Below the pieces are notes generated by a model. The model searched no databases and had not been told where the DNA came from. It was given only the letters and a program-made list of their open reading frames with translations. Both the position numbers and the translations under genes were made by a program. From contig NZ_CP059987.1 of the NCBI RefSeq assembly GCF_014483895.1, positions 1-64,000 on the forward strand: a stretch of DNA of 64,000 nt, in the 5' to 3' direction. This stretch comes from Protaetiibacter sp. SSC-01. GTDB lineage: Bacteria; Actinomycetota; Actinomycetes; Actinomycetales; Microbacteriaceae. Of this stretch, positions 1 to 64,000 are shown one piece after another (position 1 is the stretch's first letter; the number at the start of each line of letters is the position of its first letter).

Positions 1-1002
1 GTCATCGGCGGCTCGAACCGCTTCGCGCACGCGGCCGCGGTCGCCGTCGCGGAGGCGCCGGCCAAGGCCTACAACCCGCTCTTCATCTACGGCGACTCGG
101 GTCTCGGCAAGACGCACCTCCTTCACGCGATCGGCCACTACGCCGAGAGCCTCTACCCCGGCATCCGCGTGCGGTACGTGAGCTCGGAGGAGTTCACGAA
201 CGACTTCATCAACTCCATCGCCAACAACCGGGCGTCGGTCTTCCAGTCGCGCTATCGCGAGATCGACATCCTGATGATCGACGACATCCAGTTCCTGCAG
301 GGCAAGGACTCGACGCAGGAGGCGTTCTTCCACACCTTCAACACGCTGCACGACCACAACAAGCAGGTCGTGATCACGAGCGATGTGGCGCCGAAGCACC
401 TGACGGGCTTCGAGGACCGGATGCGGTCGCGCTTCGAGTGGGGCCTCATCACGGATGTGCAGGCGCCCGACCTCGAGACCCGCATCGCGATCCTGCGGAA
501 GAAGGCGCAGTCCGAGCGGCTCCAGGTGCCCGAGGACATCCTCGAGTTCATGGCGACCAAGGTGTCGAGCAACATCCGCGAGCTCGAGGGAACCCTCATC
601 CGCGTCACGGCGTTCGCGAACCTCAACAAGACGCCCGTCGATCTGGCCCTCGTGCAGACGGTGCTCAAGGACCTCATCACGCTCGACGAGGACAACGTCA
701 TCTCGCCGGTCGACATCATCAATCACACCGCGGACTACTTCAAGCTCTCGGTCGACGACCTCTACGGCTCGTCCCGGTCGCAGGCCGTCGCGACCGCTCG
801 ACAGATCGCGATGTACCTCTGCCGCGAGATGACGAACCTGTCGCTCCCCAAGATCGGCCAGCTGTTCGGCAACCGCGACCATACGACGGTCATGTACGCG
901 AACAAGAAGATCAGCGAGCTCATGAAGGAGCGCCGCTCGATCTACAACCAGGTGACCGAGCTCACCGCCCGCATCAAGCAGGACCAGCGCTACCGTCCGT
1001 AG
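1..1002 (+). CDS. dnaA: DnaA, replication initiator (3' part)
   Basis: This is the C-terminal 333 residues of the chromosomal replication initiator; the 5' end lies outside the window. The frame is open from base 1. An AAA+ Walker A motif, GDSGLGKT, sits at residues 34-41 of the fragment, and a Walker [11 protein letters not shown], near residue 90. The domain IV DNA-binding signature [14 protein letters not shown] lies near residue 290. The missing part should hold domain I and the linker. The protein binds the 9-mer DnaA boxes found just downstream and opens the origin. It is followed by a 383-bp gap and dnaN, the standard actinobacterial arrangement. The identification is secure. Confidence 0.97.
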
Positions 1003-1080
1003 CCCTCGGTCGGCTTCCGACACGCCGTCCGCGACCCTGAGCGGATGCTGTGTAACGGTTGCACAGTCTGGGGATACCTC

Positions 1081-1089
1081 TGTGGATAA
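1081..1089 (-). promoter_or_regulatory. DnaA box, perfect match
   Basis: The plus strand reads TGTGGATAA, the exact reverse complement of the consensus TTATCCACA. It is one of two perfect boxes in the dnaA-dnaN gap, and two weaker boxes flank it on the same strand. Confidence 0.85.
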
Positions 1090-1239
1090 CTTCCGGATGG
1101 AATGTGGAACGCGCCGGGCTCGGATGTGGACAGCGGATTTCCTGTCATCCGGTTTCCCGACATCGCAGGGATCTTCATCCGCAGACGGCTCACAACTTTC
1201 ACGGATGTAGTTCCCTGAAGTCAGCGGCTCGACGCATAC

Positions 1240-1248
1240 TTATCCACA
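1240..1248 (+). promoter_or_regulatory. DnaA box, perfect match
   Basis: TTATCCACA is read directly on the plus strand. It faces the box at 1081 and lies just before the AT-richer stretch, a plausible layout for origin melting. Confidence 0.85.
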
Positions 1249-1385
1249 GTTCGCACAGGCGTTAAGACGATTACCTATCTCTTCCTCTTGGTGTCCGGCC
1301 GATAACCGAGAGTGTTCGAGTCCGTGCCAAGATCGTTGACACGCAAACCCGTGCGGATTCTCGAGCGACTCAGAAGGAGTGACGC

Positions 1386-2534
1386 GTGAAGTTCCAGGTG
1401 AATCGCGACGTCTTCAGCGAGGCCGTGTCGTTCGCGGTGAAGCTCCTTCCGCAGCGCACGACCCAGCCGATCCTGAGCGGCGTGCTGCTCGAGGCCGAGG
1501 GCTCCGCGCTCACCCTGTCGTCGTTCGACTACGAGGTGTCGAGCCGCACCGAGATCACGGCCGAGGTCGACGAGGCGGGCACCGCCCTCGTCTCGGGCCG
1601 GCTGCTCGCCGACATCGCGAGCCGTCTGCCGAACGCGCCCGTCGTCTTCGAGTCGGTCGACGGCAAGATCCAGGTCAGCTGCGGCTCCGCGCGCTTCACG
1701 CTCCTGAGCATGCCCGTCGAGGAGTACCCGACGCTTCCTCAGATCGACGACCAGACCGGCGTGCTGCCGGCCGAGGAGTTCGCAGCCGCCGTCTCGCAGG
1801 TCGCGGTCGCCGCATCCCGCGACGACGTCACCCCGGTCATCACGGGTGTGCAGCTCGAGGTCGGCGAGAACAACCTCTCGCTCGTCGCGACCGACCGCTA
1901 CCGCGTCGCCGTCCGCGAGATCGACTGGGATTCCGGATCGGGCTCCGCCGAGGGCACGACCGCTCTCGTCCCGGCGCGCACCCTCTCCGAGATCGGCAAG
2001 ACCTTCGCCCACTCGGGCACGATCTCGGTCTCGATCGTGCGGAGCGACGACCGCGAGCTCATCGCCTTCCGCGCCGACAAGAAGACCGTCACGTCGCTGC
2101 TCATCAAGGGCAACTTCCCGCCGGTCAAGCGCCTCTTCCCCGAGTCGGTCGAGAACTACGCGGTGCTCAACACGGGCGAGCTCATCGAGGCCACCCGCCG
2201 TGTCGCCCTCGTGCTCGAGCGCGAGGCCGCGCTGCGCTTCAGCTTCTCGTCGACCGACGGCCTCACCCTCGAGGCGGCCGGCTCCGAGCAGGCCCAGGCG
2301 TCCGAGACGATCGACGCCCACCTCGTCGGCGAGGACACGGTCGTGTCGCTCAAGCCCTCGTTCCTGCTCGACGGCCTCGGCGCCGTGCATTCCGAGTTCG
2401 TGCGCATCTCGTTCACGAAGACCGAGAACCCGAACAAGCCCGGCCCCGTGCTCATCACGGCGCAGTCGTCGCGTGAGGCGCCCGGCTCGGACAACTACAA
2501 GTACCTCCTGCAGCCGAACCTCCTGCTGCGCTAG
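1386..2534 (+). CDS. dnaN: DNA polymerase III beta subunit (sliding clamp)
   Basis: This 382-residue protein is the beta clamp that tethers DNA polymerase III to DNA. It starts MKFQVNRDVF, and its length matches the family (about 370-390) with three clamp repeats. The GTG start is fixed by AGAAGGAG at 1372-1379, six bases upstream. It follows the putative origin and precedes gnd and recF. A short hairpin, CCGCGC-TTC-GCGCGG (2547-2561), lies just after the stop and before the gnd ribosome-binding site. It may weaken read-through into gnd. Confidence 0.97.
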   Translation: MKFQVNRDVFSEAVSFAVKLLPQRTTQPILSGVLLEAEGSALTLSSFDYEVSSRTEITAEVDEAGTALVSGRLLADIASRLPNAPVVFESVDGKIQVSCGSARFTLLSMPVEEYPTLPQIDDQTGVLPAEEFAAAVSQVAVAASRDDVTPVITGVQLEVGENNLSLVATDRYRVAVREIDWDSGSGSAEGTTALVPARTLSEIGKTFAHSGTISVSIVRSDDRELIAFRADKKTVTSLLIKGNFPPVKRLFPESVENYAVLNTGELIEATRRVALVLEREAALRFSFSSTDGLTLEAAGSEQAQASETIDAHLVGEDTVVSLKPSFLLDGLGAVHSEFVRISFTKTENPNKPGPVLITAQSSREAPGSDNYKYLLQPNLLLR

Positions 2535-2573
2535 AAATTTTTTCGACCGCGCTTCGCGCGGAGGGGAGTTCCC

Positions 2574-3458
2574 ATGCACATCGGACTCGTGGGACTCGGC
2601 CGGATGGGCAACAACATGCGCACCCGGTTGCGGGCCGCCGGCATCGAGGTCACTGGCTACGACCCGAACCCCGCCGTCACGGACGTTCCGGATCTCGGCG
2701 CACTCGCCGAGGCGCTCCCGGCTCCGAGGATCGTGTGGGTCATGGTCCCGTCCGGCCCGATCACGACGGGCGTGATCACCGACCTCGCCGCGGTGCTCGG
2801 CGAGGGCGACCTCGTCATCGAGGGTGGTAACTCCAAGTTCACCGAGGACGCGAAGCATGCGGCCCTGCTGGCCGAGCGCGGCATCCGCTATGTGGACTGC
2901 GGTGTCTCCGGCGGCATCTGGGGCGCGGAGAACGGCTACGGCCTCATGGCCGGCGGCGACAAGACCGACATCGAGCGCGCGATGCCGGTGTTCGATGCGC
3001 TGCGGCCGGACGGCCCACGCGCCGAGGGCTTCGTTCACGCGGGCGCGATCGGCGCGGGTCACTACGCGAAGATGGTGCACAACGGCATCGAGTACGCGCT
3101 CATGCAGGCGTGGGCCGAGGGCTACGAGCTGCTCGAGGCCAAGGACGAGCTCATCCACGACGTCACGGGCGTCTTCACGGCGTGGCAGCGCGGCACGGTC
3201 GTGCGCGGCTGGCTGCTCGAGCTGCTCGTGAAGGCGCTCGAGGAGGACCCCGAGTTCACCGACATCGAGGGCTATGTCGAGGATTCGGGCGAGGGCCGGT
3301 GGACCGTCGAGGAGGCGCTCAACAACGCGGTTCCCGTGCCGACGATCTCGGCCTCGATCTTCGCCCGTTTCGTCTCCCGTCAGAAGGACTCCCCCGCGAT
3401 GAAGGCGGTCGCGGCCCTGCGCAAGCAGTTCGGCGGGCACGCGGTCCGCAAGGCCTGA
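2574..3458 (+). CDS. gnd: 6-phosphogluconate dehydrogenase, decarboxylating, short form
   Basis: The enzyme oxidatively decarboxylates 6-phosphogluconate to ribulose 5-phosphate in the pentose phosphate pathway. The Rossmann motif GLVGLGRMG lies at residues 4-12. A GGNSK substrate motif sits near residue 84, and HNGIEYALMQ near residue 164. At 294 residues it is the short form, not the roughly 470-residue form. A purine-rich GCGGAGGGGAG precedes the ATG. Its place between dnaN and recF is common in actinobacteria. The cofactor (NAD or NADP) cannot be decided here. Confidence 0.93.
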   Translation: MHIGLVGLGRMGNNMRTRLRAAGIEVTGYDPNPAVTDVPDLGALAEALPAPRIVWVMVPSGPITTGVITDLAAVLGEGDLVIEGGNSKFTEDAKHAALLAERGIRYVDCGVSGGIWGAENGYGLMAGGDKTDIERAMPVFDALRPDGPRAEGFVHAGAIGAGHYAKMVHNGIEYALMQAWAEGYELLEAKDELIHDVTGVFTAWQRGTVVRGWLLELLVKALEEDPEFTDIEGYVEDSGEGRWTVEEALNNAVPVPTISASIFARFVSRQKDSPAMKAVAALRKQFGGHAVRKA

Positions 3459-3464
3459 CGGGCC

Positions 3465-4640
3465 GTGTTCGTCTCGCATCTCGAGCTCGCCGACTTCCGT
3501 AATTACACGTCGGCGTCGATCGCGCTCGCGCCGGGTCCGAATCTCGTCGTCGGCAGCAACGGTCAAGGCAAGACCAACCTCGTCGAGTCGATCAACTACC
3601 TCGCGACCCTCGGATCGCACCGCGTCTCGACCGATCAGGCCCTCATCCGACAGGGGGCGGATGCTGCGGTCGTCCGAGCGCGTCTCGAGCACGCGGGGCG
3701 GCAATTGCTCGTGGAGCTGCAGCTCAACCGGCAGGGCGCGAACCGGGCGCAGGTGAACCGTGCCGCGGCCAAGCCCCGCGACCTCCCGCGCCACGTGCAT
3801 TGCGTGCTTTTCGCACCCGAGGATCTCGCGCTCGTGCGCGGCGAGCCGTCGGGGCGCCGGCGCTTCCTCGATCAACTGCTCGTGCAGCTCACCCCGCGAA
3901 TGGCGGGTGTGTTCGCGGACTACGACCGCGTGCTCAAGCAGCGCAACACGCTGCTCAAGTCGGCGCGCGCCGCGCGGGTCGCGGCCTCGCAGCTGTCGAC
4001 GCTCGACGTGTGGGACGAGCGGCTCGTCGACCTCGGCTCCGAGATCATCGAGGCGCGCGGCCGGCTCGTCTCGGCGCTCCGCCCCTACGTCGGCGAAGCG
4101 TACGCGGCGATCGCGGGCGAGGTGCACGAGGCCGAGCTCGCGAGCGAGCTCTCGATCCTCGGCGCGGCTCCCGACGAGGAGACCGAGGTCAGCGAGCAGA
4201 CGGTGCGCACGGAGATCGACGCGGCCGAGGCGGCATCCGCGTTCACGGCGGCGCTCGCGCGCAACCGCCGCTCCGAGCTCGAGCGGGGGCTCACCCTCTC
4301 GGGCCCGCATCGCGACGACCTGCTGCTGCGGCTCAACGGTCTGCCAGCGCGCGGCTACGCGAGCCACGGCGAGTCGTGGTCGTTCGCACTCGCGCTGCGG
4401 CTCGCATCCGCGGCGCTCCTGCGCGCCGACTCCCCGGTCGGCGACCCCGTGCTCATCCTCGACGACGTGTTCGCCGAGCTCGACGAGTCCCGGCGTCTGC
4501 GACTCGCGGATGCCGTGGGCGGCTACGAGCAGGTGCTCATCACCGCGGCGGTCGAGGGCGATGTGCCGGCGGCGCTCGCGGCGAACACCGTTCGCATCCG
4601 GGGTGGCCGCGTGATCGACGCCGACGAGGAGGCGTCGTGA
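3465..4640 (+). CDS. recF: DNA replication and repair protein RecF
   Basis: RecF is an SMC-like ATPase that helps load RecA at gaps and stalled forks. The 391-residue product has Walker A GSNGQGKT at residues 30-37 and a Walker B-like VLILDDVFAELD near residue 330. The GTG start lies six bases after the gnd stop, so the two are probably co-transcribed. The end overlaps the next gene by a GTGA junction, which suggests translational coupling. Family length and context both agree. Confidence 0.96.
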   Translation: MFVSHLELADFRNYTSASIALAPGPNLVVGSNGQGKTNLVESINYLATLGSHRVSTDQALIRQGADAAVVRARLEHAGRQLLVELQLNRQGANRAQVNRAAAKPRDLPRHVHCVLFAPEDLALVRGEPSGRRRFLDQLLVQLTPRMAGVFADYDRVLKQRNTLLKSARAARVAASQLSTLDVWDERLVDLGSEIIEARGRLVSALRPYVGEAYAAIAGEVHEAELASELSILGAAPDEETEVSEQTVRTEIDAAEAASAFTAALARNRRSELERGLTLSGPHRDDLLLRLNGLPARGYASHGESWSFALALRLASAALLRADSPVGDPVLILDDVFAELDESRRLRLADAVGGYEQVLITAAVEGDVPAALAANTVRIRGGRVIDADEEAS

Positions 4641-5137
4641 GCGGCGCGGCGCGCGAGCCGGAGCACGTCGCGGTCTACCGCCGCATCCGTCGCGTGTTCG
4701 GCGACCCCGAGTCGCGGTCGTCGGATGCGCGCAAGCGCGGGCGCGCATCGCGCGAGGAGGCGACGGTCCCCTACGGCACGGGCCGCGACCCGCGAGGCCT
4801 CGACACGGTGCTCGACTCGCTCACGGCGGCGATGGGCTGGGAGTCGCCGCTCGCGAAGTCGGAGCTGCTCGTGGCGTGGCCCGCGCTCGTCGGCGCGGAC
4901 GTCGCGGCGCACGCCGAACCGGTCACCGTCGAGGACGGCCTGCTCACCGTGAGATGCGATTCGACGGCGTGGGCGCAGCAGCTGCGCGCGATGCGCACGA
5001 CGGTGCTCGCGCGCATCGCCGAGAGGCACCCCGCGGCGGGCATCGAGTCGATCCGCTTCCTCGGACCGGACGCCCCCTCGTGGAAACGCGGTCCACGCGC
5101 GATTCCAGGGCGGGGTCCGCGCGATACTTACGGCTGA
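4637..5137 (+). CDS. DUF721 / DciA-like protein
   Basis: This 166-residue protein overlaps the recF stop by four bases (GTGA), which fixes the start. A basic N-terminus with about 60 disordered residues is followed by a DUF721 domain (motifs ELLVAWPALVG and LTVRCDSTAWAQQLRAM). The family includes DciA, the helicase operator of bacteria lacking DnaC, and this gene has the same recF-gyrB location in most actinobacteria. A helicase-loading role is an inference from the family. Confidence 0.85.
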   Translation: MSGAAREPEHVAVYRRIRRVFGDPESRSSDARKRGRASREEATVPYGTGRDPRGLDTVLDSLTAAMGWESPLAKSELLVAWPALVGADVAAHAEPVTVEDGLLTVRCDSTAWAQQLRAMRTTVLARIAERHPAAGIESIRFLGPDAPSWKRGPRAIPGRGPRDTYG

Positions 5138-5214
5138 GACGGCAAAAGAGGTCGACCGGGGCGGAAAAGGCGCTCAGAGGGGCGATTCCGCAGGTTTCAG
5201 GAGGCCCGCTGAGG

Positions 5215-5220
5215 TAGGAT
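5215..5220 (+). promoter_or_regulatory. Possible -10 box for gyrB
   Basis: TAGGAT lies 67 bases before the gyrB start in the 149-bp gap after the DUF721 gene. There is no good -35 hexamer at the right distance, so this is a weak prediction. Confidence 0.3.
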
Positions 5221-5265
5221 CGAGTACGTCCGTCGGGCCGGTCTACCCAGGCTATCGCGGACTGA

Positions 5266-7278
<2,013 letters not shown>

Positions 7279-7282
7279 CGGG

Positions 7283-7321
7283 GCTGGTTTCGACACGCGC
7301 CTTCGGCGCTACTCAACCAGC
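7283..7321. repeat. Palindromic repeat family 1, copy 1 (gyrB-gyrA gap)
   Basis: The 39-bp element has outer arms GCTGGTT/AACCAGC and an inner hairpin GCGCC-TTC-GGCGC. Its reverse complement matches the element at 10693-10733 almost base for base, so it is a dispersed repeat and not a gyrase-specific hairpin. It lies just after the gyrB stop and before the gyrA ribosome-binding site, and could form RNA structure in the message. Confidence 0.8.
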
Positions 7322-7340
7322 GGACTAGCGAAAGAAGCTC

Positions 7341-9964
<2,624 letters not shown>

Positions 9965-9968
<4 letters not shown>

Positions 9969-10372
9969 CAAGCGTCGCCGAGAAGCTCCAGCGCAAGGAG
10001 CACCGCAGCGCCAGCAGCAAGCAGGTGCGCCTCAAGCTCGTCTACATCGACTTCTGGTCGGTCGTGAAGTTCAGCTTCCTCATCTGGCTGTGCCTCGGCA
10101 TCGTGCTCATCGTCGCCGCCGTGCTCATCTGGATCGTGCTGAACTCGACGGGCGTCTTCGGCGCCCTCAACGACCTGCTGCGCGAGATCCTCGGCAACGA
10201 GAGCTTCTCCGTGACCGACTCGTTCGGCCTCGGACAGGTCGTGCTGTTCTCGTTCGTGGTGGCCGTGCTCAACACCGTGAGCGGCACCGTCCTCGGTGCG
10301 ATCGCCGCGCTGCTCTACAACCTGAGCGTGCGGTTCACGGGCGGCATCCTCGTCGGGTTCCAGAACAGCTGA
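9965..10372 (+). CDS. DUF3566 transmembrane protein
   Basis: This 135-residue protein overlaps the gyrA stop (ATGA), so it is probably coupled to gyrA translation. It has a basic N-terminus, a transmembrane segment at about residues 36-60 and a second at about 92-115. A DUF3566 protein immediately after gyrA is a constant feature of actinobacterial origin regions. The function is unknown; a link to cell division or the envelope is only suggested by the neighbourhood. Confidence 0.88.
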
Positions 10373-10379
10373 CCCGCTT

Positions 10380-10408
10380 TTGCCCCGCGCCGATGCGTGG
10401 GGTACTGT
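10380..10408 (+). promoter_or_regulatory. Promoter of tRNA-Ile
   Basis: TTGCCC at 10380-10385 and TACTGT at 10403-10408 are separated by 17 bases, a sigma70-type spacing. The tRNA begins 35 bases after the -10 box. This is the clearest promoter of a stable RNA in the window. Confidence 0.55.
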
Positions 10409-10442
10409 AGGCGAGGTCGTTCCACGGTGAACGGATCCTCTC

Positions 10443-10516
10443 GGGGCTATAGCTCAGGCGGTTAGAGCGCTTCGCTGATAACGAAGAGGTCCCAGGTTCA
10501 AGTCCTGGTAGCCCCA
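10443..10516 (+). tRNA. tRNA-Ile(GAT)
   Basis: A full 74-nt cloverleaf can be drawn: acceptor GGGGCTA/TAGCCCC with discriminator A, D-arm GCTC...GAGC, anticodon loop CTGATAA with anticodon GAT, and a T-arm CAGG-TTCAAGT-CCTG. CCA is not encoded. It reads isoleucine AUC/AUU codons. It lies between the gyrA operon and two copies of palindromic repeat family 1. Confidence 0.95.
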
Positions 10517-10627
10517 CTGCATCTTCTTGCGCCGCGCTAATCCGCGGCGCCCGCCGCTCCGCCGGCCGCGCGCGAGCGCCCGGCTCCGCGGGTGCGGATA
10601 CCTGCGGGTGTGGCGACGGCATAACGA

Positions 10628-10667
10628 GGTGGTCGAGGAGCGCCGCGAAGCGACGCGTCTCGAGACC
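10628..10667. repeat. Palindromic repeat family 1, variant copy 3
   Basis: The element begins GGTGGTCGAGGAGCGCC and ends CGCGTCTCGAGACC. It shares the GGTYGAGNAGCGCC core and the CG(T)NTCGARACC end with the copies at 7283 and 10693 but has its own spacer. It lies head-to-tail with copy 2 between tRNA-Ile and the quinone oxidoreductase gene. Confidence 0.65.
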
Positions 10668-10692
10668 GACCCGCTGTTACCAGCACCCACCC

Positions 10693-10733
10693 GCTGGTTG
10701 AGTAGCGCCCGCAGGGCGCGTGTCGAAACCAGC
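10693..10733. repeat. Palindromic repeat family 1, copy 2
   Basis: The element has arms GCTGGTTGAGTAGCGCCC and GGGCGCGTGTCGAAACCAGC and lies in inverted orientation relative to the copy between gyrB and gyrA. It sits 12 bases from the 3' end of the minus-strand oxidoreductase gene and could end its transcription. Confidence 0.8.
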
Positions 10734-10744
10734 CCGCTGGTGAC

Positions 10745-11692
10745 CTACGGCAGCAGGATGAGCTTGCCGCGCGGGGCCTTCCCCTCCTCGAGCAGACGCT
10801 GCGCCTCCGCGGCATCGTCGAGACGCAGGGTGCGGCCGATCTCCACGTCGAAGGTGCCGGATGCCGCCCGCTCCGCCGCGAGCCGCACACCTTCCGCGCG
10901 CCACGCCTCCTGCTCGGCGGTGAGCGGCACCTTGCTGCCGCCGCGATACGCCTGGATCCCCCAGTTCGGCGCATCCGCCCCGCGCACGATGGTCGCCACC
11001 TTCTGCGGGTCGCCGGTCAGCTCGATCGACGCCTCGATCGCCTCGTCCGTGCCGGCGGCGTCGAGCGCCCGGTCGACGCCCTCGGGCGCGATCGCCCGCA
11101 CCCGCTCGACGAGTCCCTCGCCGTACGCGACGGGGATCGCTCCGAGCTGACGCACGCGGTCCTGGTTGGCGGGGCTCGCGGTGCCGATCACGTGGGCACC
11201 GAGCTCGCGCGCGAACTGCACGGCGTCCTGCCCGACCGACCCGGATGCGCCGTGGACGAACACGGTCATGCCCGCCTCGACCCCGAGCGAGCGCAGCGAC
11301 TGGTAGGCGGTACCCGCGGGCACGCCGAGCCCGGCGGCCTGCGCCCACCCGAGCGCGGCCGGCTTGCGGGTGAGCCCCGCGACGGGCACGACGACGTGCG
11401 TCGCGTACGTGCCGCTGCCGGTCGACACGACGACCTCGTCGCCCACGTGCCACTCCTCGACACCGGGGGCGACCTCGACGACGACGCCCGACGCATCCGA
11501 GCCCGGCACGCGCGGCGTGGTGATCGGCCCGCTCGGCCGCTTCCCCGAGCGCAGCTTGCCGTCGATGGGGTTCACGCCGATGGCGCGCGTCTCGACGACG
11601 ACCGTGCCCTCGCCCGCGGTGGGCACCGGGCCTTCGACGACCTCGAGCACCTCCGGACCGCCGAACTCGGTGTACTGAACGAACCGCGCCAT
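10745..11692 (-). CDS. NADPH:quinone oxidoreductase, zinc-free MDR family
   Basis: A 315-residue medium-chain reductase resembling zeta-crystallin/Qor. The N-terminal GroES-like domain has GVNPIDGKLR and PGSDASGVV. The nucleotide-binding domain has VHGASGSVGQ near residue 150, the usual AxxGxxG pattern. No catalytic or structural zinc cysteines are visible. The gene likely reduces quinones or reactive carbonyls using NADPH; the true substrate is unknown. A GTG lies one codon upstream, but GGGGAGG is better spaced for the ATG at 11692. Confidence 0.85.
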   Translation of the reverse strand: MARFVQYTEFGGPEVLEVVEGPVPTAGEGTVVVETRAIGVNPIDGKLRSGKRPSGPITTPRVPGSDASGVVVEVAPGVEEWHVGDEVVVSTGSGTYATHVVVPVAGLTRKPAALGWAQAAGLGVPAGTAYQSLRSLGVEAGMTVFVHGASGSVGQDAVQFARELGAHVIGTASPANQDRVRQLGAIPVAYGEGLVERVRAIAPEGVDRALDAAGTDEAIEASIELTGDPQKVATIVRGADAPNWGIQAYRGGSKVPLTAEQEAWRAEGVRLAAERAASGTFDVEIGRTLRLDDAAEAQRLLEEGKAPRGKLILLP

Positions 11693-11796
11693 CACGCCTC
11701 CCCGTTGTGTCGTTCCTCATGTCTACCCGACGCGGCGGCCGTCGCCAGCCGCGCGAACCGCGTTCCCGGCGCGACCGGGTAAGCTTTCACGGTCAC

Positions 11797-11869
11797 GGGG
11801 CCTTAGCTCAATTGGTAGAGCGCCTGCTTTGCAAGCAGGAGGTCAGGGGTTCGATTCCCCTAGGCTCCA
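11797..11869 (+). tRNA. tRNA-Ala(TGC)
   Basis: A 73-nt cloverleaf with acceptor GGGGCCT/AGGCTCC (one G-U pair), discriminator A, anticodon stem CTGCT/AGCAG around a loop carrying TGC, and T-loop TTCGATT. CCA is not encoded. A possible -10 box, TAAGCT, lies at 11780-11785. The Fic gene begins to converge on it 32 bases downstream. Confidence 0.95.
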
Positions 11870-11901
11870 CTCTCACCGGAGATGCTGGCCCGCATCACCA
11901 C

Positions 11902-13095
11902 TCAGCGCATCGCGGCGCGGATGCGCGCGTCGAGATCGTCGAGCTCGGCCATGACGTCCGTTGCCGCCCATACGCGATCCCGCTTGCGTCCCGTGATCTC
12001 GGTGACGATCTCCGCTTCCTCGAGGCGCGCCATCGCGACGTAGACCTGGCTGTTCGACGTGCTCGAGACGGCCATCGCCTCGTCGAGCGTCATGACCGGG
12101 CTGGAGAACAGCGAGCCCATGATCTTGGACGCGGTCGAGTCAGCGCGGGCAACGACGCGCTCTGCCCAATCGATGGGCATCTCCTTGATGCGCTCGACCG
12201 AGATTCGGCCCTCGTCCCCGCCGACCTTTGCTGCGCGCGCCATGAGCGACACCAGCGGCGCGGCGCTGCCAGCGCGGTAGGACGTGAGCGCGTCGAAGTA
12301 GTCGTCGCGACGTGCATTCAGCCCCGAAGCAACGGGAACGATCGTATTGCGCATGACGCCACGGCGCCGCAGGATTGCTCCCACCAAGGCGCGACCGATG
12401 CGTCCGTTGCCGTTCCCGAACGGGTGGATCGTCTCGAACTGCGCATGCGCGATCGCGGCCTGCGCGAGCGCGGCGATGTCGTCGCGGTTGCTGAACACGA
12501 TCAGGTCAGCGAGTAGCGCCTCCACTCGCTCCGGGACCGGCGGCACGTGCAGCGCGCCCCGCGGCGAGTAGTCGCTTCCGCCGATCCAGTTCTGCTCGTT
12601 GCGGATCTGGCCGGCGTACGGGCCTTCGTCCCGATCCTCCTTCATCAGCACGGCGTGGGCGGCGGTGAGATCCTCGAGCTCGATGGTTCCGCGCGTGCCT
12701 GCAGCCTCGATCATCATGCCGATCGCCTGCGAACCCGCGACCATGCTGGTGGCGGACTCGTTGCCGCGGGAGCCGGCGATTGCGCGAGCGAAGTCCTCCG
12801 TGCTCGCCACGACACGCTCGATCTTCGAGGACGCCACACTCTCCGTGCGCACCATGAACCTGGTCATCTCGGCGGGAGCATCCGCGGCAGCGGCATCCAT
12901 GCCAGCGACAGCGACGAGGGCTTCCTCAGTGGTTCGGATGAGATCCCGCGGGATCGTGTAATCGAGGTCAGCGATGAACGGGGGTACGGATGCCTCCATC
13001 TCCGACAGCATCCGGTCATCGCGAGTGCCACCGCGCTGCTTCTGGCTCCACGGGACCGTCTCGACGTTGGCGGGCACCCAATCGAGGATGTGCAT
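11902..13095 (-). CDS. Fic-domain protein with C-terminal winged helix
   Basis: A 397-residue Fic protein, a family that usually AMPylates target hydroxyls. The full active-site loop HPFGNGNGR is at residues 224-232, so it should be catalytically competent. An N-terminal SSKIER at 89-94 sits where the inhibitory helix motif (S/T)xxxE(G/N) is expected; the Glu is kept but the last residue is Arg. The C-terminus (about 310-397) looks like a winged helix, a combination often seen in self-regulating Fic proteins. GGAGGAA gives a good start. Codon use is less GC-biased than in neighbours, which hints at acquisition. Confidence 0.85.
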   Translation of the reverse strand: MHILDWVPANVETVPWSQKQRGGTRDDRMLSEMEASVPPFIADLDYTIPRDLIRTTEEALVAVAGMDAAAADAPAEMTRFMVRTESVASSKIERVVASTEDFARAIAGSRGNESATSMVAGSQAIGMMIEAAGTRGTIELEDLTAAHAVLMKEDRDEGPYAGQIRNEQNWIGGSDYSPRGALHVPPVPERVEALLADLIVFSNRDDIAALAQAAIAHAQFETIHPFGNGNGRIGRALVGAILRRRGVMRNTIVPVASGLNARRDDYFDALTSYRAGSAAPLVSLMARAAKVGGDEGRISVERIKEMPIDWAERVVARADSTASKIMGSLFSSPVMTLDEAMAVSSTSNSQVYVAMARLEEAEIVTEITGRKRDRVWAATDVMAELDDLDARIRAAMR

Positions 13096-13132
13096 GCTGT
13101 TCCTCCGGACGCCTATATCGCTATGGCCAAGG

Positions 13133-13162
13133 CTGAATAACCCTACTGCTATTCAGGGTTAT
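13133..13162. promoter_or_regulatory. Nested dyads upstream of the Fic gene (candidate operator)
   Basis: Two overlapping inverted repeats lie 38-67 bases upstream of the Fic start: CTGAATA-N10-TATTCAG (13133-13156) and ATAACCCT-N10-AGGGTTAT (13137-13162). Both have 10-base spacers and their centres are 5 bp apart. The Fic protein ends in a winged helix, so self-regulation here is plausible. Confidence 0.5.
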
Positions 13163-13324
13163 GCGACATATCCCTGACTAACGGGTTCATTGTCCAGGGT
13201 TGTCCGTCGTCGTTCCCAACCGGCGCGGAGAGCTCCTCCCTCAGCCCGCGCACGCCCGTTCTCCCCTGCAATTGGGGTCGCGCAAAGGGCCGGAGCACCC
13301 CCGCGGCGTCGATAGCGTGACGCG

Positions 13325-14035
13325 GTGACCACCTCATCCGAAACTCCCGACACCGCCGCCGAGACCGAGCTCGAGACCCGCGAGGAGCGCCGCCGCTTCG
13401 TGCTCGAGGTGTGGATCGTCGTGCTCCTCGGCGTCGTCTCCGTCGCGACCGCCTACGCGTCGTTCCAGTCCGCGCTGTACGACGGCATGCAGGCCGCCTC
13501 CTACAGCGAGGGCCAGAACGCGCAGACCGAGGCCGAGTCGCTCTACCTCGAGGCGAACCAGCAGTACATCCAGGATGCGCAGACGCTCTCGCGCCTCGTC
13601 GAGCTCGGCATCGCCGCCGAGAGCTCCGACCCGGTGGCCGCCGCGACCGCGCAGGAGACCTACGACGCCATCTACTTCATGAACGTCTCCGAGGACCTCG
13701 ACGCCGCCATCCAGCGCGCCGAGGAGGCGAACGCGGCTGACCCCGAGAACTACACGAGCCCCCTCGACGACGAGGACTACCAGGCCGCGCTCTACGGCGC
13801 ATGGGCCGAGACCGACGACAAGAGCGAGGCGATCATCGCCCAGGGCAACGTCTACAACGGCTACGGCGACCGGCTCACTCTCACCGCGACGCTCATGGCG
13901 ATCACCCTGTTCCTGCTCGGTGTCGCCGCGGTCGTGCGACGCGACCGCACCAAGATCGTGCTCATCGGCGTCGGCGTGGCGATCTTCGTGGTGGCCGCCG
14001 TGCTCACGGCGCTCGTGCCGTTCACCTGGCTGTAG
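13325..14035 (+). CDS. DUF4337-like membrane protein
   Basis: A 236-residue protein with an acidic N-terminus, one transmembrane segment at about residues 26-45, a long mostly alpha-helical extracytoplasmic region of about 130 residues and two C-terminal transmembrane segments near 185-232. The outer region is rich in Gln, Glu and Ala and may form a coiled coil. The start is GTG. It stands alone, divergent from the Fic gene and convergent with the TPM-domain gene. The function is not recognised and the DUF4337 resemblance is tentative. Confidence 0.75.
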   Translation: MTTSSETPDTAAETELETREERRRFVLEVWIVVLLGVVSVATAYASFQSALYDGMQAASYSEGQNAQTEAESLYLEANQQYIQDAQTLSRLVELGIAAESSDPVAAATAQETYDAIYFMNVSEDLDAAIQRAEEANAADPENYTSPLDDEDYQAALYGAWAETDDKSEAIIAQGNVYNGYGDRLTLTATLMAITLFLLGVAAVVRRDRTKIVLIGVGVAIFVVAAVLTALVPFTWL

Positions 14036-14060
14036 GCCCCGGCCGACCGACAGACGTATC

Positions 14061-14094
14061 CCGCCCCGTCGCGACGCAGGTCGCGGCGGGGCGG
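14061..14094. terminator. Bidirectional terminator hairpin
   Basis: A 14-bp stem with one G-U pair (14061-14074 with 14081-14094) and a six-base loop lies between two convergent genes. There is no T-tract, as is usual in high-GC actinobacteria. Confidence 0.7.
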
Positions 14095-14109
14095 TTCGTC
14101 ATGTGCGGG

Positions 14110-15123
14110 CTACCAGTCGGAGCCGCCACCCGATCCGGAGTCGAAGCCGCCCCCGCCGTAGTCGCTGCCGCCGCCCGAGTCCCAGCCACCGCCGCCGGAG
14201 TCCCAGCCGCCGCCGGAATCCCAGCCGGAGTCCGAGCCGCCGTCGTAGCCGCCGCCTCCCCCGCCGCCGCTGCCGAAGTTGCCGGTCGCGAGCATCCAGA
14301 TGAGCACGATGACGACGATGAAGAACGGGATGTACCGCATCCACGAGCCGTTGCCGCCGCCGTCGCTCGAGCTCGGGTTCGAGTACTTCGAGCGCCAGCG
14401 CCCCTCGTTGTAGCGCTTCGACGCCGTGCTCGGGGAGACGGATGCGAGCCCCGCCGCCGCGGAGGGACCGGACGCCCGCGAGTCGGTGCGCACGCGGTTC
14501 ATCGCCTTGTTGTCGAGGTACTTCTCGACGAGCGCGTCGGCGCCCTCGATGAGGCCGGACACGAGGTCGTCGGCCTTTAACCTCGGCACCATCTCGGCCG
14601 CGACGACCTCGTTGATGTCCTCGCCGTTGAGGTACGTCGAGATGCCGTTGCCGGCCTGCACCTGCACGCGGCGTGGCTGCCGCACGAGCAGGATGTAGAC
14701 ACCGTTGTCCTTCGCGGCATCGCCGACGCCGAGCTCGTGGGCGCGCTTGCGCGCGTAGTACTCGACGTTCTGCGTGATCGTGTTGACCGTCTCGACGACC
14801 ACGACGACGTCGTGCTTCTTGCCGAGTCCGCGCAGGTGCGCGCCGATCGCCTGCTGCTGGTCGTACGTCAGCATGTCGGCGGTGTCGACGACGTTGTCGT
14901 TCGCCTGCCGCACTTCGGGGGAGTCGACGACGATCATCGCCGGGTCGTCGGCGCGGAACGTCGAACGGCAAAAGTCGCAGTGCCAGACGCCGTTCGTGTC
15001 CTGCTTCAGCTGCGTCGAGCCGCAGTTCACGCAGCGCTGCGGCTTGAGCGACGGATCCCGGCCGTCGTCAACGGGCACGTCCGGGGTCGGCTCCGGCGGG
15101 GTGGTGGGCTCGTCGGGGGTCAC
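14110..15123 (-). CDS. TPM-domain (YgcG-like) membrane protein with zinc ribbon
   Basis: A 337-residue protein. Residues 31-52 hold a CVNC...CDFC zinc ribbon, so the N-terminus is probably cytoplasmic. A TPM domain follows (about 75-200), including LVRQPRRVQVQAGNG. A transmembrane segment lies near residues 265-283, and the last 50 residues are almost only Gly, Ser, Asp, Trp and Tyr. TPM proteins have been linked to photosystem repair in plants, but their bacterial role is unclear. Leu182 is a TTA codon, which is very rare in this genome. An ATG 26 bp downstream in another frame does not compete. Confidence 0.8.
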   Translation of the reverse strand: MTPDEPTTPPEPTPDVPVDDGRDPSLKPQRCVNCGSTQLKQDTNGVWHCDFCRSTFRADDPAMIVVDSPEVRQANDNVVDTADMLTYDQQQAIGAHLRGLGKKHDVVVVVETVNTITQNVEYYARKRAHELGVGDAAKDNGVYILLVRQPRRVQVQAGNGISTYLNGEDINEVVAAEMVPRLKADDLVSGLIEGADALVEKYLDNKAMNRVRTDSRASGPSAAAGLASVSPSTASKRYNEGRWRSKYSNPSSSDGGGNGSWMRYIPFFIVVIVLIWMLATGNFGSGGGGGGGYDGGSDSGWDSGGGWDSGGGGWDSGGGSDYGGGGFDSGSGGGSDW

Positions 15124-15147
15124 GCGGGCAGGCTACCGGCTACCGGG

Positions 15148-15717
15148 TCAGAACTCGTCCTCGTCGTCGGAGACGTCGATCGCGCCCACGTCGGCGAGGT
15201 CCTCGATCCACAGGTCCTCGTCGGCGCGGAGCGTCTGCCACGCGGCGTACGCGACACCCGCCACGGCGACGACGCCGAGGCCGATGAGGATGAACGTGCC
15301 GGGGCCGGGGCCCTTCTTGGGCTGCGGCGCGATCTTCACGACCTTGCCTCCCGTGCGCGCGGCCGAGCGCACGACGTCGCGCACACGCGGGTCGCGCACG
15401 GCCTCGATCACGGCGATCGCGGAGCCGACGGCGCCCGAGAGCGCGGGGAGCACATCCGACACCACGCGCTCCTTGACGACGGAGCCCGCGGTCTTGGCGC
15501 CGGCGATGCCCGTCGCGACGGCCGGCTGCACGTGGTCGGTGTAGACGCCCGTCACGCGGGGGGCGACCTCCTCGCGGGCGAGGGCGTTCGCCTGTCGAGT
15601 GGCCTCGCGGAGCACGCGGGAGGCGTGATCGAGCGCCTCGCGCTGCTCCTCCCACAGCTCATCGGCGGAGCGCTTGAGCTTCTTGAGCTCCTTCTGACGC
15701 TTGCGGGACAGTGCCAT
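15148..15717 (-). CDS. Hypothetical single-pass membrane protein
   Basis: A 189-residue protein starting MALSRKRQKEL, with GGAGG six bases upstream of the ATG. The N-terminal 60 residues are highly charged and helical (likely coiled coil). An amphipathic Ala/Val-rich region follows, then a transmembrane segment at about residues 145-163 and an acidic C-terminal tail (ISDDEDEF-like). Genes like it are conserved in Microbacteriaceae near ppiA. I do not recognise a domain. It is divergent from the cyclophilin gene with a 67-bp gap. Confidence 0.75.
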   Translation of the reverse strand: MALSRKRQKELKKLKRSADELWEEQREALDHASRVLREATRQANALAREEVAPRVTGVYTDHVQPAVATGIAGAKTAGSVVKERVVSDVLPALSGAVGSAIAVIEAVRDPRVRDVVRSAARTGGKVVKIAPQPKKGPGPGTFILIGLGVVAVAGVAYAAWQTLRADEDLWIEDLADVGAIDVSDDEDEF

Positions 15718-15784
15718 GACGACCTCCGATTGCGGCTGAGCGTCCTCCCATCCTGCCACGGGGCTCCTGTGAAACAATGGCCGA

Positions 15785-16324
15785 ATGCCCCTTCCCACCG
15801 CTGTCGCGACCATCCACACCACCCTCGGCGACATCAAGGTCAACCTGTTCGGCAACCACGCCCCCATCACCGTGGAGAACTTCATCGGGCTCGCGACGGG
15901 CACGAAGGAGTGGCGTCACCCCGGCACCGGCGAGGTCTCGACGAAGCCGCTCTACGACGGCGTCATCTTCCACCGCATCATCAAGCAGTTCATGCTCCAG
16001 GGCGGTGACCCGCTCGGACAGGGCATCGGCGGCCCCGGCTACCAGTTCGACGACGAGATCCACCCCGAGCTCGTGTTCGACCAGCCCTACCTGCTCGCCA
16101 TGGCGAACGCCGGCATCCAGATGGGGCGCGGCACCAACGGCTCGCAGTTCTTCATCACGACCGTGCCGACGCCGTGGCTGAACCGCAAGCACACGATCTT
16201 CGGCGAAGTCGCCGACGAGGAGTCGAAGCGCGTCGTCGACGCCATCGAAGCGGTGCCGACCGACGGTCGCGACAAGCCTCTCGAGGACGTCGTCATCACG
16301 GGCGTCGACGTCGAGAGCCGGTGA
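15785..16324 (+). CDS. ppiA: Peptidyl-prolyl cis-trans isomerase, cyclophilin type
   Basis: A 179-residue cytoplasmic cyclophilin that speeds cis-trans isomerisation at proline bonds. FHRIIKQFMLQGGDP and NGSQFFIT are the catalytic and binding motifs, and the substrate Trp (PTPWLN) is present. No signal peptide is seen. The last bases overlap the rhomboid start by GTGA, so the two are likely co-translated. A cyclophilin beside a rhomboid near gyrA is a conserved pattern (compare Rv0009-Rv0110 relatives). Confidence 0.95.
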   Translation: MPLPTAVATIHTTLGDIKVNLFGNHAPITVENFIGLATGTKEWRHPGTGEVSTKPLYDGVIFHRIIKQFMLQGGDPLGQGIGGPGYQFDDEIHPELVFDQPYLLAMANAGIQMGRGTNGSQFFITTVPTPWLNRKHTIFGEVADEESKRVVDAIEAVPTDGRDKPLEDVVITGVDVESR

Positions 16325-17262
16325 ACTCTCCCCGCTTCGGCGAGCAGCACGAGGAGGACCCCTCCGTCTGCTACCGCCACCCCGACCGGCAGAGCTGGGT
16401 GCTGTGCCAACGGTGCGGGCGCACGATCTGCCCCGAGTGCCAGATCCTCGCGCCCGTCGGCGTGCAGTGCCCCGACTGCGTGCGCGAGGCGGGTGGCTCG
16501 GTGCAGTGGACGCCGACGGCGACCAAGCCCGTGAAGCAACGGGCGGCCGCGCGTCGCGCGCCCGCGGCATCCGCATCGACCCCGCGCAGCGGGTTCGCCG
16601 GATGGGTGACCGGGCTCCTGCGGCCGGGTGGCGAATCGCCGCCGCTCAGCTGGGTCTTCGCGGGGAGCGCCATCGTGCTCTGGCTCGTGGGCCTGTTCAC
16701 GTCGAACCTGCCGGCGATCTGGCTCGCGGCGTTCCCGAACACGGCCTGGCAGCTGTGGCGGTTCGCGACGTTCCCGTTCGTGTACCCGGCGTTCGCGAGC
16801 ATCACGAGCATCCTGCTGTTCGCGCTCGCGCTGTTCTTCTGGCTGCTGTTCGCGCCGTCGGTGGAGCGCAACTTCGGGCGCGCGAAGTTCCTCACGGTGT
16901 TCTTCGCGGCATCCGTCTTCGGTGCGGCGGCGCAGCTGATCTTCGGCGGCACGGCCTACGGCCTCGGAGCGGGGCTCTTCGGCCTGCTCGGCTCGTACGC
17001 CGTGCTCATGTGGTCGTACCCGCCGGCGCGAACGCAGATCCTCGTCGTGCTCGCGATCAACCTCGTCATCAACCTCGCACTCGGCGGAGGCTCGCTGCCG
17101 CTCATCTTCGGCGGGCTGCTCGCGGGCGCGGGAGCGACGTATCTGCTGCAGTTCTACGAGGACCGGCCGCGGGCGAAGGCGTCGACGCCGTATCTCATCA
17201 TCGGCGGCGCGGTCGCGGCGCTCGCGGCGATCGCCGTGGCGACCAACGTGCCGATGTTCTGA
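16321..17262 (+). CDS. Rhomboid-family membrane protein, probably inactive
   Basis: A 313-residue protein. An N-terminal zinc-finger region carries CYRHP, CQRCGRTICPEC and CPDC (residues about 15-55). A six- to seven-helix rhomboid core follows from about residue 110. The catalytic serine motif GxSG is replaced by GLGAG (in GLGAGLFGLLG), and the helix-6 histidine is replaced by Ile (LIFGGLLAG in place of a GHLGGLLAG-type motif). Both catalytic residues thus appear to be missing, so it is probably a pseudoprotease. The GTG start overlaps ppiA. Confidence 0.85.
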   Translation: MNSPRFGEQHEEDPSVCYRHPDRQSWVLCQRCGRTICPECQILAPVGVQCPDCVREAGGSVQWTPTATKPVKQRAAARRAPAASASTPRSGFAGWVTGLLRPGGESPPLSWVFAGSAIVLWLVGLFTSNLPAIWLAAFPNTAWQLWRFATFPFVYPAFASITSILLFALALFFWLLFAPSVERNFGRAKFLTVFFAASVFGAAAQLIFGGTAYGLGAGLFGLLGSYAVLMWSYPPARTQILVVLAINLVINLALGGGSLPLIFGGLLAGAGATYLLQFYEDRPRAKASTPYLIIGGAVAALAAIAVATNVPMF

Positions 17263-17276
17263 GCACGCCTGCACGC

Positions 17277-17313
17277 ACAGAACCCGCGGTCCCTTCCGGG
17301 CCGCGGGTTCTGT
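17277..17313. terminator. Terminator hairpin, convergent genes
   Basis: A perfect 13-bp stem, ACAGAACCCGCGG with CCGCGGGTTCTGT, around an 11-base loop, follows the rhomboid gene by 14 bases. It can serve both the rhomboid gene and crgA, which converge here. Confidence 0.85.
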
Positions 17314-17340
17314 CGTCGGGGGAGGGATCTCTCCACAGGT

Positions 17341-17359
17341 CCATCCACAGTGTGGATGG
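17341..17359. promoter_or_regulatory. Perfect palindrome of two head-to-head DnaA-like boxes
   Basis: CCATCCACA-G-TGTGGATGG is a perfect 9-bp inverted repeat. Each half differs from the DnaA box TTATCCACA at two positions. It lies between two convergent genes, past the terminator, and a second small dyad (TACACGTGTGTA) lies just after it. Its role is unknown. Confidence 0.45.
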
Positions 17360-17395
17360 AATTACACGTGTGTATTTCGTGTCGGGAGAGGTCCG

Positions 17396-17638
17396 TCAGC
17401 GCCAGCGCGTGGTCATCAGGAAGCCGATGAACATGATGCCGAAGCCGACGAGGATGTTGCCGGCGCCGAGCGCGGGGATCGGCCAGGAGTTCTGGCTGAC
17501 GTAGTAGACGATGATCCAGGCGAGGCCCACGAGCATGAAGCCGAACATCACCGGCTTGAACCACACCGGGTTCGGGGCATCTTCGCCCTTCACGGTCTCC
17601 TGGGCGGCCGGCTTGGTACGGGTCTTGGGACGGGCCAT
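17396..17638 (-). CDS. crgA: Cell division protein CrgA
   Basis: An 80-residue protein with two transmembrane segments, at about residues 23-43 and 56-75, matching the CrgA fold. CrgA recruits FtsI and PBPs to the septum in mycobacteria and inhibits FtsZ ring formation in Streptomyces. The end (FLMTTRWR) is the conserved basic tail. I chose MARPKTRTK as the start; an ATG four codons upstream (17650) is also possible, and neither has a strong ribosome-binding site. It is near the sortase and the kinase operon, as in Mycobacterium. Confidence 0.9.
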   Translation of the reverse strand: MARPKTRTKPAAQETVKGEDAPNPVWFKPVMFGFMLVGLAWIIVYYVSQNSWPIPALGAGNILVGFGIMFIGFLMTTRWR

Positions 17639-17709
17639 GCCGAAGATCATAGCCCGGAGGGCACGGAAGCCCGAAGCCGGGGCACAGGCGTTCCCCCTAC
17701 AATCGCCCT

Positions 17710-18504
17710 ATGCCCGGCCGTCGTTCCCTGCGTCCTCGGCGCCGTGTGTCGGTCGTCGGGATCCTCGGCGAGCTGCTCATCACGGGGGGCGTCGTCGTGC
17801 TGCTTTTCATCGGATGGCAGCTCTGGCTGTACGACAGCATCGTCGGCGACGAGCTGCAGGAGCAGGCCACGGCGCAGAGCCGCGAGTGGGACGAGCAGGC
17901 CGCCGCGAACCCCACGCCCACTCCGAGCGACACCCCGAGCGACGGGCCGAACGAGCCGATCTCGGCCGAACCGCCCGTTCAGGCCGCGCCCGCAAAGACG
18001 GAGCAGTTCGCCATGCTCATCGTCCCGCGCTGGGGCGCCGACTACTACCGCCCGATCGCCGAGGGCGTCGGCGTGCACGACGTGCTCAACAAGGGGCTCC
18101 TCGGCCACTACCCGGGCACCCAGATGCCGGGCGAGGTCGGCAACTTCGCGATCGCCGCGCACCGCACGACGAAGGGCGGATCGCTCCACAACATCCACGA
18201 GCTCCAGATCGGCGACCACGTGTACGTCGAGACGGCCGCCGGCTGGTACCGCTACACCTTCCGCAACCTCGAGTACGTGCGCCCGACGGGCGTGGGCGTG
18301 CTCGACCCGGTGCCCCAGGACCAGATGACGCCGCCCTCCGAGCGCTACATCACGATGACGAGCTGCAACCCGATCCTGACCTCCGTCGAGCGGATCATCG
18401 CCTACGGCGTGTACGACGGATTCTTCCCGCGCGATCCCTCGAAGCCCGCCTCGGGTGCACCCGAGGAGATCGCGCCCACGGTGACGGGGACGGTGGCGAG
18501 CTGA
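17710..18504 (+). CDS. srtE: Class E sortase
   Basis: A 264-residue membrane transpeptidase that cuts LAxTG sorting signals and links the protein to the cell wall. A transmembrane anchor lies at residues 16-38, then a Pro/Thr-rich linker. The catalytic residues are His151 (AIAAHRTT), Cys219 (TMTSCNP) and Arg228. Three LAxTG proteins are encoded elsewhere in the window (35137, 43183, 59934), so it probably has local substrates. Its end overlaps the next gene's start (TGATG), so coupling is likely. Confidence 0.92.
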   Translation: MPGRRSLRPRRRVSVVGILGELLITGGVVVLLFIGWQLWLYDSIVGDELQEQATAQSREWDEQAAANPTPTPSDTPSDGPNEPISAEPPVQAAPAKTEQFAMLIVPRWGADYYRPIAEGVGVHDVLNKGLLGHYPGTQMPGEVGNFAIAAHRTTKGGSLHNIHELQIGDHVYVETAAGWYRYTFRNLEYVRPTGVGVLDPVPQDQMTPPSERYITMTSCNPILTSVERIIAYGVYDGFFPRDPSKPASGAPEEIAPTVTGTVAS

Positions 18505-18662
18505 TGTACGGAGCACTGTGGCGCGTGCTGCCCGGACCCTGGTGGGTGCGCACCCTCATCCTGCTCGTGCTCGCCGCGGCGGTGCTCGCGGCTCTCGCCT
18601 TCTGGGTCTTCCCGTGGGTCGACCAGTTCATCAGCCTCCAGGAAGTGACGGTGGACGAATGA
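18504..18662 (+). CDS. Small single-pass membrane protein
   Basis: A 52-residue protein with one transmembrane segment at about residues 17-37 and a short C-terminal tail (FISLQEVTVDE). The ATG overlaps the sortase stop, and its stop overlaps the amidotransferase start by four bases, so the three genes form a tight operon. It could be missed for its size. It resembles small proteins kept at this place in other actinobacteria. Its function is unknown; a partner of the sortase is one possibility. Confidence 0.75.
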   Translation: MYGALWRVLPGPWWVRTLILLVLAAAVLAALAFWVFPWVDQFISLQEVTVDE

Positions 18663-19297
18663 CGCGCGTGCTCGTCGTCGACAACTACGACAGCTTCGTC
18701 TACACGCTCGCCGGCTACCTCGTGCAGCTCGGCGCCGAGATCGAGGTCGTGCGCAACGACGCCTTCGCCGCCGAGGAGTCGGCCGACCGCATCGCCGACT
18801 TCGACGCCGTGCTGCTCTCCCCCGGTCCCGGCACCCCGGGCGCCGCGGGCGTCTCGATCCCGATCGTGCACGCCGCGATCGCATCCGGCGCCCCGCTCCT
18901 CGGCGTGTGCCTCGGCCACCAGGCGATCGCCGAGGCGCTCGGCGCCACGGTCACGCACGCCGAGGAGCTCATGCACGGCAAGACGTCGCTCATCGAGCAC
19001 GACGACTCCCCCTTCTTCGACGGGGTGCCGCAGCCGTTCCGTGCGACCCGCTACCACTCGCTCGCGGTCGTCGACTCGACGGTGCCCGACGAGCTCGAGG
19101 TGACTGCGCGCACCGACGGCGGCATCATCATGGCGCTCCGCCACCGTGAGGCGCCCGTCTACGGCGTGCAGTTCCACCCGGAGTCGGTGCTCACCGAGGG
19201 CGGCTACCGCATGCTCGGCAACTGGCTCGCCGCATCCGGGATGCCGGAGGCGGCCGAGCGCGCCACGGGCCTCAGCCCGCTCGTCAAGCTCTCCTGA
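18659..19297 (+). CDS. pabA: Anthranilate/aminodeoxychorismate synthase glutamine amidotransferase
   Basis: A 212-residue class I glutamine amidotransferase that supplies ammonia to the chorismate-using partner. The catalytic triad is Cys in LLGVCLGHQ near residue 80, and His and Glu in VQFHPES near residue 172. No partner (trpE or pabB) lies in the window, so whether it serves tryptophan or folate synthesis cannot be told. Actinobacteria keep a trpG/pabA gene next to pknB (Rv0013 in M. tuberculosis). It converges on pknB. Confidence 0.9.
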   Translation: MTRVLVVDNYDSFVYTLAGYLVQLGAEIEVVRNDAFAAEESADRIADFDAVLLSPGPGTPGAAGVSIPIVHAAIASGAPLLGVCLGHQAIAEALGATVTHAEELMHGKTSLIEHDDSPFFDGVPQPFRATRYHSLAVVDSTVPDELEVTARTDGGIIMALRHREAPVYGVQFHPESVLTEGGYRMLGNWLAASGMPEAAERATGLSPLVKLS

Positions 19298-19313
19298 CGC
19301 CCGAGGCCGGCGC

Positions 19314-21035
19314 TCAGTCGCCCTGGCAGTAGGTGAGGGTGACCGACGAGCGCTGGGGCACGTCGCCCTTCGCCGACTGCGCCGTCACCTTGCCGCCCGA
19401 GCAGGAGCCGTCGGGCTTGAGGTTCACGTTGAGCTGCAGCACGCTGAGCTGCGTCTGCGCGTCGCCGATCGCCTGGCCCACGACCTCGGGCACCTGCACG
19501 AGGCCGTTCGAGATGACGAGGTTGACGGTGCTGCCGGCGGGCACGCTCTGCGCGCCCGTGAGCATCGACTCGTTGTCGTCGATCGTGATGCCGATGACCT
19601 GGCCCGCCGGGATGTTCGGGTGGTAGGCGAGCCCGCTCGTGCCGTAGGTGAGCCCGAGCTCCTGGAGCTTCGCGATCGCGTCGGCCTCGGGCACGTAGGT
19701 GAGGGCGGGCAGCGACACCGACGGCGGGCCGGTCGAGACGACGACCTCGATCTCCTCGCCCTCGCTCACGCGCGTGCCGGCCTCGATGCTCGTCGAGATG
19801 ATGCGTCCGGCCTCGACCTCGGTGCTCGCCCGGTCGACCCGGCGCGGCTGGAGACCGGCCTCGGTGAGCTCGGCGATGCCCGCCTCGGCCTCCTCGTTCA
19901 CGACATCCGGCACCGTGATGCCGAGGTCGCTCGCGATGTTGGTGGGCGAGAGGCTGAAGACCCACACCATCGCCGCGACGATGATGACCACCATGACGGC
20001 GATGCCGCCCCAGATCCACGCGACCGGCGGGCGGTTCTGCGTGCGGGTGGGGCGGTTCTCGTCGTTCGCGAGGCGGCGCAGGGTGGCCTCGGATGCCGCG
20101 GTCGAGTTGGGGTTGACGCCGAAGAGCGTCGCGTTGAAGTCGTCGGCGACGGGAACACGGTCGGGCACCTTGCCGCCCACGGCGACCTCGAGGTCGGCCT
20201 TGAAGTCGGCGGCGCTCTGGAAGCGCTCGAAGCGGTCCTTCGCGAGAGCGCGCATGACGACGGCGCTCATCGCGGGCGAGACGGACGGGTTGAGCGCGTT
20301 GGGCGGCGTCGGCACCTCGCTCACGTGCTGGTAGGCGACGGCGACGGGCGAGTCGCCGCGGAACGGCGCGCGGCCCGTGAGCATCTCGTAGAGCACGACG
20401 CCCGTCGAGTACAGGTCGGTGCGGGCGTCGACGCTCTCGCCGCGGGCCTGCTCGGGCGAGAAGTAGCTCGCGGTGCCGAGCACGGCGCTCGTCTGCGCGA
20501 CGTTGGCCGACGACTCAGAGATGGCTCGGGCGATGCCGAAGTCCATGACCTTGACCTGCCCGTTGGGCGTGATCATGACGTTGCCGGGCTTGATGTCGCG
20601 GTGCACGACACCCGCGCGGTGTGAGTACTCGAGGGCGGTGAGGATTCCCGTGGCGATGCGCGCGGCCTCGGGCGCCTCGATGGGGCCGGCGGCGATGAGG
20701 TCGGAGAGCAGCTTGCCCTCGACGCGCTCCATGACGATGAACGGCAGCTGCACGTCGAGGCCGTCGGCGGCGCGGACCGTCTCCTCGCCCGCGTCGAAGA
20801 CGCGCACGATCGTCGGGTGCGCCATGCGGGCGGCGGCCTGCGCCTCCTGACGGAACCGCAGGCGGAAGGCCGGGTCGGTCGCGAGAGTGGGGCGCAGGAG
20901 CTTGATGGCGACGCGTCGGTTGAGACGCGTGTCGAGGCCCTCGCGGACCTCGGCCATGCCCCCACGGCCGAGCACCTTGCCGAGTTCGTAGCGACCGGCG
21001 AGCGTGCGCACACCCTCGATCACTGCGTCACTCAC
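19314..21035 (-). CDS. pknB: Ser/Thr protein kinase PknB, with PASTA domains
   Basis: A 573-residue receptor kinase. The kinase domain has Lys45 (VAIKLL), HRD at 145-147, and DFG at 165-167; an activation loop GTASYFSPEQ follows. A transmembrane segment lies near residues 343-365. Three extracellular PASTA repeats follow, fewer than the four of M. tuberculosis. PASTA domains sense muropeptides, so the kinase couples wall status to growth. The GTG start has no strong ribosome-binding site. It is the last gene of the operon and its phosphatase is encoded upstream. Confidence 0.95.
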   Translation of the reverse strand: MSDAVIEGVRTLAGRYELGKVLGRGGMAEVREGLDTRLNRRVAIKLLRPTLATDPAFRLRFRQEAQAAARMAHPTIVRVFDAGEETVRAADGLDVQLPFIVMERVEGKLLSDLIAAGPIEAPEAARIATGILTALEYSHRAGVVHRDIKPGNVMITPNGQVKVMDFGIARAISESSANVAQTSAVLGTASYFSPEQARGESVDARTDLYSTGVVLYEMLTGRAPFRGDSPVAVAYQHVSEVPTPPNALNPSVSPAMSAVVMRALAKDRFERFQSAADFKADLEVAVGGKVPDRVPVADDFNATLFGVNPNSTAASEATLRRLANDENRPTRTQNRPPVAWIWGGIAVMVVIIVAAMVWVFSLSPTNIASDLGITVPDVVNEEAEAGIAELTEAGLQPRRVDRASTEVEAGRIISTSIEAGTRVSEGEEIEVVVSTGPPSVSLPALTYVPEADAIAKLQELGLTYGTSGLAYHPNIPAGQVIGITIDDNESMLTGAQSVPAGSTVNLVISNGLVQVPEVVGQAIGDAQTQLSVLQLNVNLKPDGSCSGGKVTAQSAKGDVPQRSSVTLTYCQGD

Positions 21036-21087
21036 GCGGTCAGTCTAGCCGCGGCCGCCTGGGCGGAAGATCAGTCGTGAGGAGGAG

Positions 21088-22734
21088 TTAGTTGACCGTG
21101 ATGGAAATCTGCGGCGAGGCCTGCGACTGGATGCCGCCAGCGCACCGGGCGATGTAACTGGCCTTGGCGGTTCCGCTCTCGCCGAGCTGGATGTCGATGC
21201 TCGTCGCATCGGCTCCCACGCTGTTCGAGCCTCCGACGGCGGACGCGTTCTCGAGCGTGAACGTGTAGCCCTCGAGTGCGAAGCCGGCCGGGCATCCGGT
21301 GTAGCTCGCGAAGCTGAGGGTGATGGGGTCGCCGGGGTCGCCGCTCGTGGACGACGGGCTCGGCGCGCTCGGGGAGCTCGGCGGCGGGAAGGCGCCGTAG
21401 ACGGTCAGCGTGATCGTCTGCCCCTTGCGCACGTTGCCGCTCGGCGTGATGCTCTGCACCGTGTCGACCTGGCCGGGCGACGGGGCCGGGGCGCCGGTCT
21501 CCTGGCGGATCTCGAACTGGCCGCCCGTGGCATCCAGCATCGCGACGGCCTCGCCGACCGGCAGGCCGATGTAGTCGTCGCGGTTGATGAGCACGGTGTC
21601 GCTCGTGGGCGTCGCGCTCGGCTCCTCGCTCGGCGGCGTGCTGACGGGGGTCGACGGCGGGGCGCTCGGGTCGTCGCCGCCGCCGCGCGGCTGCACGGCG
21701 ATGACGATGATGATCGCGATGAGCGCGACCGCGAGGAGCGACACGATCGCGATGAGCGGCCACATCCAGGGGCTGCGGCGGCGCTCGGCGGTCGACGTGA
21801 CCGGGGTGGTGCCGGTTCCGGCGGTCGGGAGCACGCGCGTCGCGGCGCCCGTCGCGGAGTCGACGGCGACGGCGCCCGTCGCGACGCCGGGCACGGCGGC
21901 CGCGGCACCCGCGATGTCTCCGCGGCGGAGCGCCTGGGCGGCGCGCGCGAGGTGCGCGGCCGTCGCCGGACGGTCCTCCGGGCGCTTCGCGATCGAGGAG
22001 TAGACGAGGTTGCGCACGGGCTCGGACACCGTGACCGGCAGGTCGGGCGGCGTCTCGTTGATCTGCGCCATGGCGATCGCCACCTGCGACTCGCCCGTGA
22101 ACGGGCGACGGCCGGCGAGGGCCTCGTAGGCGACGATGCCGAGCGAGTAGATGTCGGTCGACGGCGATGCGGGGTGACCGCTCGCCTGCTCGGGCGACAG
22201 GTACTGCACGGTGCCCATGACCTGACCGGTGGCCGTGAGCGGCACCTGGTCGGCGATGCGCGCGATGCCGAAGTCGGTGATCTTGACGCGCCCGTCGGGC
22301 GTGATGAGCAGGTTGCCGGGCTTGATGTCGCGGTGCACGAGACCCGCCGAGTGCGCGGCCTGGAGAGCGGATGCCGTCTGGGCCACGATGTCGAGCACGC
22401 GGTCGGTCGACAGCACCTTCTCGCGCTCGAGCACGGTCGAGAGCGCCTCGCCGGGGACGAGCTCCATGACGAGGTACGCCGATCCGTCCTCCTCGCCGTA
22501 GTCGAAGACGTTGGCGATGCCCTCGTGGTTGACGAGGGCCGCGTGCCTCGCCTCGGCGCGGAAGCGCTCGAGGAACCCGGGGTCGCCGAGGTACTCGTCC
22601 TTGAGGATCTTGATCGCGACGGTGCGCCCGATCACGAGATCGGTCGCCTGCCACACCTCGCCCATGCCGCCGATCGCGATCCGGCTCGACAGCTGGTATC
22701 GCCCCCCGAAGGTGAGCCCGCTCGTCGGTCTCAT
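21088..22734 (-). CDS. pknA: Ser/Thr protein kinase PknA, with an extracellular C-terminal region
   Basis: A 548-residue kinase with Lys42, HRD at 134-136 and DFG near 154-156. A transmembrane segment is near residues 328-350. Unlike M. tuberculosis PknA, the outer part has one PASTA-like repeat (DDYIGLPVGEAVAML region) and then a separate cysteine-bearing domain of about 90 residues with no family I recognise. It overlaps pbpA by four bases. With PknB it controls cell division and elongation proteins. The stop is TAA, uncommon here. Confidence 0.92.
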   Translation of the reverse strand: MRPTSGLTFGGRYQLSSRIAIGGMGEVWQATDLVIGRTVAIKILKDEYLGDPGFLERFRAEARHAALVNHEGIANVFDYGEEDGSAYLVMELVPGEALSTVLEREKVLSTDRVLDIVAQTASALQAAHSAGLVHRDIKPGNLLITPDGRVKITDFGIARIADQVPLTATGQVMGTVQYLSPEQASGHPASPSTDIYSLGIVAYEALAGRRPFTGESQVAIAMAQINETPPDLPVTVSEPVRNLVYSSIAKRPEDRPATAAHLARAAQALRRGDIAGAAAAVPGVATGAVAVDSATGAATRVLPTAGTGTTPVTSTAERRRSPWMWPLIAIVSLLAVALIAIIIVIAVQPRGGGDDPSAPPSTPVSTPPSEEPSATPTSDTVLINRDDYIGLPVGEAVAMLDATGGQFEIRQETGAPAPSPGQVDTVQSITPSGNVRKGQTITLTVYGAFPPPSSPSAPSPSSTSGDPGDPITLSFASYTGCPAGFALEGYTFTLENASAVGGSNSVGADATSIDIQLGESGTAKASYIARCAGGIQSQASPQISITVN

Positions 22735-24182
22735 CTGTTCAGCACCGCCTCTATGACCTTCTTCGCGACCGGAGCCGCGATCGTGTTCCCGAAACCGGAT
22801 TGGCCTCTGCCTCCACCGTTCTCGATCACCACAGCGACGGCGACCTGGGGGTCGTCTGCCGGGGCGAATCCGGTGAACCAGAGGGTGTGCGGCTGGTTCG
22901 CGCCGTTCTGTGCTGTGCCCGTCTTGCCCGCGACGTCGACACCACTGATTCTGGCATTGCTCGCCGCGCCGCTGGCCACATTCGCGACCATCATCTGAGT
23001 CAAGCTCGCGGCCACGCTCGAGCTCACCGAGCGGCCGTACGCCTCGGGCGCGAACTCCTGCAGCGTCGACAGGTCGGCGGCGCTCACGCGCTCCACGAGG
23101 TTCGGCCGCATGAGCTCGCCGTCGTTCGCGATCGCCGCAGAGACCATCGCCATCTGCAGCGGGGTCACGCGGTCGTTGCCCTGGCCGAACGACTGCAGCA
23201 TGAGCTGCGCCTCGCTCTCCGGCTCGGGGAAGACGCTCGGGGTGACCTTCATGGGCACCGCGAACGAGTCCTCGAAGCCGAAGCGGCGAGCCTGGTCGGA
23301 GATCGCCTCGTAGCCGAGCTGGGCGCCGAGCTGCGCGAACGGGATGTTGCACGACATCCGCAGGGCGTCGGCGATGCTCACCGTCTCGCCGCCGCCGCAC
23401 GCACCGCCCTCGGAGTTGGTGATCGTCGTCGAGGTGCCGGGGAGCGTGAAGCTCGGCGGGTTGGGGATCTGCGTGTCGGGGGTGAGGCCTCCCGCGAGGG
23501 CCGCGGCGCTCACGACGACCTTGAACGTCGAGCCCGGCGGGTTGAGGGCGCCGCCGATCGTGCGGTTGACGAGCGGGTCGCCCTCGGCCGCGAGCAGCTG
23601 CTCGTAGGCGGCGATGACGCCCGCCTGGTCGTGGCCCGCGAGCAGGTTCGGGTCGAACGACGGCTTCGACACCATCGCGAGGATGCGGCCCGTCGACGGG
23701 TCGATCGCGACGACGGCGCCCTGCAGGTCGCCGAGCGCGTCCCACGCCGCCTGCTGCACGACGGGGTCGATCGTCGTGAGCACGGACGCTCCGCGCGGGT
23801 TCTTGCCCGTGAGGATCGAGTTGAGGCGGTCGAGGAACTGCTGGTTCGCGCGGCCGCTCAGGTAGTCGTTGAGCGTGCCCTCGAGGCCCGTGTTCTCGCC
23901 GTGGATCGTGAAGTAGCCGGTGACCGCCGCGTAGAGCTCGCCCTGCGGGTAGGTGCGCTGGTACTTGTACTCGTCGCCGCTCGGCACCGACTGCGCGATG
24001 ACGGTGTCGCCCGCGAGGATCGGCCCGCGCTCGACCGAGAAGCTCGCGTAGAGCGTGCGGGTGTTGCGCGAGTCGGCCTGCAGCTGCTCCTGCTGCACGA
24101 CCTGGATGATCGTCGTCGAGGTGCACAGCGCGAGGAACATCGCGAGGATGAGCACGCTCACGCGGCGGAGCTCCTTGTTCAC
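22731..24182 (-). CDS. pbpA: Penicillin-binding protein PbpA (transpeptidase)
   Basis: A 483-residue class B PBP that cross-links peptidoglycan. A membrane anchor is at residues 7-28. Catalytic motifs are S218TFK221, SCN near residue 273 and KTGTA near residue 413. It pairs with RodA, whose gene overlaps upstream by four bases, as a glycosyltransferase-transpeptidase couple. The kinase and phosphatase genes in the same operon suggest phospho-control of its activity, as shown in M. tuberculosis. Confidence 0.95.
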   Translation of the reverse strand: MNKELRRVSVLILAMFLALCTSTTIIQVVQQEQLQADSRNTRTLYASFSVERGPILAGDTVIAQSVPSGDEYKYQRTYPQGELYAAVTGYFTIHGENTGLEGTLNDYLSGRANQQFLDRLNSILTGKNPRGASVLTTIDPVVQQAAWDALGDLQGAVVAIDPSTGRILAMVSKPSFDPNLLAGHDQAGVIAAYEQLLAAEGDPLVNRTIGGALNPPGSTFKVVVSAAALAGGLTPDTQIPNPPSFTLPGTSTTITNSEGGACGGGETVSIADALRMSCNIPFAQLGAQLGYEAISDQARRFGFEDSFAVPMKVTPSVFPEPESEAQLMLQSFGQGNDRVTPLQMAMVSAAIANDGELMRPNLVERVSAADLSTLQEFAPEAYGRSVSSSVAASLTQMMVANVASGAASNARISGVDVAGKTGTAQNGANQPHTLWFTGFAPADDPQVAVAVVIENGGGRGQSGFGNTIAAPVAKKVIEAVLNR

Positions 24183-25576
24183 GAGGCACCTCCCTCGACG
24201 ATCGCGTGCGGCTGCTGGCGCACCGCATCCGAGAGCCGCAGCAGGAGCGCGACGATGAGCCAGTTGGCGACGAGCGACGAGCCGCCCGCCGCGAGGAACG
24301 GCGTCGTGAGGCCCGTGAGCGGGATGATGCGCGTCACGCCGCCGATGACGATGAACACCTGCAGCGCGACGACGAACGACAGGCCGACCGCGAGCAGGCG
24401 GCCGAAGTCGTCCTGGCCGGCGACGCCGATGCGGAAGCCGCGTGCGACGAAGATGAGGTAGAGCGCGAGGATCGCGAAGAGGCCGATGAGGCCGAGCTCC
24501 TCGCCGAGGCTCGCGATGATGTAGTCGCTCTCGGCGAGCGGCACGAGGTCGGGGCGGCCCTGGCCGAGCCCGGTGCCGACGAGGCCGCCATCCGCGAGCC
24601 CGAAGATGCCCTGCACGAGCTGGAAGCTGCCGCCCTCGCGCTCGTAGATCTCAGGGTTGAACGCGTCGAGCCAGTTCGCGAAGCGGCCCTGCACGTAGGG
24701 CAGGATGCGCGTGGCCGCCCAGCCGCCCGCGGCGAAGAGCGCGAGGCCGATGAAGATCCAGCTGCCGCGGCCCGTCGCGACGTAGAGCATCACGAGGAAG
24801 AGGCCGAAGTAGAGAAGCGCGGTGCCGAGGTCGCGCTGAATCACGATGACGCCCATCGACAGGATCCAGACCACGAGGATCGGCCCGAGGTCGCGCGCTC
24901 GCGGCAGGCGCAGCCCGAGGATCGAGCGGCCCACCATGGAGAGGGAGTCGCGCGCCGTCACGAGGTAACCCGCGAAGAAGACCGCGAGCAAGATCTTCGC
25001 GAACTCGCCCGGCTGGAACGAGAAGAACCCGATGCGCACCCAGACGTCGGCGTTCGCGCCCGTGTCGCCGATGCCCGGCACCGCCGGCAGCAGGAGCAGC
25101 AGGATGCCGATGAACATCGCGAGGTAGCGGTAGCGCTGCAGCACGCGGTGGTTGCGCATCAGCACGAGCCCCGCGATCGCCACGGAGATCGCGATGGCCG
25201 CCCACACCGCCTGCCGCACGGCGAACGCCGCCCACCCCTCGTAGCCCTCGGCGATGTCGAGGCGGTGGATCATCGCGATGCCGAGGCCCGTGAGCGCCGT
25301 CGCGATCGGCACGACGAACGGGTCGCCCTCGGGCGCGACGAGGCGCTCCGCGATGTGCAGCACGAGCACGAGGCCCGCGGGGAGCGCCGCGAGGGCGAAC
25401 ATCTCCGCGTCGATCTCGCCCACCGCGCCGAGGTCGACGAGCGCGAGGGCCGCCGCGGCGACGCCGAGCGCGACGACGATGAGCAGCAGCTCGAGGTTGC
25501 GCAGGCGCGCGGGTGTGCGCATCCGGATGCGGATGGTCGAGGTGAGGGGACCGGTCGCGGTCGTCGGGGCGCTCAC
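24179..25576 (-). CDS. rodA: SEDS glycosyltransferase RodA/FtsW
   Basis: A 465-residue polytopic protein of the SEDS family, which polymerises lipid II glycans. About ten transmembrane segments are visible. Conserved stretches PGEFAKI, QRDLGTALL and GGTSLV-type motifs (here GGSSLVANW) are present. It lies between pstP (one-base gap) and pbpA (four-base overlap), so the trio is translationally coupled. The start is GTG. The usual name for this family member in this operon is RodA. Confidence 0.94.
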   Translation of the reverse strand: MSAPTTATGPLTSTIRIRMRTPARLRNLELLLIVVALGVAAAALALVDLGAVGEIDAEMFALAALPAGLVLVLHIAERLVAPEGDPFVVPIATALTGLGIAMIHRLDIAEGYEGWAAFAVRQAVWAAIAISVAIAGLVLMRNHRVLQRYRYLAMFIGILLLLLPAVPGIGDTGANADVWVRIGFFSFQPGEFAKILLAVFFAGYLVTARDSLSMVGRSILGLRLPRARDLGPILVVWILSMGVIVIQRDLGTALLYFGLFLVMLYVATGRGSWIFIGLALFAAGGWAATRILPYVQGRFANWLDAFNPEIYEREGGSFQLVQGIFGLADGGLVGTGLGQGRPDLVPLAESDYIIASLGEELGLIGLFAILALYLIFVARGFRIGVAGQDDFGRLLAVGLSFVVALQVFIVIGGVTRIIPLTGLTTPFLAAGGSSLVANWLIVALLLRLSDAVRQQPHAIVEGGAS

Positions 25577-25577
25577 G

Positions 25578-26825
25578 TCAGTCCCCCGCCGCCGCAGAGA
25601 GCCGGTCGACGATCTCGTGCGCGTCGCGCAGGCTGTCGGCGCTGATGGTCGCCTCGACGGCCTGCTGCTGGTACAGGGGGAGGTCGTCGACGGAGATCGC
25701 GGTGGTCTGGTAGACGCTCGAGAGCGAGATCGGCCCGATCGACTGCTGCACGCCCTGGAAGATCGCGACGTTGCCGTCGCTCACGCCCACGAAGTAGTGC
25801 ATCTGCGTCCAGCGGTAGCCGAGCCAGCCGGCGAGCACGATCGCGGCGGCCGCGAGGCCCACGCCGACGCCCCACAGGATGCGGCGGCGGATCGCGCGGC
25901 GGCGGTCCTCCTCGATGAGCTCGTCGAGGTAGCTCTCGCTCTCGGGCTCGAAGTGGGCGTCCTCGGGCGGCACCGCCTTGAGCGGGTGCAGCAGGAGGGT
26001 GGGGAGGCGGATGGGCCGCCGCACCTCCTCCTCCTGGCCGAAGGTGAGCGGATGCGCCGCAGAGCCGACGAAGACCGGGTTCGCCCCGGACGCGCCGTCG
26101 GAGTCGTCGATGTCGATGAGGAGCACCGTGACGTTGTCGGGGGCGCCGTGGTCGAGGCTCTCCTTCACGAGCCGGTCGGCCGCGCCCTGCGCCGTGCGGA
26201 TGGTGCTGAGCACCTGCACGATCTTCTCCTCCGACACGTAGCCGGAGAGCCCGTCGGAGCACAGCAGCCAGCGGTCGCCCGGCTTGACGTCGAGCACCGC
26301 GGTGTCGATCTCGGGCGAGGCGTCGACGTCGCCGAGCACGCGCATGAGCACGGCGCGCCGCGGGTGCACGGCCGCCTCCTCGGGCGTGATGCGCCCCGAC
26401 TCGACGAGCCGTTGCACGAAGGTGTGGTCGGTCGTGATCTGCGTGAGCTCGCCGGCGCGGAAGCGGTAGACGCGCGAGTCGCCGATGTGGGCCAGGGCGA
26501 AGCTGTCGCCCACGCGCGCGATCGCCGACACCGTCGTGCCCATGCCCGTGAGCTCGTTGTGCTCGAAGACCGTCTCGGCGAGCAGGCCGTTCGCGGCGAT
26601 GAGCGCCTCGTGGAGGGCGCGAACCGCATCCTCGGGGCTCGCGTACTGCTGGTCGGCCTCCGCGATGCGCTGCGCGGCGATGTGGCTCGCGACGTCACCG
26701 CCCGCGTGGCCGCCCATGCCGTCGGCCACCACGAACAGGTGCCGGCCGAGGTAGCCGGAGTCCTGGTTGCTCGCGCGGATCTTGCCGACGTGGGAGACCG
26801 CCGCGCTCGTGGGGATGGTCGCCAC
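25578..26825 (-). CDS. pstP: Ser/Thr protein phosphatase PstP (PP2C)
   Basis: A 415-residue membrane phosphatase. The cytoplasmic PP2C domain has the metal-binding motifs VVADGMGGH near residue 33 and GDSRVYR near 116, and CSDGL near 190, plus APDN. A transmembrane segment lies near residues 308-326, followed by a 90-residue extracytoplasmic domain. It opposes PknA and PknB. It is the third gene of the operon, after fhaB, from which it is three bases away. Confidence 0.95.
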   Translation of the reverse strand: MATIPTSAAVSHVGKIRASNQDSGYLGRHLFVVADGMGGHAGGDVASHIAAQRIAEADQQYASPEDAVRALHEALIAANGLLAETVFEHNELTGMGTTVSAIARVGDSFALAHIGDSRVYRFRAGELTQITTDHTFVQRLVESGRITPEEAAVHPRRAVLMRVLGDVDASPEIDTAVLDVKPGDRWLLCSDGLSGYVSEEKIVQVLSTIRTAQGAADRLVKESLDHGAPDNVTVLLIDIDDSDGASGANPVFVGSAAHPLTFGQEEEVRRPIRLPTLLLHPLKAVPPEDAHFEPESESYLDELIEEDRRRAIRRRILWGVGVGLAAAAIVLAGWLGYRWTQMHYFVGVSDGNVAIFQGVQQSIGPISLSSVYQTTAISVDDLPLYQQQAVEATISADSLRDAHEIVDRLSAAAGD

Positions 26826-26828
26826 CGC

Positions 26829-27389
26829 TCAGCGCCTCAGCTCGAAGCTCGTCGTGCCGATCGTGACGGTCGAGCCGACGGGCACGGGGGTCGGCAGCGT
26901 CACGCGCGTGCCGTCGAGGAACGTGCCGTTCGTCGAGTCGAGGTCTTGGATGACCCACTCGTCGTTCCACAGCATGAGGCGGGCGTGGTGGGTGGAGGTG
27001 TAGTCGTCGCGGATGACGAGGCCCGACTCGCTAGAACGGCCGATCGTGAGCTGCTCGGTGGGCAGGTCGATCTCCATGCCCTCCTTCGGGCCGGAGGTGA
27101 TGACGAGTCGGCGGGGGGTGTCGCCGCTCGCGTGCGGCTGGGCGCGCGGCACCGGCTCGGCGACGGCGACGGGCACGGCCGCCGCTGCGGGTGCCGGGGC
27201 CGGGGTCGCCGGGGTCGTCGGGAGCGGGGATGCCGGGAAGGGGTCGGCGGGAGCGGGCGCGGGCGTGGGCAGCTTGCGCGCGCGGTTGCCGAAGAGGTCG
27301 GAGCGCAGCGCGTAGACCACCATGAAGACGAACGCCCACATGAGGATGAGGAACCCGAGCCGCAGCACGAGCAGGGTCAGTTCGCTCAC
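26829..27389 (-). CDS. fhaB: FHA-domain membrane protein FhaB
   Basis: A 186-residue protein with an N-terminal transmembrane segment (residues 5-27), a long Pro/Ala-rich linker and a C-terminal FHA domain with GRSSES near residue 115 and DSTNGTFLDG near 150. FHA domains bind phosphothreonine, so it probably reads marks made by PknA and PknB. The GTG start overlaps the fhaA stop (GTGA). Mycobacterial FhaB (FipA) links to FtsZ and FtsQ during stress. Confidence 0.92.
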   Translation of the reverse strand: MSELTLLVLRLGFLILMWAFVFMVVYALRSDLFGNRARKLPTPAPAPADPFPASPLPTTPATPAPAPAAAAVPVAVAEPVPRAQPHASGDTPRRLVITSGPKEGMEIDLPTEQLTIGRSSESGLVIRDDYTSTHHARLMLWNDEWVIQDLDSTNGTFLDGTRVTLPTPVPVGSTVTIGTTSFELRR

Positions 27390-28084
27390 CGGGCTCCCCC
27401 ATCCGGCCGGGCGAGTTCGGCGGCCTGCGCGAGCACGCGGAACACGATGCGGGTGCGGCCGATCTCGATGACCGAGTCGGGCTCGATCACGGCCTTCGTG
27501 ACCGGCTGACCGTTGAGCTTCGAGCCGTTCGTCGAGCCGAGGTCGGTGACCTGGCCCCGGGTGCCGTCCCACGCGATCTCGATGTGCCGGCGCGAGGTGC
27601 CCGTGTCCGCGAGCGTGATGTCGGCATCCGATCCCCGCCCGATGACGGTGCGACCGCGCTTGAGGGGGTAGCGCTTGCCGTCGATGTCGAGCACGGGCGT
27701 CCAGTTGACCTCGCCCTTGACGTTCTCGGAGTCGATGCGCACGATGCCCGCCGAGAGCTTCGGGTCGGACTGCAGGCGGATGTCGATGCCGCCCGCGAAG
27801 GTGTAGCGCTGCGCCGTGGCGTGCTGCTGCACGAGGCGCGTGAACTCGTCGATGAGCGCGGGGCCCAGCCCCGTCATCCGCTCGTAGTCGGATGCCGAGA
27901 GCCGCACCGTGAACCGGTTGGGCACGAGGATGCGGTCGCGCGACACGACGGCGGCCTTCGTGTCGAGCTCACGGCGCAGGGCGGCGGTGACCTCGAGGGG
28001 CTGGAGACCGCTCTTGAAGGTCTTGGCGAACGCGCCGCCCACGACGCGCTCCAAGCCCTTCTCGAATTCGTCGAGAATCCCCAA
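27386..28084 (-). CDS. fhaA: FhaA, DUF3662 plus FHA-domain protein
   Basis: A 232-residue cytoplasmic protein. The N-terminal DUF3662 domain (GILDEFEKGLERVVGG and on) covers residues 1-120. The C-terminal FHA domain carries GRGSDADITL and GSTNGSKLNG. The M. tuberculosis protein is about 527 residues; the long central linker is missing here. The start is TTG at 28084, supported by GGAGA four bases upstream, as no other start fits. It heads the seven-gene operon. In mycobacteria it binds the flippase MurJ in its phosphorylated form. Confidence 0.9.
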   Translation of the reverse strand: MGILDEFEKGLERVVGGAFAKTFKSGLQPLEVTAALRRELDTKAAVVSRDRILVPNRFTVRLSASDYERMTGLGPALIDEFTRLVQQHATAQRYTFAGGIDIRLQSDPKLSAGIVRIDSENVKGEVNWTPVLDIDGKRYPLKRGRTVIGRGSDADITLADTGTSRRHIEIAWDGTRGQVTDLGSTNGSKLNGQPVTKAVIEPDSVIEIGRTRIVFRVLAQAAELARPDGGAR

Positions 28085-28305
28085 GGGTCTCCTCTCGGCG
28101 GCGCGGGTGCGCCTTCCGGCTCTCTCGGACTCTCCGATGGTAGTCGGCTCGGCCGCCCGAGGGGTCAGCCGCGGGGCCCGGCCGTGTCGTCCGCCCGGCT
28201 GATCCGGATGCGCGAACCGGTCGGTGCATCCCCTCGCGCCCCACGGATCGTGCCGGTCGCCGTGCGTGATAGTCTCGCTAGGCTGATCCGCTCGCGCGGG
28301 TCTGC

Positions 28306-28392
28306 GCGCGAGTGGCGGAATTGGCAGACGCGCTGGCTTCAGGTGCCAGTGCCCGTAAGGGCGTGGGGGTTCAAGTCCCCCCTCGCGCACCA
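28306..28392 (+). tRNA. tRNA-Leu(CAG)
   Basis: An 87-nt class II tRNA with acceptor GCGCGAG/CTCGCGC, a long variable arm (GTGCCCGTAAGGGCGT) and anticodon CAG in the loop TTCAGGT. The CCA end is encoded at 28390-28392, unlike the other two tRNAs here. The 3' acceptor strand also pairs into the hairpin at 28385-28405. Confidence 0.95.
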
Positions 28393-28405
28393 CATGGTGG
28401 TGCGC
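28385..28405. terminator. Hairpin overlapping the tRNA-Leu 3' end
   Basis: GCGCACCAC at 28385-28393 pairs with GTGGTGCGC at 28397-28405 around a three-base loop. The first arm includes the encoded CCA, so the terminator and the tRNA end share bases and compete for pairing before processing. Confidence 0.6.
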
Positions 28406-28420
28406 CGTCGAGGCGCGCGT

Positions 28421-28612
28421 TCACTCCCCGCCGGAGGCGAGGCGATCGGCCTCCGCGCTGTCGACCTCGTCGGGGTTCGCGTCCGGGTCGAGCTTCTCTT
28501 CGCCATCCACCTCGACGACCGTGGGGTCGAGGTCGGCGCCGTCGGTCTCGGGGTCGCCATCGCGGCCGGGGAGGATCGGGGGGACCGGCATCTGGTTGCT
28601 GATGTTCGTCAT
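28421..28612 (-). CDS. Small acidic hypothetical protein
   Basis: A 63-residue protein starting MTNISNQMPVPP, with a G-rich upstream sequence and an ATG at 28612. It is highly acidic (many Asp and Glu) and has no cysteines or membrane segment. It lies convergent to tRNA-Leu. Composition and length suggest an unstructured cytoplasmic protein. I do not recognise a family. An upstream ATG at 28660 is possible but less likely. Confidence 0.6.
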   Translation of the reverse strand: MTNISNQMPVPPILPGRDGDPETDGADLDPTVVEVDGEEKLDPDANPDEVDSAEADRLASGGE

Positions 28613-28741
28613 GGCCCCCACGGTAGGAAGCCGTCGCGCGGGAGGCGACGGGCTTGCCAAGCCCGGGCGGGCGCGCTAGCAGGCCTCCCCCCGCGAGACA
28701 ACCCGCTCGCCGGGATCGGATGCCGGGCGGAGCGTTGAGGC

Positions 28742-29143
28742 ATGTACCGGATCACTGCCATCGTCCTCGCCGCCGTCGCGGGGCTGCTCGCCATCGTCGG
28801 CTACTTCGTGGAGGGCGAGCACCTGCTCGGCATCATGAACGTCGACGTCACGCTCGACGTGCTGCGCACCGTGCTCGCGGTCGGGCTGCTCGTCGTGGCG
28901 CTCGCGCCTGTGCGCAGCACCGTCGTGCGCGCCGCGCTCTTCGTCTTCGGCGCCCTCTACCTCATCATGGGGCTCTACGCCTTCGCCGATCCCGAGCTCT
29001 TCGGGCTGCTGCCGACGCGACTTACGGGCTTCGACATCGCCTTCCACATCGTCGTCGGGCTCGCGACGCTCGTGGTCGCGGCGATGCGGGACCGCGGATG
29101 GCGGGCCGACCGCACGACGGCGCCCCGCGCATCCGGCCGCTGA
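28742..29143 (+). CDS. DUF4383 membrane protein
   Basis: A 133-residue protein with four transmembrane segments (about residues 5-25, 40-58, 62-80 and 95-115), matching DUF4383. The ATG follows GGAGCGTTGAGGC, a weak ribosome-binding site. It has a basic C-terminal tail. The family has no known role. It converges on the ArsR gene, and the two share a 19-bp hairpin. Confidence 0.75.
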   Translation: MYRITAIVLAAVAGLLAIVGYFVEGEHLLGIMNVDVTLDVLRTVLAVGLLVVALAPVRSTVVRAALFVFGALYLIMGLYAFADPELFGLLPTRLTGFDIAFHIVVGLATLVVAAMRDRGWRADRTTAPRASGR

Positions 29144-29146
29144 CCC

Positions 29147-29210
29147 ATAGTTCCCGTTCCGCGTGTTCGCACCCGTTCGTTCGGGAACAATCACGCGGAA
29201 CGGGAACTAT
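29147..29210. terminator. Large inverted repeat between convergent genes
   Basis: A perfect 19-bp stem, ATAGTTCCCGTTCCGCGTG at 29147-29165 with its reverse complement at 29192-29210, surrounds a 26-base loop containing CCCGTTCGTTCGGG. The right arm carries the stop codon of the ArsR gene (29207-29209). It ends transcription from both sides. Confidence 0.75.
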
Positions 29211-29551
29211 CGCGCGGGTGCGGGTGCGGGTGCAGGTGCGTGGGCGCGGCGCTCGGCGGTGAGGATGGCGTCGAGCACGCCGGGGGCGCTCTCCGCGAGG
29301 TCGTCGGCGCGCAGGCTGCTGAGGATCGCGGTGCCCTCGTAGCGCTGCGAGATGATGCCGGCCTCGCGCAGCACGCGGAAGTGGTGCGTGCGCGTCGAGG
29401 CGGAGACGGGGAGCTCGAAGAGCGAGCATCGCTGCTCCTCCGGGCCGTCGGCGAGCTGGCGCACGATCGTGCGGCGCAGCGGGTCGGCGAGGGCCGACAG
29501 CACGCCGTCGAGCGTGATCTCGTCTCGCTCGGGGTGCTCGAACGTGCGCAT
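29207..29551 (-). CDS. ArsR-family winged-helix regulator
   Basis: A 114-residue DNA-binding protein with an ArsR helix-turn-helix (ALADPLRRTIVRQLADG and THHFRVLREAGII, about residues 15-70). No metal-binding CxC motif is seen in helix 3; a single Cys lies at RCSLFEL. It may sense a different ligand. GGAGGA precedes the ATG at 29551. A 43-bp dyad lies in the divergent gap to the epimerase gene, so it probably represses itself and that gene. Confidence 0.85.
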   Translation of the reverse strand: MRTFEHPERDEITLDGVLSALADPLRRTIVRQLADGPEEQRCSLFELPVSASTRTHHFRVLREAGIISQRYEGTAILSSLRADDLAESAPGVLDAILTAERRAHAPAPAPAPAR

Positions 29552-29582
29552 CGGTCCTCCTCGCGACCAGGGTAGGGGAATT

Positions 29583-29625
29583 CGATGATCCTCGTAATAC
29601 GTTGATCTTCGTATTACGATCATCG
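29583..29625. promoter_or_regulatory. ArsR operator, nested inverted repeat
   Basis: An inner dyad TCGTAATACG (29592-29601) pairs with CGTATTACGA (29610-29619), with an outer dyad CGATGATC (29583-29590) and GATCATCG (29618-29625). The AT-rich centre is unlike the surroundings. It is centred between the divergent ArsR and epimerase genes, the expected place for an autorepressor site. Confidence 0.75.
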
Positions 29626-29657
29626 TCGAACTACAACCACCACATCCGGAGTCCCAC

Positions 29658-30494
29658 ATGAAGATCCTCCTCACCGGAGCCACGGGCTACATCGGCTCGG
29701 CCGTGCTCACCGCCCTCCTCGACCGCAGCCACGAGGTGCTCGCGCCCGTGCGCAGCGCCGGCTCGCTCGAGGCCGTCACGCGTGCCGGCGCGCAGGGCGT
29801 CATCGGCGACGTGACCGACGTCGCGTGGCTGAGCGGGCAGCTCGCGCAGGTCGACGGCGCGATCCACGCCGCCGCCCCCGGCGACGGCGCAGCGGAGTTC
29901 GACGGCCGCATCGTCGACGCGGTGCTCGCGTCGTTCGCGGGCACCGCCAAGCCCTATGTGCACACGGGCGGCATCTGGTCGTGGGGCGCGGGCGCCGAGC
30001 TGCGCGACGACAACGCCCCCAACCCGCCCGCGCTCACCGCGTGGCGACCCGCGGTCGAGGCGCGCGTGCTCGAGAGCGGGCTCACGGCATCCGTGCTCTC
30101 CCCGGGCGTCGTCTACGGCCACGATCGCGGGCTCGCCGGGCTCGTGGCACCGGATGCCGACGGTCGCGCCCGGCTGATCGGCGACGGCTCCCAGCACTGG
30201 ACGACCGTGCACGTCGACGACCTCGCCGAGCTCTACGCGCGAGTGCTCGAGGCCGGTCGCCCGCTCGGACGCCTGCTCGGCGTCTCGGGCGTCAACCCGA
30301 CCGTGCGCGAGATCGCGGAGGCGTACGCCCCCGCGGAGATCGTCACCGAGACGGCCGATGAGACCCGCGCACGCCTCGGCGAGGCGTTCGCCGACGCCCT
30401 CCTGCTCGACCAGCAGGCGGTCGGCGACACGGCGCGCGAGCTCGGCTGGGCGCCCACGCATCCGTCGCTCGTCGAGGAGCTGCGGGCGCGCTGA
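29658..30494 (+). CDS. NAD(P)-dependent epimerase/dehydratase family protein
   Basis: A 278-residue extended SDR enzyme. The Rossmann motif GATGYIG is at residues 7-13. No YxxxK catalytic pair is obvious, and the sequence HTGGIWSWG near residue 100 suggests an atypical subfamily. Its start is 33 bases from the operator above, so it is probably controlled by the divergent ArsR regulator. The substrate is unknown; such pairs sometimes handle reactive electrophiles. Confidence 0.8.
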   Translation: MKILLTGATGYIGSAVLTALLDRSHEVLAPVRSAGSLEAVTRAGAQGVIGDVTDVAWLSGQLAQVDGAIHAAAPGDGAAEFDGRIVDAVLASFAGTAKPYVHTGGIWSWGAGAELRDDNAPNPPALTAWRPAVEARVLESGLTASVLSPGVVYGHDRGLAGLVAPDADGRARLIGDGSQHWTTVHVDDLAELYARVLEAGRPLGRLLGVSGVNPTVREIAEAYAPAEIVTETADETRARLGEAFADALLLDQQAVGDTARELGWAPTHPSLVEELRAR

Positions 30495-30515
30495 GCCGCA
30501 GGCTCGAGCCGGGGC

Positions 30516-31709
30516 TCACTCCTCCGTCGGGATGGGCTCCGCCGGCAGCTTGCGCACGCGCGCGCGGCGGCGGCGGCGCTCGGGGATCATCGAGCGCATC
30601 TCCTCGAGCTTGCCGAAGCACAGCAGGCGGTCGCCCGCCTCGAGCAGCTGGCCCTTGCGCGGGTTCGGGATGACGCTCGCGCCGCGGTGGAGCGTGAGCA
30701 CCGTGATGTCGCGCTCCCACAGGCCCGACTCGCCGAGAGTCTTGCCCACGAGCTCGGCGTTGCCGTGCACGAGCAGCTCCGCGACGCCGTAGCCCGTCGA
30801 GACCGAGAGGCGCTGACGCACGTCGATCTCGGGGAAGGCCACCTGCTGGGCGACGTAGTCGATGATCGCGCCCGCGACATCCAGCTGCGTCGCCGCCTCG
30901 ATGCCCTGCAGGCCGGGCGAGGAGTTGACCTCCATGACGAGCGGGCCGTCGGCGCCCTCGAGCATGTCGACGCCAGCGACGCGCAGGCCCATGATCTGGG
31001 CCGAGCGCACGGCCGCCTGCGCGTACTCGGGCGAGAGGTCGACGCGCTCGACGCTGCCGCCGCGATGCACGTTCGAGCGGAACTCGTCGCCCTTCGCCGT
31101 GCGCCGCATCGCCGCGACGACGCGGTCGCCCACGACGAGCGCGCGGATGTCGCGGCCGCGGCTCTCCGAGACGAAGTGCTGGATGAGCACGTTCTGGTTG
31201 GTCGACTGGAGGGTCTCGATGATGGCCTCGGCCGTCTTCACCTCGGGGGCGAGGATGACGCCGATGCCCTGCGTGCCCTCGAGCAGCTTGATGACGACGG
31301 GGGCGCCGCCGACCTGCTCGATCGCGGGGCGGACATCCGCTCGGTTGCGCACGAACGCCGTGGCCGGCATGCCGATGTTGTGGCGCGACAGGATCTGGTT
31401 GGCCCGCAGCTTGTCGCGCGCGTTCGAGATGCCGTTCGCCGTGTTGGGCGTGTAGACGTCCATCTGCTCGAACTGGCGCACCACGGCGGTGCCGAAGTAG
31501 GTGATCGAGGCGCCGATGCGCGGCAGGATCGCGTCGTAGTCGGAGAGGGGGCGCCCGCGGTACTGCAGGTCGGGCTCGTCGCCCGAGAGGTCGATCGCGA
31601 ACCGCAGCGTGTTGAGCACCTTGACGTCGTGCCCGCGCTGCAGCGCAGCCGCCTTGAGGCGCTGGGTGGAGTACGCCCGGGGGGCGCGCGAGAGGATCGC
31701 GAGTTTCAT
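30516..31709 (-). CDS. rimK: RimK-type glutamate ligase fused to an RCK_C domain
   Basis: A 397-residue protein. The N-terminal 290 residues form an ATP-grasp ligase of the RimK family (MKLAILSRAPRAYST, LLEGTQGIGVIL, VNSSPG), which adds glutamates to a protein C-terminus such as ribosomal S6. Residues about 310-385 are an RCK_C (TrkA-C) domain, VGKTLGESGLWERDI-like, which in channels binds ligands such as cyclic di-AMP. The fusion suggests ligand control of ligation. It is divergent from a RimB-type protease gene with a 27-bp gap. Confidence 0.88.
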   Translation of the reverse strand: MKLAILSRAPRAYSTQRLKAAALQRGHDVKVLNTLRFAIDLSGDEPDLQYRGRPLSDYDAILPRIGASITYFGTAVVRQFEQMDVYTPNTANGISNARDKLRANQILSRHNIGMPATAFVRNRADVRPAIEQVGGAPVVIKLLEGTQGIGVILAPEVKTAEAIIETLQSTNQNVLIQHFVSESRGRDIRALVVGDRVVAAMRRTAKGDEFRSNVHRGGSVERVDLSPEYAQAAVRSAQIMGLRVAGVDMLEGADGPLVMEVNSSPGLQGIEAATQLDVAGAIIDYVAQQVAFPEIDVRQRLSVSTGYGVAELLVHGNAELVGKTLGESGLWERDITVLTLHRGASVIPNPRKGQLLEAGDRLLCFGKLEEMRSMIPERRRRRARVRKLPAEPIPTEE

Positions 31710-31736
31710 GCGGGGGACGCCTGCCAAGATGGTGCG

Positions 31737-32219
31737 GTGAGCGAGAGATCCCATTCAAACACCCTCGCGGGGTGGCGGGAGTGGGTGCAGTTGCCGGATG
31801 TGGGTGTGCCGTGGATCAAGGCGAAGCTCGACACGGGCGCCCAGACCTCGTCGATCCACGCCTACGACGTCGAGGCCTTCGATCGCGACGGTGAGGCCTG
31901 GGTGCGCTTCGGCATCCGTCCGTGGCAGAAGTCGGATGCCGACGAGGTGATCGTGGAGCGTCACGTGGTCGACGTGCGCCGCGTGCGCAGCTCGTCGGGT
32001 CACGTCGACGAGCGCTTCGTCGTGTCGCTCCCCCTCGTGCTCGTCGGTCGCCGCGTCGAGGCCGAGGTGACGCTCAGCAACCGCGACTCGATGGGGTTCC
32101 GGATGCTCATCGGCCGCGAGGCGCTCAGCCGCGGCTTCGTCGTGGACTCGTCCCGCTCGTTCCTCGGCGACCGTGCGCCCCGACCCATGCGACGTCGCAA
32201 CCGCGGCGACGAGGACTGA
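31737..32219 (+). CDS. rimB: RimB-type retropepsin-like protease
   Basis: A 160-residue protein of the family once called ATP-dependent zinc proteases. The motif AKLDTGAQTSSIHA near residue 31 contains the DTGA signature of retropepsin-like aspartic proteases. In Pseudomonas, RimB trims the glutamate tails added by RimK, so this protein and the divergent RimK likely work as an opposing pair. The GTG start at 31737 is chosen on the short gap to rimK. No signal peptide is seen. Confidence 0.82.
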   Translation: MSERSHSNTLAGWREWVQLPDVGVPWIKAKLDTGAQTSSIHAYDVEAFDRDGEAWVRFGIRPWQKSDADEVIVERHVVDVRRVRSSSGHVDERFVVSLPLVLVGRRVEAEVTLSNRDSMGFRMLIGREALSRGFVVDSSRSFLGDRAPRPMRRRNRGDED

Positions 32220-32224
32220 CCCTC

Positions 32225-32857
32225 TCAGCGCTCGAGCGCGAGCCGCACACCGAACCCGGCGATGACCGCGCCCGCGACGCCGTCGATCCAACGGGTCACG
32301 ACGGGGCGCTGCAGCCAGCGACGGAACGACCGCGCGACGAGCAGGATCGTGCCGAGCCACACCGTGCCGAGCAGCACGTGCACCGCCGCGAGGGCGAGAC
32401 CCCATGCGAGGGCGGGAGCGTCGCCGGGGATGAACTGCGGCAGCACGGCGACCTAGAACGCACCCACCTTCGGGTTGAGCAGGTTCGTCATCGCACCTTG
32501 GCGGAAGCCCGCCCAGAACGAGTCGGCGCGGGAGTCGAGCCGCGGCTCCTCGTGGCGCGCGCCCCGGATGGCCGACCACGACATCCGCAGCCCGATCCAT
32601 ACGAGGTAGAGGGCGCCCGCGAAGCGCAGCACGTCGTAGGCGAGCTGCGATGCGAGCAGCAGCGCGCTCACCCCGACCGCGGCGGCCGCGCCCCACACGA
32701 GCACACCCGCCTGGATCCCGCCGACCGCACCCCAGGCTCGGCCCCGTCCCGCGACCGCGGCCGTGCGCAGCACGAGCGCGGTGTCGAGCCCGGGCGTGAT
32801 CGTCAGCAGGACGACGACCACCCCGAACGACAGCAGCACGGTGAGCGGCGGCAACAT
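32225..32857 (-). pseudogene. LysE-family amino-acid exporter, interrupted by a stop
   Basis: Two in-frame pieces, 134 and 73 residues, match one LysE/RhtB exporter of about 210 residues. They are split by a single TAG at 32453-32455, in the stretch NPKVGAF-stop-VAVLPQFIPG, where family members have Tyr. A TAC-to-TAG change explains it. Six transmembrane segments would be expected overall. It may be a true pseudogene, a sequencing error or, less likely, read-through. Upstream padR-side genes are on the same strand. Confidence 0.8.
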
Positions 32858-32866
32858 GCCGCCAGC

Positions 32867-33316
32867 CTAGGAGCCGACCGCGCGCTTCACGAGCTGGGCG
32901 ATGAGCTTCTCGTCGGCCTTCGTGAGGTCGTTCGTGAGGGCGTACGAGGTGGGCCACATCGTGCCCTCGTCGAGCTGCGCGGCGTTGTCGAAGCCGAGCG
33001 TCGAGTAGCGGGCCTTGAACTTCTTCGCGTCTTGGAAGTAGACGATGTTCTTGCCGTCCTTGTAGTACGCCGGCATCCCGTACCAGAGGCGCGGAGCGAG
33101 CTCGGGCGCGGTCTCGGTGACGATGCGGTGGATGCGCTCGGCGAGCGCCCGGTCCTCGGGGTCCATTGCGGCGATCTTGTCGAGCACCGCCTGCGCGTTC
33201 TCCTCCGGGGTGCTCTTCTTCGAGCGCCGCACCTCGGCGGCGTGCTCCTTCATCACGGCGCGCTCCTCCTCGGTGAACGCGCTCGTGTTCTTCTTGGTGG
33301 TGTTCTTCTCGGCCAT
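32867..33316 (-). CDS. DUF1801 protein (YdhG-like)
   Basis: A 149-residue protein with a basic N-terminal tail (MAEKNTTKKN) and a DUF1801 core with PRLWYGMPAYYK and NIVYFQDAKK. The family includes B. subtilis YdhG/Fra, a possible frataxin-like iron chaperone, but its role here is untested. It follows an exporter pseudogene ten bases downstream and lies 114 bp from the PadR gene. Function is inferred from the family only. Confidence 0.8.
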   Translation of the reverse strand: MAEKNTTKKNTSAFTEEERAVMKEHAAEVRRSKKSTPEENAQAVLDKIAAMDPEDRALAERIHRIVTETAPELAPRLWYGMPAYYKDGKNIVYFQDAKKFKARYSTLGFDNAAQLDEGTMWPTSYALTNDLTKADEKLIAQLVKRAVGS

Positions 33317-33378
33317 GCGGCCAGGCTAGGAGGGGGCGGCATCCGGTGCTTCTCGAATCCTGATCGGGTTGCGCGACG

Positions 33379-33412
33379 AAGGGCCGCCGGAGCGGCTGCC
33401 CCGACGGCCCTT
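33379..33412. terminator. Hairpin after padR
   Basis: AAGGGCCG at 33379-33386 pairs with CGGCCCTT at 33405-33412 around an 18-base loop with internal pairing. It lies 19 bases beyond the PadR stop and could end its message. Confidence 0.5.
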
Positions 33413-33430
33413 GCAGCGGATGCGGCTGCC

Positions 33431-34060
33431 TCAGTCGGCGAGGATGAGGTACAGCGCGCGGCGCGCCTCGTCGAGCTTCTCGACCGCGGCCGCCCGCTGG
33501 GCGTCGGTCGCCGCGTGATGGAACTGCCCCACGACGCCCATGAGCTTGCCGACGCTCTGCTGGAACGCGAGCTCCTGCTCGCTGCGCTTCGGGGAGCCGG
33601 ACTCCCACGCGCGCTTCAGCTCCTCTCCGTGCTCGGAGACGTAGGTGCGGCCCGCCTCGGTGAGCGTGTACTCGGTGCGCCGGCCCTCGCCGGTCGCCTC
33701 GATGAGCTCCTCGTCGACGAGCTGCTGCAGGGTCGGGTAGACCGAGCCCGGGCTCGGCCGCCATCCGCCGCCCGTGCGCTCGGCGATCGTCTTGATGACG
33801 CTGTAGCCGTTCGACGGGCCCTCGGCGAGCACCGAGAGGATGACGGAGCGGATGTCGCCGCGGCCGGCGCGGCCCTTGCCGCGACCCCAGGGGCCGGGGC
33901 CGAATCCGGGGCCGAAGCCCGGACCGGGGCCGAACGGGGGCATGCCGCGCATGGGGGCGTGCACCCCACGCTCGGCGTGCGGCCCGTGGGCGGCGGGGTT
34001 GGTGGGGTCGTGGTGGAACATGGCGTGGCGCTCGCGGCGCCGGAAGGCCTTGGGGTTCAT
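33431..34060 (-). CDS. PadR-family transcriptional regulator
   Basis: A 209-residue regulator. The N-terminal 60 residues are Gly-, Pro- and His-rich. The winged helix follows (DIRSVILSVLAEGPSNGYSVIK, SVYPTLQQL and GRRTEYTLTEAG), and a C-terminal helical dimerisation region ends at about residue 200. GAAAGGAGAACGATC precedes the ATG at 34060. Two palindromes lie just upstream of the gene and could be its autoregulatory sites. The next plus-strand gene is the first of the surface-protein pair. Its ligand is unknown. Confidence 0.88.
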   Translation of the reverse strand: MNPKAFRRRERHAMFHHDPTNPAAHGPHAERGVHAPMRGMPPFGPGPGFGPGFGPGPWGRGKGRAGRGDIRSVILSVLAEGPSNGYSVIKTIAERTGGGWRPSPGSVYPTLQQLVDEELIEATGEGRRTEYTLTEAGRTYVSEHGEELKRAWESGSPKRSEQELAFQQSVGKLMGVVGQFHHAATDAQRAAAVEKLDEARRALYLILAD

Positions 34061-34087
34061 GATCGTTCTCCTTTCGCAGACCATGAT

Positions 34088-34125
34088 TGTCGCGAGGTAT
34101 CGCGACAGGTCAACGATATATCGTT
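34088..34125. promoter_or_regulatory. Tandem palindromes upstream of padR (candidate operator)
   Basis: TGTCGCG-N6-CGCGACA (34088-34107) is followed four bases later by the perfect 14-bp palindrome AACGATATATCGTT (34112-34125). The AT-rich core is rare in this genome. They lie 28-65 bp upstream of the PadR start and 109 bp before the divergent secreted-protein gene. Confidence 0.6.
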
Positions 34126-34233
34126 AACTGGCGCAACACAAGACCCCCCTGGAAATCGATCGCGAGCGGGCGTAGCCTGTCCCCCAACCGGGGTACAACC
34201 CGGATGGGGTTCCTCGAAGTCGAGGAGGGGGAG

Positions 34234-35028
34234 ATGGTGCCGACAGACGGCGTCGACAGCGACGCCGTCACCACACGGAGTCACTGGCGCGGCGTGCTCA
34301 TGGGCGCTGCGCTGGCGATGGGTGTCGGCCTCCTCGTGCTCGTCTCGCCGCAACAGGCGCGAGCGGATGACAGCCCCGGCCTCGTGGGAACGCTCGGCTC
34401 CGTCGTGGGCCAGGTCACGTCGACCGTCGAATCCGTCGTCACTCCCGCCGTCGAGCCGCTCCCCGAGCTGCGCGAACTGCCCGTCGTCGGCGGGATCGTC
34501 GGCGACATCGCCGACAGCCGCCCCGTCTCGACCGTCACGGCGCCCATCGCGGGCATCGTCGACCGCGTGCTCGGGGCCGACGTCGTCGCGCCCGTCGTCG
34601 CGCCCGTCGGCGGACTCGTCGACGGCACCCTCGGTGGCCTCGCGGGCGCGCCCGCCGAGCCGGCCGGGCCCCTCGCGCCCACGCCGACCGGCCCGGGCGA
34701 CGACCGGGGTGCGCTCGCGGCCGAGCCGGCCCCCGCATCCGGCACCGCCGCATCCGTCGCGATGCGCCTCGTCCCCCTCCTCAGCAGCGTCGGCGAACTC
34801 GGCATCGCCGTCGCGGCCGGCGCCGAGGGCCCCGACCACGGGCCCGTGAGCATTCCGGGCGGTCTCACGCCCACCTCCGCAGTCACGGCAGGCGGCGCGC
34901 CGATCGGCGCAGCAGCGGCCGTGCTCGGCGCCGGCCTTCTCCTCCTGCTCGCTCGGGGACGCCTGCGCCCCGACGACTTCCGGGCGCCACCGTCGCCCGT
35001 GTACGCCACCGACACCTCGCCCGACTGA
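34234..35028 (+). CDS. Secreted, membrane-anchored protein of unknown family
   Basis: A 264-residue protein with a signal or anchor segment at about residues 19-38, after a 16-residue acidic start, and a C-terminal transmembrane segment at about 232-248 (ending in basic and acidic residues). The mature part is a repetitive, Val/Gly/Pro-rich stretch with PVVG, PVVAPVGG and similar pieces. GGAGG with good spacing supports the ATG at 34234. No LAxTG motif is seen. It sits 108 bp upstream of the chaplin-like gene and probably belongs to the same surface locus. I do not recognise the family. Confidence 0.65.
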   Translation: MVPTDGVDSDAVTTRSHWRGVLMGAALAMGVGLLVLVSPQQARADDSPGLVGTLGSVVGQVTSTVESVVTPAVEPLPELRELPVVGGIVGDIADSRPVSTVTAPIAGIVDRVLGADVVAPVVAPVGGLVDGTLGGLAGAPAEPAGPLAPTPTGPGDDRGALAAEPAPASGTAASVAMRLVPLLSSVGELGIAVAAGAEGPDHGPVSIPGGLTPTSAVTAGGAPIGAAAAVLGAGLLLLLARGRLRPDDFRAPPSPVYATDTSPD

Positions 35029-35136
35029 CGTCCGACGAGTCCGCCCGCCGCGCATCCGCGGTCGGTGCGGGCACACGCGTCCCGTCGCATCCGTCCGGAT
35101 GCGGCGCATCAGTCGATCAGGCAAGGAGCCGAAGCA

Positions 35137-36585
35137 ATGAACAAGTACGTCTCTCGAGGGCTGTGGACGGTCCTCGTAACGGGGGGCTTCATGGCCCTCG
35201 GAGTCGGCGTCGCGCACGCCGACACGGCAACATCCGGGGAAGACGGCGTGGTCTCGGGCACGCAGGGCATCCTCGGCATCGAGCTGCCCGTGCAGCTCGG
35301 CGGCAACGCCATCTCGATCCTCGGCGACGCCGAGAGCTCGGGCGCCGCGACGACCGCGCCCGCGCAGGGCTCGGCGCCGACGGGGGGCACGAGCGGAACG
35401 GATGCGATCGCATCCGGCACGCAGCTGCTCACCGATCTCGGGGTGCCGGTGACGCTCGGCGGGAACGCGATCTCGGTGCTCGGCGACGCGTCGACGTCGG
35501 GTGCGGATACGACGCCGACGGGTACCGGTGACGGCAGCGCCGGCGCGGGCTCGGGCTCGACCGACGGAACCGACGGCATCCTCGGCGGCAGCCAGGTGCT
35601 CGCCGACCTCGGGGTGCCCGTGACGCTCGGCGGCAACGCCATCTCGGTGCTCGGAGACGCGTCGACCGCGAGCGCGGACACGACGCCGGCCGCGACCGGC
35701 GGTGCCGGTGCGGAGGGAGCCGAGGGCTCGACCGACGGAACCGACGGCACGCTCTCGGGCACGCAGGTGCTCGCCGACCTCGGGGTGCCGGTGACGCTCG
35801 GCGGCAATGCCATCTCGGTGCTCGGTGACGCGTCGACCGCGGGCGCGGACACGACGCCGACGGGAGCCGGTGACGCGACCGCCGACGGGGGCTCGGGCTC
35901 GACCGACGGCACCGACGGGATCCTCGGCGGCAGCCAGGTGCTCGCCGACCTCGGGGTGCCCGTGACGCTCGGGGGCAACGCCATCTCGGTGCTCGGTGAC
36001 GCCTCGACGGCGGGTGCCGACACGACGCCCGCCGCGACCGGCGGTGCTGGTGCGGAGGGAGCCGAGGGCTCGACCGACGGCACCGACGGCATCCTCGGCG
36101 GCACGCAGGTGCTGCTCGATCCGGTGGTGCCGGTGACGCTCGGCGGCAACGCGATCTCGGTGCTCGGTGACGCGTCGACGTCGGGCGCGGACACGACGCC
36201 GGCGGGAGCCGGTGACGGCAGCGCCGGCGGGGGCTCGGGCTCGACCGACGGAACCGACAGCATCCTCGGCGGCACGCAGGTGCTGCTCGATCCGGTGCTG
36301 CCGGTGACGCTCGGCGGCAACGCCATCTCGGTGCTCGGTGACGCGACGACGGGCAGCTCGACCACGGGAACCGACCCGGGCACGGACCCGGGCACGGACC
36401 CGGGCACGGATCCGGGCAGCGACCCCGACGGCACCCAGGTCCCGAGCTACGCGCTCGCGGATGACGGGATCGCGGCGCTCGCTCCCACGGGCGCCGAGGG
36501 CGGCATCACCGCGGTCGCCCTCGCCGCGATCGCATTCCTCGCGGGCCTGCTCATGGTGCGCCGCACGGCGCTCCGCCGGCGCTGA
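35137..36585 (+). CDS. Chaplin-like repeat surface protein with a LAxTG anchor
   Basis: A 482-residue secreted protein. The signal peptide ends AHAD near residue 28, a common chaplin cleavage pattern. Seven repeats of about 57 residues follow, each with SGTQVLADLGVPVTLGGNAI-type sequence that lines up with the chaplin core (SGN..VPVNVCGN..NVVG), but with Gly in place of the conserved Cys. A DPGT-repeat linker follows. The end is LAPTG (36478-36492), a hydrophobic segment and RTALRRR, a class E sortase signal. Long chaplins are SrtE substrates in Streptomyces. The function is probably a surface amyloid or adhesion layer. Confidence 0.8.
   Translation: MNKYVSRGLWTVLVTGGFMALGVGVAHADTATSGEDGVVSGTQGILGIELPVQLGGNAISILGDAESSGAATTAPAQGSAPTGGTSGTDAIASGTQLLTDLGVPVTLGGNAISVLGDASTSGADTTPTGTGDGSAGAGSGSTDGTDGILGGSQVLADLGVPVTLGGNAISVLGDASTASADTTPAATGGAGAEGAEGSTDGTDGTLSGTQVLADLGVPVTLGGNAISVLGDASTAGADTTPTGAGDATADGGSGSTDGTDGILGGSQVLADLGVPVTLGGNAISVLGDASTAGADTTPAATGGAGAEGAEGSTDGTDGILGGTQVLLDPVVPVTLGGNAISVLGDASTSGADTTPAGAGDGSAGGGSGSTDGTDSILGGTQVLLDPVLPVTLGGNAISVLGDATTGSSTTGTDPGTDPGTDPGTDPGSDPDGTQVPSYALADDGIAALAPTGAEGGITAVALAAIAFLAGLLMVRRTALRRR
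35254..36360 (+). repeat. Seven tandem chaplin-like repeats, about 171 bp each
   Basis: Seven in-frame repeats of about 57 codons, with the core PVTLGGNAISVLGDAST. Copies 2 to 6 are near-identical at the DNA level, and copies 3 and 5 share the same variable spacer (TPAATGGAGAEGAEGS), as do 2, 4 and 6 in part. The alternating spacers suggest recent two-unit duplication, and the tract is a likely hotspot for copy-number change. Confidence 0.85.
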
Positions 36586-36694
36586 CAGCCGCCTACCGGG
36601 GGCCGCACGCGCGTCTGTGACAGCGTGTGACCCCCGGTGACGGCCCGTGACAGACAGCTCGATCGGCGACGGCGGGGCGCGGCACCATGTCCAG

Positions 36695-38131
36695 GTGACA
36701 GATCAGACCGCGCCCCGCCAGATCCGCTTCAACGCGTTCGACATGAACTGCGTCGCCCACCAGTCCTCGGGCATGTGGCGGCATCCGGACGACCGGTCCG
36801 ACACCTACAAGGACATCGAGTACTGGACGCAGCTCGCGCAGCTGCTCGAACGCGGCAACTTCGACGGCATCTTCATCGCCGACGTGCTCGGCACCTACGA
36901 CGTCTACGGCGGCACCAACGAGGCCGCCATCCGGAACGGCGCCCAGGTGCCCGTCAACGACCCGGTGCTGCTCGTGTCGGCGATGGCGGCCGTCACGAAG
37001 AACCTCGGCTTCGGCGTCACCGCGGGCACGGCGTACGAGCACCCGTACCCCTTCGCGCGCCGCATGACGACCCTCGACCACCTCACGAAGGGCCGCGTCG
37101 GCTGGAACGTCGTCACCGGCTACCTGCCGAGCGCCGCGCGCAACATGGGCCACGACGACCAACTGCAGCACGACGACCGCTACGACCAGGCCGACGAGTA
37201 CCTCGAGGTGCTCTACAAGCTGTGGGAGGGCTCGTGGGAGGACGACGCCGTCGTGCGCGACCGCGAGACCGGCGTCTTCACGGAACCCTCGAAGGTGCAC
37301 GAGATCCGCCACTACGGCAAGCACTACACGGTGCCCGGCATCCACATCTCCGAGCCGTCGCCGCAGCGCAGCCCGGTGATCTACCAGGCGGGCGCCTCGC
37401 CGCGTGGCATCGCCTTCGCCGCCGGCAACGCCGAGGCGATCTTCGTGGCCGCCCCGACCAAGGAGGTGCTCAAGGGCACCGTCTCCCGCATCCGCGACGC
37501 TCTCGAGGCTGCGGGCCGCGACCGCTACGCCGCGCGCATCTACACGCTCATCACCGTCATCACCGACGAGACCGATGAGAAGGCGCAGGCGAAGTACGAG
37601 GACTACCTGCGCTACGCCTCCCCCGAGGGTGCGCTCGTGTTCATGTCGGGCTGGATGGGCGTCGACCTCTCGCAGTACGACCTCGACGAGCCCGTCGGCA
37701 ACGTCGAGTCGAACGCCATCCAGTCGGCCGTGCAGAACTACGCGGATGCGGCGAAGCACGGCGACGAGTTCACCGTGCGCGACATCGCGCTGAACGGCGC
37801 GATCGGCGGGCTCGGCCCCACGATCGTGGGCGGCGGCGAGACGATCGCCGACCTCCTGCAGGAGTGGGTCGACTACACCGACGTCGACGGCTTCAACCTC
37901 GCCTACGCGATCACGCCCGGCACCTTCCAGGACATCGTCGAGCACGTCGTGCCCGTGCTGCAGGCGCGCGGCGCCTACCCGACGTCGTACTCGCCGGGCA
38001 CCCTGCGCAACAAGCTGCACGGGCGCGGCGACCGCCTGCCCGACGATCACAAGGGCGCGCGGTACCGCATCGGTGGCGACCTGTCGACGGCGGTCGCCAC
38101 GACATCCGAGCGGGTCGCGCTCGAGGTCTGA
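36695..38131 (+). CDS. LLM-class FMN-dependent monooxygenase (NtaA/SnaA/DszA family)
   Basis: A 478-residue two-component flavin monooxygenase that needs reduced FMN from a partner reductase. Motifs GTAYEHPYPFARRM, GRVGWNVVTG and YQAGASPRG are typical. Family substrates include aminopolycarboxylates, dibenzothiophene sulfone and alkanesulfonates; the substrate here is unknown. The GTG at 36695 gives the usual family N-terminus; a GTG at 36647 is possible. No reductase lies next to it. A bile-acid-symporter-like gene converges on it. Confidence 0.85.
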   Translation: MTDQTAPRQIRFNAFDMNCVAHQSSGMWRHPDDRSDTYKDIEYWTQLAQLLERGNFDGIFIADVLGTYDVYGGTNEAAIRNGAQVPVNDPVLLVSAMAAVTKNLGFGVTAGTAYEHPYPFARRMTTLDHLTKGRVGWNVVTGYLPSAARNMGHDDQLQHDDRYDQADEYLEVLYKLWEGSWEDDAVVRDRETGVFTEPSKVHEIRHYGKHYTVPGIHISEPSPQRSPVIYQAGASPRGIAFAAGNAEAIFVAAPTKEVLKGTVSRIRDALEAAGRDRYAARIYTLITVITDETDEKAQAKYEDYLRYASPEGALVFMSGWMGVDLSQYDLDEPVGNVESNAIQSAVQNYADAAKHGDEFTVRDIALNGAIGGLGPTIVGGGETIADLLQEWVDYTDVDGFNLAYAITPGTFQDIVEHVVPVLQARGAYPTSYSPGTLRNKLHGRGDRLPDDHKGARYRIGGDLSTAVATTSERVALEV

Positions 38132-38134
38132 CCC

Positions 38135-39040
38135 CTACGCGCGGGCGGCCGGGTCGGATGCCGTGGTGGCGTGCGCCTCGGCCCGCACCGGTACGAGGCG
38201 GCGCAGCAGGAAGCCCCAGCCGAGGGCGATGAAGAACATGAGCACGCCGTAGACGGCGGCCGGCAGCGACATCTCCATGCTGCCGAGCACCGTCTGCGCG
38301 ATCACGATCGCGAGCGTCGCGTTGTGGATGCCGATCTCGAACGAGCTCGCAACCGCCTGGCGCGGCTCGACCCGGAACAGGCGCGGCACGAAGAACCCGA
38401 CCGCGAGCGACAGCGCGCAGAACAGCACCGTGATGAGCGCGAGCTGCCCGACGTTCGCGACGAGCAGCGCCCAGTTCGCGACGACCGCGCCCGCGATGAC
38501 GACCGCGAGGATGATCATCGACGCGATGCGCACGGGCTTGTCCATCGCCTCCGCGAACCGCGGCTTCCACCAGCGCACGAGCATGCCGAGCAGCACCGGC
38601 AGAAGCACGATCGCGAACACCTCGACGGCCTTCGCGAACTGCACACCGAGCTCCGGCTGGCCCGGCAGGAAGAGCCAGATCGCGAAGTTCGCGATGAGCG
38701 GCAGGGTGAATACCGCGACGACCGAGTTGATGGCGGTGAGCGAGATGTTGAGCGCCACGTCGCCGCGGAACAGGTGGCTGTAGAGGTTGGCGCTCGTGCC
38801 GCCGGGCGACGCCGCGAGCAGCATCATGCCGACCGCGAGCACGGGCGGCAGCTGGAACAGCACCACGAGGCCGAGGCAGATCGCCGGCAGCAGCACGAGC
38901 TGGCAGGCGAGGGCGACGAGCACGGCCTTCGGATGCTTCGCGACGCGGGCGAAGTCGGCCGGGCGGAGGGAGAGCCCCAACCCGAACATGATGATGCCGA
39001 GGGCGACAGGTAATCCGATGGAGGTCAACGCTGATCCCAT
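38135..39040 (-). CDS. Bile acid:sodium symporter-family transporter
   Basis: A 301-residue protein with about ten transmembrane segments. The conserved stretch ASPGGTSANLYSHLF near residue 80 and FEIGIHNATLAI near residue 235 match the BASS/SBF fold. The first half resembles the second, as in the inverted-repeat fold. Bacterial members move organic anions such as pantothenate or pyruvate with Na+; the substrate here cannot be told. It ends three bases from the monooxygenase stop. Confidence 0.85.
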   Translation of the reverse strand: MGSALTSIGLPVALGIIMFGLGLSLRPADFARVAKHPKAVLVALACQLVLLPAICLGLVVLFQLPPVLAVGMMLLAASPGGTSANLYSHLFRGDVALNISLTAINSVVAVFTLPLIANFAIWLFLPGQPELGVQFAKAVEVFAIVLLPVLLGMLVRWWKPRFAEAMDKPVRIASMIILAVVIAGAVVANWALLVANVGQLALITVLFCALSLAVGFFVPRLFRVEPRQAVASSFEIGIHNATLAIVIAQTVLGSMEMSLPAAVYGVLMFFIALGWGFLLRRLVPVRAEAHATTASDPAARA

Positions 39041-39110
39041 GCCTCATGGTGGCCCATGCGGCCCGGTCGCCGCCAGAGTAGACAGCTCGGGTGCTGCTCA
39101 GGCGAAGCGG

Positions 39111-41663
39111 TCACGACCCGATGAGCCCGTGGCCCCGCGCCGTGGCGAGCGCGCTCTCGCGATCGCTGACGCCGAGCTTGCGGTAGACGGAGCGCAACTG
39201 GGTCTTGAGAGTGTTGGGCGAGACGTGGAGACCCTCCGCGATCTCGGAGAGGGTGCCCCCAGCCGCGAGACGTTCGAGCACCGCCCGCTCGCGCGGGGTG
39301 AGCGAGATCACGCGCACCTGGCGCGGGAACGGATCCACCGCCGCCGCGTCCTCGAGCAGCTCGCGGCTCACGGCGCTGACGATCGCGCCCAGCGCGAGGC
39401 GGTCCGAGCGGGGAAGCAGAGTGAGCGGATGACGCAGCCCGAAGGCGGCGAGCGTCGCGACCGCACCCTCCGCCGCGGCCCGCGCCGCATCCGTGCGCCC
39501 GAGACGGAGCGCGGCCGCCGCGGTCAGCAGTTGCGCCTCCGCCGACCAGCGCGGCGCGATCCGATCGAGGTCGAGAGCTGCGAGCTTCGCGATCGCCCGC
39601 TCGGGGTCGGCTGCGAGGAGGGCGACGCGCGCGGCCGCGACACGCGTCGCGGTCACGGCGGGAGCGGCGTCCAGGAGCGCACGGGCCTCCGTCGCATGCC
39701 CGCCGGCCAGCAGCAGGTTCGCCCGGGTCGCCGTGAGCAGCGCTCCTGTGAGGGTCGTGATGGAGGCTCGCCGACGACCGAGCAGCTCGCGTCTGAGCGC
39801 GGCATCCGAATGCCCAGGGGTGCCGAGGCCGAGGTCGCACAGTGCGAGCACGTGTGCGAAGAGCGGCCAGTGCTCGAGGGTGTCGAGATGGGGGGCCATC
39901 ACATCGATGCGGTCCCTCGCCCCACGGAAGTCCTGGTCGTCGACCGCGATGAGTGCCTCGGCCAGGTGCAGGAACGCACCGCGGTATCCGTTGATCGCCT
40001 CATCCCGCCAGACCCCGGCGCGGATGCGGTCGACGACTGCGCGAGCGCGGTCGAGCTCCCCGCGGAGCGCGTGCGTGCCCGCGATGAGGGCGAGCGGCTG
40101 CAGCTCGAAGTCGGTGCCGGGCACGCTGAACGAGTGCGCCTGCTCGAAGGCGTCGAGGGCCTCCACATCGTGGCCCGCGTACAGCAGGGTGACCCCGACG
40201 TGGGCGAAGAGGGTCGGCGCGACGTTGGACAGGCGCTCGAAGTTCTCCACGGGGATCTCGTCGACCGCCGACTGGAAGGCTCGCGCGGCGCGGAGCGCCG
40301 GGGCGATCCTCCCGGCGACACGCAGGGATGCGCTCTCGACCGCGAGCAGCACGATGCGTTCCTCGGGGTCGGATGTCCTGCGGGCGGCGCGCGCCCCGAT
40401 CGTCGTGAGGGCGAGGTGCTCGATCGCGCGGACGCGGTGGCCTCTCGCGTTGTAGATGAGCGCGAGCATGAGGGTCAGAAGCGGATATCGCCGCAACGTG
40501 AGCCGAGAGACGGGTGCGAGGAGGCGGTACACGCCGCGGCCGTGCTGTCCGAGGAGATCGAAGAAGTGGGTGCGGGTCACGCGGGAGGCGAAAGCGAGAT
40601 CGCCGATTGCCATGGCGGTGGCGAAGGCCCCGAAGGCATCGCCAGAGTCCAACTGCCACTCGGCGATCACGCGGGAGACCGACGCGACCTCGTCCGGGTG
40701 GCGCGAGACGAACTCCTCGCGGAGGGCCTCGCGCACGACCTGGGTCAGCCGGATCGCATGCCCGTGCGGCGACCGCTCCACCGTCGCCAGGCCCTCCCGC
40801 ACGATCGCAGCGACCTGCTCCTCGCCTGGCTTCCCGGTCAGCCGGCCGGCCAGCTCTCCTGTGGCGGTGTCGGCGAGGGCGAGGCGCATGGCGGTGTCAC
40901 GGTCGACGCCGCGACGGGTGGCGGCGGCGATGAGCTCGTCGACCGCCTCGCGAGCGATTCGGCGGATGGTCTCGTCGCGGCGGGGGCCTGCGGTCGGCAC
41001 CCGTGATCCGTCGAGTCCGACGACGACGCTGCGAACGAGGAGCGGGAGTCCCCCGGTTGCGGCCAGCAGAGGTTGCGCGCCGTCCGGGTCGGCTCCGACC
41101 GAACGCAGCAACTCGCGCGCCTCGTCCTCGGTGAACAGCAGGTCGTCGGTGCGGAGGAGCCGCGACTCGACGCGCGCCATGGCGGTCGCCGACTCGAGGC
41201 GGGTTACGTCGCGGCAGGCGACGACCGCTTCCACGTAGGGCGCGCGCTCCACCAGCCAGAGCAGCCCGTCGGCGACCTCGCCGTCGGCGCGCTCGAACTC
41301 GTCGAGCACGAGCACGACCGCACCGCGGACCGCCGCGAGCATGCGGCGCACCGTGTCCCGGTCGGGGACCTCTTCCGTCCGGGGGGACGGCCCGCCGGAT
41401 GCGAGGCCGGACGACCCGAGCGCTTCCGCGATCGCCGCCCAGAACCCCTCGACGCCACTGCTGCGCGCATCGATCGTCAGCCACAGTCGGTGCGACTCAT
41501 GCTCGCGAGCGAACCAGGAGGCGAGCAGCGTCGTCTTGCCCGCGCCTGCCGCGGCGCGCACGATGCGGAGGGGCTCGCTCTCGTCGAGACGATCCGACAG
41601 CCGCGGGCGTTCGATGGCGGAGCGCGGCGCTCGTGGTGCGCCGAACCGGGTCCACCCGTGCAT
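39111..41663 (-). CDS. Large ATP-binding LuxR-family regulator (MalT-type)
   Basis: An 850-residue regulator. The STAND-type ATPase part has Walker A AAAGAGKTTLL near residue 40 and a Walker B VVLVLDEFERAD near residue 116. A long helical repeat region (about 320-760, TPR-like) probably senses ligands or proteins. The C-terminal LuxR helix-turn-helix starts at about residue 785 (LTPRERAVLERLAAGG, SPNTLKTQL). GGGGGAGG supports the ATG at 41663. It is divergent from an MFS transporter gene across 79 bp and may control it. Confidence 0.88.
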   Translation of the reverse strand: MHGWTRFGAPRAPRSAIERPRLSDRLDESEPLRIVRAAAGAGKTTLLASWFAREHESHRLWLTIDARSSGVEGFWAAIAEALGSSGLASGGPSPRTEEVPDRDTVRRMLAAVRGAVVLVLDEFERADGEVADGLLWLVERAPYVEAVVACRDVTRLESATAMARVESRLLRTDDLLFTEDEARELLRSVGADPDGAQPLLAATGGLPLLVRSVVVGLDGSRVPTAGPRRDETIRRIAREAVDELIAAATRRGVDRDTAMRLALADTATGELAGRLTGKPGEEQVAAIVREGLATVERSPHGHAIRLTQVVREALREEFVSRHPDEVASVSRVIAEWQLDSGDAFGAFATAMAIGDLAFASRVTRTHFFDLLGQHGRGVYRLLAPVSRLTLRRYPLLTLMLALIYNARGHRVRAIEHLALTTIGARAARRTSDPEERIVLLAVESASLRVAGRIAPALRAARAFQSAVDEIPVENFERLSNVAPTLFAHVGVTLLYAGHDVEALDAFEQAHSFSVPGTDFELQPLALIAGTHALRGELDRARAVVDRIRAGVWRDEAINGYRGAFLHLAEALIAVDDQDFRGARDRIDVMAPHLDTLEHWPLFAHVLALCDLGLGTPGHSDAALRRELLGRRRASITTLTGALLTATRANLLLAGGHATEARALLDAAPAVTATRVAAARVALLAADPERAIAKLAALDLDRIAPRWSAEAQLLTAAAALRLGRTDAARAAAEGAVATLAAFGLRHPLTLLPRSDRLALGAIVSAVSRELLEDAAAVDPFPRQVRVISLTPRERAVLERLAAGGTLSEIAEGLHVSPNTLKTQLRSVYRKLGVSDRESALATARGHGLIGS

Positions 41664-41742
41664 GCGCAGTCCTCCCCCGTTTTCCGGGCACGCCACCGGG
41701 GCCCAGCCGGCGCGGCCGCGGTGTGCCGCCTAGCATGGCGAG

Positions 41743-43002
41743 GTGCCCTCAGGTGTCGAGCCGATCACCCAGGCTAGCCGCACCGCGCGTCTCGCGCCGG
41801 GCGCGGTCCCGGCCGGGCTCTTCCTCGTCTACGCGGCCGTGTTCGTCGGGCTGGCGGCCGTGTCGGTGGTCTACCTGCCGCGACGCGTCGCCGAACTCGC
41901 TCCCGACGACAAGCTGGGCCTGCTCGCGCTCGTGACCACGGCATCCTCTCTCGTCGTGATGCTCGCGCAGCCGATCATCGGGATGCTGTCGGATCGCACG
42001 AGGGGATCGCTCGGGCGACGCCTGCCCTGGATGATCGCGGGCGCCGTATCCGCCGGCGTGCTGCTGCCGTCGATGGGACTGGCGGGCGGCGCGATCGCGA
42101 TCGGGCTGCTCTGGGTGGGCGTCGAGCTCTCCCTCAACGTGGTGCTCGCCCCGGCGGCGGCGGCCACCGTGGACCTCGTGCCCGAGCGGCGCCGGGGGCT
42201 CGTGGCGGGGGTCACGGGCGCCGGCTTCCTGGCGGGCTCGGCGCTCGGCGCGTCCGTCGTCGGGGGCATGATGCTGAGCACAGCGCTCGGGCTCTGGACG
42301 GCTGCCGTGCTGCCGCTGCTCGGCGTCGCGGCGTTCGCGGTTCTCACTCGCGCGCGCACACCGGCTCCCCCCTCGGCGGCCCGGGCGCGCGTGCGCGCCG
42401 GATTCGCCACAGCGGTGCGCGAGCTCTCCGCGCGGCCGGACTTCGCGTGGGCGTTCCTGTCCCGAGCGCTCGTCACGCTCGCGCACTCCGTGCTCGTGAC
42501 GTATCTGCTGTACATCGCGGAAGACCACCTCGGCCTCGCCGCGGACGAGGCCGACGCCTTCGCGGGGCTGCTCGTGGCGGTCATCCTCGCCGCCTCGCTG
42601 CCGACGCTGCTGCTCGGCGGGATCCTGAGCGACCGCACGGGGCGCCGCCGTGGCGTCGTCGCGGCGACGACGCTCGCGATGGCGGCATCGCTCATCATCC
42701 CGCTCACGTTGCGGGATGCGTCGGCGATGCTCGTCTTCGCGGCCGTCTTCGGGCTCGCCTACGGCGCCTACACCTCGTCCGCGAAGGCGCTCAACACGCT
42801 CGTCCTGAGCGATGGGGAGCGGCGGGCCGGTCGTGACCTCGGGGTGCTCAACATCGCGGCCATCCTCCCGCAGGTGGTGGCACCCGGGGTCGCGTGGCTC
42901 GTCGTGAGCGCGACGGGCGGCTACGGGGCGCTCTTCGCCGTGAGCCTCGTGCTCGCCGCCCTCGGCGCGGTCGCGATCCTGCGGGTGCGATCCGTGCGCT
43001 GA
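41743..43002 (+). CDS. MFS transporter
   Basis: A 419-residue protein with 12 transmembrane segments and the MFS signature GMLSDRTRGSLGRR between helices 2 and 3, repeated in weaker form at ILSDRTGRRRG. The GTG start has a short upstream gap, and a TAGCAT hexamer that could be a -10 box sits just before it. It is divergent from the large LuxR regulator, which may control it. The family member and substrate cannot be assigned. Confidence 0.85.
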   Translation: MPSGVEPITQASRTARLAPGAVPAGLFLVYAAVFVGLAAVSVVYLPRRVAELAPDDKLGLLALVTTASSLVVMLAQPIIGMLSDRTRGSLGRRLPWMIAGAVSAGVLLPSMGLAGGAIAIGLLWVGVELSLNVVLAPAAAATVDLVPERRRGLVAGVTGAGFLAGSALGASVVGGMMLSTALGLWTAAVLPLLGVAAFAVLTRARTPAPPSAARARVRAGFATAVRELSARPDFAWAFLSRALVTLAHSVLVTYLLYIAEDHLGLAADEADAFAGLLVAVILAASLPTLLLGGILSDRTGRRRGVVAATTLAMAASLIIPLTLRDASAMLVFAAVFGLAYGAYTSSAKALNTLVLSDGERRAGRDLGVLNIAAILPQVVAPGVAWLVVSATGGYGALFAVSLVLAALGAVAILRVRSVR

Positions 43003-43182
43003 CGCACGGGGCCCCAGAGGCGGGGTGAGAGCGGGGGTGAAATCCCCGGGGGTGCCCGCACCCGCGGCGATCGGCCGCCATACGTTCGACGCGGACTCCG
43101 CCCCGCGCGGCATCGATCGACCCGACTCGTGCCGCGCGGCGGGCGGAGCCTCTCCGCCCCTCGAGCACGAAAGCCTGAACCC

Positions 43183-46100
43183 GTGACGAAGCTCCACCGC
43201 CAGCCGTCCGCCCCTGCGCGATCGATCCGATCCGCCTTCGCCGTCGCCACGACCGCGGCGCTCGTCGCCGTGAGCGTGACGCTCCCGCTCAGCGCGAGCG
43301 CCGATCCGGCGGTCGTGCCGGGTGCTGCGACTTTCGGCGTCGGCGCCTACTCCGGGGTCGTGCCGGACGGCGTGTGCGCCGTCGATGCGACGGTGACGGG
43401 CGGCGCGGGAGGCCGGGCCGCGGCCGGTGCGAACGGCATCGGCTCGAACGGCGCCGGCGCGCGCGTCTCGGCCGGCTTCCGAGTTCACCCCGGACAGTCC
43501 TTCGCCGGCACGGTCGGCGGCGGCGGCAAGACCAACAGCGGCCGCACAGGCGGTGCCGGCGGCACCGGCGGCGGCGGAGCCGGCGGTACGGCGGCCACGG
43601 ATCACGGTGGCGCCGGCGGCGGCGGACGCAGCACCTTCACGGTCGACGGCGCCGAGCTCGTCATCGCGGGCGGCGGCGGCGGCAGCGGTGGCGGCCACTC
43701 CACGACCGACCGCGGATTCGGCGGCGACGCGGGTCTGCCGACCGGCGCCGGGGTCGTGGCGGGCGACGCGGGCACCGCCGGCACCGACGCCCCGGGGATC
43801 GTCCCGGGCGGCGGCGAGGGCGGCCACGTCGATGCTCCCGGCGCGGGAGGGACGAACAGCGCAGACGCGACGCTGAACGGCATCGCGGGTGTGGGCGCCG
43901 TCGGCGGCGCCGGCGGATCCGACCCCAACTACGATGCCGCGGGCGGCGGTGGCGCCGGCGTGTTCGGAGGCGGCGGCGGAGCGTCCACGACGATCCGGAA
44001 CACGGACCGCGTCGGTGGTGTCACCATCAACGACGTCGCGGGCGGTGGCGGCGGCGGTGGCGCGAGCTCGGTCCACGCGTCGGCGGTCGCCGGAAGCGTG
44101 ACCTCGACGGCTGTCGGGCGGCAGACGGGTACCGGCGCGGGCGCCGACGGCTCCGTCGCCCTCACCTGGGTGCCGTGCGACTACGACCTCGCGGTCGCCA
44201 AGACCGTGGCCGTGGACGCTCCCTCGGGCGTCACCGCGGGTGCGCCCGTCGGCTCGACGGTCACGTGGACGATCACCGTCACCAACAACGGTCCCGACGC
44301 GATGACGCGAGGCGACCTCCTCACGATCGCGGATGCCGTTCCGGGTGCCGGCGCGACGACGATCACCGCGCTCGGGGTCTCCGGCGGAGCCAACAGCGAG
44401 CTCGCGTCGGGCGCCTTCACGTGCGACGCGTCCGTCGGCTCGGCCATGCCGGCCTCGCTCGAGTGCGGGCGTGACTACCAGCCGCTGAGCTCGGCCGCAT
44501 CCGGTCGCCGAGGACTCGACGTCGGCGAGACGTTCACCGTGAGCTACACCCAGGTCGTGACGGCAGCGGACGTGCCGGGTCTCACGAACACCGCCGAGGT
44601 CGTCGACCGCGCGACGGGCGACGACGACGACTCGTCGACAGTGTCGGTCCCCGTGATCGTCGGCCCGTCCGCGGAGGATGACAGCGACCTCGGCAACGTG
44701 CTCGGCTCGGTCGTGACGATCGACGTGCTCGACAACGACACGGTCGCTGCGACGCCCGCGGTCGTTCGCCTGCTCGACGGCACCACGCAGCTGACCGAGC
44801 TCCAGGTTCCGGGTGAGGGAACGTGGAACGTCGTCGGCGACACGATCGTCTTCACCCCCGAGGCGGGCTTCCTCGGCGACCCCGCGCCGGTCGACTATCG
44901 CATCACGGATGCGAACGGCCTGACCGCGACCGCGACGGTGACGGTCGAGTACGTGCCGGAGGCGCTCGATGACGAGGATCTGGCCAACGAGCTCGGCACG
45001 ACCGTGACGGTCGACGTGCTCGACAACGACCAGGGCGACTGGGCCCCGGGCAGCGTGCGGATCGTCGACCCCGACTCCACCTCGCCGGTCACCGAGCTCA
45101 CCGTCGCGGGCGAGGGACGGTGGACGATCGTCGCGGATCGAGTCGTCTTCACTCCCGAGCCCGGCTTCCTGCTCGACCCCACCCCGGTCGACTACCGGGT
45201 GACCGACGTGACCGGCGACACGGTCGAAGCGACCGTGACCGTGACCTACGTGCCGAGCGCATCCGACGACGAGGATCTCGGCAACACGATCGGCGAGGCC
45301 GTGACGGTCGACGTGCTCGCGGACGACGAGGGCGCGTGGGACGTCGCGAGCGTGCGGATCGTCGACGCCGCGACGGGCGACCGCGTGACCTCCCTGACGG
45401 TTCCCGGGCAGGGTGCATGGAGCGTCTCGCCCACCACGGGTGCGATCACCTTCACGCCCGAGAGCGGATACGAGGGCAGCCCGGCCGATGTCGCGTACGA
45501 GGTGACCGACCTCACGGGCGACACGGTGACGGCGACGCTCCACGTCACGTACGCTCCGGCCGCGACCGATGATGCCGACCACGGCAACACGATCGGCGAC
45601 GCCGTGACGCTCGACGTGCTCGTGAACGACGCCGGGACGCTCGACCCCGGCACGGTGAGGATCGTCGACCCCGAGACGAGCGCCCGGGTGACGGAGCTCG
45701 TCGTGGCGGGCGAGGGGCGCTGGACCGTCGATACCGCAACCGGCCGGGTCACGTTCACCCCCGCCGCGGGCTACGCCGGCAACCCGACCCCGGTTCGCTA
45801 CGAGGCGACCGACGCGATCGGGCAGCACGCGACGGCCGAGCTCGTCGTGACCTACCTCCCGGAGTCCGACGACGACGTGAGCACGGGGAACGCTCCCGGC
45901 ACGGCCGTGACCGTCGACATCCTGGGCAACGACCGCGGTGTGTTCGACCCCGCTACGGCGCGCATCATCGACCCGACGAGCTCGGCCCGTGTGACGCGAC
46001 TCGTGGTCGCCGGTGAGGGCGTGTGGACCGTCGACACCGCGACGGGAGCCGTCACCTTCACGCCGGAGCCCGGCTTCACGGGCGACCCGACACCCGTTCA

Positions 46101-46275
46101 GTACGAGGTGAGCGACCTCCGGGGCAACCCGACCGTGTCCCTCGTCACGATCCGCTACCTGCCGGCCGCTCTCGCCTCCACCGGTGCGGACGTCACGTGG
46201 TCGCTCGTCGGCGGGATGCTCGCGCTGCTCGCGGGGATCGGCGCGCTCGTGATCGCGCGGCGGCGCACCGCGTAG
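43183..46275 (+). CDS. Large glycine-rich surface protein with CshA-type repeats and LAxTG anchor
   Basis: A 1030-residue secreted protein. A signal peptide ends near ASADPA (about residue 40). A glycine-rich domain with GGGG and GGAGG runs covers about 55-320. A DUF11-like domain (YDLAVAKTV, GSTVTWTITVTNNGPDA) follows, then five CshA-type fibril repeats of about 99 residues, each with a VTVDVLDND core. The C-terminus has LASTG (46171-46185), a hydrophobic helix and ARRRTA, a class E sortase signal. It probably forms a surface fibril. The start could be an upstream GTG (43129); 43183 gives a better signal peptide. Confidence 0.85.
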   Translation: MTKLHRQPSAPARSIRSAFAVATTAALVAVSVTLPLSASADPAVVPGAATFGVGAYSGVVPDGVCAVDATVTGGAGGRAAAGANGIGSNGAGARVSAGFRVHPGQSFAGTVGGGGKTNSGRTGGAGGTGGGGAGGTAATDHGGAGGGGRSTFTVDGAELVIAGGGGGSGGGHSTTDRGFGGDAGLPTGAGVVAGDAGTAGTDAPGIVPGGGEGGHVDAPGAGGTNSADATLNGIAGVGAVGGAGGSDPNYDAAGGGGAGVFGGGGGASTTIRNTDRVGGVTINDVAGGGGGGGASSVHASAVAGSVTSTAVGRQTGTGAGADGSVALTWVPCDYDLAVAKTVAVDAPSGVTAGAPVGSTVTWTITVTNNGPDAMTRGDLLTIADAVPGAGATTITALGVSGGANSELASGAFTCDASVGSAMPASLECGRDYQPLSSAASGRRGLDVGETFTVSYTQVVTAADVPGLTNTAEVVDRATGDDDDSSTVSVPVIVGPSAEDDSDLGNVLGSVVTIDVLDNDTVAATPAVVRLLDGTTQLTELQVPGEGTWNVVGDTIVFTPEAGFLGDPAPVDYRITDANGLTATATVTVEYVPEALDDEDLANELGTTVTVDVLDNDQGDWAPGSVRIVDPDSTSPVTELTVAGEGRWTIVADRVVFTPEPGFLLDPTPVDYRVTDVTGDTVEATVTVTYVPSASDDEDLGNTIGEAVTVDVLADDEGAWDVASVRIVDAATGDRVTSLTVPGQGAWSVSPTTGAITFTPESGYEGSPADVAYEVTDLTGDTVTATLHVTYAPAATDDADHGNTIGDAVTLDVLVNDAGTLDPGTVRIVDPETSARVTELVVAGEGRWTVDTATGRVTFTPAAGYAGNPTPVRYEATDAIGQHATAELVVTYLPESDDDVSTGNAPGTAVTVDILGNDRGVFDPATARIIDPTSSARVTRLVVAGEGVWTVDTATGAVTFTPEPGFTGDPTPVQYEVSDLRGNPTVSLVTIRYLPAALASTGADVTWSLVGGMLALLAGIGALVIARRRTA

Positions 46276-46430
46276 CGGAGCTCGGCGATCTCACCCGCGG
46301 AGCTGACGGTGTCGGTGACCCCGTCCGCTCCGCGGGTGGACGCGGAGGTGCGGTCGAGGGTCACGGTGGTGGCTTCCGGGGCGACGGGCCGGACAGGCTA
46401 GCCACTGACGTGAGCGGATGTCGGGCCTTC

Positions 46431-46452
46431 GCCGAACGCTGCAGCGTTTGGC
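46431..46452. repeat. Palindromic repeat family 2, copy 1
   Basis: A 22-bp near-perfect palindrome with the core AACGCTGCAGCGTT, in the 246-bp gene-free gap after the surface-protein gene. The same core recurs at 51071, 51124, 56619, 56671 and 56723, each with the flank CGCGGCAG in similar position. Confidence 0.7.
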
Positions 46453-46521
46453 GGGATGTCGCGGCAGGCTGGCAGCGGGGCCCGCGGCGCGCGGGCGGAG
46501 GGCGCCGGTAGCCTCGCCCGC

Positions 46522-46992
46522 ATGACCGACACGCAGACCGCATCCGTCTCGCCGCTCACCGCCGACGCCCGCGAGGCCGCCATCGCGCACTTCGCCGCGA
46601 AGCTGCGCTTCGAGACCGACGCCTCGGATGTCGTGGAGGCGCTCGCCGCCGGGGAGCGTCTCGCGCTCGTCGACACCCGCAACGAGGCCTCGTGGAACCA
46701 GGGGCACGCCGCAGGTGCCATTCACATCCCGCGCCGCGAGGTCGCGGACCGCGCGCCCCGCGAGATCCCGCTCGACACGCCCGTCGTCGTCTACTGCTGG
46801 AGCCCCGGCTGCAACGGCGCCGACAAGGCAGCGCTCGAGTTCGCGAAGCTCGGCTACGAGGTGAAGCTCATGATCGGCGGGTTCGAGTACTGGGCGCGTG
46901 AGGGCTACGACGTGATCTCGGATGCCGGCCCCGTCATCCGCGGCGTCGACGCGCTCGTCGGGCCCGTCGCCCCGGAGGACTGCGGCTGCTGA
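46522..46992 (+). CDS. Rhodanese-domain protein
   Basis: A 156-residue single-domain rhodanese. The catalytic Cys lies in VVYCWSPGCNG near residue 93, in a six-residue loop whose shape suits sulfurtransferase activity. DTRNEASWNQGHAAGAIH marks the conserved N-terminal part. It ends in GC. It moves sulfane sulfur from thiosulfate-like donors to an acceptor, possibly thiols. A large hairpin lies just after it. No partner gene is adjacent. Confidence 0.88.
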   Translation: MTDTQTASVSPLTADAREAAIAHFAAKLRFETDASDVVEALAAGERLALVDTRNEASWNQGHAAGAIHIPRREVADRAPREIPLDTPVVVYCWSPGCNGADKAALEFAKLGYEVKLMIGGFEYWAREGYDVISDAGPVIRGVDALVGPVAPEDCGC

Positions 46993-47012
46993 GCCGCGCC
47001 GGCGCCGTCTTT

Positions 47013-47087
47013 TTCGTTCGGGAGGACGACCCGCCGGGGTCGGCCGGCTCGCACGCCCGTGCGCGGTGTGTCGTCCTCCCGAACGAA
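47013..47087. terminator. Large hairpin between convergent genes
   Basis: A perfect 18-bp stem, TTCGTTCGGGAGGACGAC at 47013-47030 with its reverse complement at 47070-47087, encloses a 39-base GC-rich loop. It lies between the rhodanese and HAD genes and resembles the hairpin at 29147 (shared TTCGTTCGGG). Confidence 0.75.
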
Positions 47088-47097
47088 CTCGGGGCTT

Positions 47098-47751
47098 CTA
47101 GAGCGCGAGCTCGGCGAGCAGCTCGGCGGCTGTGTCGACGGAGGCGATCGCGCCAGCCGCCTCCGCCGGCGACCCGTAGCCCCAGGACACGAACACCGTC
47201 GGCACCTCGTGCTCGGCGGCGCCCTCGACGTCGTGGATGCGATCGCCCACCATCACCGGGCGCTCGAGCGGATGCCGCTCGGCGAGCCGGCGCAGGGCCT
47301 CGGCCACGACATCCGGCTTGCTGCTGCGCACCTCGTCTTCGGACGCGCCCGTGATCTCGGTGAACGCGCCGTCGATCTCGAAGTGCTCGAGGATGATGCG
47401 CGCCGTCGACTCCGGCTTCGAGGTCGCGAGCGAGAGCGGCACCCCCGCGTCGTGGATCGTGCGCAGCACGTCGAGCACACCCGGGTACGGCGTCGCGTCG
47501 AACACACCCACCTCGGTGTAGTGCTCGCGGTAGAGGGCGAGCGCGTAGCGCGACTCGTCCTCGTCGAGCTTCGCGAGGTCGCGGAACGAGTCGAGGATCG
47601 GCGGGCCCACCCACTTGAGCAGCTCGGCGGGCGGGGGCACCGGCATCCGGAGCTGCTCGTAGGTCCAGGTGAGGCTCGCGAGGATGCCGGGCGCCGAGTC
47701 GACGATCGTGCCGTCGAGGTCGAAGAGCACGGGGGTGAAGCGCGGGGCCAT
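47098..47751 (-). CDS. HAD-family phosphatase (phosphoglycolate phosphatase-like)
   Basis: A 217-residue hydrolase of HAD subfamily I. The nucleophile motif FDLDGTIVD (DxDGT) is at residues 10-18, motif II is LATSKP near 108, and the acidic motif VMVGDRIHDVEG near residue 166 completes the site. A helical cap lies between. The family includes Gph and related phosphatases; the substrate is unknown. It begins 73 bases from nucS, separated by a G-rich tandem stretch. Confidence 0.88.
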   Translation of the reverse strand: MAPRFTPVLFDLDGTIVDSAPGILASLTWTYEQLRMPVPPPAELLKWVGPPILDSFRDLAKLDEDESRYALALYREHYTEVGVFDATPYPGVLDVLRTIHDAGVPLSLATSKPESTARIILEHFEIDGAFTEITGASEDEVRSSKPDVVAEALRRLAERHPLERPVMVGDRIHDVEGAAEHEVPTVFVSWGYGSPAEAAGAIASVDTAAELLAELAL

Positions 47752-47824
47752 GGGGTCTCGGTTCGGGTCTGGGGTGGGTCGGGGGCGGGGCTGGCTTGGG
47801 GGCTGGCTTGGGGCTGAGCTGAGG

Positions 47825-48520
47825 TTAGAACAGTCGCGCGTGGCCGGTCTCGAGACCGCGCATGGCGTCGTAGTCGAGCACGAGGCAGCGGATGCCGCGG
47901 TCCTCGGCGAGGACGCGCGCCTGGGGCTTGATCTCCTGGGCCGCGAAGACGCCGCTCACGGGCGCGAGGAGGGGGTCGCGGTTCATGAGCTCGAGGTACC
48001 GGGTGAGCTGCTCGACGCCGTCGATGTCGCCGCGGCGCTTGATCTCCACCGCGACCGACTTGCCGTCGGGGTCGGTCGCAAGGATGTCGACGGGTCCGAT
48101 CGCGGTCATGTACTCGCGACGCACGAGGGTGTGGCCGTCGCCCAGCAGTTCGATTTGCTCGGCGAGGAGGCGCTGCAGGTCGGCCTCGACGCCGTCCTTC
48201 TGCAGGCCCGGGTCGACGCCGAGGTCGTGGCTCGAGTCGTGCAGGATCTCGTGGATCGAGATGACGAGCAGGTCGGCGGTCTTGGCGTTGGCGACGCGCC
48301 ACAGCTCGACGACGCCGGCGGCCGCGCGCTCCTCGTCGACCTCCTCGAGCGTGAACGTCGTGGGCGGGCTCATCCAGTTGAGCGGCTTGTAGCTGAGCGA
48401 GTCGGAGTGCACGAGCACGCTGCCATCGGCCTTCACCACGAGCAGACGTGTGGCGAGGGGCAGGTGCGCCGACAGGCGCCCCGCGTAGTCGACAGAGCAA
48501 CGAGCCACCACGAGACGCAC
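47825..48520 (-). CDS. nucS: Mismatch-specific endonuclease NucS
   Basis: A 231-residue endonuclease that cuts both strands at mismatches such as G-T and replaces MutS/MutL mismatch repair in actinobacteria. The N-terminal DNA-binding part starts [16 protein letters not shown], the family hallmark. The C-terminal RecB-like nuclease has GPVDILATD and [12 protein letters not shown]. Actinobacterial NucS ends with a clamp-binding peptide; here it is ...ARLF, which fits. The GTG start is the family position. Confidence 0.95.
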
Positions 48521-48583
48521 TCGACGAGTCTATTTCGGCCCCGCCGCATCGGTCGGCCCCGCCCGCAGGCGCCTCGTGATCGC

Positions 48584-48655
48584 GGCGCAGCTGGAGCCAC
48601 GACCCGGCGGCGGGAGAAACGACTCCCGCCGAGTGGTCGTAGCTCCAGCCGCGCC
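48584..48655. repeat. Palindromic repeat family 3, copy 1 (nested hairpins)
   Basis: A 72-bp element with an outer stem (GGCGCAGCTGGAGC with GCTCCAGCCGCGCC) and a nested inner hairpin CGGCGGGAG-AAACGA-CTCCCGCCG. It lies between nucS and nnrE. Similar elements lie at 49442, 52758 and 52998. Confidence 0.75.
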
Positions 48656-48693
48656 ACGACACCGCGGCAGCGGATGCGGCGCACAATGGGGGC

Positions 48694-49356
48694 GTGCACG
48701 GGTACACCGCCGACGAGGTGCGCGCCGCCGAGGCGCCCCTGCTGGCCGCGGGCGTGCCGCTCATGGCGCGCGCCGCATCCGGGCTCGCGGATGCCGTCTC
48801 GGCCGAGCTGAGCCGTCTCGGCGTGCCCGTGCACGAGGCCCGCATCCTGCTGCTCGTCGGCTCGGGCGACAACGGTGGCGACACCCTCCACGCGGGAGCG
48901 CTCCTCGCGAGGCGTGGAGCGGATGTCGACTACGCCCCGCTCGGATCGCGCACCCACCGCGAGGGGGAGGCGGCGGCGCTCGCGGCGGGCGCCACCCGCA
49001 TCGACGACTCTCCCGCGGGCCCCGAGTTCCGCGCGGCGCTCGCGGCGGCCGACGCGATCCTCGACGGGATCGTCGGCATCGGCGCGACCGCGGGCCTCCG
49101 AGAGCCGGCCCGGACTGCGGTCGTGGCAGCGCGCGAGCGGGTAGCGGAGCGTGAGGGGCCGCTCCCGGCGACGTTCGCGGTCGACCTGCCGAGCGGCATC
49201 CACCCCGACACGGGCGAGGCGGCCGAGGCGGATGCCGTGCTCCCCGCCGACGTCACGGTCACCTTCGGCGCGTGCAAGGCGGGTCTGCTGCGGGCTGACC
49301 TCGCGGTCGTCGGCCGTATCGAGCTCGTCGACATCGGGCTCGGGCTGCCCGCCTGA
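48694..49356 (+). CDS. nnrE: NAD(P)H-hydrate epimerase
   Basis: A 220-residue YjeF N-terminal-type protein that interconverts R- and S-NAD(P)H hydrates, a repair step for damaged cofactors. The motif GSGDNGGDTLHAG near residue 55 and FAVDLPSGIHPDTG near residue 165 are typical. It stands alone: the C-terminal dehydratase domain found in many fused forms is absent, so a separate NnrD is expected elsewhere. The start is GTG. Confidence 0.9.
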   Translation: MHGYTADEVRAAEAPLLAAGVPLMARAASGLADAVSAELSRLGVPVHEARILLLVGSGDNGGDTLHAGALLARRGADVDYAPLGSRTHREGEAAALAAGATRIDDSPAGPEFRAALAAADAILDGIVGIGATAGLREPARTAVVAARERVAEREGPLPATFAVDLPSGIHPDTGEAAEADAVLPADVTVTFGACKAGLLRADLAVVGRIELVDIGLGLPA

Positions 49357-49441
49357 CGCGGGTCGGCCCCGGTGCCGCGGGACCGGTCGCACCAGGCGCC
49401 GCGGCCCGCCGCGGGGCGCCGCGGGCCGTGACCGTTCCGAG

Positions 49442-49509
49442 CGGCGGGAGACACGACCGCGCGGCGGGAGTCGTTTCTCCCGCCGTTGAGTCACGGCTCC
49501 AGCTGCGCC
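49442..49509. repeat. Palindromic repeat family 3, copy 2
   Basis: GCGGCGGGAG motifs on both sides of an inner hairpin GGCGGGAGTCGTTTCTCCCGCC (49461-49484), with a GCTCCAGCTGCGCC arm at the end. It lies in the nnrE-49547 gap after the nnrE stop. Confidence 0.65.
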
Positions 49510-49546
49510 CCGAACCGGGCGACGAAACGCGCACGCGGCGGGAGTG

Positions 49547-49732
49547 CTAGTCGAGCCCGAGCTCCTCGAGCAGTCGCCGAGCAGCCCGCCGGTCGGCCGC
49601 CGTCACGACCCCGCGGCGCGCGACGTTCAGCAGGATCGGCTCCCATCGCTCGTCGAGACCAGGGCGCACGACCCCCTGCGCGGCGAGGGCGAGATGCTCC
49701 TCGACGTGCTCGGGCAGGGTCGTGTCGGGCAA
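49547..49732 (-). CDS. Small hypothetical protein
   Basis: A 61-residue acidic protein starting MPDTTLPEHVEE, with a TTG start at 49732 supported by AAGGA six bases upstream. It is mostly alpha-helical by composition, with two likely helices. I do not recognise a family. It is easy to miss because of the TTG start. It lies between repeat family 3 and the rlmN gene. Confidence 0.5.
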   Translation of the reverse strand: MPDTTLPEHVEEHLALAAQGVVRPGLDERWEPILLNVARRGVVTAADRRAARRLLEELGLD

Positions 49733-49843
49733 TGGGGGTCCTTCCGCGGGCCGGGAAACCGCGTAGCGATCCTCACGTTAGGGCCACCGACCGCCGGGCG
49801 GCAGTCCCGTAAACGCGGGGTGAGCCCGGCGCCGAGCCGCGCC

Positions 49844-51034
49844 TCAGGCGTCGGCCGCGGCGAGCTGGCCGCACGCCCCGTCGATCTCCTTGCCGCGGGT
49901 GTCGCGCAGGGTCGTCGGGATGCCGGCCGCCTCGAGCCGCTCGATGAACTCGCGCGTCACATCCGGCTCCGACGCTGTCCAGACCGAGCCGGGCGTCGGG
50001 TTGAGCGGGATCGGGTTGACGTGCACCCAGCCGCGGCCGCGCTCGTTGAGCTTCTGCGCGAGCAGCTCGGCGCGCCAGGCGTGGTCGTTCATGTCCTTGA
50101 TGAGCGCGTACTCGATCGACACCCGGCGGCCCGTCACCTCGAAGTAGTGGCGGGCGGCGTCGAGCGCCTCGTCGACCTTCCACCGCGAGTTCACGGGGAT
50201 GAGCTCGTCGCGCAGGGTGTCGTCGGGCGCGTGCAGTGAGAGGGCGAACGTGAGCGGCAGGTCCTCGTCGGCGAGCTTCCGGATGGCGGGGGCCAGCCCG
50301 ACGGACGACACCGTGATGTGCCGGGCCGACATCCCGAGCCCGTTCGGCTGCGGGGCGACCATCGTGCGCACGGCCTTCATGAGGCGGTTGTAGTTGGCGA
50401 GCGGCTCGCCCATGCCCATGAAGACGATGTTCGTGACGCGCGGGGCGTCGTGTCCGCCGTCGCGACGGAGGCCTCCGAGCTCGCCGCTCGCGATCGCGCG
50501 GTTGGCCGCGACGACCTGGGCGACGATCTCGGCGGCCGACATGTTGCGCGTGAGGCCCGCCTGGCCGGTGGCGCAGAACGGGCAGTTCATGCCGCATCCG
50601 GCCTGGCTCGAGACGCACAGGGTGACGCGGCCGGGGTAGCGCATGAGCACCGACTCGACGAGGGCGCCGTCGAAGAGGCGCCAGAGGAACTTGATCGTCT
50701 CGCCGCCGTCGGTGCGCAGACGCCGCACCTCGGTGAGCAGCGGCGGCAGCATCGCCTCGACGAGCTCTTCGCGGCCGCTCGCGGGCAGGTCGGTCATCTC
50801 GGCCGGGTCGGTCGTGTAGTGGGTGAAGTAGTGCGTGGAGATCTGCTTCGCACGGAACGCCGGATGCCCGAGCTCGACGACCTTCGCGGCCCGCTCCTCG
50901 GGCGTCATGTCGGCGAGGTGGGTGGGCGGCTGGGTGCGGCGGGGTGAGGCGAACTGCAGGACGGGTCGGCCGTCGGCCGCCACCTTCTGGGTCCACCCCT
51001 CCGTGCGGGGCCTGACCTGCTTGATCTCGCTCAC
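49844..51034 (-). CDS. rlmN: 23S rRNA/tRNA adenine-C2 methyltransferase RlmN
   Basis: A 396-residue radical-SAM enzyme that methylates C2 of A2503 in 23S rRNA and A37 of some tRNAs. The Fe4S4-binding motif CGMNCPFC (CxxxCxxC) is near residue 150, and two catalytic Cys are expected; [11 protein letters not shown] and [10 protein letters not shown] are typical. The GTG at 51034 is chosen over upstream starts because the extra N-terminal residues read through a repeat. Loss of RlmN alters ribosome fidelity and drug response. Confidence 0.93.
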
Positions 51035-51070
51035 CGCACGATTCTCGCAGGTGACGGCTGGGAGTCGCGT

Positions 51071-51094
51071 GGCCAAACGCTGCAGCGGTTGGCC
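51071..51094. repeat. Palindromic repeat family 2, copy 2
   Basis: A 24-bp element with the core ACGCTGCAGCGGT and outer arms GGCCAA/TTGGCC. It lies in the gap between MATE and rlmN genes, 37 bases upstream of the rlmN start. Confidence 0.7.
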
Positions 51095-51123
51095 GAGGGC
51101 GCCAGTGATCACTGCCGCGCGGC

Positions 51124-51145
51124 GCGAAACGCTACAGCGTTCGGC
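51124..51145. repeat. Palindromic repeat family 2, copy 3, overlapping the MATE stop
   Basis: A 22-bp element (core AACGCTACAGCGTT) in which the CTA at 51132-51134 is the stop codon (TAG) of the MATE gene. It lies 30 bases from copy 2, in inverted orientation by its flank. Confidence 0.65.
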
Positions 51146-52451
51146 CCATCCACCGGGTGCCGAACGCCCGCACCCCGAGCGTGAGGGCGCGGATGCCGTA
51201 GAAGCCGACGCAGTACGCGAGCTGGATCGCGAGCACCGCGGCGGGCGCCCCGGCCTCCGCGGGCGTGAGGCTCGCCCACCACAGCAACGGCAGGTAGACG
51301 ACGAGGTTCACGACGCCCGCGAGAGCGAGGTAGCGCCCGTCGGCGGCGCCGATGAGCACGCCGTCGAGCACGAACACGAGCGCCCCGAGCGGCATCGTCG
51401 CGGCGACCACCCACGCGCCGACGGGCACCGCCTCGACGACCCGGGCATCCGACGAGAACACCAGGCCGAGCCACGGCGCGACGCCCGCGAGCACTCCCCC
51501 GAGCACGACGCCCGACACGACGGCCCACGCGATGAGGCGCCGCACGGTCGCGCGCACCTGCTCGTGCGTGCCCGCGCCGAGGTCGAAGCCGATCATCGCC
51601 TGCGCCGCGATCGCGAACGCGTCGAGGGCGAGCGCGAAGAGGAAGGTGAGCTGGAAGAGCACCTGAGTGGATGCGAGGGTCACGGTGCCGAGACCGGTCG
51701 CGGCGACCGTCGTGGCGACGAGCGCGACCCGCAGCGTGACGGTGCGCAGCAGCATCCATCCGCCCGCTTTCGCGGCGGCCGCCACCCCCGGCAGGCCCGG
51801 ACGGATGCTCGCCCCCTCGCGCCGTGCGTGCCGCAGCGCGATCGCGATGCACGCGACCGCCATGCCCCACTGGGCGAGCACGGTGCCGATCGCCGAGCCC
51901 GCGATGCCCCAGCCGGCGCCGTAGATGAGGAACGCGTTGAGGGCGCCGTTCGCGGTGAAGCCCGCGATGGCGATGACGAGCGGGGTGCGGGTGTCTTGGA
52001 GGCCGCGGAACAGGCCCGTCGCGGCGATGACGGCGAGCATCGCGGGGATGCCGGCGCACGAGATGCCGAGGTAGAGCGCCGCGAGCTCGGTCACGCGGTC
52101 GTTCGCGCCGAACGCGGCGACGAGCGGATGCGCGGCGAACGCCCCGGCGATCGCGAGCAGCACGCCGAGCGCGAGCGCGAGCCAGATGCCGTCGACCCCC
52201 GCGCGCACGGCCCCTGCGCGGTCGCCCGCGCCGAGCATCCGCGCGACGGCTGGAGTGGTCGCGTAGGCGAGGAACACGAGCAGGCCGATGGCTGTCTGCA
52301 GCACCGTGCTCGCGATGCCGAGGCCCGCGAGCGGGTCGACGCCGAGGTGCCCGACGAGCGCGGTGTCGGTCGCGAGGAAGAGCGGCTCGGCGACGAGCGC
52401 GCCGAGCGCGGGCACGGCGAGCCCCAGGATCCGCCGGTCGATCGCTCTCAC
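51132..52451 (-). CDS. MATE-family efflux transporter (DinF-like)
   Basis: A 439-residue protein with 12 transmembrane segments. The N-terminal half has DTALVGHLG and [10 protein letters not shown], and the two halves are similar in layout. DinF-like MATE proteins export organic cations using Na+ or H+. The stop lies inside a palindromic repeat. A gene-free, repeat-rich stretch of about 650 bp lies upstream, beyond the start at 52451. The substrate is unknown. Confidence 0.88.
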
Positions 52452-52897
52452 CCGACCACGCTATCCGCGGGCGCGGACAGCGGATGCCGGCCGCGGCATC
52501 CGGCGAGCACGGCCCAGTCGGGTGGCGGGGCGGGCGGGCGGTCGGTCGGTCGGGCGGCCTAAGCGGGGTGGCCGGAGGGGCGGCCGAAGCGGGCTCCCTT
52601 CGTGGGGCCGCCGGCACCGGCGGCCGAAGCGGGCGGCAGTGCCTACAGACGGCGGGAGCAACTACCCCCGCCGGGTGCTGTGTCTTCCGTCCGGATCAGC
52701 GAGTTCCCCCGCCGATGCTGTGACTGACCCCGCCGCGCCGACCGGGGCTGTGAGTCAGGGCGCAGCTGGAGCTACGGCAGAGGGGCGGGGGAAACGACTC
52801 CCGCCGAATCGGCGCAACTCCCGCCGTCGGTGCGATTGCTCCCCCGTCGGTCGAGTCGCCCGCACACTTCACGGCGCCTGCCGCCGGCCGCAGCCTG

Positions 52898-52969
52898 TGC
52901 GGCGCGAGCGGGCCGTGCGGCGCGAGCGGGCCGGGCGGCGCGAGCAGATCGGGCGCCGCGAGCCCACCG
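52898..52969. repeat. Four tandem 18-bp units
   Basis: Four 18-bp units, beginning TGCGGCGCGAGCGGGCCG at 52898, 52916 and (variant) 52934 and 52952. The first two are identical and the last two diverge. The period is a multiple of three, but no gene spans them with support. Confidence 0.75.
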
Positions 52970-52997
52970 TGCCCCCAGCGCTCCGTACGGCGGCCGC

Positions 52998-53086
52998 GGC
53001 GGGAGAAACGGCCGTGCGGCGGGAGGCGCTTCTCCCGCCGCACGGTCACGGCTCCAGCCGCGCCACGAACCGGCTCCAGCCGCGCC
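52998..53086. repeat. Palindromic repeat family 3, copy 4
   Basis: Starts GGCGGGAGAAACGGCC, has a hairpin GCGGCGGGAGGCG-CTTCTCCCGCCGC, then GGTCACGGCTCCAGCCGCGCC and a second GGCTCCAGCCGCGCC. It lies just before the MFS 3' end. Confidence 0.6.
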
Positions 53087-53101
53087 AGGAACCGCAGCGG
53101 C

Positions 53102-54349
53102 TCAGCTCATCGACTCCGCCGCGGTGGGTTCGGATGCCGCAGCCGGCCCGGCAGCGCCCTTCGTGGGGCGCGCGGCGGGGGCCGCGAGCGTCGCGAGCAC
53201 GATGAGCACGAAGACGATGAGCAGCGCGTTGAGGATGCCGACGCTCTCGCCCACGAGGCCGATGAGCGGGGGGCCGACGAGGAAGGCGCAGTAGCCGACC
53301 GTCGCGACGGCGGAGACGCGGGCGGCGGCTCGCGCCGGGTCATCGGCGGCGGCCGACATCGCGACGGGGAAGCCGAGCGACGCGCCGAGACCCCACAGCA
53401 CGATGCCGACGACGGCGATCCAGATGACGGGCACGAAGATCACGAGCGCGAGGCCGATCGCGGCGGCGCCGCCCGTGAGCCACAGCACCGGCACGCGGCC
53501 GAAGCGGTCGATGAGAGGCCCGCCGACGATGCGGCCGACCATCATCGCGGCAGTGAAGACGGTGAAGAGCGCGGCGCCCTGGCCGTTGTCGAGCCCGCGG
53601 TCGTCGACCATGCCGAGCGCGAGCCAGTCGTTGGCCGAGCCCTCGGTGAACGCCATGCCGAGCGCGATGAGGCCGATCGCGAGCGTGCGCGGCTCGAGCC
53701 AGATCGACATCCGGTCCTTGAACGGCACGTGGGCGACCTCCTCCCCCGTCTCGGCGTGCGTGGCGACGCGCGGGATGGCGCGCGGCGCGAGCACGGCGCC
53801 GACGGCGAGCAGCACGGCCATGCCGATCGCATGCCAGACGACGTCGACGTGCGCGAAGACGAGGGCGGTGCCGATCGTCGTCCCGACGACCATGCCGGCG
53901 CTCCAGCTCGCGTGCAGCAGCGGCATGATGGTCTTGCCGATGACCTTCTCGACGGCCGCGCCCTCGACGTTCATGGCCACGTCGCAGATGGCGCTGCCGA
54001 ACCCGTAGATCGCCATGCCGACGACGACGAGCGCGAACACCCCGAGCACCGAGGTGCCGACGCCGATGACGACGAGCGCGATGGCGCAGACGCCGAGCAT
54101 GAGCGCGATCGAGCGGCGCCCGCCGAGCCACTGGATGACGTGGCTCGCGAGCAGCAGGCCGATGATCGAGCCGATCGAGACGCCGAGGATGAGGTAGCCG
54201 ACCCACGAGGTGGGCAGCTCGAGCACGTCGCGGATCGACGGGATGCGGATGGCCCACGTCGCGGCGCCGAGCCCGTTGAGCGCGAACACCGCGAACACGG
54301 CGTTGCGCCAGGCGGTGGCGTGGGAGGGGCGGGTGGGCGTCGTCGTCAT
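53102..54349 (-). CDS. MFS transporter, divergent from LacI
   Basis: A 415-residue protein with about 12 transmembrane segments. Matching parts are GFGSAICDVAMNVEG, LLHASWSAGM and FTEGSANDWLALGM, typical of a YbjJ/FucP-like branch of MFS. The gene starts 88 bp from the LacI start. Tandem palindromes in that gap are the likely LacI operator, so the transporter is probably LacI-controlled and induced by its sugar or a related ligand. Confidence 0.85.
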   Translation of the reverse strand: MTTTPTRPSHATAWRNAVFAVFALNGLGAATWAIRIPSIRDVLELPTSWVGYLILGVSIGSIIGLLLASHVIQWLGGRRSIALMLGVCAIALVVIGVGTSVLGVFALVVVGMAIYGFGSAICDVAMNVEGAAVEKVIGKTIMPLLHASWSAGMVVGTTIGTALVFAHVDVVWHAIGMAVLLAVGAVLAPRAIPRVATHAETGEEVAHVPFKDRMSIWLEPRTLAIGLIALGMAFTEGSANDWLALGMVDDRGLDNGQGAALFTVFTAAMMVGRIVGGPLIDRFGRVPVLWLTGGAAAIGLALVIFVPVIWIAVVGIVLWGLGASLGFPVAMSAAADDPARAAARVSAVATVGYCAFLVGPPLIGLVGESVGILNALLIVFVLIVLATLAAPAARPTKGAAGPAAASEPTAAESMS

Positions 54350-54394
54350 GGTGCTATCCGGGGCTCGTGCGGTGGGTGGTGTCTCGAACTGATG

Positions 54395-54422
54395 TCGAAT
54401 CGATTCGATCGAATCGATTCGA
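54395..54422. promoter_or_regulatory. LacI operator, two tandem 14-bp palindromes
   Basis: TCGAATCGATTCGA occurs twice in a row, at 54395-54408 and 54409-54422. Each copy is a perfect palindrome and the pair is palindromic as a whole. It is centred between the divergent MFS and LacI starts, and the centre of each copy has the CG common in LacI-family sites. Confidence 0.85.
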
Positions 54423-54437
54423 GTAGGCTAGCGCGCG

Positions 54438-55502
54438 ATGACCGACCCCGCAAACACCCGCCCCACCCTCGCCGCCGTCGCGCGGCGGGCGGGCGTCTCC
54501 GCGTCGACGGCATCCCTCGTCTTCAGCGGCTCCGGGCCGGTGTCGGATGCCACGCGCGCCAAGGTGCTCGAGGCCGCGGCCGCGCTCGACTACGCCGGCC
54601 CCGACCCCACCGCGCGATCGCTCCGCCGCGGGCGCACGGGCGTCATCGGCCTCGTCACCGAGGACTCCCTCGGCGACGCCTTCCGCGACCCCATGAACCT
54701 CGCCCTCCTCGACGGCCTCGGCGAGGAGCTGAGCGACGACGCCTACGGCCTCCTCGTGCTCCCGTGGACGGGCGAGCCCGGCGGCGTCGACCTCGGCGAC
54801 GTGCCCATGGATGCCGCCATCCTCCTCGGCTGCTCGGCCGACCTCGCGCGCTCCGTCGAGATCCTTCAGCGCCGCCGCATCCCGATCGTGGCGATCGAGG
54901 CCCCTCGCCTGCAGGGCGTCGTGCCGATCGACCTCGACAACGCCGAGGCGACCGCGCGCGGCGCCGAGCTGCTGCGCGAACTCGGCCACCGACGCGTCGC
55001 CCTCGTCACACTCCCCCTCGACCTCGCGCGCGAGCGCGCACCGCTGACACCCGAGCGCGAAGCCGCCGCGACCGCCTACACGGCGATCGAGCGCATCCGC
55101 GGCGCCCGTGAGGTGTTCCCGGATGCCGTGGGCGTCTCGGCCGGCGGAAGCACCGTCGCCGAGGGGCACGCGGCTGGGCTCGCGCTGCTCGACGTGCCGG
55201 CGGAGGATCGGCCGACCGCGATCATCGCGCAGTCCGACCTGCTCGCGGCGGGTGTCATCCGCGCGGCCGACGAGCTCGGCATCGAGGTGCCGGGCGAGCT
55301 GAGCGTGCTCGGCTTCGACGGCATCCGGCTCGACGGCATCACGCCGCACGTGCTCACGACGCTCGTGCAGCCCTCCGTCGAGAAGGGGCGGCTCGCGGGT
55401 CGCGCCGTGCGCGCGGCGCTTGCGGACGGCGCCGCCCCCGGCGCCGCGGTGACCGCGGTGCTGCGCCGCGGCGACACCGTGGCCGCACCTCATTCACGCT
55501 GA
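54438..55502 (+). CDS. LacI-family transcriptional regulator
   Basis: A 354-residue regulator. The helix-turn-helix is at residues 10-32 (TLAAVARRAGVSASTASLVFSG), the DNA minor-groove hinge region follows, and the periplasmic-binding-like core starts near residue 65. It is divergent from an MFS gene, and the tandem operator lies 16 bases before its start, so it probably represses both. A long stem-loop follows the stop. The sugar ligand cannot be told. Confidence 0.9.
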   Translation: MTDPANTRPTLAAVARRAGVSASTASLVFSGSGPVSDATRAKVLEAAAALDYAGPDPTARSLRRGRTGVIGLVTEDSLGDAFRDPMNLALLDGLGEELSDDAYGLLVLPWTGEPGGVDLGDVPMDAAILLGCSADLARSVEILQRRRIPIVAIEAPRLQGVVPIDLDNAEATARGAELLRELGHRRVALVTLPLDLARERAPLTPEREAAATAYTAIERIRGAREVFPDAVGVSAGGSTVAEGHAAGLALLDVPAEDRPTAIIAQSDLLAAGVIRAADELGIEVPGELSVLGFDGIRLDGITPHVLTTLVQPSVEKGRLAGRAVRAALADGAAPGAAVTAVLRRGDTVAAPHSR

Positions 55503-55509
55503 CCGGTCG

Positions 55510-55546
55510 GTTTCTGGCCCTATTCCGGCCGGATAGGGCCAGAAAC
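55510..55546. terminator. Terminator hairpin after LacI gene
   Basis: GTTTCTGGCCCTAT with ATAGGGCCAGAAAC forms a 14-bp stem around a TCCGGCCGG-like loop that can extend it. It lies seven bases after the LacI stop and between convergent genes. No other role is needed. Confidence 0.8.
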
Positions 55547-55611
55547 GGACCACTCAGCGGAGGTAACTCGCGCCATGGGTGGCGAGGTGACTTCGGGAGC
55601 CGGCGGCGGCC

Positions 55612-56601
55612 TCAACCGGCGGCGTACGCGGCCAGCCGGTCGAACGCCGCGTCGAGCTCGGTGTCGACGCGCTGCCGCGCCGGGTCGGCGAGGTACCACT
55701 CGGCGATCTCGCGCGCGCCCTCGGCGAACGGGGTCGTCGCGACCCAGCCGGGCACGAGCGTCTTGATGCGCGCGTTGTCGAAGACCACCGAGTGCGCCTT
55801 GTCGCCCACGAGGCCCGGCCCCATGTCCGGGATCTCGCGCGCGATCGCATCCGACGCGACGTGCACGATCCGGGGGTCGACGCCGAGCGCCCGCCCGAGC
55901 AGGCGCGTGATCTCGTCCCACGTGAGCGACTCGTCGCCCGTGATGTGCACGGGCGAGCCCACGGCGTGCGGGTTGCCGAAGAGCCCCACGAAGGCGCGCG
56001 CGAAGTCGCGTGCGTGGGTGAGCGTCCACCAGCTCGTTCCATCGCCGTGCACGATGACGGGCTTGCCGTCGAGCATGCGCTGCAGCGTCGTCCATGCGCC
56101 CTCGAGCGGGATGAGCGTGGCGTCGTAGGTGTGCGAGGGGCGCACGATCGTCATGGGGAAACCGCTGTCGCGGTAGGCGGCGACGAGCAGGTCCTCGCAC
56201 GCGATCTTGTCGCGCGAGTACTGCCAGTGCGGGTTCCGCAGCGGCGTCGATTCGACGATCGGCAGCTGTGCGATCGGCTTCTGGTACGCGGATGCGGAGG
56301 AGATGAAGAGGTACTGGCCCGTCCGCCCGGAGAAGAGGTCGACATCCGCCTGCACCTGCTCGGGCCGGAACGCGCGGAAGTTGGCGACGACGTCGAACTC
56401 GCGCGAGCCGACCGCGGCGGCGACGGATGCGGCGTCGTCCGCGTCGCCGACGATCACCTCGGCGCCCTCGACGGCCGGCCGTGTCGTGGAGCGTCCCCTG
56501 TTGAGCAGTGTGACCTCGAAGCCCCGCTCGACGGCGAACCGCGAGACCGAGCTGCTGATGATGCCGTTGCCGCCGACGATGAGCACCCTCTGCGCTGCCA
56601 T
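55612..56601 (-). CDS. NAD-dependent epimerase/dehydratase family protein
   Basis: A 329-residue extended SDR protein. The Rossmann motif GGNGIISS is at residues 10-17 and SSASAYQKP near residue 100 suggests an SxxYxxxK-like site (here YQKP). The C-terminal half has the substrate-binding part. Family members act on nucleotide sugars. It converges on the LacI gene, and the first palindromic copy of family 2 tandem lies 18 bases upstream of its start. Confidence 0.82.
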   Translation of the reverse strand: MAAQRVLIVGGNGIISSSVSRFAVERGFEVTLLNRGRSTTRPAVEGAEVIVGDADDAASVAAAVGSREFDVVANFRAFRPEQVQADVDLFSGRTGQYLFISSASAYQKPIAQLPIVESTPLRNPHWQYSRDKIACEDLLVAAYRDSGFPMTIVRPSHTYDATLIPLEGAWTTLQRMLDGKPVIVHGDGTSWWTLTHARDFARAFVGLFGNPHAVGSPVHITGDESLTWDEITRLLGRALGVDPRIVHVASDAIAREIPDMGPGLVGDKAHSVVFDNARIKTLVPGWVATTPFAEGAREIAEWYLADPARQRVDTELDAAFDRLAAYAAG

Positions 56602-56618
56602 GCCGGGAGTCTAGGTGG

Positions 56619-56744
56619 GCCAAACGCTGCAGCGCTTGGCGTCGCGCGGCAGGAACCTCAGCCGCGCACAGGCAACCGCTGCAGCGCTTGGCCTCACGCG
56701 GCAGGGATCTCAGCCGCACACAGCCAACCGCTGCAGCGTTGTGC
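56619..56744. repeat. Palindromic repeat family 2, three tandem copies (52-bp period)
   Basis: Palindromes with the core CGCTGCAGCG start at 56619, 56671 and 56723, exactly 52 bp apart. The spacers are similar (CGCGGCAGG, CTCAGCCGC), so these are true tandem repeats, 2.4 copies. They fill the gap between the epimerase and M13 genes, ending 14 bases before the M13 start. Confidence 0.85.
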
Positions 56745-56758
56745 ATAGGCTGGCGCGT

Positions 56759-58732
56759 ATGACCGACGCCGCTCCCGCCTCCACCGCATCCGGAATCGCG
56801 CTCGACGAGCTCGACCCGGCCGTGCGCCCCCAGGACGACCTGTTCCGGCACGTCAACGGCAAGTGGATCGCGCGCACGGAGATCCCCTCCGACAAGGCGC
56901 GCTACGGCTCCTTCTACGTGCTCGCCGAGGCCGCCGAGCAGGCGGTGCGCGAGATCATCGAGGAGGCCCAGCAGGCCCCCGCCGGCACCGAGGAGCGCAA
57001 GGTCGGCGACCTCTACGCGAGCTTCATGGACGAGGACACGATCGAGGCCCTCGCGTGGGAGCCGATCCGCGCCGAGCTCGCATCCGTCACCGAGCTCGCC
57101 GACATCCCCGCGTTCCTGCGCGCGCTCGGCGAGTTCGAGCGCACGGGCGTCGCGGGCTTCTTCGCGGCGTTCGTCGACAACGACCCGGGCGACCCCGAGC
57201 GCTACCTGGTGTTCCTCGAGCAGGCGGGCCTCGGCCTCCCCGACGAGTCGTACTACCGCGAGGAGAAGTTCGCCGAGATCCGCGAGGCCTACCTCGCCTA
57301 CCTCGAGCGGATGCTGACCCTCGCGGGCTTCGACAAGTGCCCGAAGCGCGCCCACCGCATCCTCGAGCTCGAGACCGCGATCGCGGCCCACCACTGGGAC
57401 AACGTGCGCACGCGCGACAGCCAGGCCACCTACAACCCCATGTCGTGGACGGATGCCGCCGCGCTCGCGAAGGACGTGCCGCTCGACGTGTGGCTCGACG
57501 GCCTCGGCGTGCCGGAGGGCGCGTTCGACACCGTGGTCGTGCGCGAGCCGAGCTTCGTCGAGGGCCTCTCGGAGCTGCTCGTCGAGGACCGCCTCAATGC
57601 CTGGCGCGACTGGCTGCGCTTCCAGCTCATCCGCTCGGTCGCCCCGTACCTGCACGAGGAGGTCGTGAAGACCAACTTCGACTTCTACGGCACGACGCTC
57701 ACGGGCCAGCCCGAGATGCGCGCCCGCTGGAAGCGCGGCGTCTCGCTCGTCGAGGGTGCGATGGGCGAGGCCGTCGGCAAGGTCTACGTCGAGCGCCACT
57801 TCAGCCCCACCGCGAAGACCGCGATGGACGAGCTCGTCGCCAACCTCGTCGAGGCGTACAGGCAGTCGATCGAGACGCTCGACTGGATGACGGATGCGAC
57901 GCGGCAGCGCGCGCTCGAGAAGCTCGCGAAGTTCACGCCCAAGATCGGCTACCCCGCGAAGTGGCGCGACTACTCCTCGCTCACCGTGGTCGCATCCGAC
58001 CTCGTCGCGAACGTGCGGGCGACCGCGGCGTTCGAGTTCGCGCGCGAGCTCGGCAAGATCGGCAAGCCGATCGACCGCGACGAGTGGTTCATGACGCCGC
58101 AGACGATCAACGCGTACTACAACCCCGGTTTCAACGAGATCGTGTTCCCGGCGGCGATCCTGCAGTACCCCTTCTTCGACGAGAACCGGGATGCGGCGGC
58201 CAACTACGGCGCGATCGGCGCGGTCATCGGCCACGAGATCGGGCACGGCTTCGACGACCAGGGCTCGCAGTTCGACGGCGACGGTCGCCTCACCGACTGG
58301 TGGACCCAGGAGGACCGCGCGGCGTTCGAGGAGCGCACCTCGAAGCTCATCGCGCAGTACGACGCGCTCGAGCCGGCGCAGCTGCCCGGGCACCACGTCA
58401 ACGGCGCGCTCACGATCGGCGAGAACATCGGTGACCTCGGCGGCCTCGGCATCGCGTGGAAGGCGTACCTGCTGTCGCTCGACGGTGCGGAGCCGCCCGT
58501 CGTCGACGGGCTCACGGCCGCGCAGCGGTTCCTCCTGAGCTGGGCGCAGTCGTGGCAGATCAAGCTGCGCGACGAGGAGGCCCTCCGCCTGCTCTCGATC
58601 GATCCGCATTCGCCGAACGAGTTCCGCTGCAACCAGATCGTCCGTAATCTGGACGTGTTCTTCGATGCCTTCGGAGTCACCCCCGACGACGCTCTCTGGC
58701 TCGAACCCGACGACAGGGTCACCATTTGGTAG
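56759..58732 (+). CDS. M13-family zinc metallopeptidase (neprilysin-like, PepO)
   Basis: A 657-residue peptidase. The zinc motif VIGHEIGHGFDDQG near residue 490 (HExxH) and the third ligand region ENIGDLGG near residue 555 are intact. NAYYNPGFNEIVFP is the typical substrate-binding stretch. No signal peptide is seen, so it is likely cytoplasmic and may degrade short peptides. The ATG at 56759 has no strong ribosome-binding site. Tandem palindromes just upstream could regulate it. Confidence 0.9.
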   Translation: MTDAAPASTASGIALDELDPAVRPQDDLFRHVNGKWIARTEIPSDKARYGSFYVLAEAAEQAVREIIEEAQQAPAGTEERKVGDLYASFMDEDTIEALAWEPIRAELASVTELADIPAFLRALGEFERTGVAGFFAAFVDNDPGDPERYLVFLEQAGLGLPDESYYREEKFAEIREAYLAYLERMLTLAGFDKCPKRAHRILELETAIAAHHWDNVRTRDSQATYNPMSWTDAAALAKDVPLDVWLDGLGVPEGAFDTVVVREPSFVEGLSELLVEDRLNAWRDWLRFQLIRSVAPYLHEEVVKTNFDFYGTTLTGQPEMRARWKRGVSLVEGAMGEAVGKVYVERHFSPTAKTAMDELVANLVEAYRQSIETLDWMTDATRQRALEKLAKFTPKIGYPAKWRDYSSLTVVASDLVANVRATAAFEFARELGKIGKPIDRDEWFMTPQTINAYYNPGFNEIVFPAAILQYPFFDENRDAAANYGAIGAVIGHEIGHGFDDQGSQFDGDGRLTDWWTQEDRAAFEERTSKLIAQYDALEPAQLPGHHVNGALTIGENIGDLGGLGIAWKAYLLSLDGAEPPVVDGLTAAQRFLLSWAQSWQIKLRDEEALRLLSIDPHSPNEFRCNQIVRNLDVFFDAFGVTPDDALWLEPDDRVTIW

Positions 58733-58740
58733 ATACCCCC

Positions 58741-59634
58741 GTGCTCCCCGGACGGCGCGCGCGTGTGCAGCAGGCACGAGCGCCGCGCCACCGCGCGGAG
58801 CGCCCGGAGCCGAGCTTCGCGGGGGCCTTCCAGGCCCTCGGCGAACTCGCCTACGGGGGGGCGCAGGTGTCGGCGTCGGTCATCGACCTCGACTCCGACG
58901 AGCGCGTGCTCTCCATCGACGACCGGATCGTGCTGCCCACGGCATCCGTCGGCAAGATCCTGCTGCTCATCGAGGTGTCGGCGCGGCTCTCGGAGCAGGC
59001 GGTGCCGGCGATCGAGGTGCTCGACAAGACCCCGAAGGACTCGGTCGGCGACTCGGGACTGTGGCGGCACCTGCAGGCGCGGTCGCTTCCGCTCGCCGAC
59101 GTCGCGACGCTCGTGGGTGCCACGAGCGACAACCTCGCCACGAACGTGCTGCTGCGCGAGGTGGGGCTGGATGCCGTGCGCGCCCGCACCGAGGAGCTCG
59201 GCCTCCTGCGCACCGCCCTGCTCGACCTCGTGCGCGATACGCGCGGACCGGATGACGCCCCCCAGCTCTCGGTCGGCTCGACCGCCGAGCTCGCGTGGCT
59301 CTTCGCGGCGCTCGCGCGCGGCCGCGTCGTGGATGCGCTGACCTCGTCGCGCGTGCTCGGCTGGCTCTCGCTCAACACCGACCTCTCGATGGTCGCGAGC
59401 GCGTTCGGCGTCGACCCGCTCTCGCACCGCGGCGTCGACCACGGCCTGCAGCTCGTCAACAAGACGGGGACGGATGCGGGGGTGCGTTCCGAGGTCGGCA
59501 TCCTCCGCGGTCCCCGCCGCGGCGTCGCCTACGCCGTCTCCGTGCAGTTCGCGGACCGCTCGATCGCGGCGCGGTTGCGGGTGCTCGACGCCCTGCGGGC
59601 GGTCGGGTTCGACCTGCTCGAGTACGTGTACTGA
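58741..59634 (+). CDS. Serine hydrolase, class A beta-lactamase-like
   Basis: A 297-residue protein with the class A set: SVGK (SxxK) near residue 73, SDN near 130 and KTG near 245. No clear signal peptide or twin-arginine motif is seen, so it may not reach the periplasm; a role other than drug resistance is possible. The start is doubtful: TTG at 58726 (overlapping the upstream stop) or GTG at 58741. I chose the GTG. It lies 8 bases from the M13 gene and may share its message. Confidence 0.75.
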   Translation: MLPGRRARVQQARAPRHRAERPEPSFAGAFQALGELAYGGAQVSASVIDLDSDERVLSIDDRIVLPTASVGKILLLIEVSARLSEQAVPAIEVLDKTPKDSVGDSGLWRHLQARSLPLADVATLVGATSDNLATNVLLREVGLDAVRARTEELGLLRTALLDLVRDTRGPDDAPQLSVGSTAELAWLFAALARGRVVDALTSSRVLGWLSLNTDLSMVASAFGVDPLSHRGVDHGLQLVNKTGTDAGVRSEVGILRGPRRGVAYAVSVQFADRSIAARLRVLDALRAVGFDLLEYVY

Positions 59635-59675
59635 GGCGGAGGCTCCGCTCGTTCAGAGTGGTCGGTCTACCCCTC

Positions 59676-59684
59676 TTATCCACA
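59676..59684 (+). promoter_or_regulatory. Isolated perfect DnaA box
   Basis: TTATCCACA lies 258 bp before a large surface-protein gene, about 59 kb from the origin. Such 9-mers are rare by chance in this high-GC sequence. A CCCCCATATGGGGG palindrome (59707-59720) follows 23 bases on. It may titrate DnaA or be a regulatory site. Confidence 0.5.
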
Positions 59685-59706
59685 GATCGCACTGAGGGTC
59701 TTGCGC

Positions 59707-59720
59707 CCCCCATATGGGGG
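59707..59720. repeat. Short palindrome CCCCCATATGGGGG
   Basis: A perfect 14-bp palindrome in the 299-bp gap between the beta-lactamase-like gene and the surface-protein gene. It lies 213 bp before the surface-protein start. No direct function is visible. Confidence 0.55.
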
Positions 59721-59933
59721 CCCCTATCTTCATGAGCACCACGCAGGTTCGAGCCGTACCCGCGGATCCCACCTCGTCCGGCGTGACACCCCCGCAACAC
59801 CCCCCACCCCCCACATCCGGATCGTCCCCCGATTCGTTCGCTTCCCACACCGGTACGTCCGGCGCGCCCGAATCGTGGGTCGTCCTTGCCCGCGCGCCGC
59901 CATACGCGCGGGTCCCCCTGCAAGGACCCCACC

Positions 59934-62378
59934 GTGCTGAAGAAGTTCCTCGCGACGTTCGTCGCCGTCCTGCTCACCCTCGGCCTCTCCCTCGTGGCCA
60001 CGTCCCCCGCGGTCGCCGCATCCGACGGCAGGCCCAGCCCCGGCAAGGGCTCGAGCGACCATCGCTCGGGCGACAACCGCTACGGCGGGTCGAACGACGG
60101 CACCAAGTCGTCGACACCGCCGAAGCAGACTCAGGCACCTGCACCGGCACCCGCTCCGACCCCGGCGAAGTTGAGCCCCGCGCCCGCGCCGAGCCCGACG
60201 AAGAGCACGCCGCCCGCGCAGCAGAAGTCGACCGGGCCGTCGACGCAGCGGAAGTCGACGACGTCGACCCCTCAGAAGTCGAGCACCTCGACGAAGTCGA
60301 CGACGCCGACGAAGCTCTACGGCGTCGCGATCTACGTCTACAAGAAGCTCGACCCGACGAAGGATGCGTCGTGGTCGAACTCGGGTCCGCAGAAGCTCCT
60401 CCTCCAGGACGTCGACAACACGAGCAAGGAGACCAACACCTGGTACACCTCGCTCGACCCGGCGCTCCTCGGTGACATCTGCGGCCCCGGCTGGGCCGTT
60501 CAGCAGGACAAGGTGTCGTTCACCGGCTCCTTCTCCTTCCCGTCGGCGATCACCCCGCCGGCCGACAACATCGGCTGGCCGCCGCTCTACGACGCCAAGC
60601 ACCAGAACCTCGAGAAGCTCGTCCAGGTGCCGACCTGCGCCCCGCCGCCGGCGCCGTGCATCGACACGTCGGCCGTGAGCTACACCTACGACGCGGCGAC
60701 CAACAGCGGCGTCATCACCGTCGCCCCGCGAGACGGGTCGAACGGCCGGCTCTGCAAGCCCTTCTACGTGACTGCCACGAGCTGGAAGTACCTCACGGCC
60801 GCGGCCTGGCCGCAGAAGCTCGACCAGGTGCAGAAGCTCGGCCCCATCTCGGAGCCCGGCAGCTACCCCTACTCCGCACCGGTGACGTGCGGCCAGGGCG
60901 ACATCTACGCCTCGTGGTCGGCCGACGACCCGACGCTCGACCCCACGCCTTACCTCTACGGACCCGACAGCCCCTTCGACGAGAAGTTCCTGCACGACAT
61001 GGGCTTCACGGGCACGAAGCCGACGTACATGAACACGCAGTTCGGCTGCAACGTGCTCACGGTCGACGTGCCGAGCACTCCCCCGAGCTGCGAGGCCGAC
61101 GGCGGCTACACGCTGCCCGAGGTCGAGCACGTCACCTGGCACGTGGGCGGCGCGGCGGTCGAGCCGGGCGACTACACGGCGAGGGCGGGCGACGAGGTCG
61201 CGATCACGGCCGTCGCCGACGAGACGTGGGTGCTCAAGGGTGGCAAGAAGGACAAGACGTCGAACCTCTGGACGCTCACCTGGACCCTCGACTTCCCCGA
61301 GCCGGAGTGCGAGCAGGCGCGCGCGGTCGTGCCGAAGTTCGAATGGGAGAACCTCTCGTGCGACGCCGAGGCGGGCGGCAGCTACACGCTGCCCGACATC
61401 TCCGGCGTGACCTGGCTCGTCGACGGCCTCCAGGCAGACCCCGACACCTACACGGTGACCGGGCCCCGCACGGTGAACGTCCAGGCGGTGCCCGACCAGT
61501 CGAACGGTCCCGTGGTCTTCCCCGGGGACGCGAAGACCACCTGGACTCTCAAGTTCACGGCCTCCTCCGACTGCCTCACCCTTACGGGCTCGAGCGTCAC
61601 CGGCACGTGCGAGGCGGACTCCCCCTGGATCCACTACACGGTCACCCTCACCGACCCGTATGACCAGAGCACGACCCGCGACGCGCGCCTCATTCTGGCC
61701 GCGAACGGTGAGAGCGTCACGCTCGACCTCGGCACGATCCCCGACGGCGCGACGACGCTGACCGGCAAGGTGCTCTGGCCCGGTGCGAGCGTCGACCCCG
61801 ACACGGGTGCGGCCAACGGCTGGCCCGGGTGGGAGCTCGTGGGCGGCGAATGGCGGCCGACGCCGGGCAACTACGCGTGGACGCGCGTCATCACCGACGC
61901 GACGCTCGAGGTGAACCCGTCGCTCGTCGTCTCACTCACCTACCCGCCGGCCACACCCGACTGCGACACGCAGCCGCCGCAGGACCCGCCGACCCTCGGC
62001 TCGTTCCCGACCAACGCACAGCTCGCCGAGCAGTGCACGGCCGACGGCCGCGCCGTGCTCACCCTCGGCCTCCTCGACGGGGTCTCGTTCTTCGAGGACG
62101 TGAACTACTTCATCGACGGCGTGCCGGCCGCGAGCTCGACGGTGGCCCTCTCCCCCGGCACCTACCGGGTGACGGTGACCGTCAAGAACCCGAGCGACGG
62201 ACTCGACGGCCCCACGGCGTGGAACGTCACCGTCCGCGGCGGCGACGTCTGCGGTGAGCTCGAGACCCTCGCGCTCACCGGCTTCGACGGCGGCTACCTC
62301 GTGGCGCTCGCGGCGATGATGCTCGCTGCAGGCGCGGCGATCCTGGTCACCGGCCGCCGCCAGCGAGAGGCCGACTGA
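59934..62378 (+). CDS. Large secreted surface protein with a LAxTG anchor
   Basis: An 814-residue protein. A signal peptide ends near ATSPAVAASDG (about residue 29). A Pro/Ser/Thr/Lys-rich linker fills about 30-125. A region of several beta-sandwich-like units with CxxC and Cys pairs follows (for example near residues 385-420 and 460-500). The end is LALTG (62268-62282), a hydrophobic helix and GRRQREAD, a class E sortase signal. I do not recognise the unit families. AAGGA eight bases upstream supports the GTG start. It is likely cell-wall anchored. Confidence 0.8.
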   Translation: MLKKFLATFVAVLLTLGLSLVATSPAVAASDGRPSPGKGSSDHRSGDNRYGGSNDGTKSSTPPKQTQAPAPAPAPTPAKLSPAPAPSPTKSTPPAQQKSTGPSTQRKSTTSTPQKSSTSTKSTTPTKLYGVAIYVYKKLDPTKDASWSNSGPQKLLLQDVDNTSKETNTWYTSLDPALLGDICGPGWAVQQDKVSFTGSFSFPSAITPPADNIGWPPLYDAKHQNLEKLVQVPTCAPPPAPCIDTSAVSYTYDAATNSGVITVAPRDGSNGRLCKPFYVTATSWKYLTAAAWPQKLDQVQKLGPISEPGSYPYSAPVTCGQGDIYASWSADDPTLDPTPYLYGPDSPFDEKFLHDMGFTGTKPTYMNTQFGCNVLTVDVPSTPPSCEADGGYTLPEVEHVTWHVGGAAVEPGDYTARAGDEVAITAVADETWVLKGGKKDKTSNLWTLTWTLDFPEPECEQARAVVPKFEWENLSCDAEAGGSYTLPDISGVTWLVDGLQADPDTYTVTGPRTVNVQAVPDQSNGPVVFPGDAKTTWTLKFTASSDCLTLTGSSVTGTCEADSPWIHYTVTLTDPYDQSTTRDARLILAANGESVTLDLGTIPDGATTLTGKVLWPGASVDPDTGAANGWPGWELVGGEWRPTPGNYAWTRVITDATLEVNPSLVVSLTYPPATPDCDTQPPQDPPTLGSFPTNAQLAEQCTADGRAVLTLGLLDGVSFFEDVNYFIDGVPAASSTVALSPGTYRVTVTVKNPSDGLDGPTAWNVTVRGGDVCGELETLALTGFDGGYLVALAAMMLAAGAAILVTGRRQREAD

Positions 62379-62382
62379 GACT

Positions 62383-62419
62383 CCGGATCCCGTCCGCTGC
62401 AGGGGCGGACGGGGTCCGG
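62383..62419. terminator. Terminator hairpin after the surface-protein gene
   Basis: CCGGATCCCGTCCGC (62383-62397) pairs with GCGGACGGGGTCCGG (62405-62419) with one G-U pair and a seven-base loop. It lies four bases after the stop and between the surface-protein and hemA genes. Confidence 0.8.
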
Positions 62420-62447
62420 GCCCTCCGGTGAGAGCCCGGAGGCGCGG

Positions 62448-63692
62448 TCAGGCAGTCGACGCCTCGTCGGCAGCCGCGGACCGCGGCTCCGGCTCGACTC
62501 CGTAGACAGCGGCAAGACCCGCGACGAAGTCGCTCAGGCGACCCTCCGCCGCCAGCTCGCGCGCGCGCTCCGACGGACCGTGCATGAGCACCCCCGCGAA
62601 GTGACGCAGCGCCGACTCGACGGAGCCGTCATCGCCACGGGCGCGCGCGCGGGCGACCTCCGCCTCGAGCATCGCGTCCACATGGCGGCGCAGGGCGACG
62701 ATCGCGGGAGCGGCCGCGGCATCCGCGGCGAAACCCGCAGCCGCATCGCCCACCACGGCGTGCGCGGGGCCCGCGAGCTCCGGCAGCGGCGCGTGCAGCG
62801 CCAGCAGCTCGAGGTCGATGAGCTCGACGCCCGGCACGGCACCCACCGCCGGGTCGACGTTGCGCGGCAGCCCCAGATCGATCACGAGCAGCGGATGCCC
62901 CGCGGTCACATGCTCGGGCGAGATCGTGTAGCGGGCCGTGCAGGTGACCACGACATCCGCGCCGGTGAGCGCCTCACGAAGCTCCCCCTCCGCGCGCACG
63001 CCGTACTTCGCGGCGAACATCTCCGCGCGGCCGGTCGCCGAGAAGACGCTCACGTGCTCCGCCCCGCGGCTGCGGAGGGATGCGATGGTCGTCGCCGCGT
63101 AGCGGCCCGTACCGACGAGCAGCACGCGCACCTGCGCCCAGTCGGGAACGCGCGACGACGCGAGGTCGAGCGCGAGCCGCGCCACGCCGCGGTCGACACG
63201 GCTCTGATCGGCCACCCCCCGCACGACGCGCGAGGTGCGGGCCGCCTGCTGGAACAGCCGGTCGAGCGCACCCGTCATGGTGCCGGCAGCGCGCGCCTCC
63301 CGAGCCGCGCGCTGCACCTGTCCCGCGATCTCCTCCTCGCCGACGACCATCGACTCGAGGCCCGCCGTCACCGCGAAGAGGTGACGCACGGCGCTCACCC
63401 CGAGGTGCGTCGCGGCGACGGCCCGCAGCTGCTGCGCGTCGTCGGGCGAGTCGGAGGCGATCGCCGCGGCCACCGCCTCGGCCGCCACAGCATCCGGAGC
63501 GGCGAGCGGGTCGTCGAGGTCGAGGTAGGCCTCGAAGCGATTGCACGTCGACAGCACCACGACCCCGCGCACGAAGTCGTGGCGGGCGAGCCGGTGCGCC
63601 GCCTCGGCGGCCGGGATACGGGACACCCGGTCGAGGAGATCGAACCCGGCGTTGCCGTGATTCGCCGTCAGACAGAACAGCACGCAGACCAT
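62448..63692 (-). CDS. hemA: Glutamyl-tRNA reductase
   Basis: A 414-residue enzyme that reduces glutamyl-tRNA to glutamate-1-semialdehyde, the first step of tetrapyrrole synthesis in most bacteria. The catalytic Cys lies in LSTCNRFEAY near residue 50. SLESMVVGEEEI-like sequence (AGLESMVVGEEEI) and GTGRYAATTIASL (NADPH site) are intact. It is divergent from hemE with a 59-bp gap. The ATG at 63692 is chosen; no strong ribosome-binding site is visible. Confidence 0.93.
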   Translation of the reverse strand: MVCVLFCLTANHGNAGFDLLDRVSRIPAAEAAHRLARHDFVRGVVVLSTCNRFEAYLDLDDPLAAPDAVAAEAVAAAIASDSPDDAQQLRAVAATHLGVSAVRHLFAVTAGLESMVVGEEEIAGQVQRAAREARAAGTMTGALDRLFQQAARTSRVVRGVADQSRVDRGVARLALDLASSRVPDWAQVRVLLVGTGRYAATTIASLRSRGAEHVSVFSATGRAEMFAAKYGVRAEGELREALTGADVVVTCTARYTISPEHVTAGHPLLVIDLGLPRNVDPAVGAVPGVELIDLELLALHAPLPELAGPAHAVVGDAAAGFAADAAAAPAIVALRRHVDAMLEAEVARARARGDDGSVESALRHFAGVLMHGPSERARELAAEGRLSDFVAGLAAVYGVEPEPRSAAADEASTA

Positions 63693-63751
63693 GGTACGAG
63701 GTGCCTCCCTAACGGGGGCCGACAGCCCGGGACATGGGGGAGGATGGAGGA

Positions 63752-64000
63752 GTGCTTCCCCCGTCCCACCCCCTGACCGACGGCCGTACCTCGGCATCCG
63801 CCTTCATCCGCGCCGTGCGCGGCGAGCGGCCCGAGCGCACCCCCGTGTGGTTCATGCGGCAGGCGGGGCGCTCGCTCCCCGAATACCGGGCGTCGCGTGC
63901 CGGCGTCGACATGCTCGACGCCTGCCTCACGCCCGAGCTCGCCGCTGAGATCACGCTGCAGCCCGTGCGCCGGCACGGCGTCGATGCCGCGATCCTGTTC
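63752..64000 (+). CDS. hemE: Uroporphyrinogen decarboxylase (5' part)
   Basis: The first 83 residues, open to the window edge. The motif [18 protein letters not shown] near residue 31 is the conserved N-terminal signature. The enzyme removes four carboxyl groups from uroporphyrinogen III. The GTG start has GGGGGAGG about eight bases upstream and a second GGAGGA right before it. It is divergent from hemA, so the two share a control region. Confidence 0.92.

Follow-up and report, generated by a model that had tools for sequence, protein, structure and literature searches.

A cysteine-free, seven-repeat chaplin-like wall protein and its conserved Pro-Asp-tailed neighbour: a putative two-gene surface module in Microbacteriaceae and related families

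Introduction

Discussion of chaplins has mostly centred on their role as a coat on aerial hyphae, and Microbacteriaceae and the neighbouring families are mostly rods without aerial mycelium. The window analysed here, 64,000 nucleotides from the start of contig NZ_CP059987.1 of Protaetiibacter sp. SSC-01, encodes a chaplin-like protein with seven repeats, no cysteine, and a predicted wall anchor (gene 2), preceded by a gene for a presumably exported protein of 264 residues (gene 1) (Table 1). The locus raises the question of whether gene 2 encodes a true relative of the chaplins, whether its unusual form is peculiar to this organism, and what the neighbouring gene has to do with it.

Table 1. 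Features of the two-gene locus, the presumed anchoring enzyme, and the downstream proteins of loci with a different repeat type
Feature	Position	Strand	Remarks
Gene 1, partner of 264 aa, with a signal/TM helix, a body rich in Val/Pro (helical in the model), and a Pro-Asp tail at the C-terminus	34234..35028	+	
Partner signal peptide region, ending in ARA, putative cleavage site	34234..34365	+	A42 and A44 conserved; modelled helix 14-37
Partner hydrophobic helix before the tail	34903..34953	+	
Conserved partner tail; commonest residues among relatives DDLPSSPVFDTDVSPD, then stop	34978..35025	+	
Gene 2, chaplin-like anchored protein of 482 aa with seven repeats and without Cys	35137..36585	+	Pfam ChpA-C, 49.2 bits
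Chaplin-like signal peptide MNKYVSRGLWTVLVTGGFMALGVGVAHA of gene 2	35137..35220	+	Putative cleavage site
Gene 2 repeat core 1	35254..35334	+	
Gene 2 repeat core 2	35413..35493	+	
Gene 2 repeat core 3	35584..35664	+	
Gene 2 repeat core 4	35755..35835	+	
Gene 2 repeat core 5	35926..36006	+	
Gene 2 repeat core 6	36097..36177	+	
Gene 2 repeat core 7	36268..36348	+	
GTDP linker of gene 2, 12-bp repeat, presumed wall-spanning	36359..36425	+	TRF
Gene 2 sorting signal: LAPTG, hydrophobic helix, RRTALRRR	36478..36582	+	
Class E sortase, the single Pfam sortase detected in the genome, presumed to carry out the anchoring	17710..18504	+	
Downstream protein of L250 and L251			VDSLVGD-type repeats
Downstream protein of L252			LPGLPGD-type repeats; truncated where the stretch ends
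Downstream protein of L253			VDLLGDEQ-type repeats, GTD linker
Downstream protein of L254			VDDLLG/VTVGG-type repeats
Downstream proteins of L257 and L258			Ser/Thr/Glu-rich

Results and Discussion

The anchored protein as a distant relative of the long chaplins

According to our analysis, the core GGNAIS occurs seven times in the product of gene 2, at residues 55, 108, 165, 222, 279, 336, and 393; the cores are spaced by 53 residues once and by 57 thereafter, followed by a single LAPTG motif at residue 448. Tandem repeat analysis by TRF scored the array 1238 at a period of 171 bp and 1509 at 342 bp, and this longer best period fits pairwise duplication of the repeats, of which numbers 2 to 7 share 63 to 94 percent identity over 171 bp. 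The mature chain (residues 29 to 440) contains 48 D/E and no K, R, or H and, with a GRAVY of 0.10, is not strongly hydrophobic. Elsewhere in the window, tandem repeats were seen at 56619-56738 (52 bp, 2.3 copies) and 60217-60314 (18 to 24 bp).

The Pfam model ChpA-C (PF03777) matches gene 2 with 49.2 bits (curated cut-off, 21), a score summed over weak repeats none of which reaches an E value of 0.001 on its own; at a limit of E 10, six stretches are found. The best of them covers profile positions 7 to 46 of 57, so that the end of the chaplin domain, which carries the third GN motif and the second Cys, is unmatched in gene 2. In all seven repeats the first Cys position of the core is occupied by Gly, and only the middle one of the three GN motifs is retained. 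All 17 members of alignment A3 match ChpA-C as well (best E 4e-30), and the signal peptide of gene 2 resembles those of long chaplins from Streptomyces-like genomes (R-x-G-L ... AHAD), for example MRQVTRKGLMTVAAATGVLAAAGGYAHADS in L222. The properties assigned to this protein by the initial annotation, namely, seven repeats without Cys, Gly at the conserved Cys of the chaplin core, and a chaplin-type signal combined with an LAxTG anchor, are all borne out, the last by the LAPTG motif together with a class E sortase in the genome, and the ChpA-C profile search that it had proposed gave a clear match, so that the lack of such a match, named there among the refuting outcomes, did not come about. 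RTX-like calcium-binding repeats were considered for gene 2 and rejected, ChpA-C being the sole Pfam match listed up to E 10. No relative of solved structure was found, the top match (E 0.35) being an unrelated enzyme, and no copy was present among 72,556 plasmid records.

When stretches were searched one at a time across the whole genome, two places reached E 0.001, both at the gene 2 locus, and no ChpA-C match that would indicate a short chaplin was found elsewhere at this limit, although a diverged short chaplin could escape such a search since the single repeats of gene 2 themselves score near the limit.

Judged by its sequence, the gene 2 product is a distant, Cys-free homologue of the long chaplins of Streptomyces with an LAxTG-type sortase signal. 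The ChpA-C long chaplins of Streptomyces coelicolor are described as sortase anchored (PMC3079736), and the Pfam domain, the R-x-G-L ... AHAD signal peptide, and the LAxTG-type sorting signal are common to them and gene 2. They differ in having two repeats, Cys, three GN motifs per repeat, and the full domain end, where gene 2 has seven, none, one, and no such end; of the strict long-chaplin features, gene 2 therefore lacks the two Cys per domain, the three GN motifs per domain, and the two-domain build, and has what is predicted to be the C-terminal sorting signal, with a matching sortase in the genome. Unlike the S. coelicolor proteins, gene 2 is also tied to a partner gene, and the genome holds no other ChpA-C match at E 0.001.

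Cys-free chaplin domains are described in Streptomyces too, in ChpE and in the second domain of ChpB (PMC3079736, PMC7766987, PMC13251363), the latter being a known exception to the two-Cys rule (PMC13251363). ChpE is without both Cys, yet it is reported to form fibrils in vitro, as reduced chaplins do (PMC3079736), so the missing Cys is no argument against amyloid in gene 2. The likeness to gene 2 ends there, as ChpE is a short, single-domain protein without the long-chaplin sorting signal. Outside Streptomyces, CwpA and CwpB of Actinoplanes missouriensis are presented as SrtE-dependent hydrophobic wall proteins, and they differ from gene 2 in having, by their authors' conclusion, no chaplin domain (PMC13251363). 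In 2013, a chaplin-like protein was described from Arthrobacter chlorophenolicus, an organism without sporulation (PMC4255298); we saw neither a partner nor a Cys-free multi-repeat form in its description. Among the matches listed for chaplins and class E sortases in the literature, titles and abstract openings likewise mention neither the partner nor a multi-repeat Cys-free form.

The class E sortase scores 224.5 bits (cut-off, 160). LAxTG is the motif of class E sortases, and of the 72 named relatives whose frame is complete and whose start could be aligned, 65 have LAxTG and 2 have LPxTG, with no motif in the last 65 residues of the remaining 5. The enzyme occurs in 229 of the 249 family genomes, so its presence says little and is no mark of the module. 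In several relatives the sortase gene is placed about 14 to 15 kb into contig 1. Within 17710-19297, the sortase is followed by a gene that we take, from its look, to encode a glutamine amidotransferase of the anthranilate or aminodeoxychorismate synthase type.

Spread of the Cys-free form among relatives

An anchored-protein profile (A2), the rows of which had been picked with ChpA-C or for their similarity to the protein of the window, matched 78 of 249 Microbacteriaceae genomes in 31 of 85 genera. Across the order it matched 49 of 327 genomes, from the window's family and four others. Pfam ChpA-C alone matched 53 of the 249 family genomes and 67 of 296 genomes of the class. All nine genomes of the window's genus gave a match, which in G127 and G252 lay at the linker only, so that seven, the window's included, were counted; the partner is present in these seven.

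At the Cys position of 515 repeats from the 80 named loci, which are the best 80 of 149, we found Gly in 440, Ser in 54, Ala in 10, Val in 5, Thr in 3, Leu in 2, Phe in 1, and Cys in none, Gly being favoured by construction in one repeat per locus since the retrieval pattern required one Gly core in each. The named proteins carry 3 to 10 repeats (median, 7), some being cut by contig ends, and the mature part is Cys-free in 66 of the 67 in which it could be measured. Two Cys were seen in the mature anchored protein of L117 (Herbiconiux), and L254 has Cys inside its odd repeats. Among the Micrococcales loci L080 to L109, the core pattern was matched in 25 of 30, and Cys was present in none of these. 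The best ChpA-C matches at the class level, in 27 loci from large genomes that are Streptomyces-like in size and in their number of matches, have the core Cys in the domains caught by the pattern, except L219 and L221, where Ser takes this position in the second domain of each.

By these counts, the absence of Cys is not special to gene 2 but is the usual form among its relatives. The initial annotation had regarded a seven-repeat, Cys-free, anchored protein as a new form and had called for a comparison with Microbacteriaceae homologues; that comparison does not bear out the claim, the form being the one usually taken by the relatives, which occur in about a third of the Microbacteriaceae genomes and also in further families of the order.

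The nearest named relatives (among the best 80 of 149) are Protaetiibacter mangrovi and Homoserinibacter, which places the window in Microbacteriaceae, and other holders in the same set include Agromyces, Microbacterium, Agreia, Herbiconiux, Okibacterium, Frigoribacterium, Knoellia, and Janibacter. In the core, over the 19 sequences of A2, P51, P104, G63, and G116 are invariant, and N110 and D117 are conserved in at least 90 percent. From the 20 family loci L049 to L068, A1 (the partner profile) was made without L053, L054, L058, and L065; A2 without L054 and L068; and A3 without L053, L054, L065, and L068. Alignment A5 comprises 37 of 78 usable named loci and the window. In L054 (same genus, at about 6675-6820) and in L241, the frame of the anchored protein is split into two overlapping pieces, through either sequencing error or repeat slippage. 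A Microbacteriaceae-type anchored protein was also seen on a contig of a Fulvimarina (Alphaproteobacteria) metagenome bin (L149), which is probably mis-binned.

The partner protein and its linkage to gene 2

Nothing in the locus is as constant as the end of the partner. Pro-Asp directly before the stop codon closes 78 of 78 named partners versus 5 of 2727 other open reading frames of at least 150 aa in the same loci; 54 of the partners end in SPD, as the window's does, 20 in TPD, 3 in RPD, and 1 in CPD. Other tails were found outside the named set, in L053 (SPA), L065 (TPG), and L255 (SPA). Part of the partner seed alignment was first chosen by the PD tail, and the profile consequently leans toward it. 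The body is poorly conserved, with a mean column identity of 26 percent, and the hydrophobic helix before the tail exceeds the threshold in only 4 of 78 named loci, all close relatives of the window.

The window's partner has no match in Pfam or NCBIfam up to E 0.01, the only ones (E 0.14 and 0.19) being far below cut-off. The partner alignment A6 has 43 members, drawn from 42 of 76 loci plus the window, L115 having been dropped because no start could be assigned to it. Of its members, five Pfam models each hit a single one (best E 4e-5) and five NCBIfam models each hit one or two (best E 1e-4); judging by E values and not by curated cut-offs, we take these for low-complexity matches and not for signs of family membership.

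Genes 1 and 2 are separated by 108 bases. Among 65 genomes with both profile matches, the distance between them was obtained in 56 and is 70 to 218 nt (median, 104.5). Profile A1 matched 70 of 249 family genomes and 37 of 327 genomes of the order. In the family, 65 genomes hold both proteins, 13 the anchored protein only, 5 the partner only, and 166 neither, giving a Fisher p of 2.6e-40, which overstates the association since the genomes are related. The partner lies upstream in 78 of the 80 named loci (best 80 of 149), the two misses beginning at a contig edge, and in 20 of 20 family loci L049 to L068, several of which come from the same genomes as named loci and are not independent. In all 10 loci examined from the 13 anchored-only genomes (all but G173, G199, and G244), a reading frame ending in PD stands directly upstream (eight found by profile A6, one, L247, by its tail, and one, L249, by eye), so these genomes are mostly first-look misses. 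Of the five partner-only genomes, all but G098 and G113 were examined. A search of 28 genomes from two ChpA-C-rich families, one of them Streptomyces-like, which doubles as a control, gave no partner match in 26 and weak ones in two (E 7e-6 and 4e-4).

This conserved gene order strongly supports the suggestion, already made for the 264-residue neighbour, that it is a partner of gene 2. The ordinary reading would take gene 2 as another chaplin-domain protein beside an unrelated gene; the domain is indeed already recognised by Pfam, and a chaplin-like protein is reported in the non-sporulating A. chlorophenolicus (PMC4255298), but we deem this reading very improbable, as the gene order and the Pro-Asp tail go far beyond chance, and an unrelated neighbour is already hard to uphold. 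Taken alone, the anchored protein is one more member of a common branch, and the newer part is the partner gene.

No plus-strand promoter and no terminator that would support or split an operon was found for the two genes. A promoter-like site was seen on the minus strand (34113-34086), by a gene (33431-34084, minus strand) divergent from the module, which we take from its look to encode a PadR-like regulator with a Gly/Pro/Phe-rich N-terminus.

The rodlins RdlA and RdlB are secreted and are described as organising the fibres of chaplins (PMC7766987). The partner might work similarly, with no claim that it is a rodlin; it differs in being modelled as helical, in its Val/Pro-rich composition, and in its Pro-Asp tail.

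Loci with a different downstream protein

In seven loci, L250 to L254, L257, and L258, a partner matched with E values of 2e-19 to 8e-59 is followed by a different acidic repeat protein, of non-GGN type, with a similar signal peptide (Table 1). LxxTG stands near the C-terminus in L250, L251, L253, and L254, and none was seen in the downstream proteins of L257 and L258. A Pfam scan of five of the seven proteins found no ChpA-C; its matches were to collagen-like linkers (two proteins) and to an LPXTG anchor (one protein). L252, L253, L254, and L258 have weak A2 scores (E 7e-4 to 1e-7), and APVSLGGVTVTG in L257 resembles a chaplin core without Asn. Some of these proteins may thus be diverged chaplin repeats and not replacements, which tempers a reading in terms of exchange.

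In the signal peptide, G17 is present in all 78 aligned named relatives and R7 in 77 of them. We tentatively put forward, as an idea that is possible though not probable, that the Pro-Asp family, which has no name in Pfam or NCBIfam, would be a dedicated export or assembly factor of Micrococcales surface fibres; it would recognise, via the shared signal peptide, an exchangeable acidic repeat client that is usually wall anchored, Cys-free chaplin repeats being the commonest and others being substituted in several genera. One could go further and make the partner the functional centre, for instance as an envelope component involved in sensing or shaping the wall, with the downstream protein as a variable accessory. 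Its persistence while the downstream type changes (L250 to L254, L257, and L258) would agree with this, as would the constancy of the PD tail, but the partner's body shows little conservation and a signal-bearing repeat protein stands downstream in every locus examined, and we find such a role for the partner improbable.

Predicted structure and proposed function

AlphaFold2 models four to five short strands in each gene 2 repeat with low confidence (pLDDT 44.1) and, with middling confidence (pLDDT 61.6), helices at residues 50-73, 85-94, 98-113, and 119-136 of the partner; the models of both proteins are hints only. On an AGGRESCAN-type scale, gene 2 has 54 residues in aggregation hot spots versus 35.3 +/- 8.6 in shuffled sequences (highest, 72), and its cores score 0.12 versus 0.19 for Streptomyces-type cores. 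In hydropathy the cores are comparable, with a GRAVY of 0.73 in the window and a mean of 0.60 in Streptomyces-type cores (n = 46). For ChpH, the rodlet surface is reported to be made by a region close to the C-terminus (PMC7766987).

With moderate confidence, we read the locus as a two-gene surface module, in which a self-associating acidic repeat fibre would be displayed on the wall and the partner would aid its export or assembly. Both products would be exported by Sec, and the class E sortase would cut LAPT-G and join the gene 2 product to the wall. The beta-prone repeats, spaced by acidic Gly/Ser/Thr linkers without a basic residue, could then associate laterally to give a fibrous, anionic-amphipathic coat, which might aid attachment, wetting, or water retention, and the lack of disulphides might allow a looser assembly. 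Since each chain carries many units, separate short chaplins may be unneeded; with its seven units, and with ChpA-C matched nowhere else in the genome at E 0.001, the protein could form a self-contained coat. The partner might keep the repeats soluble during export or seed their assembly, as a chaperone or assembly factor.

Counted against a fibre are the pLDDT values of both models, the modest excess of hot spots, the lower aggregation scores of the window's cores, the missing end of the chaplin domain, and the mature chain, which is acidic and not strongly hydrophobic. The main alternative is a non-amyloid acidic brush, i.e., a flexible, negatively charged wall protein that would act as an adhesin or in a capsule-like manner, the chaplin likeness being ancestral and assembly having been lost. 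The mature chain without basic residues and of low hydrophobicity would suit such a brush, as would the loss of the domain end and of both Cys and the seven loci that pair the partner with repeats of other composition, from which the chaplin motif itself may be non-essential. On the other hand, the core is well kept over the 19 A2 sequences, as a mere spacer would not need to be, and its hydropathy is like that of Streptomyces-type cores. We regard the brush as somewhat unlikely.

If the two-gene module with a self-associating fibre is the correct reading, the Pro-Asp partner would offer a new handle on the export and wall deposition of self-associating repeat proteins in Gram-positive bacteria. 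The widespread Cys-free, many-repeat branch to which gene 2 belongs fits the idea that attachment possibly preceded aerial growth in the history of these proteins, as discussed in PMC4255298, and this idea becomes testable outside Streptomyces.
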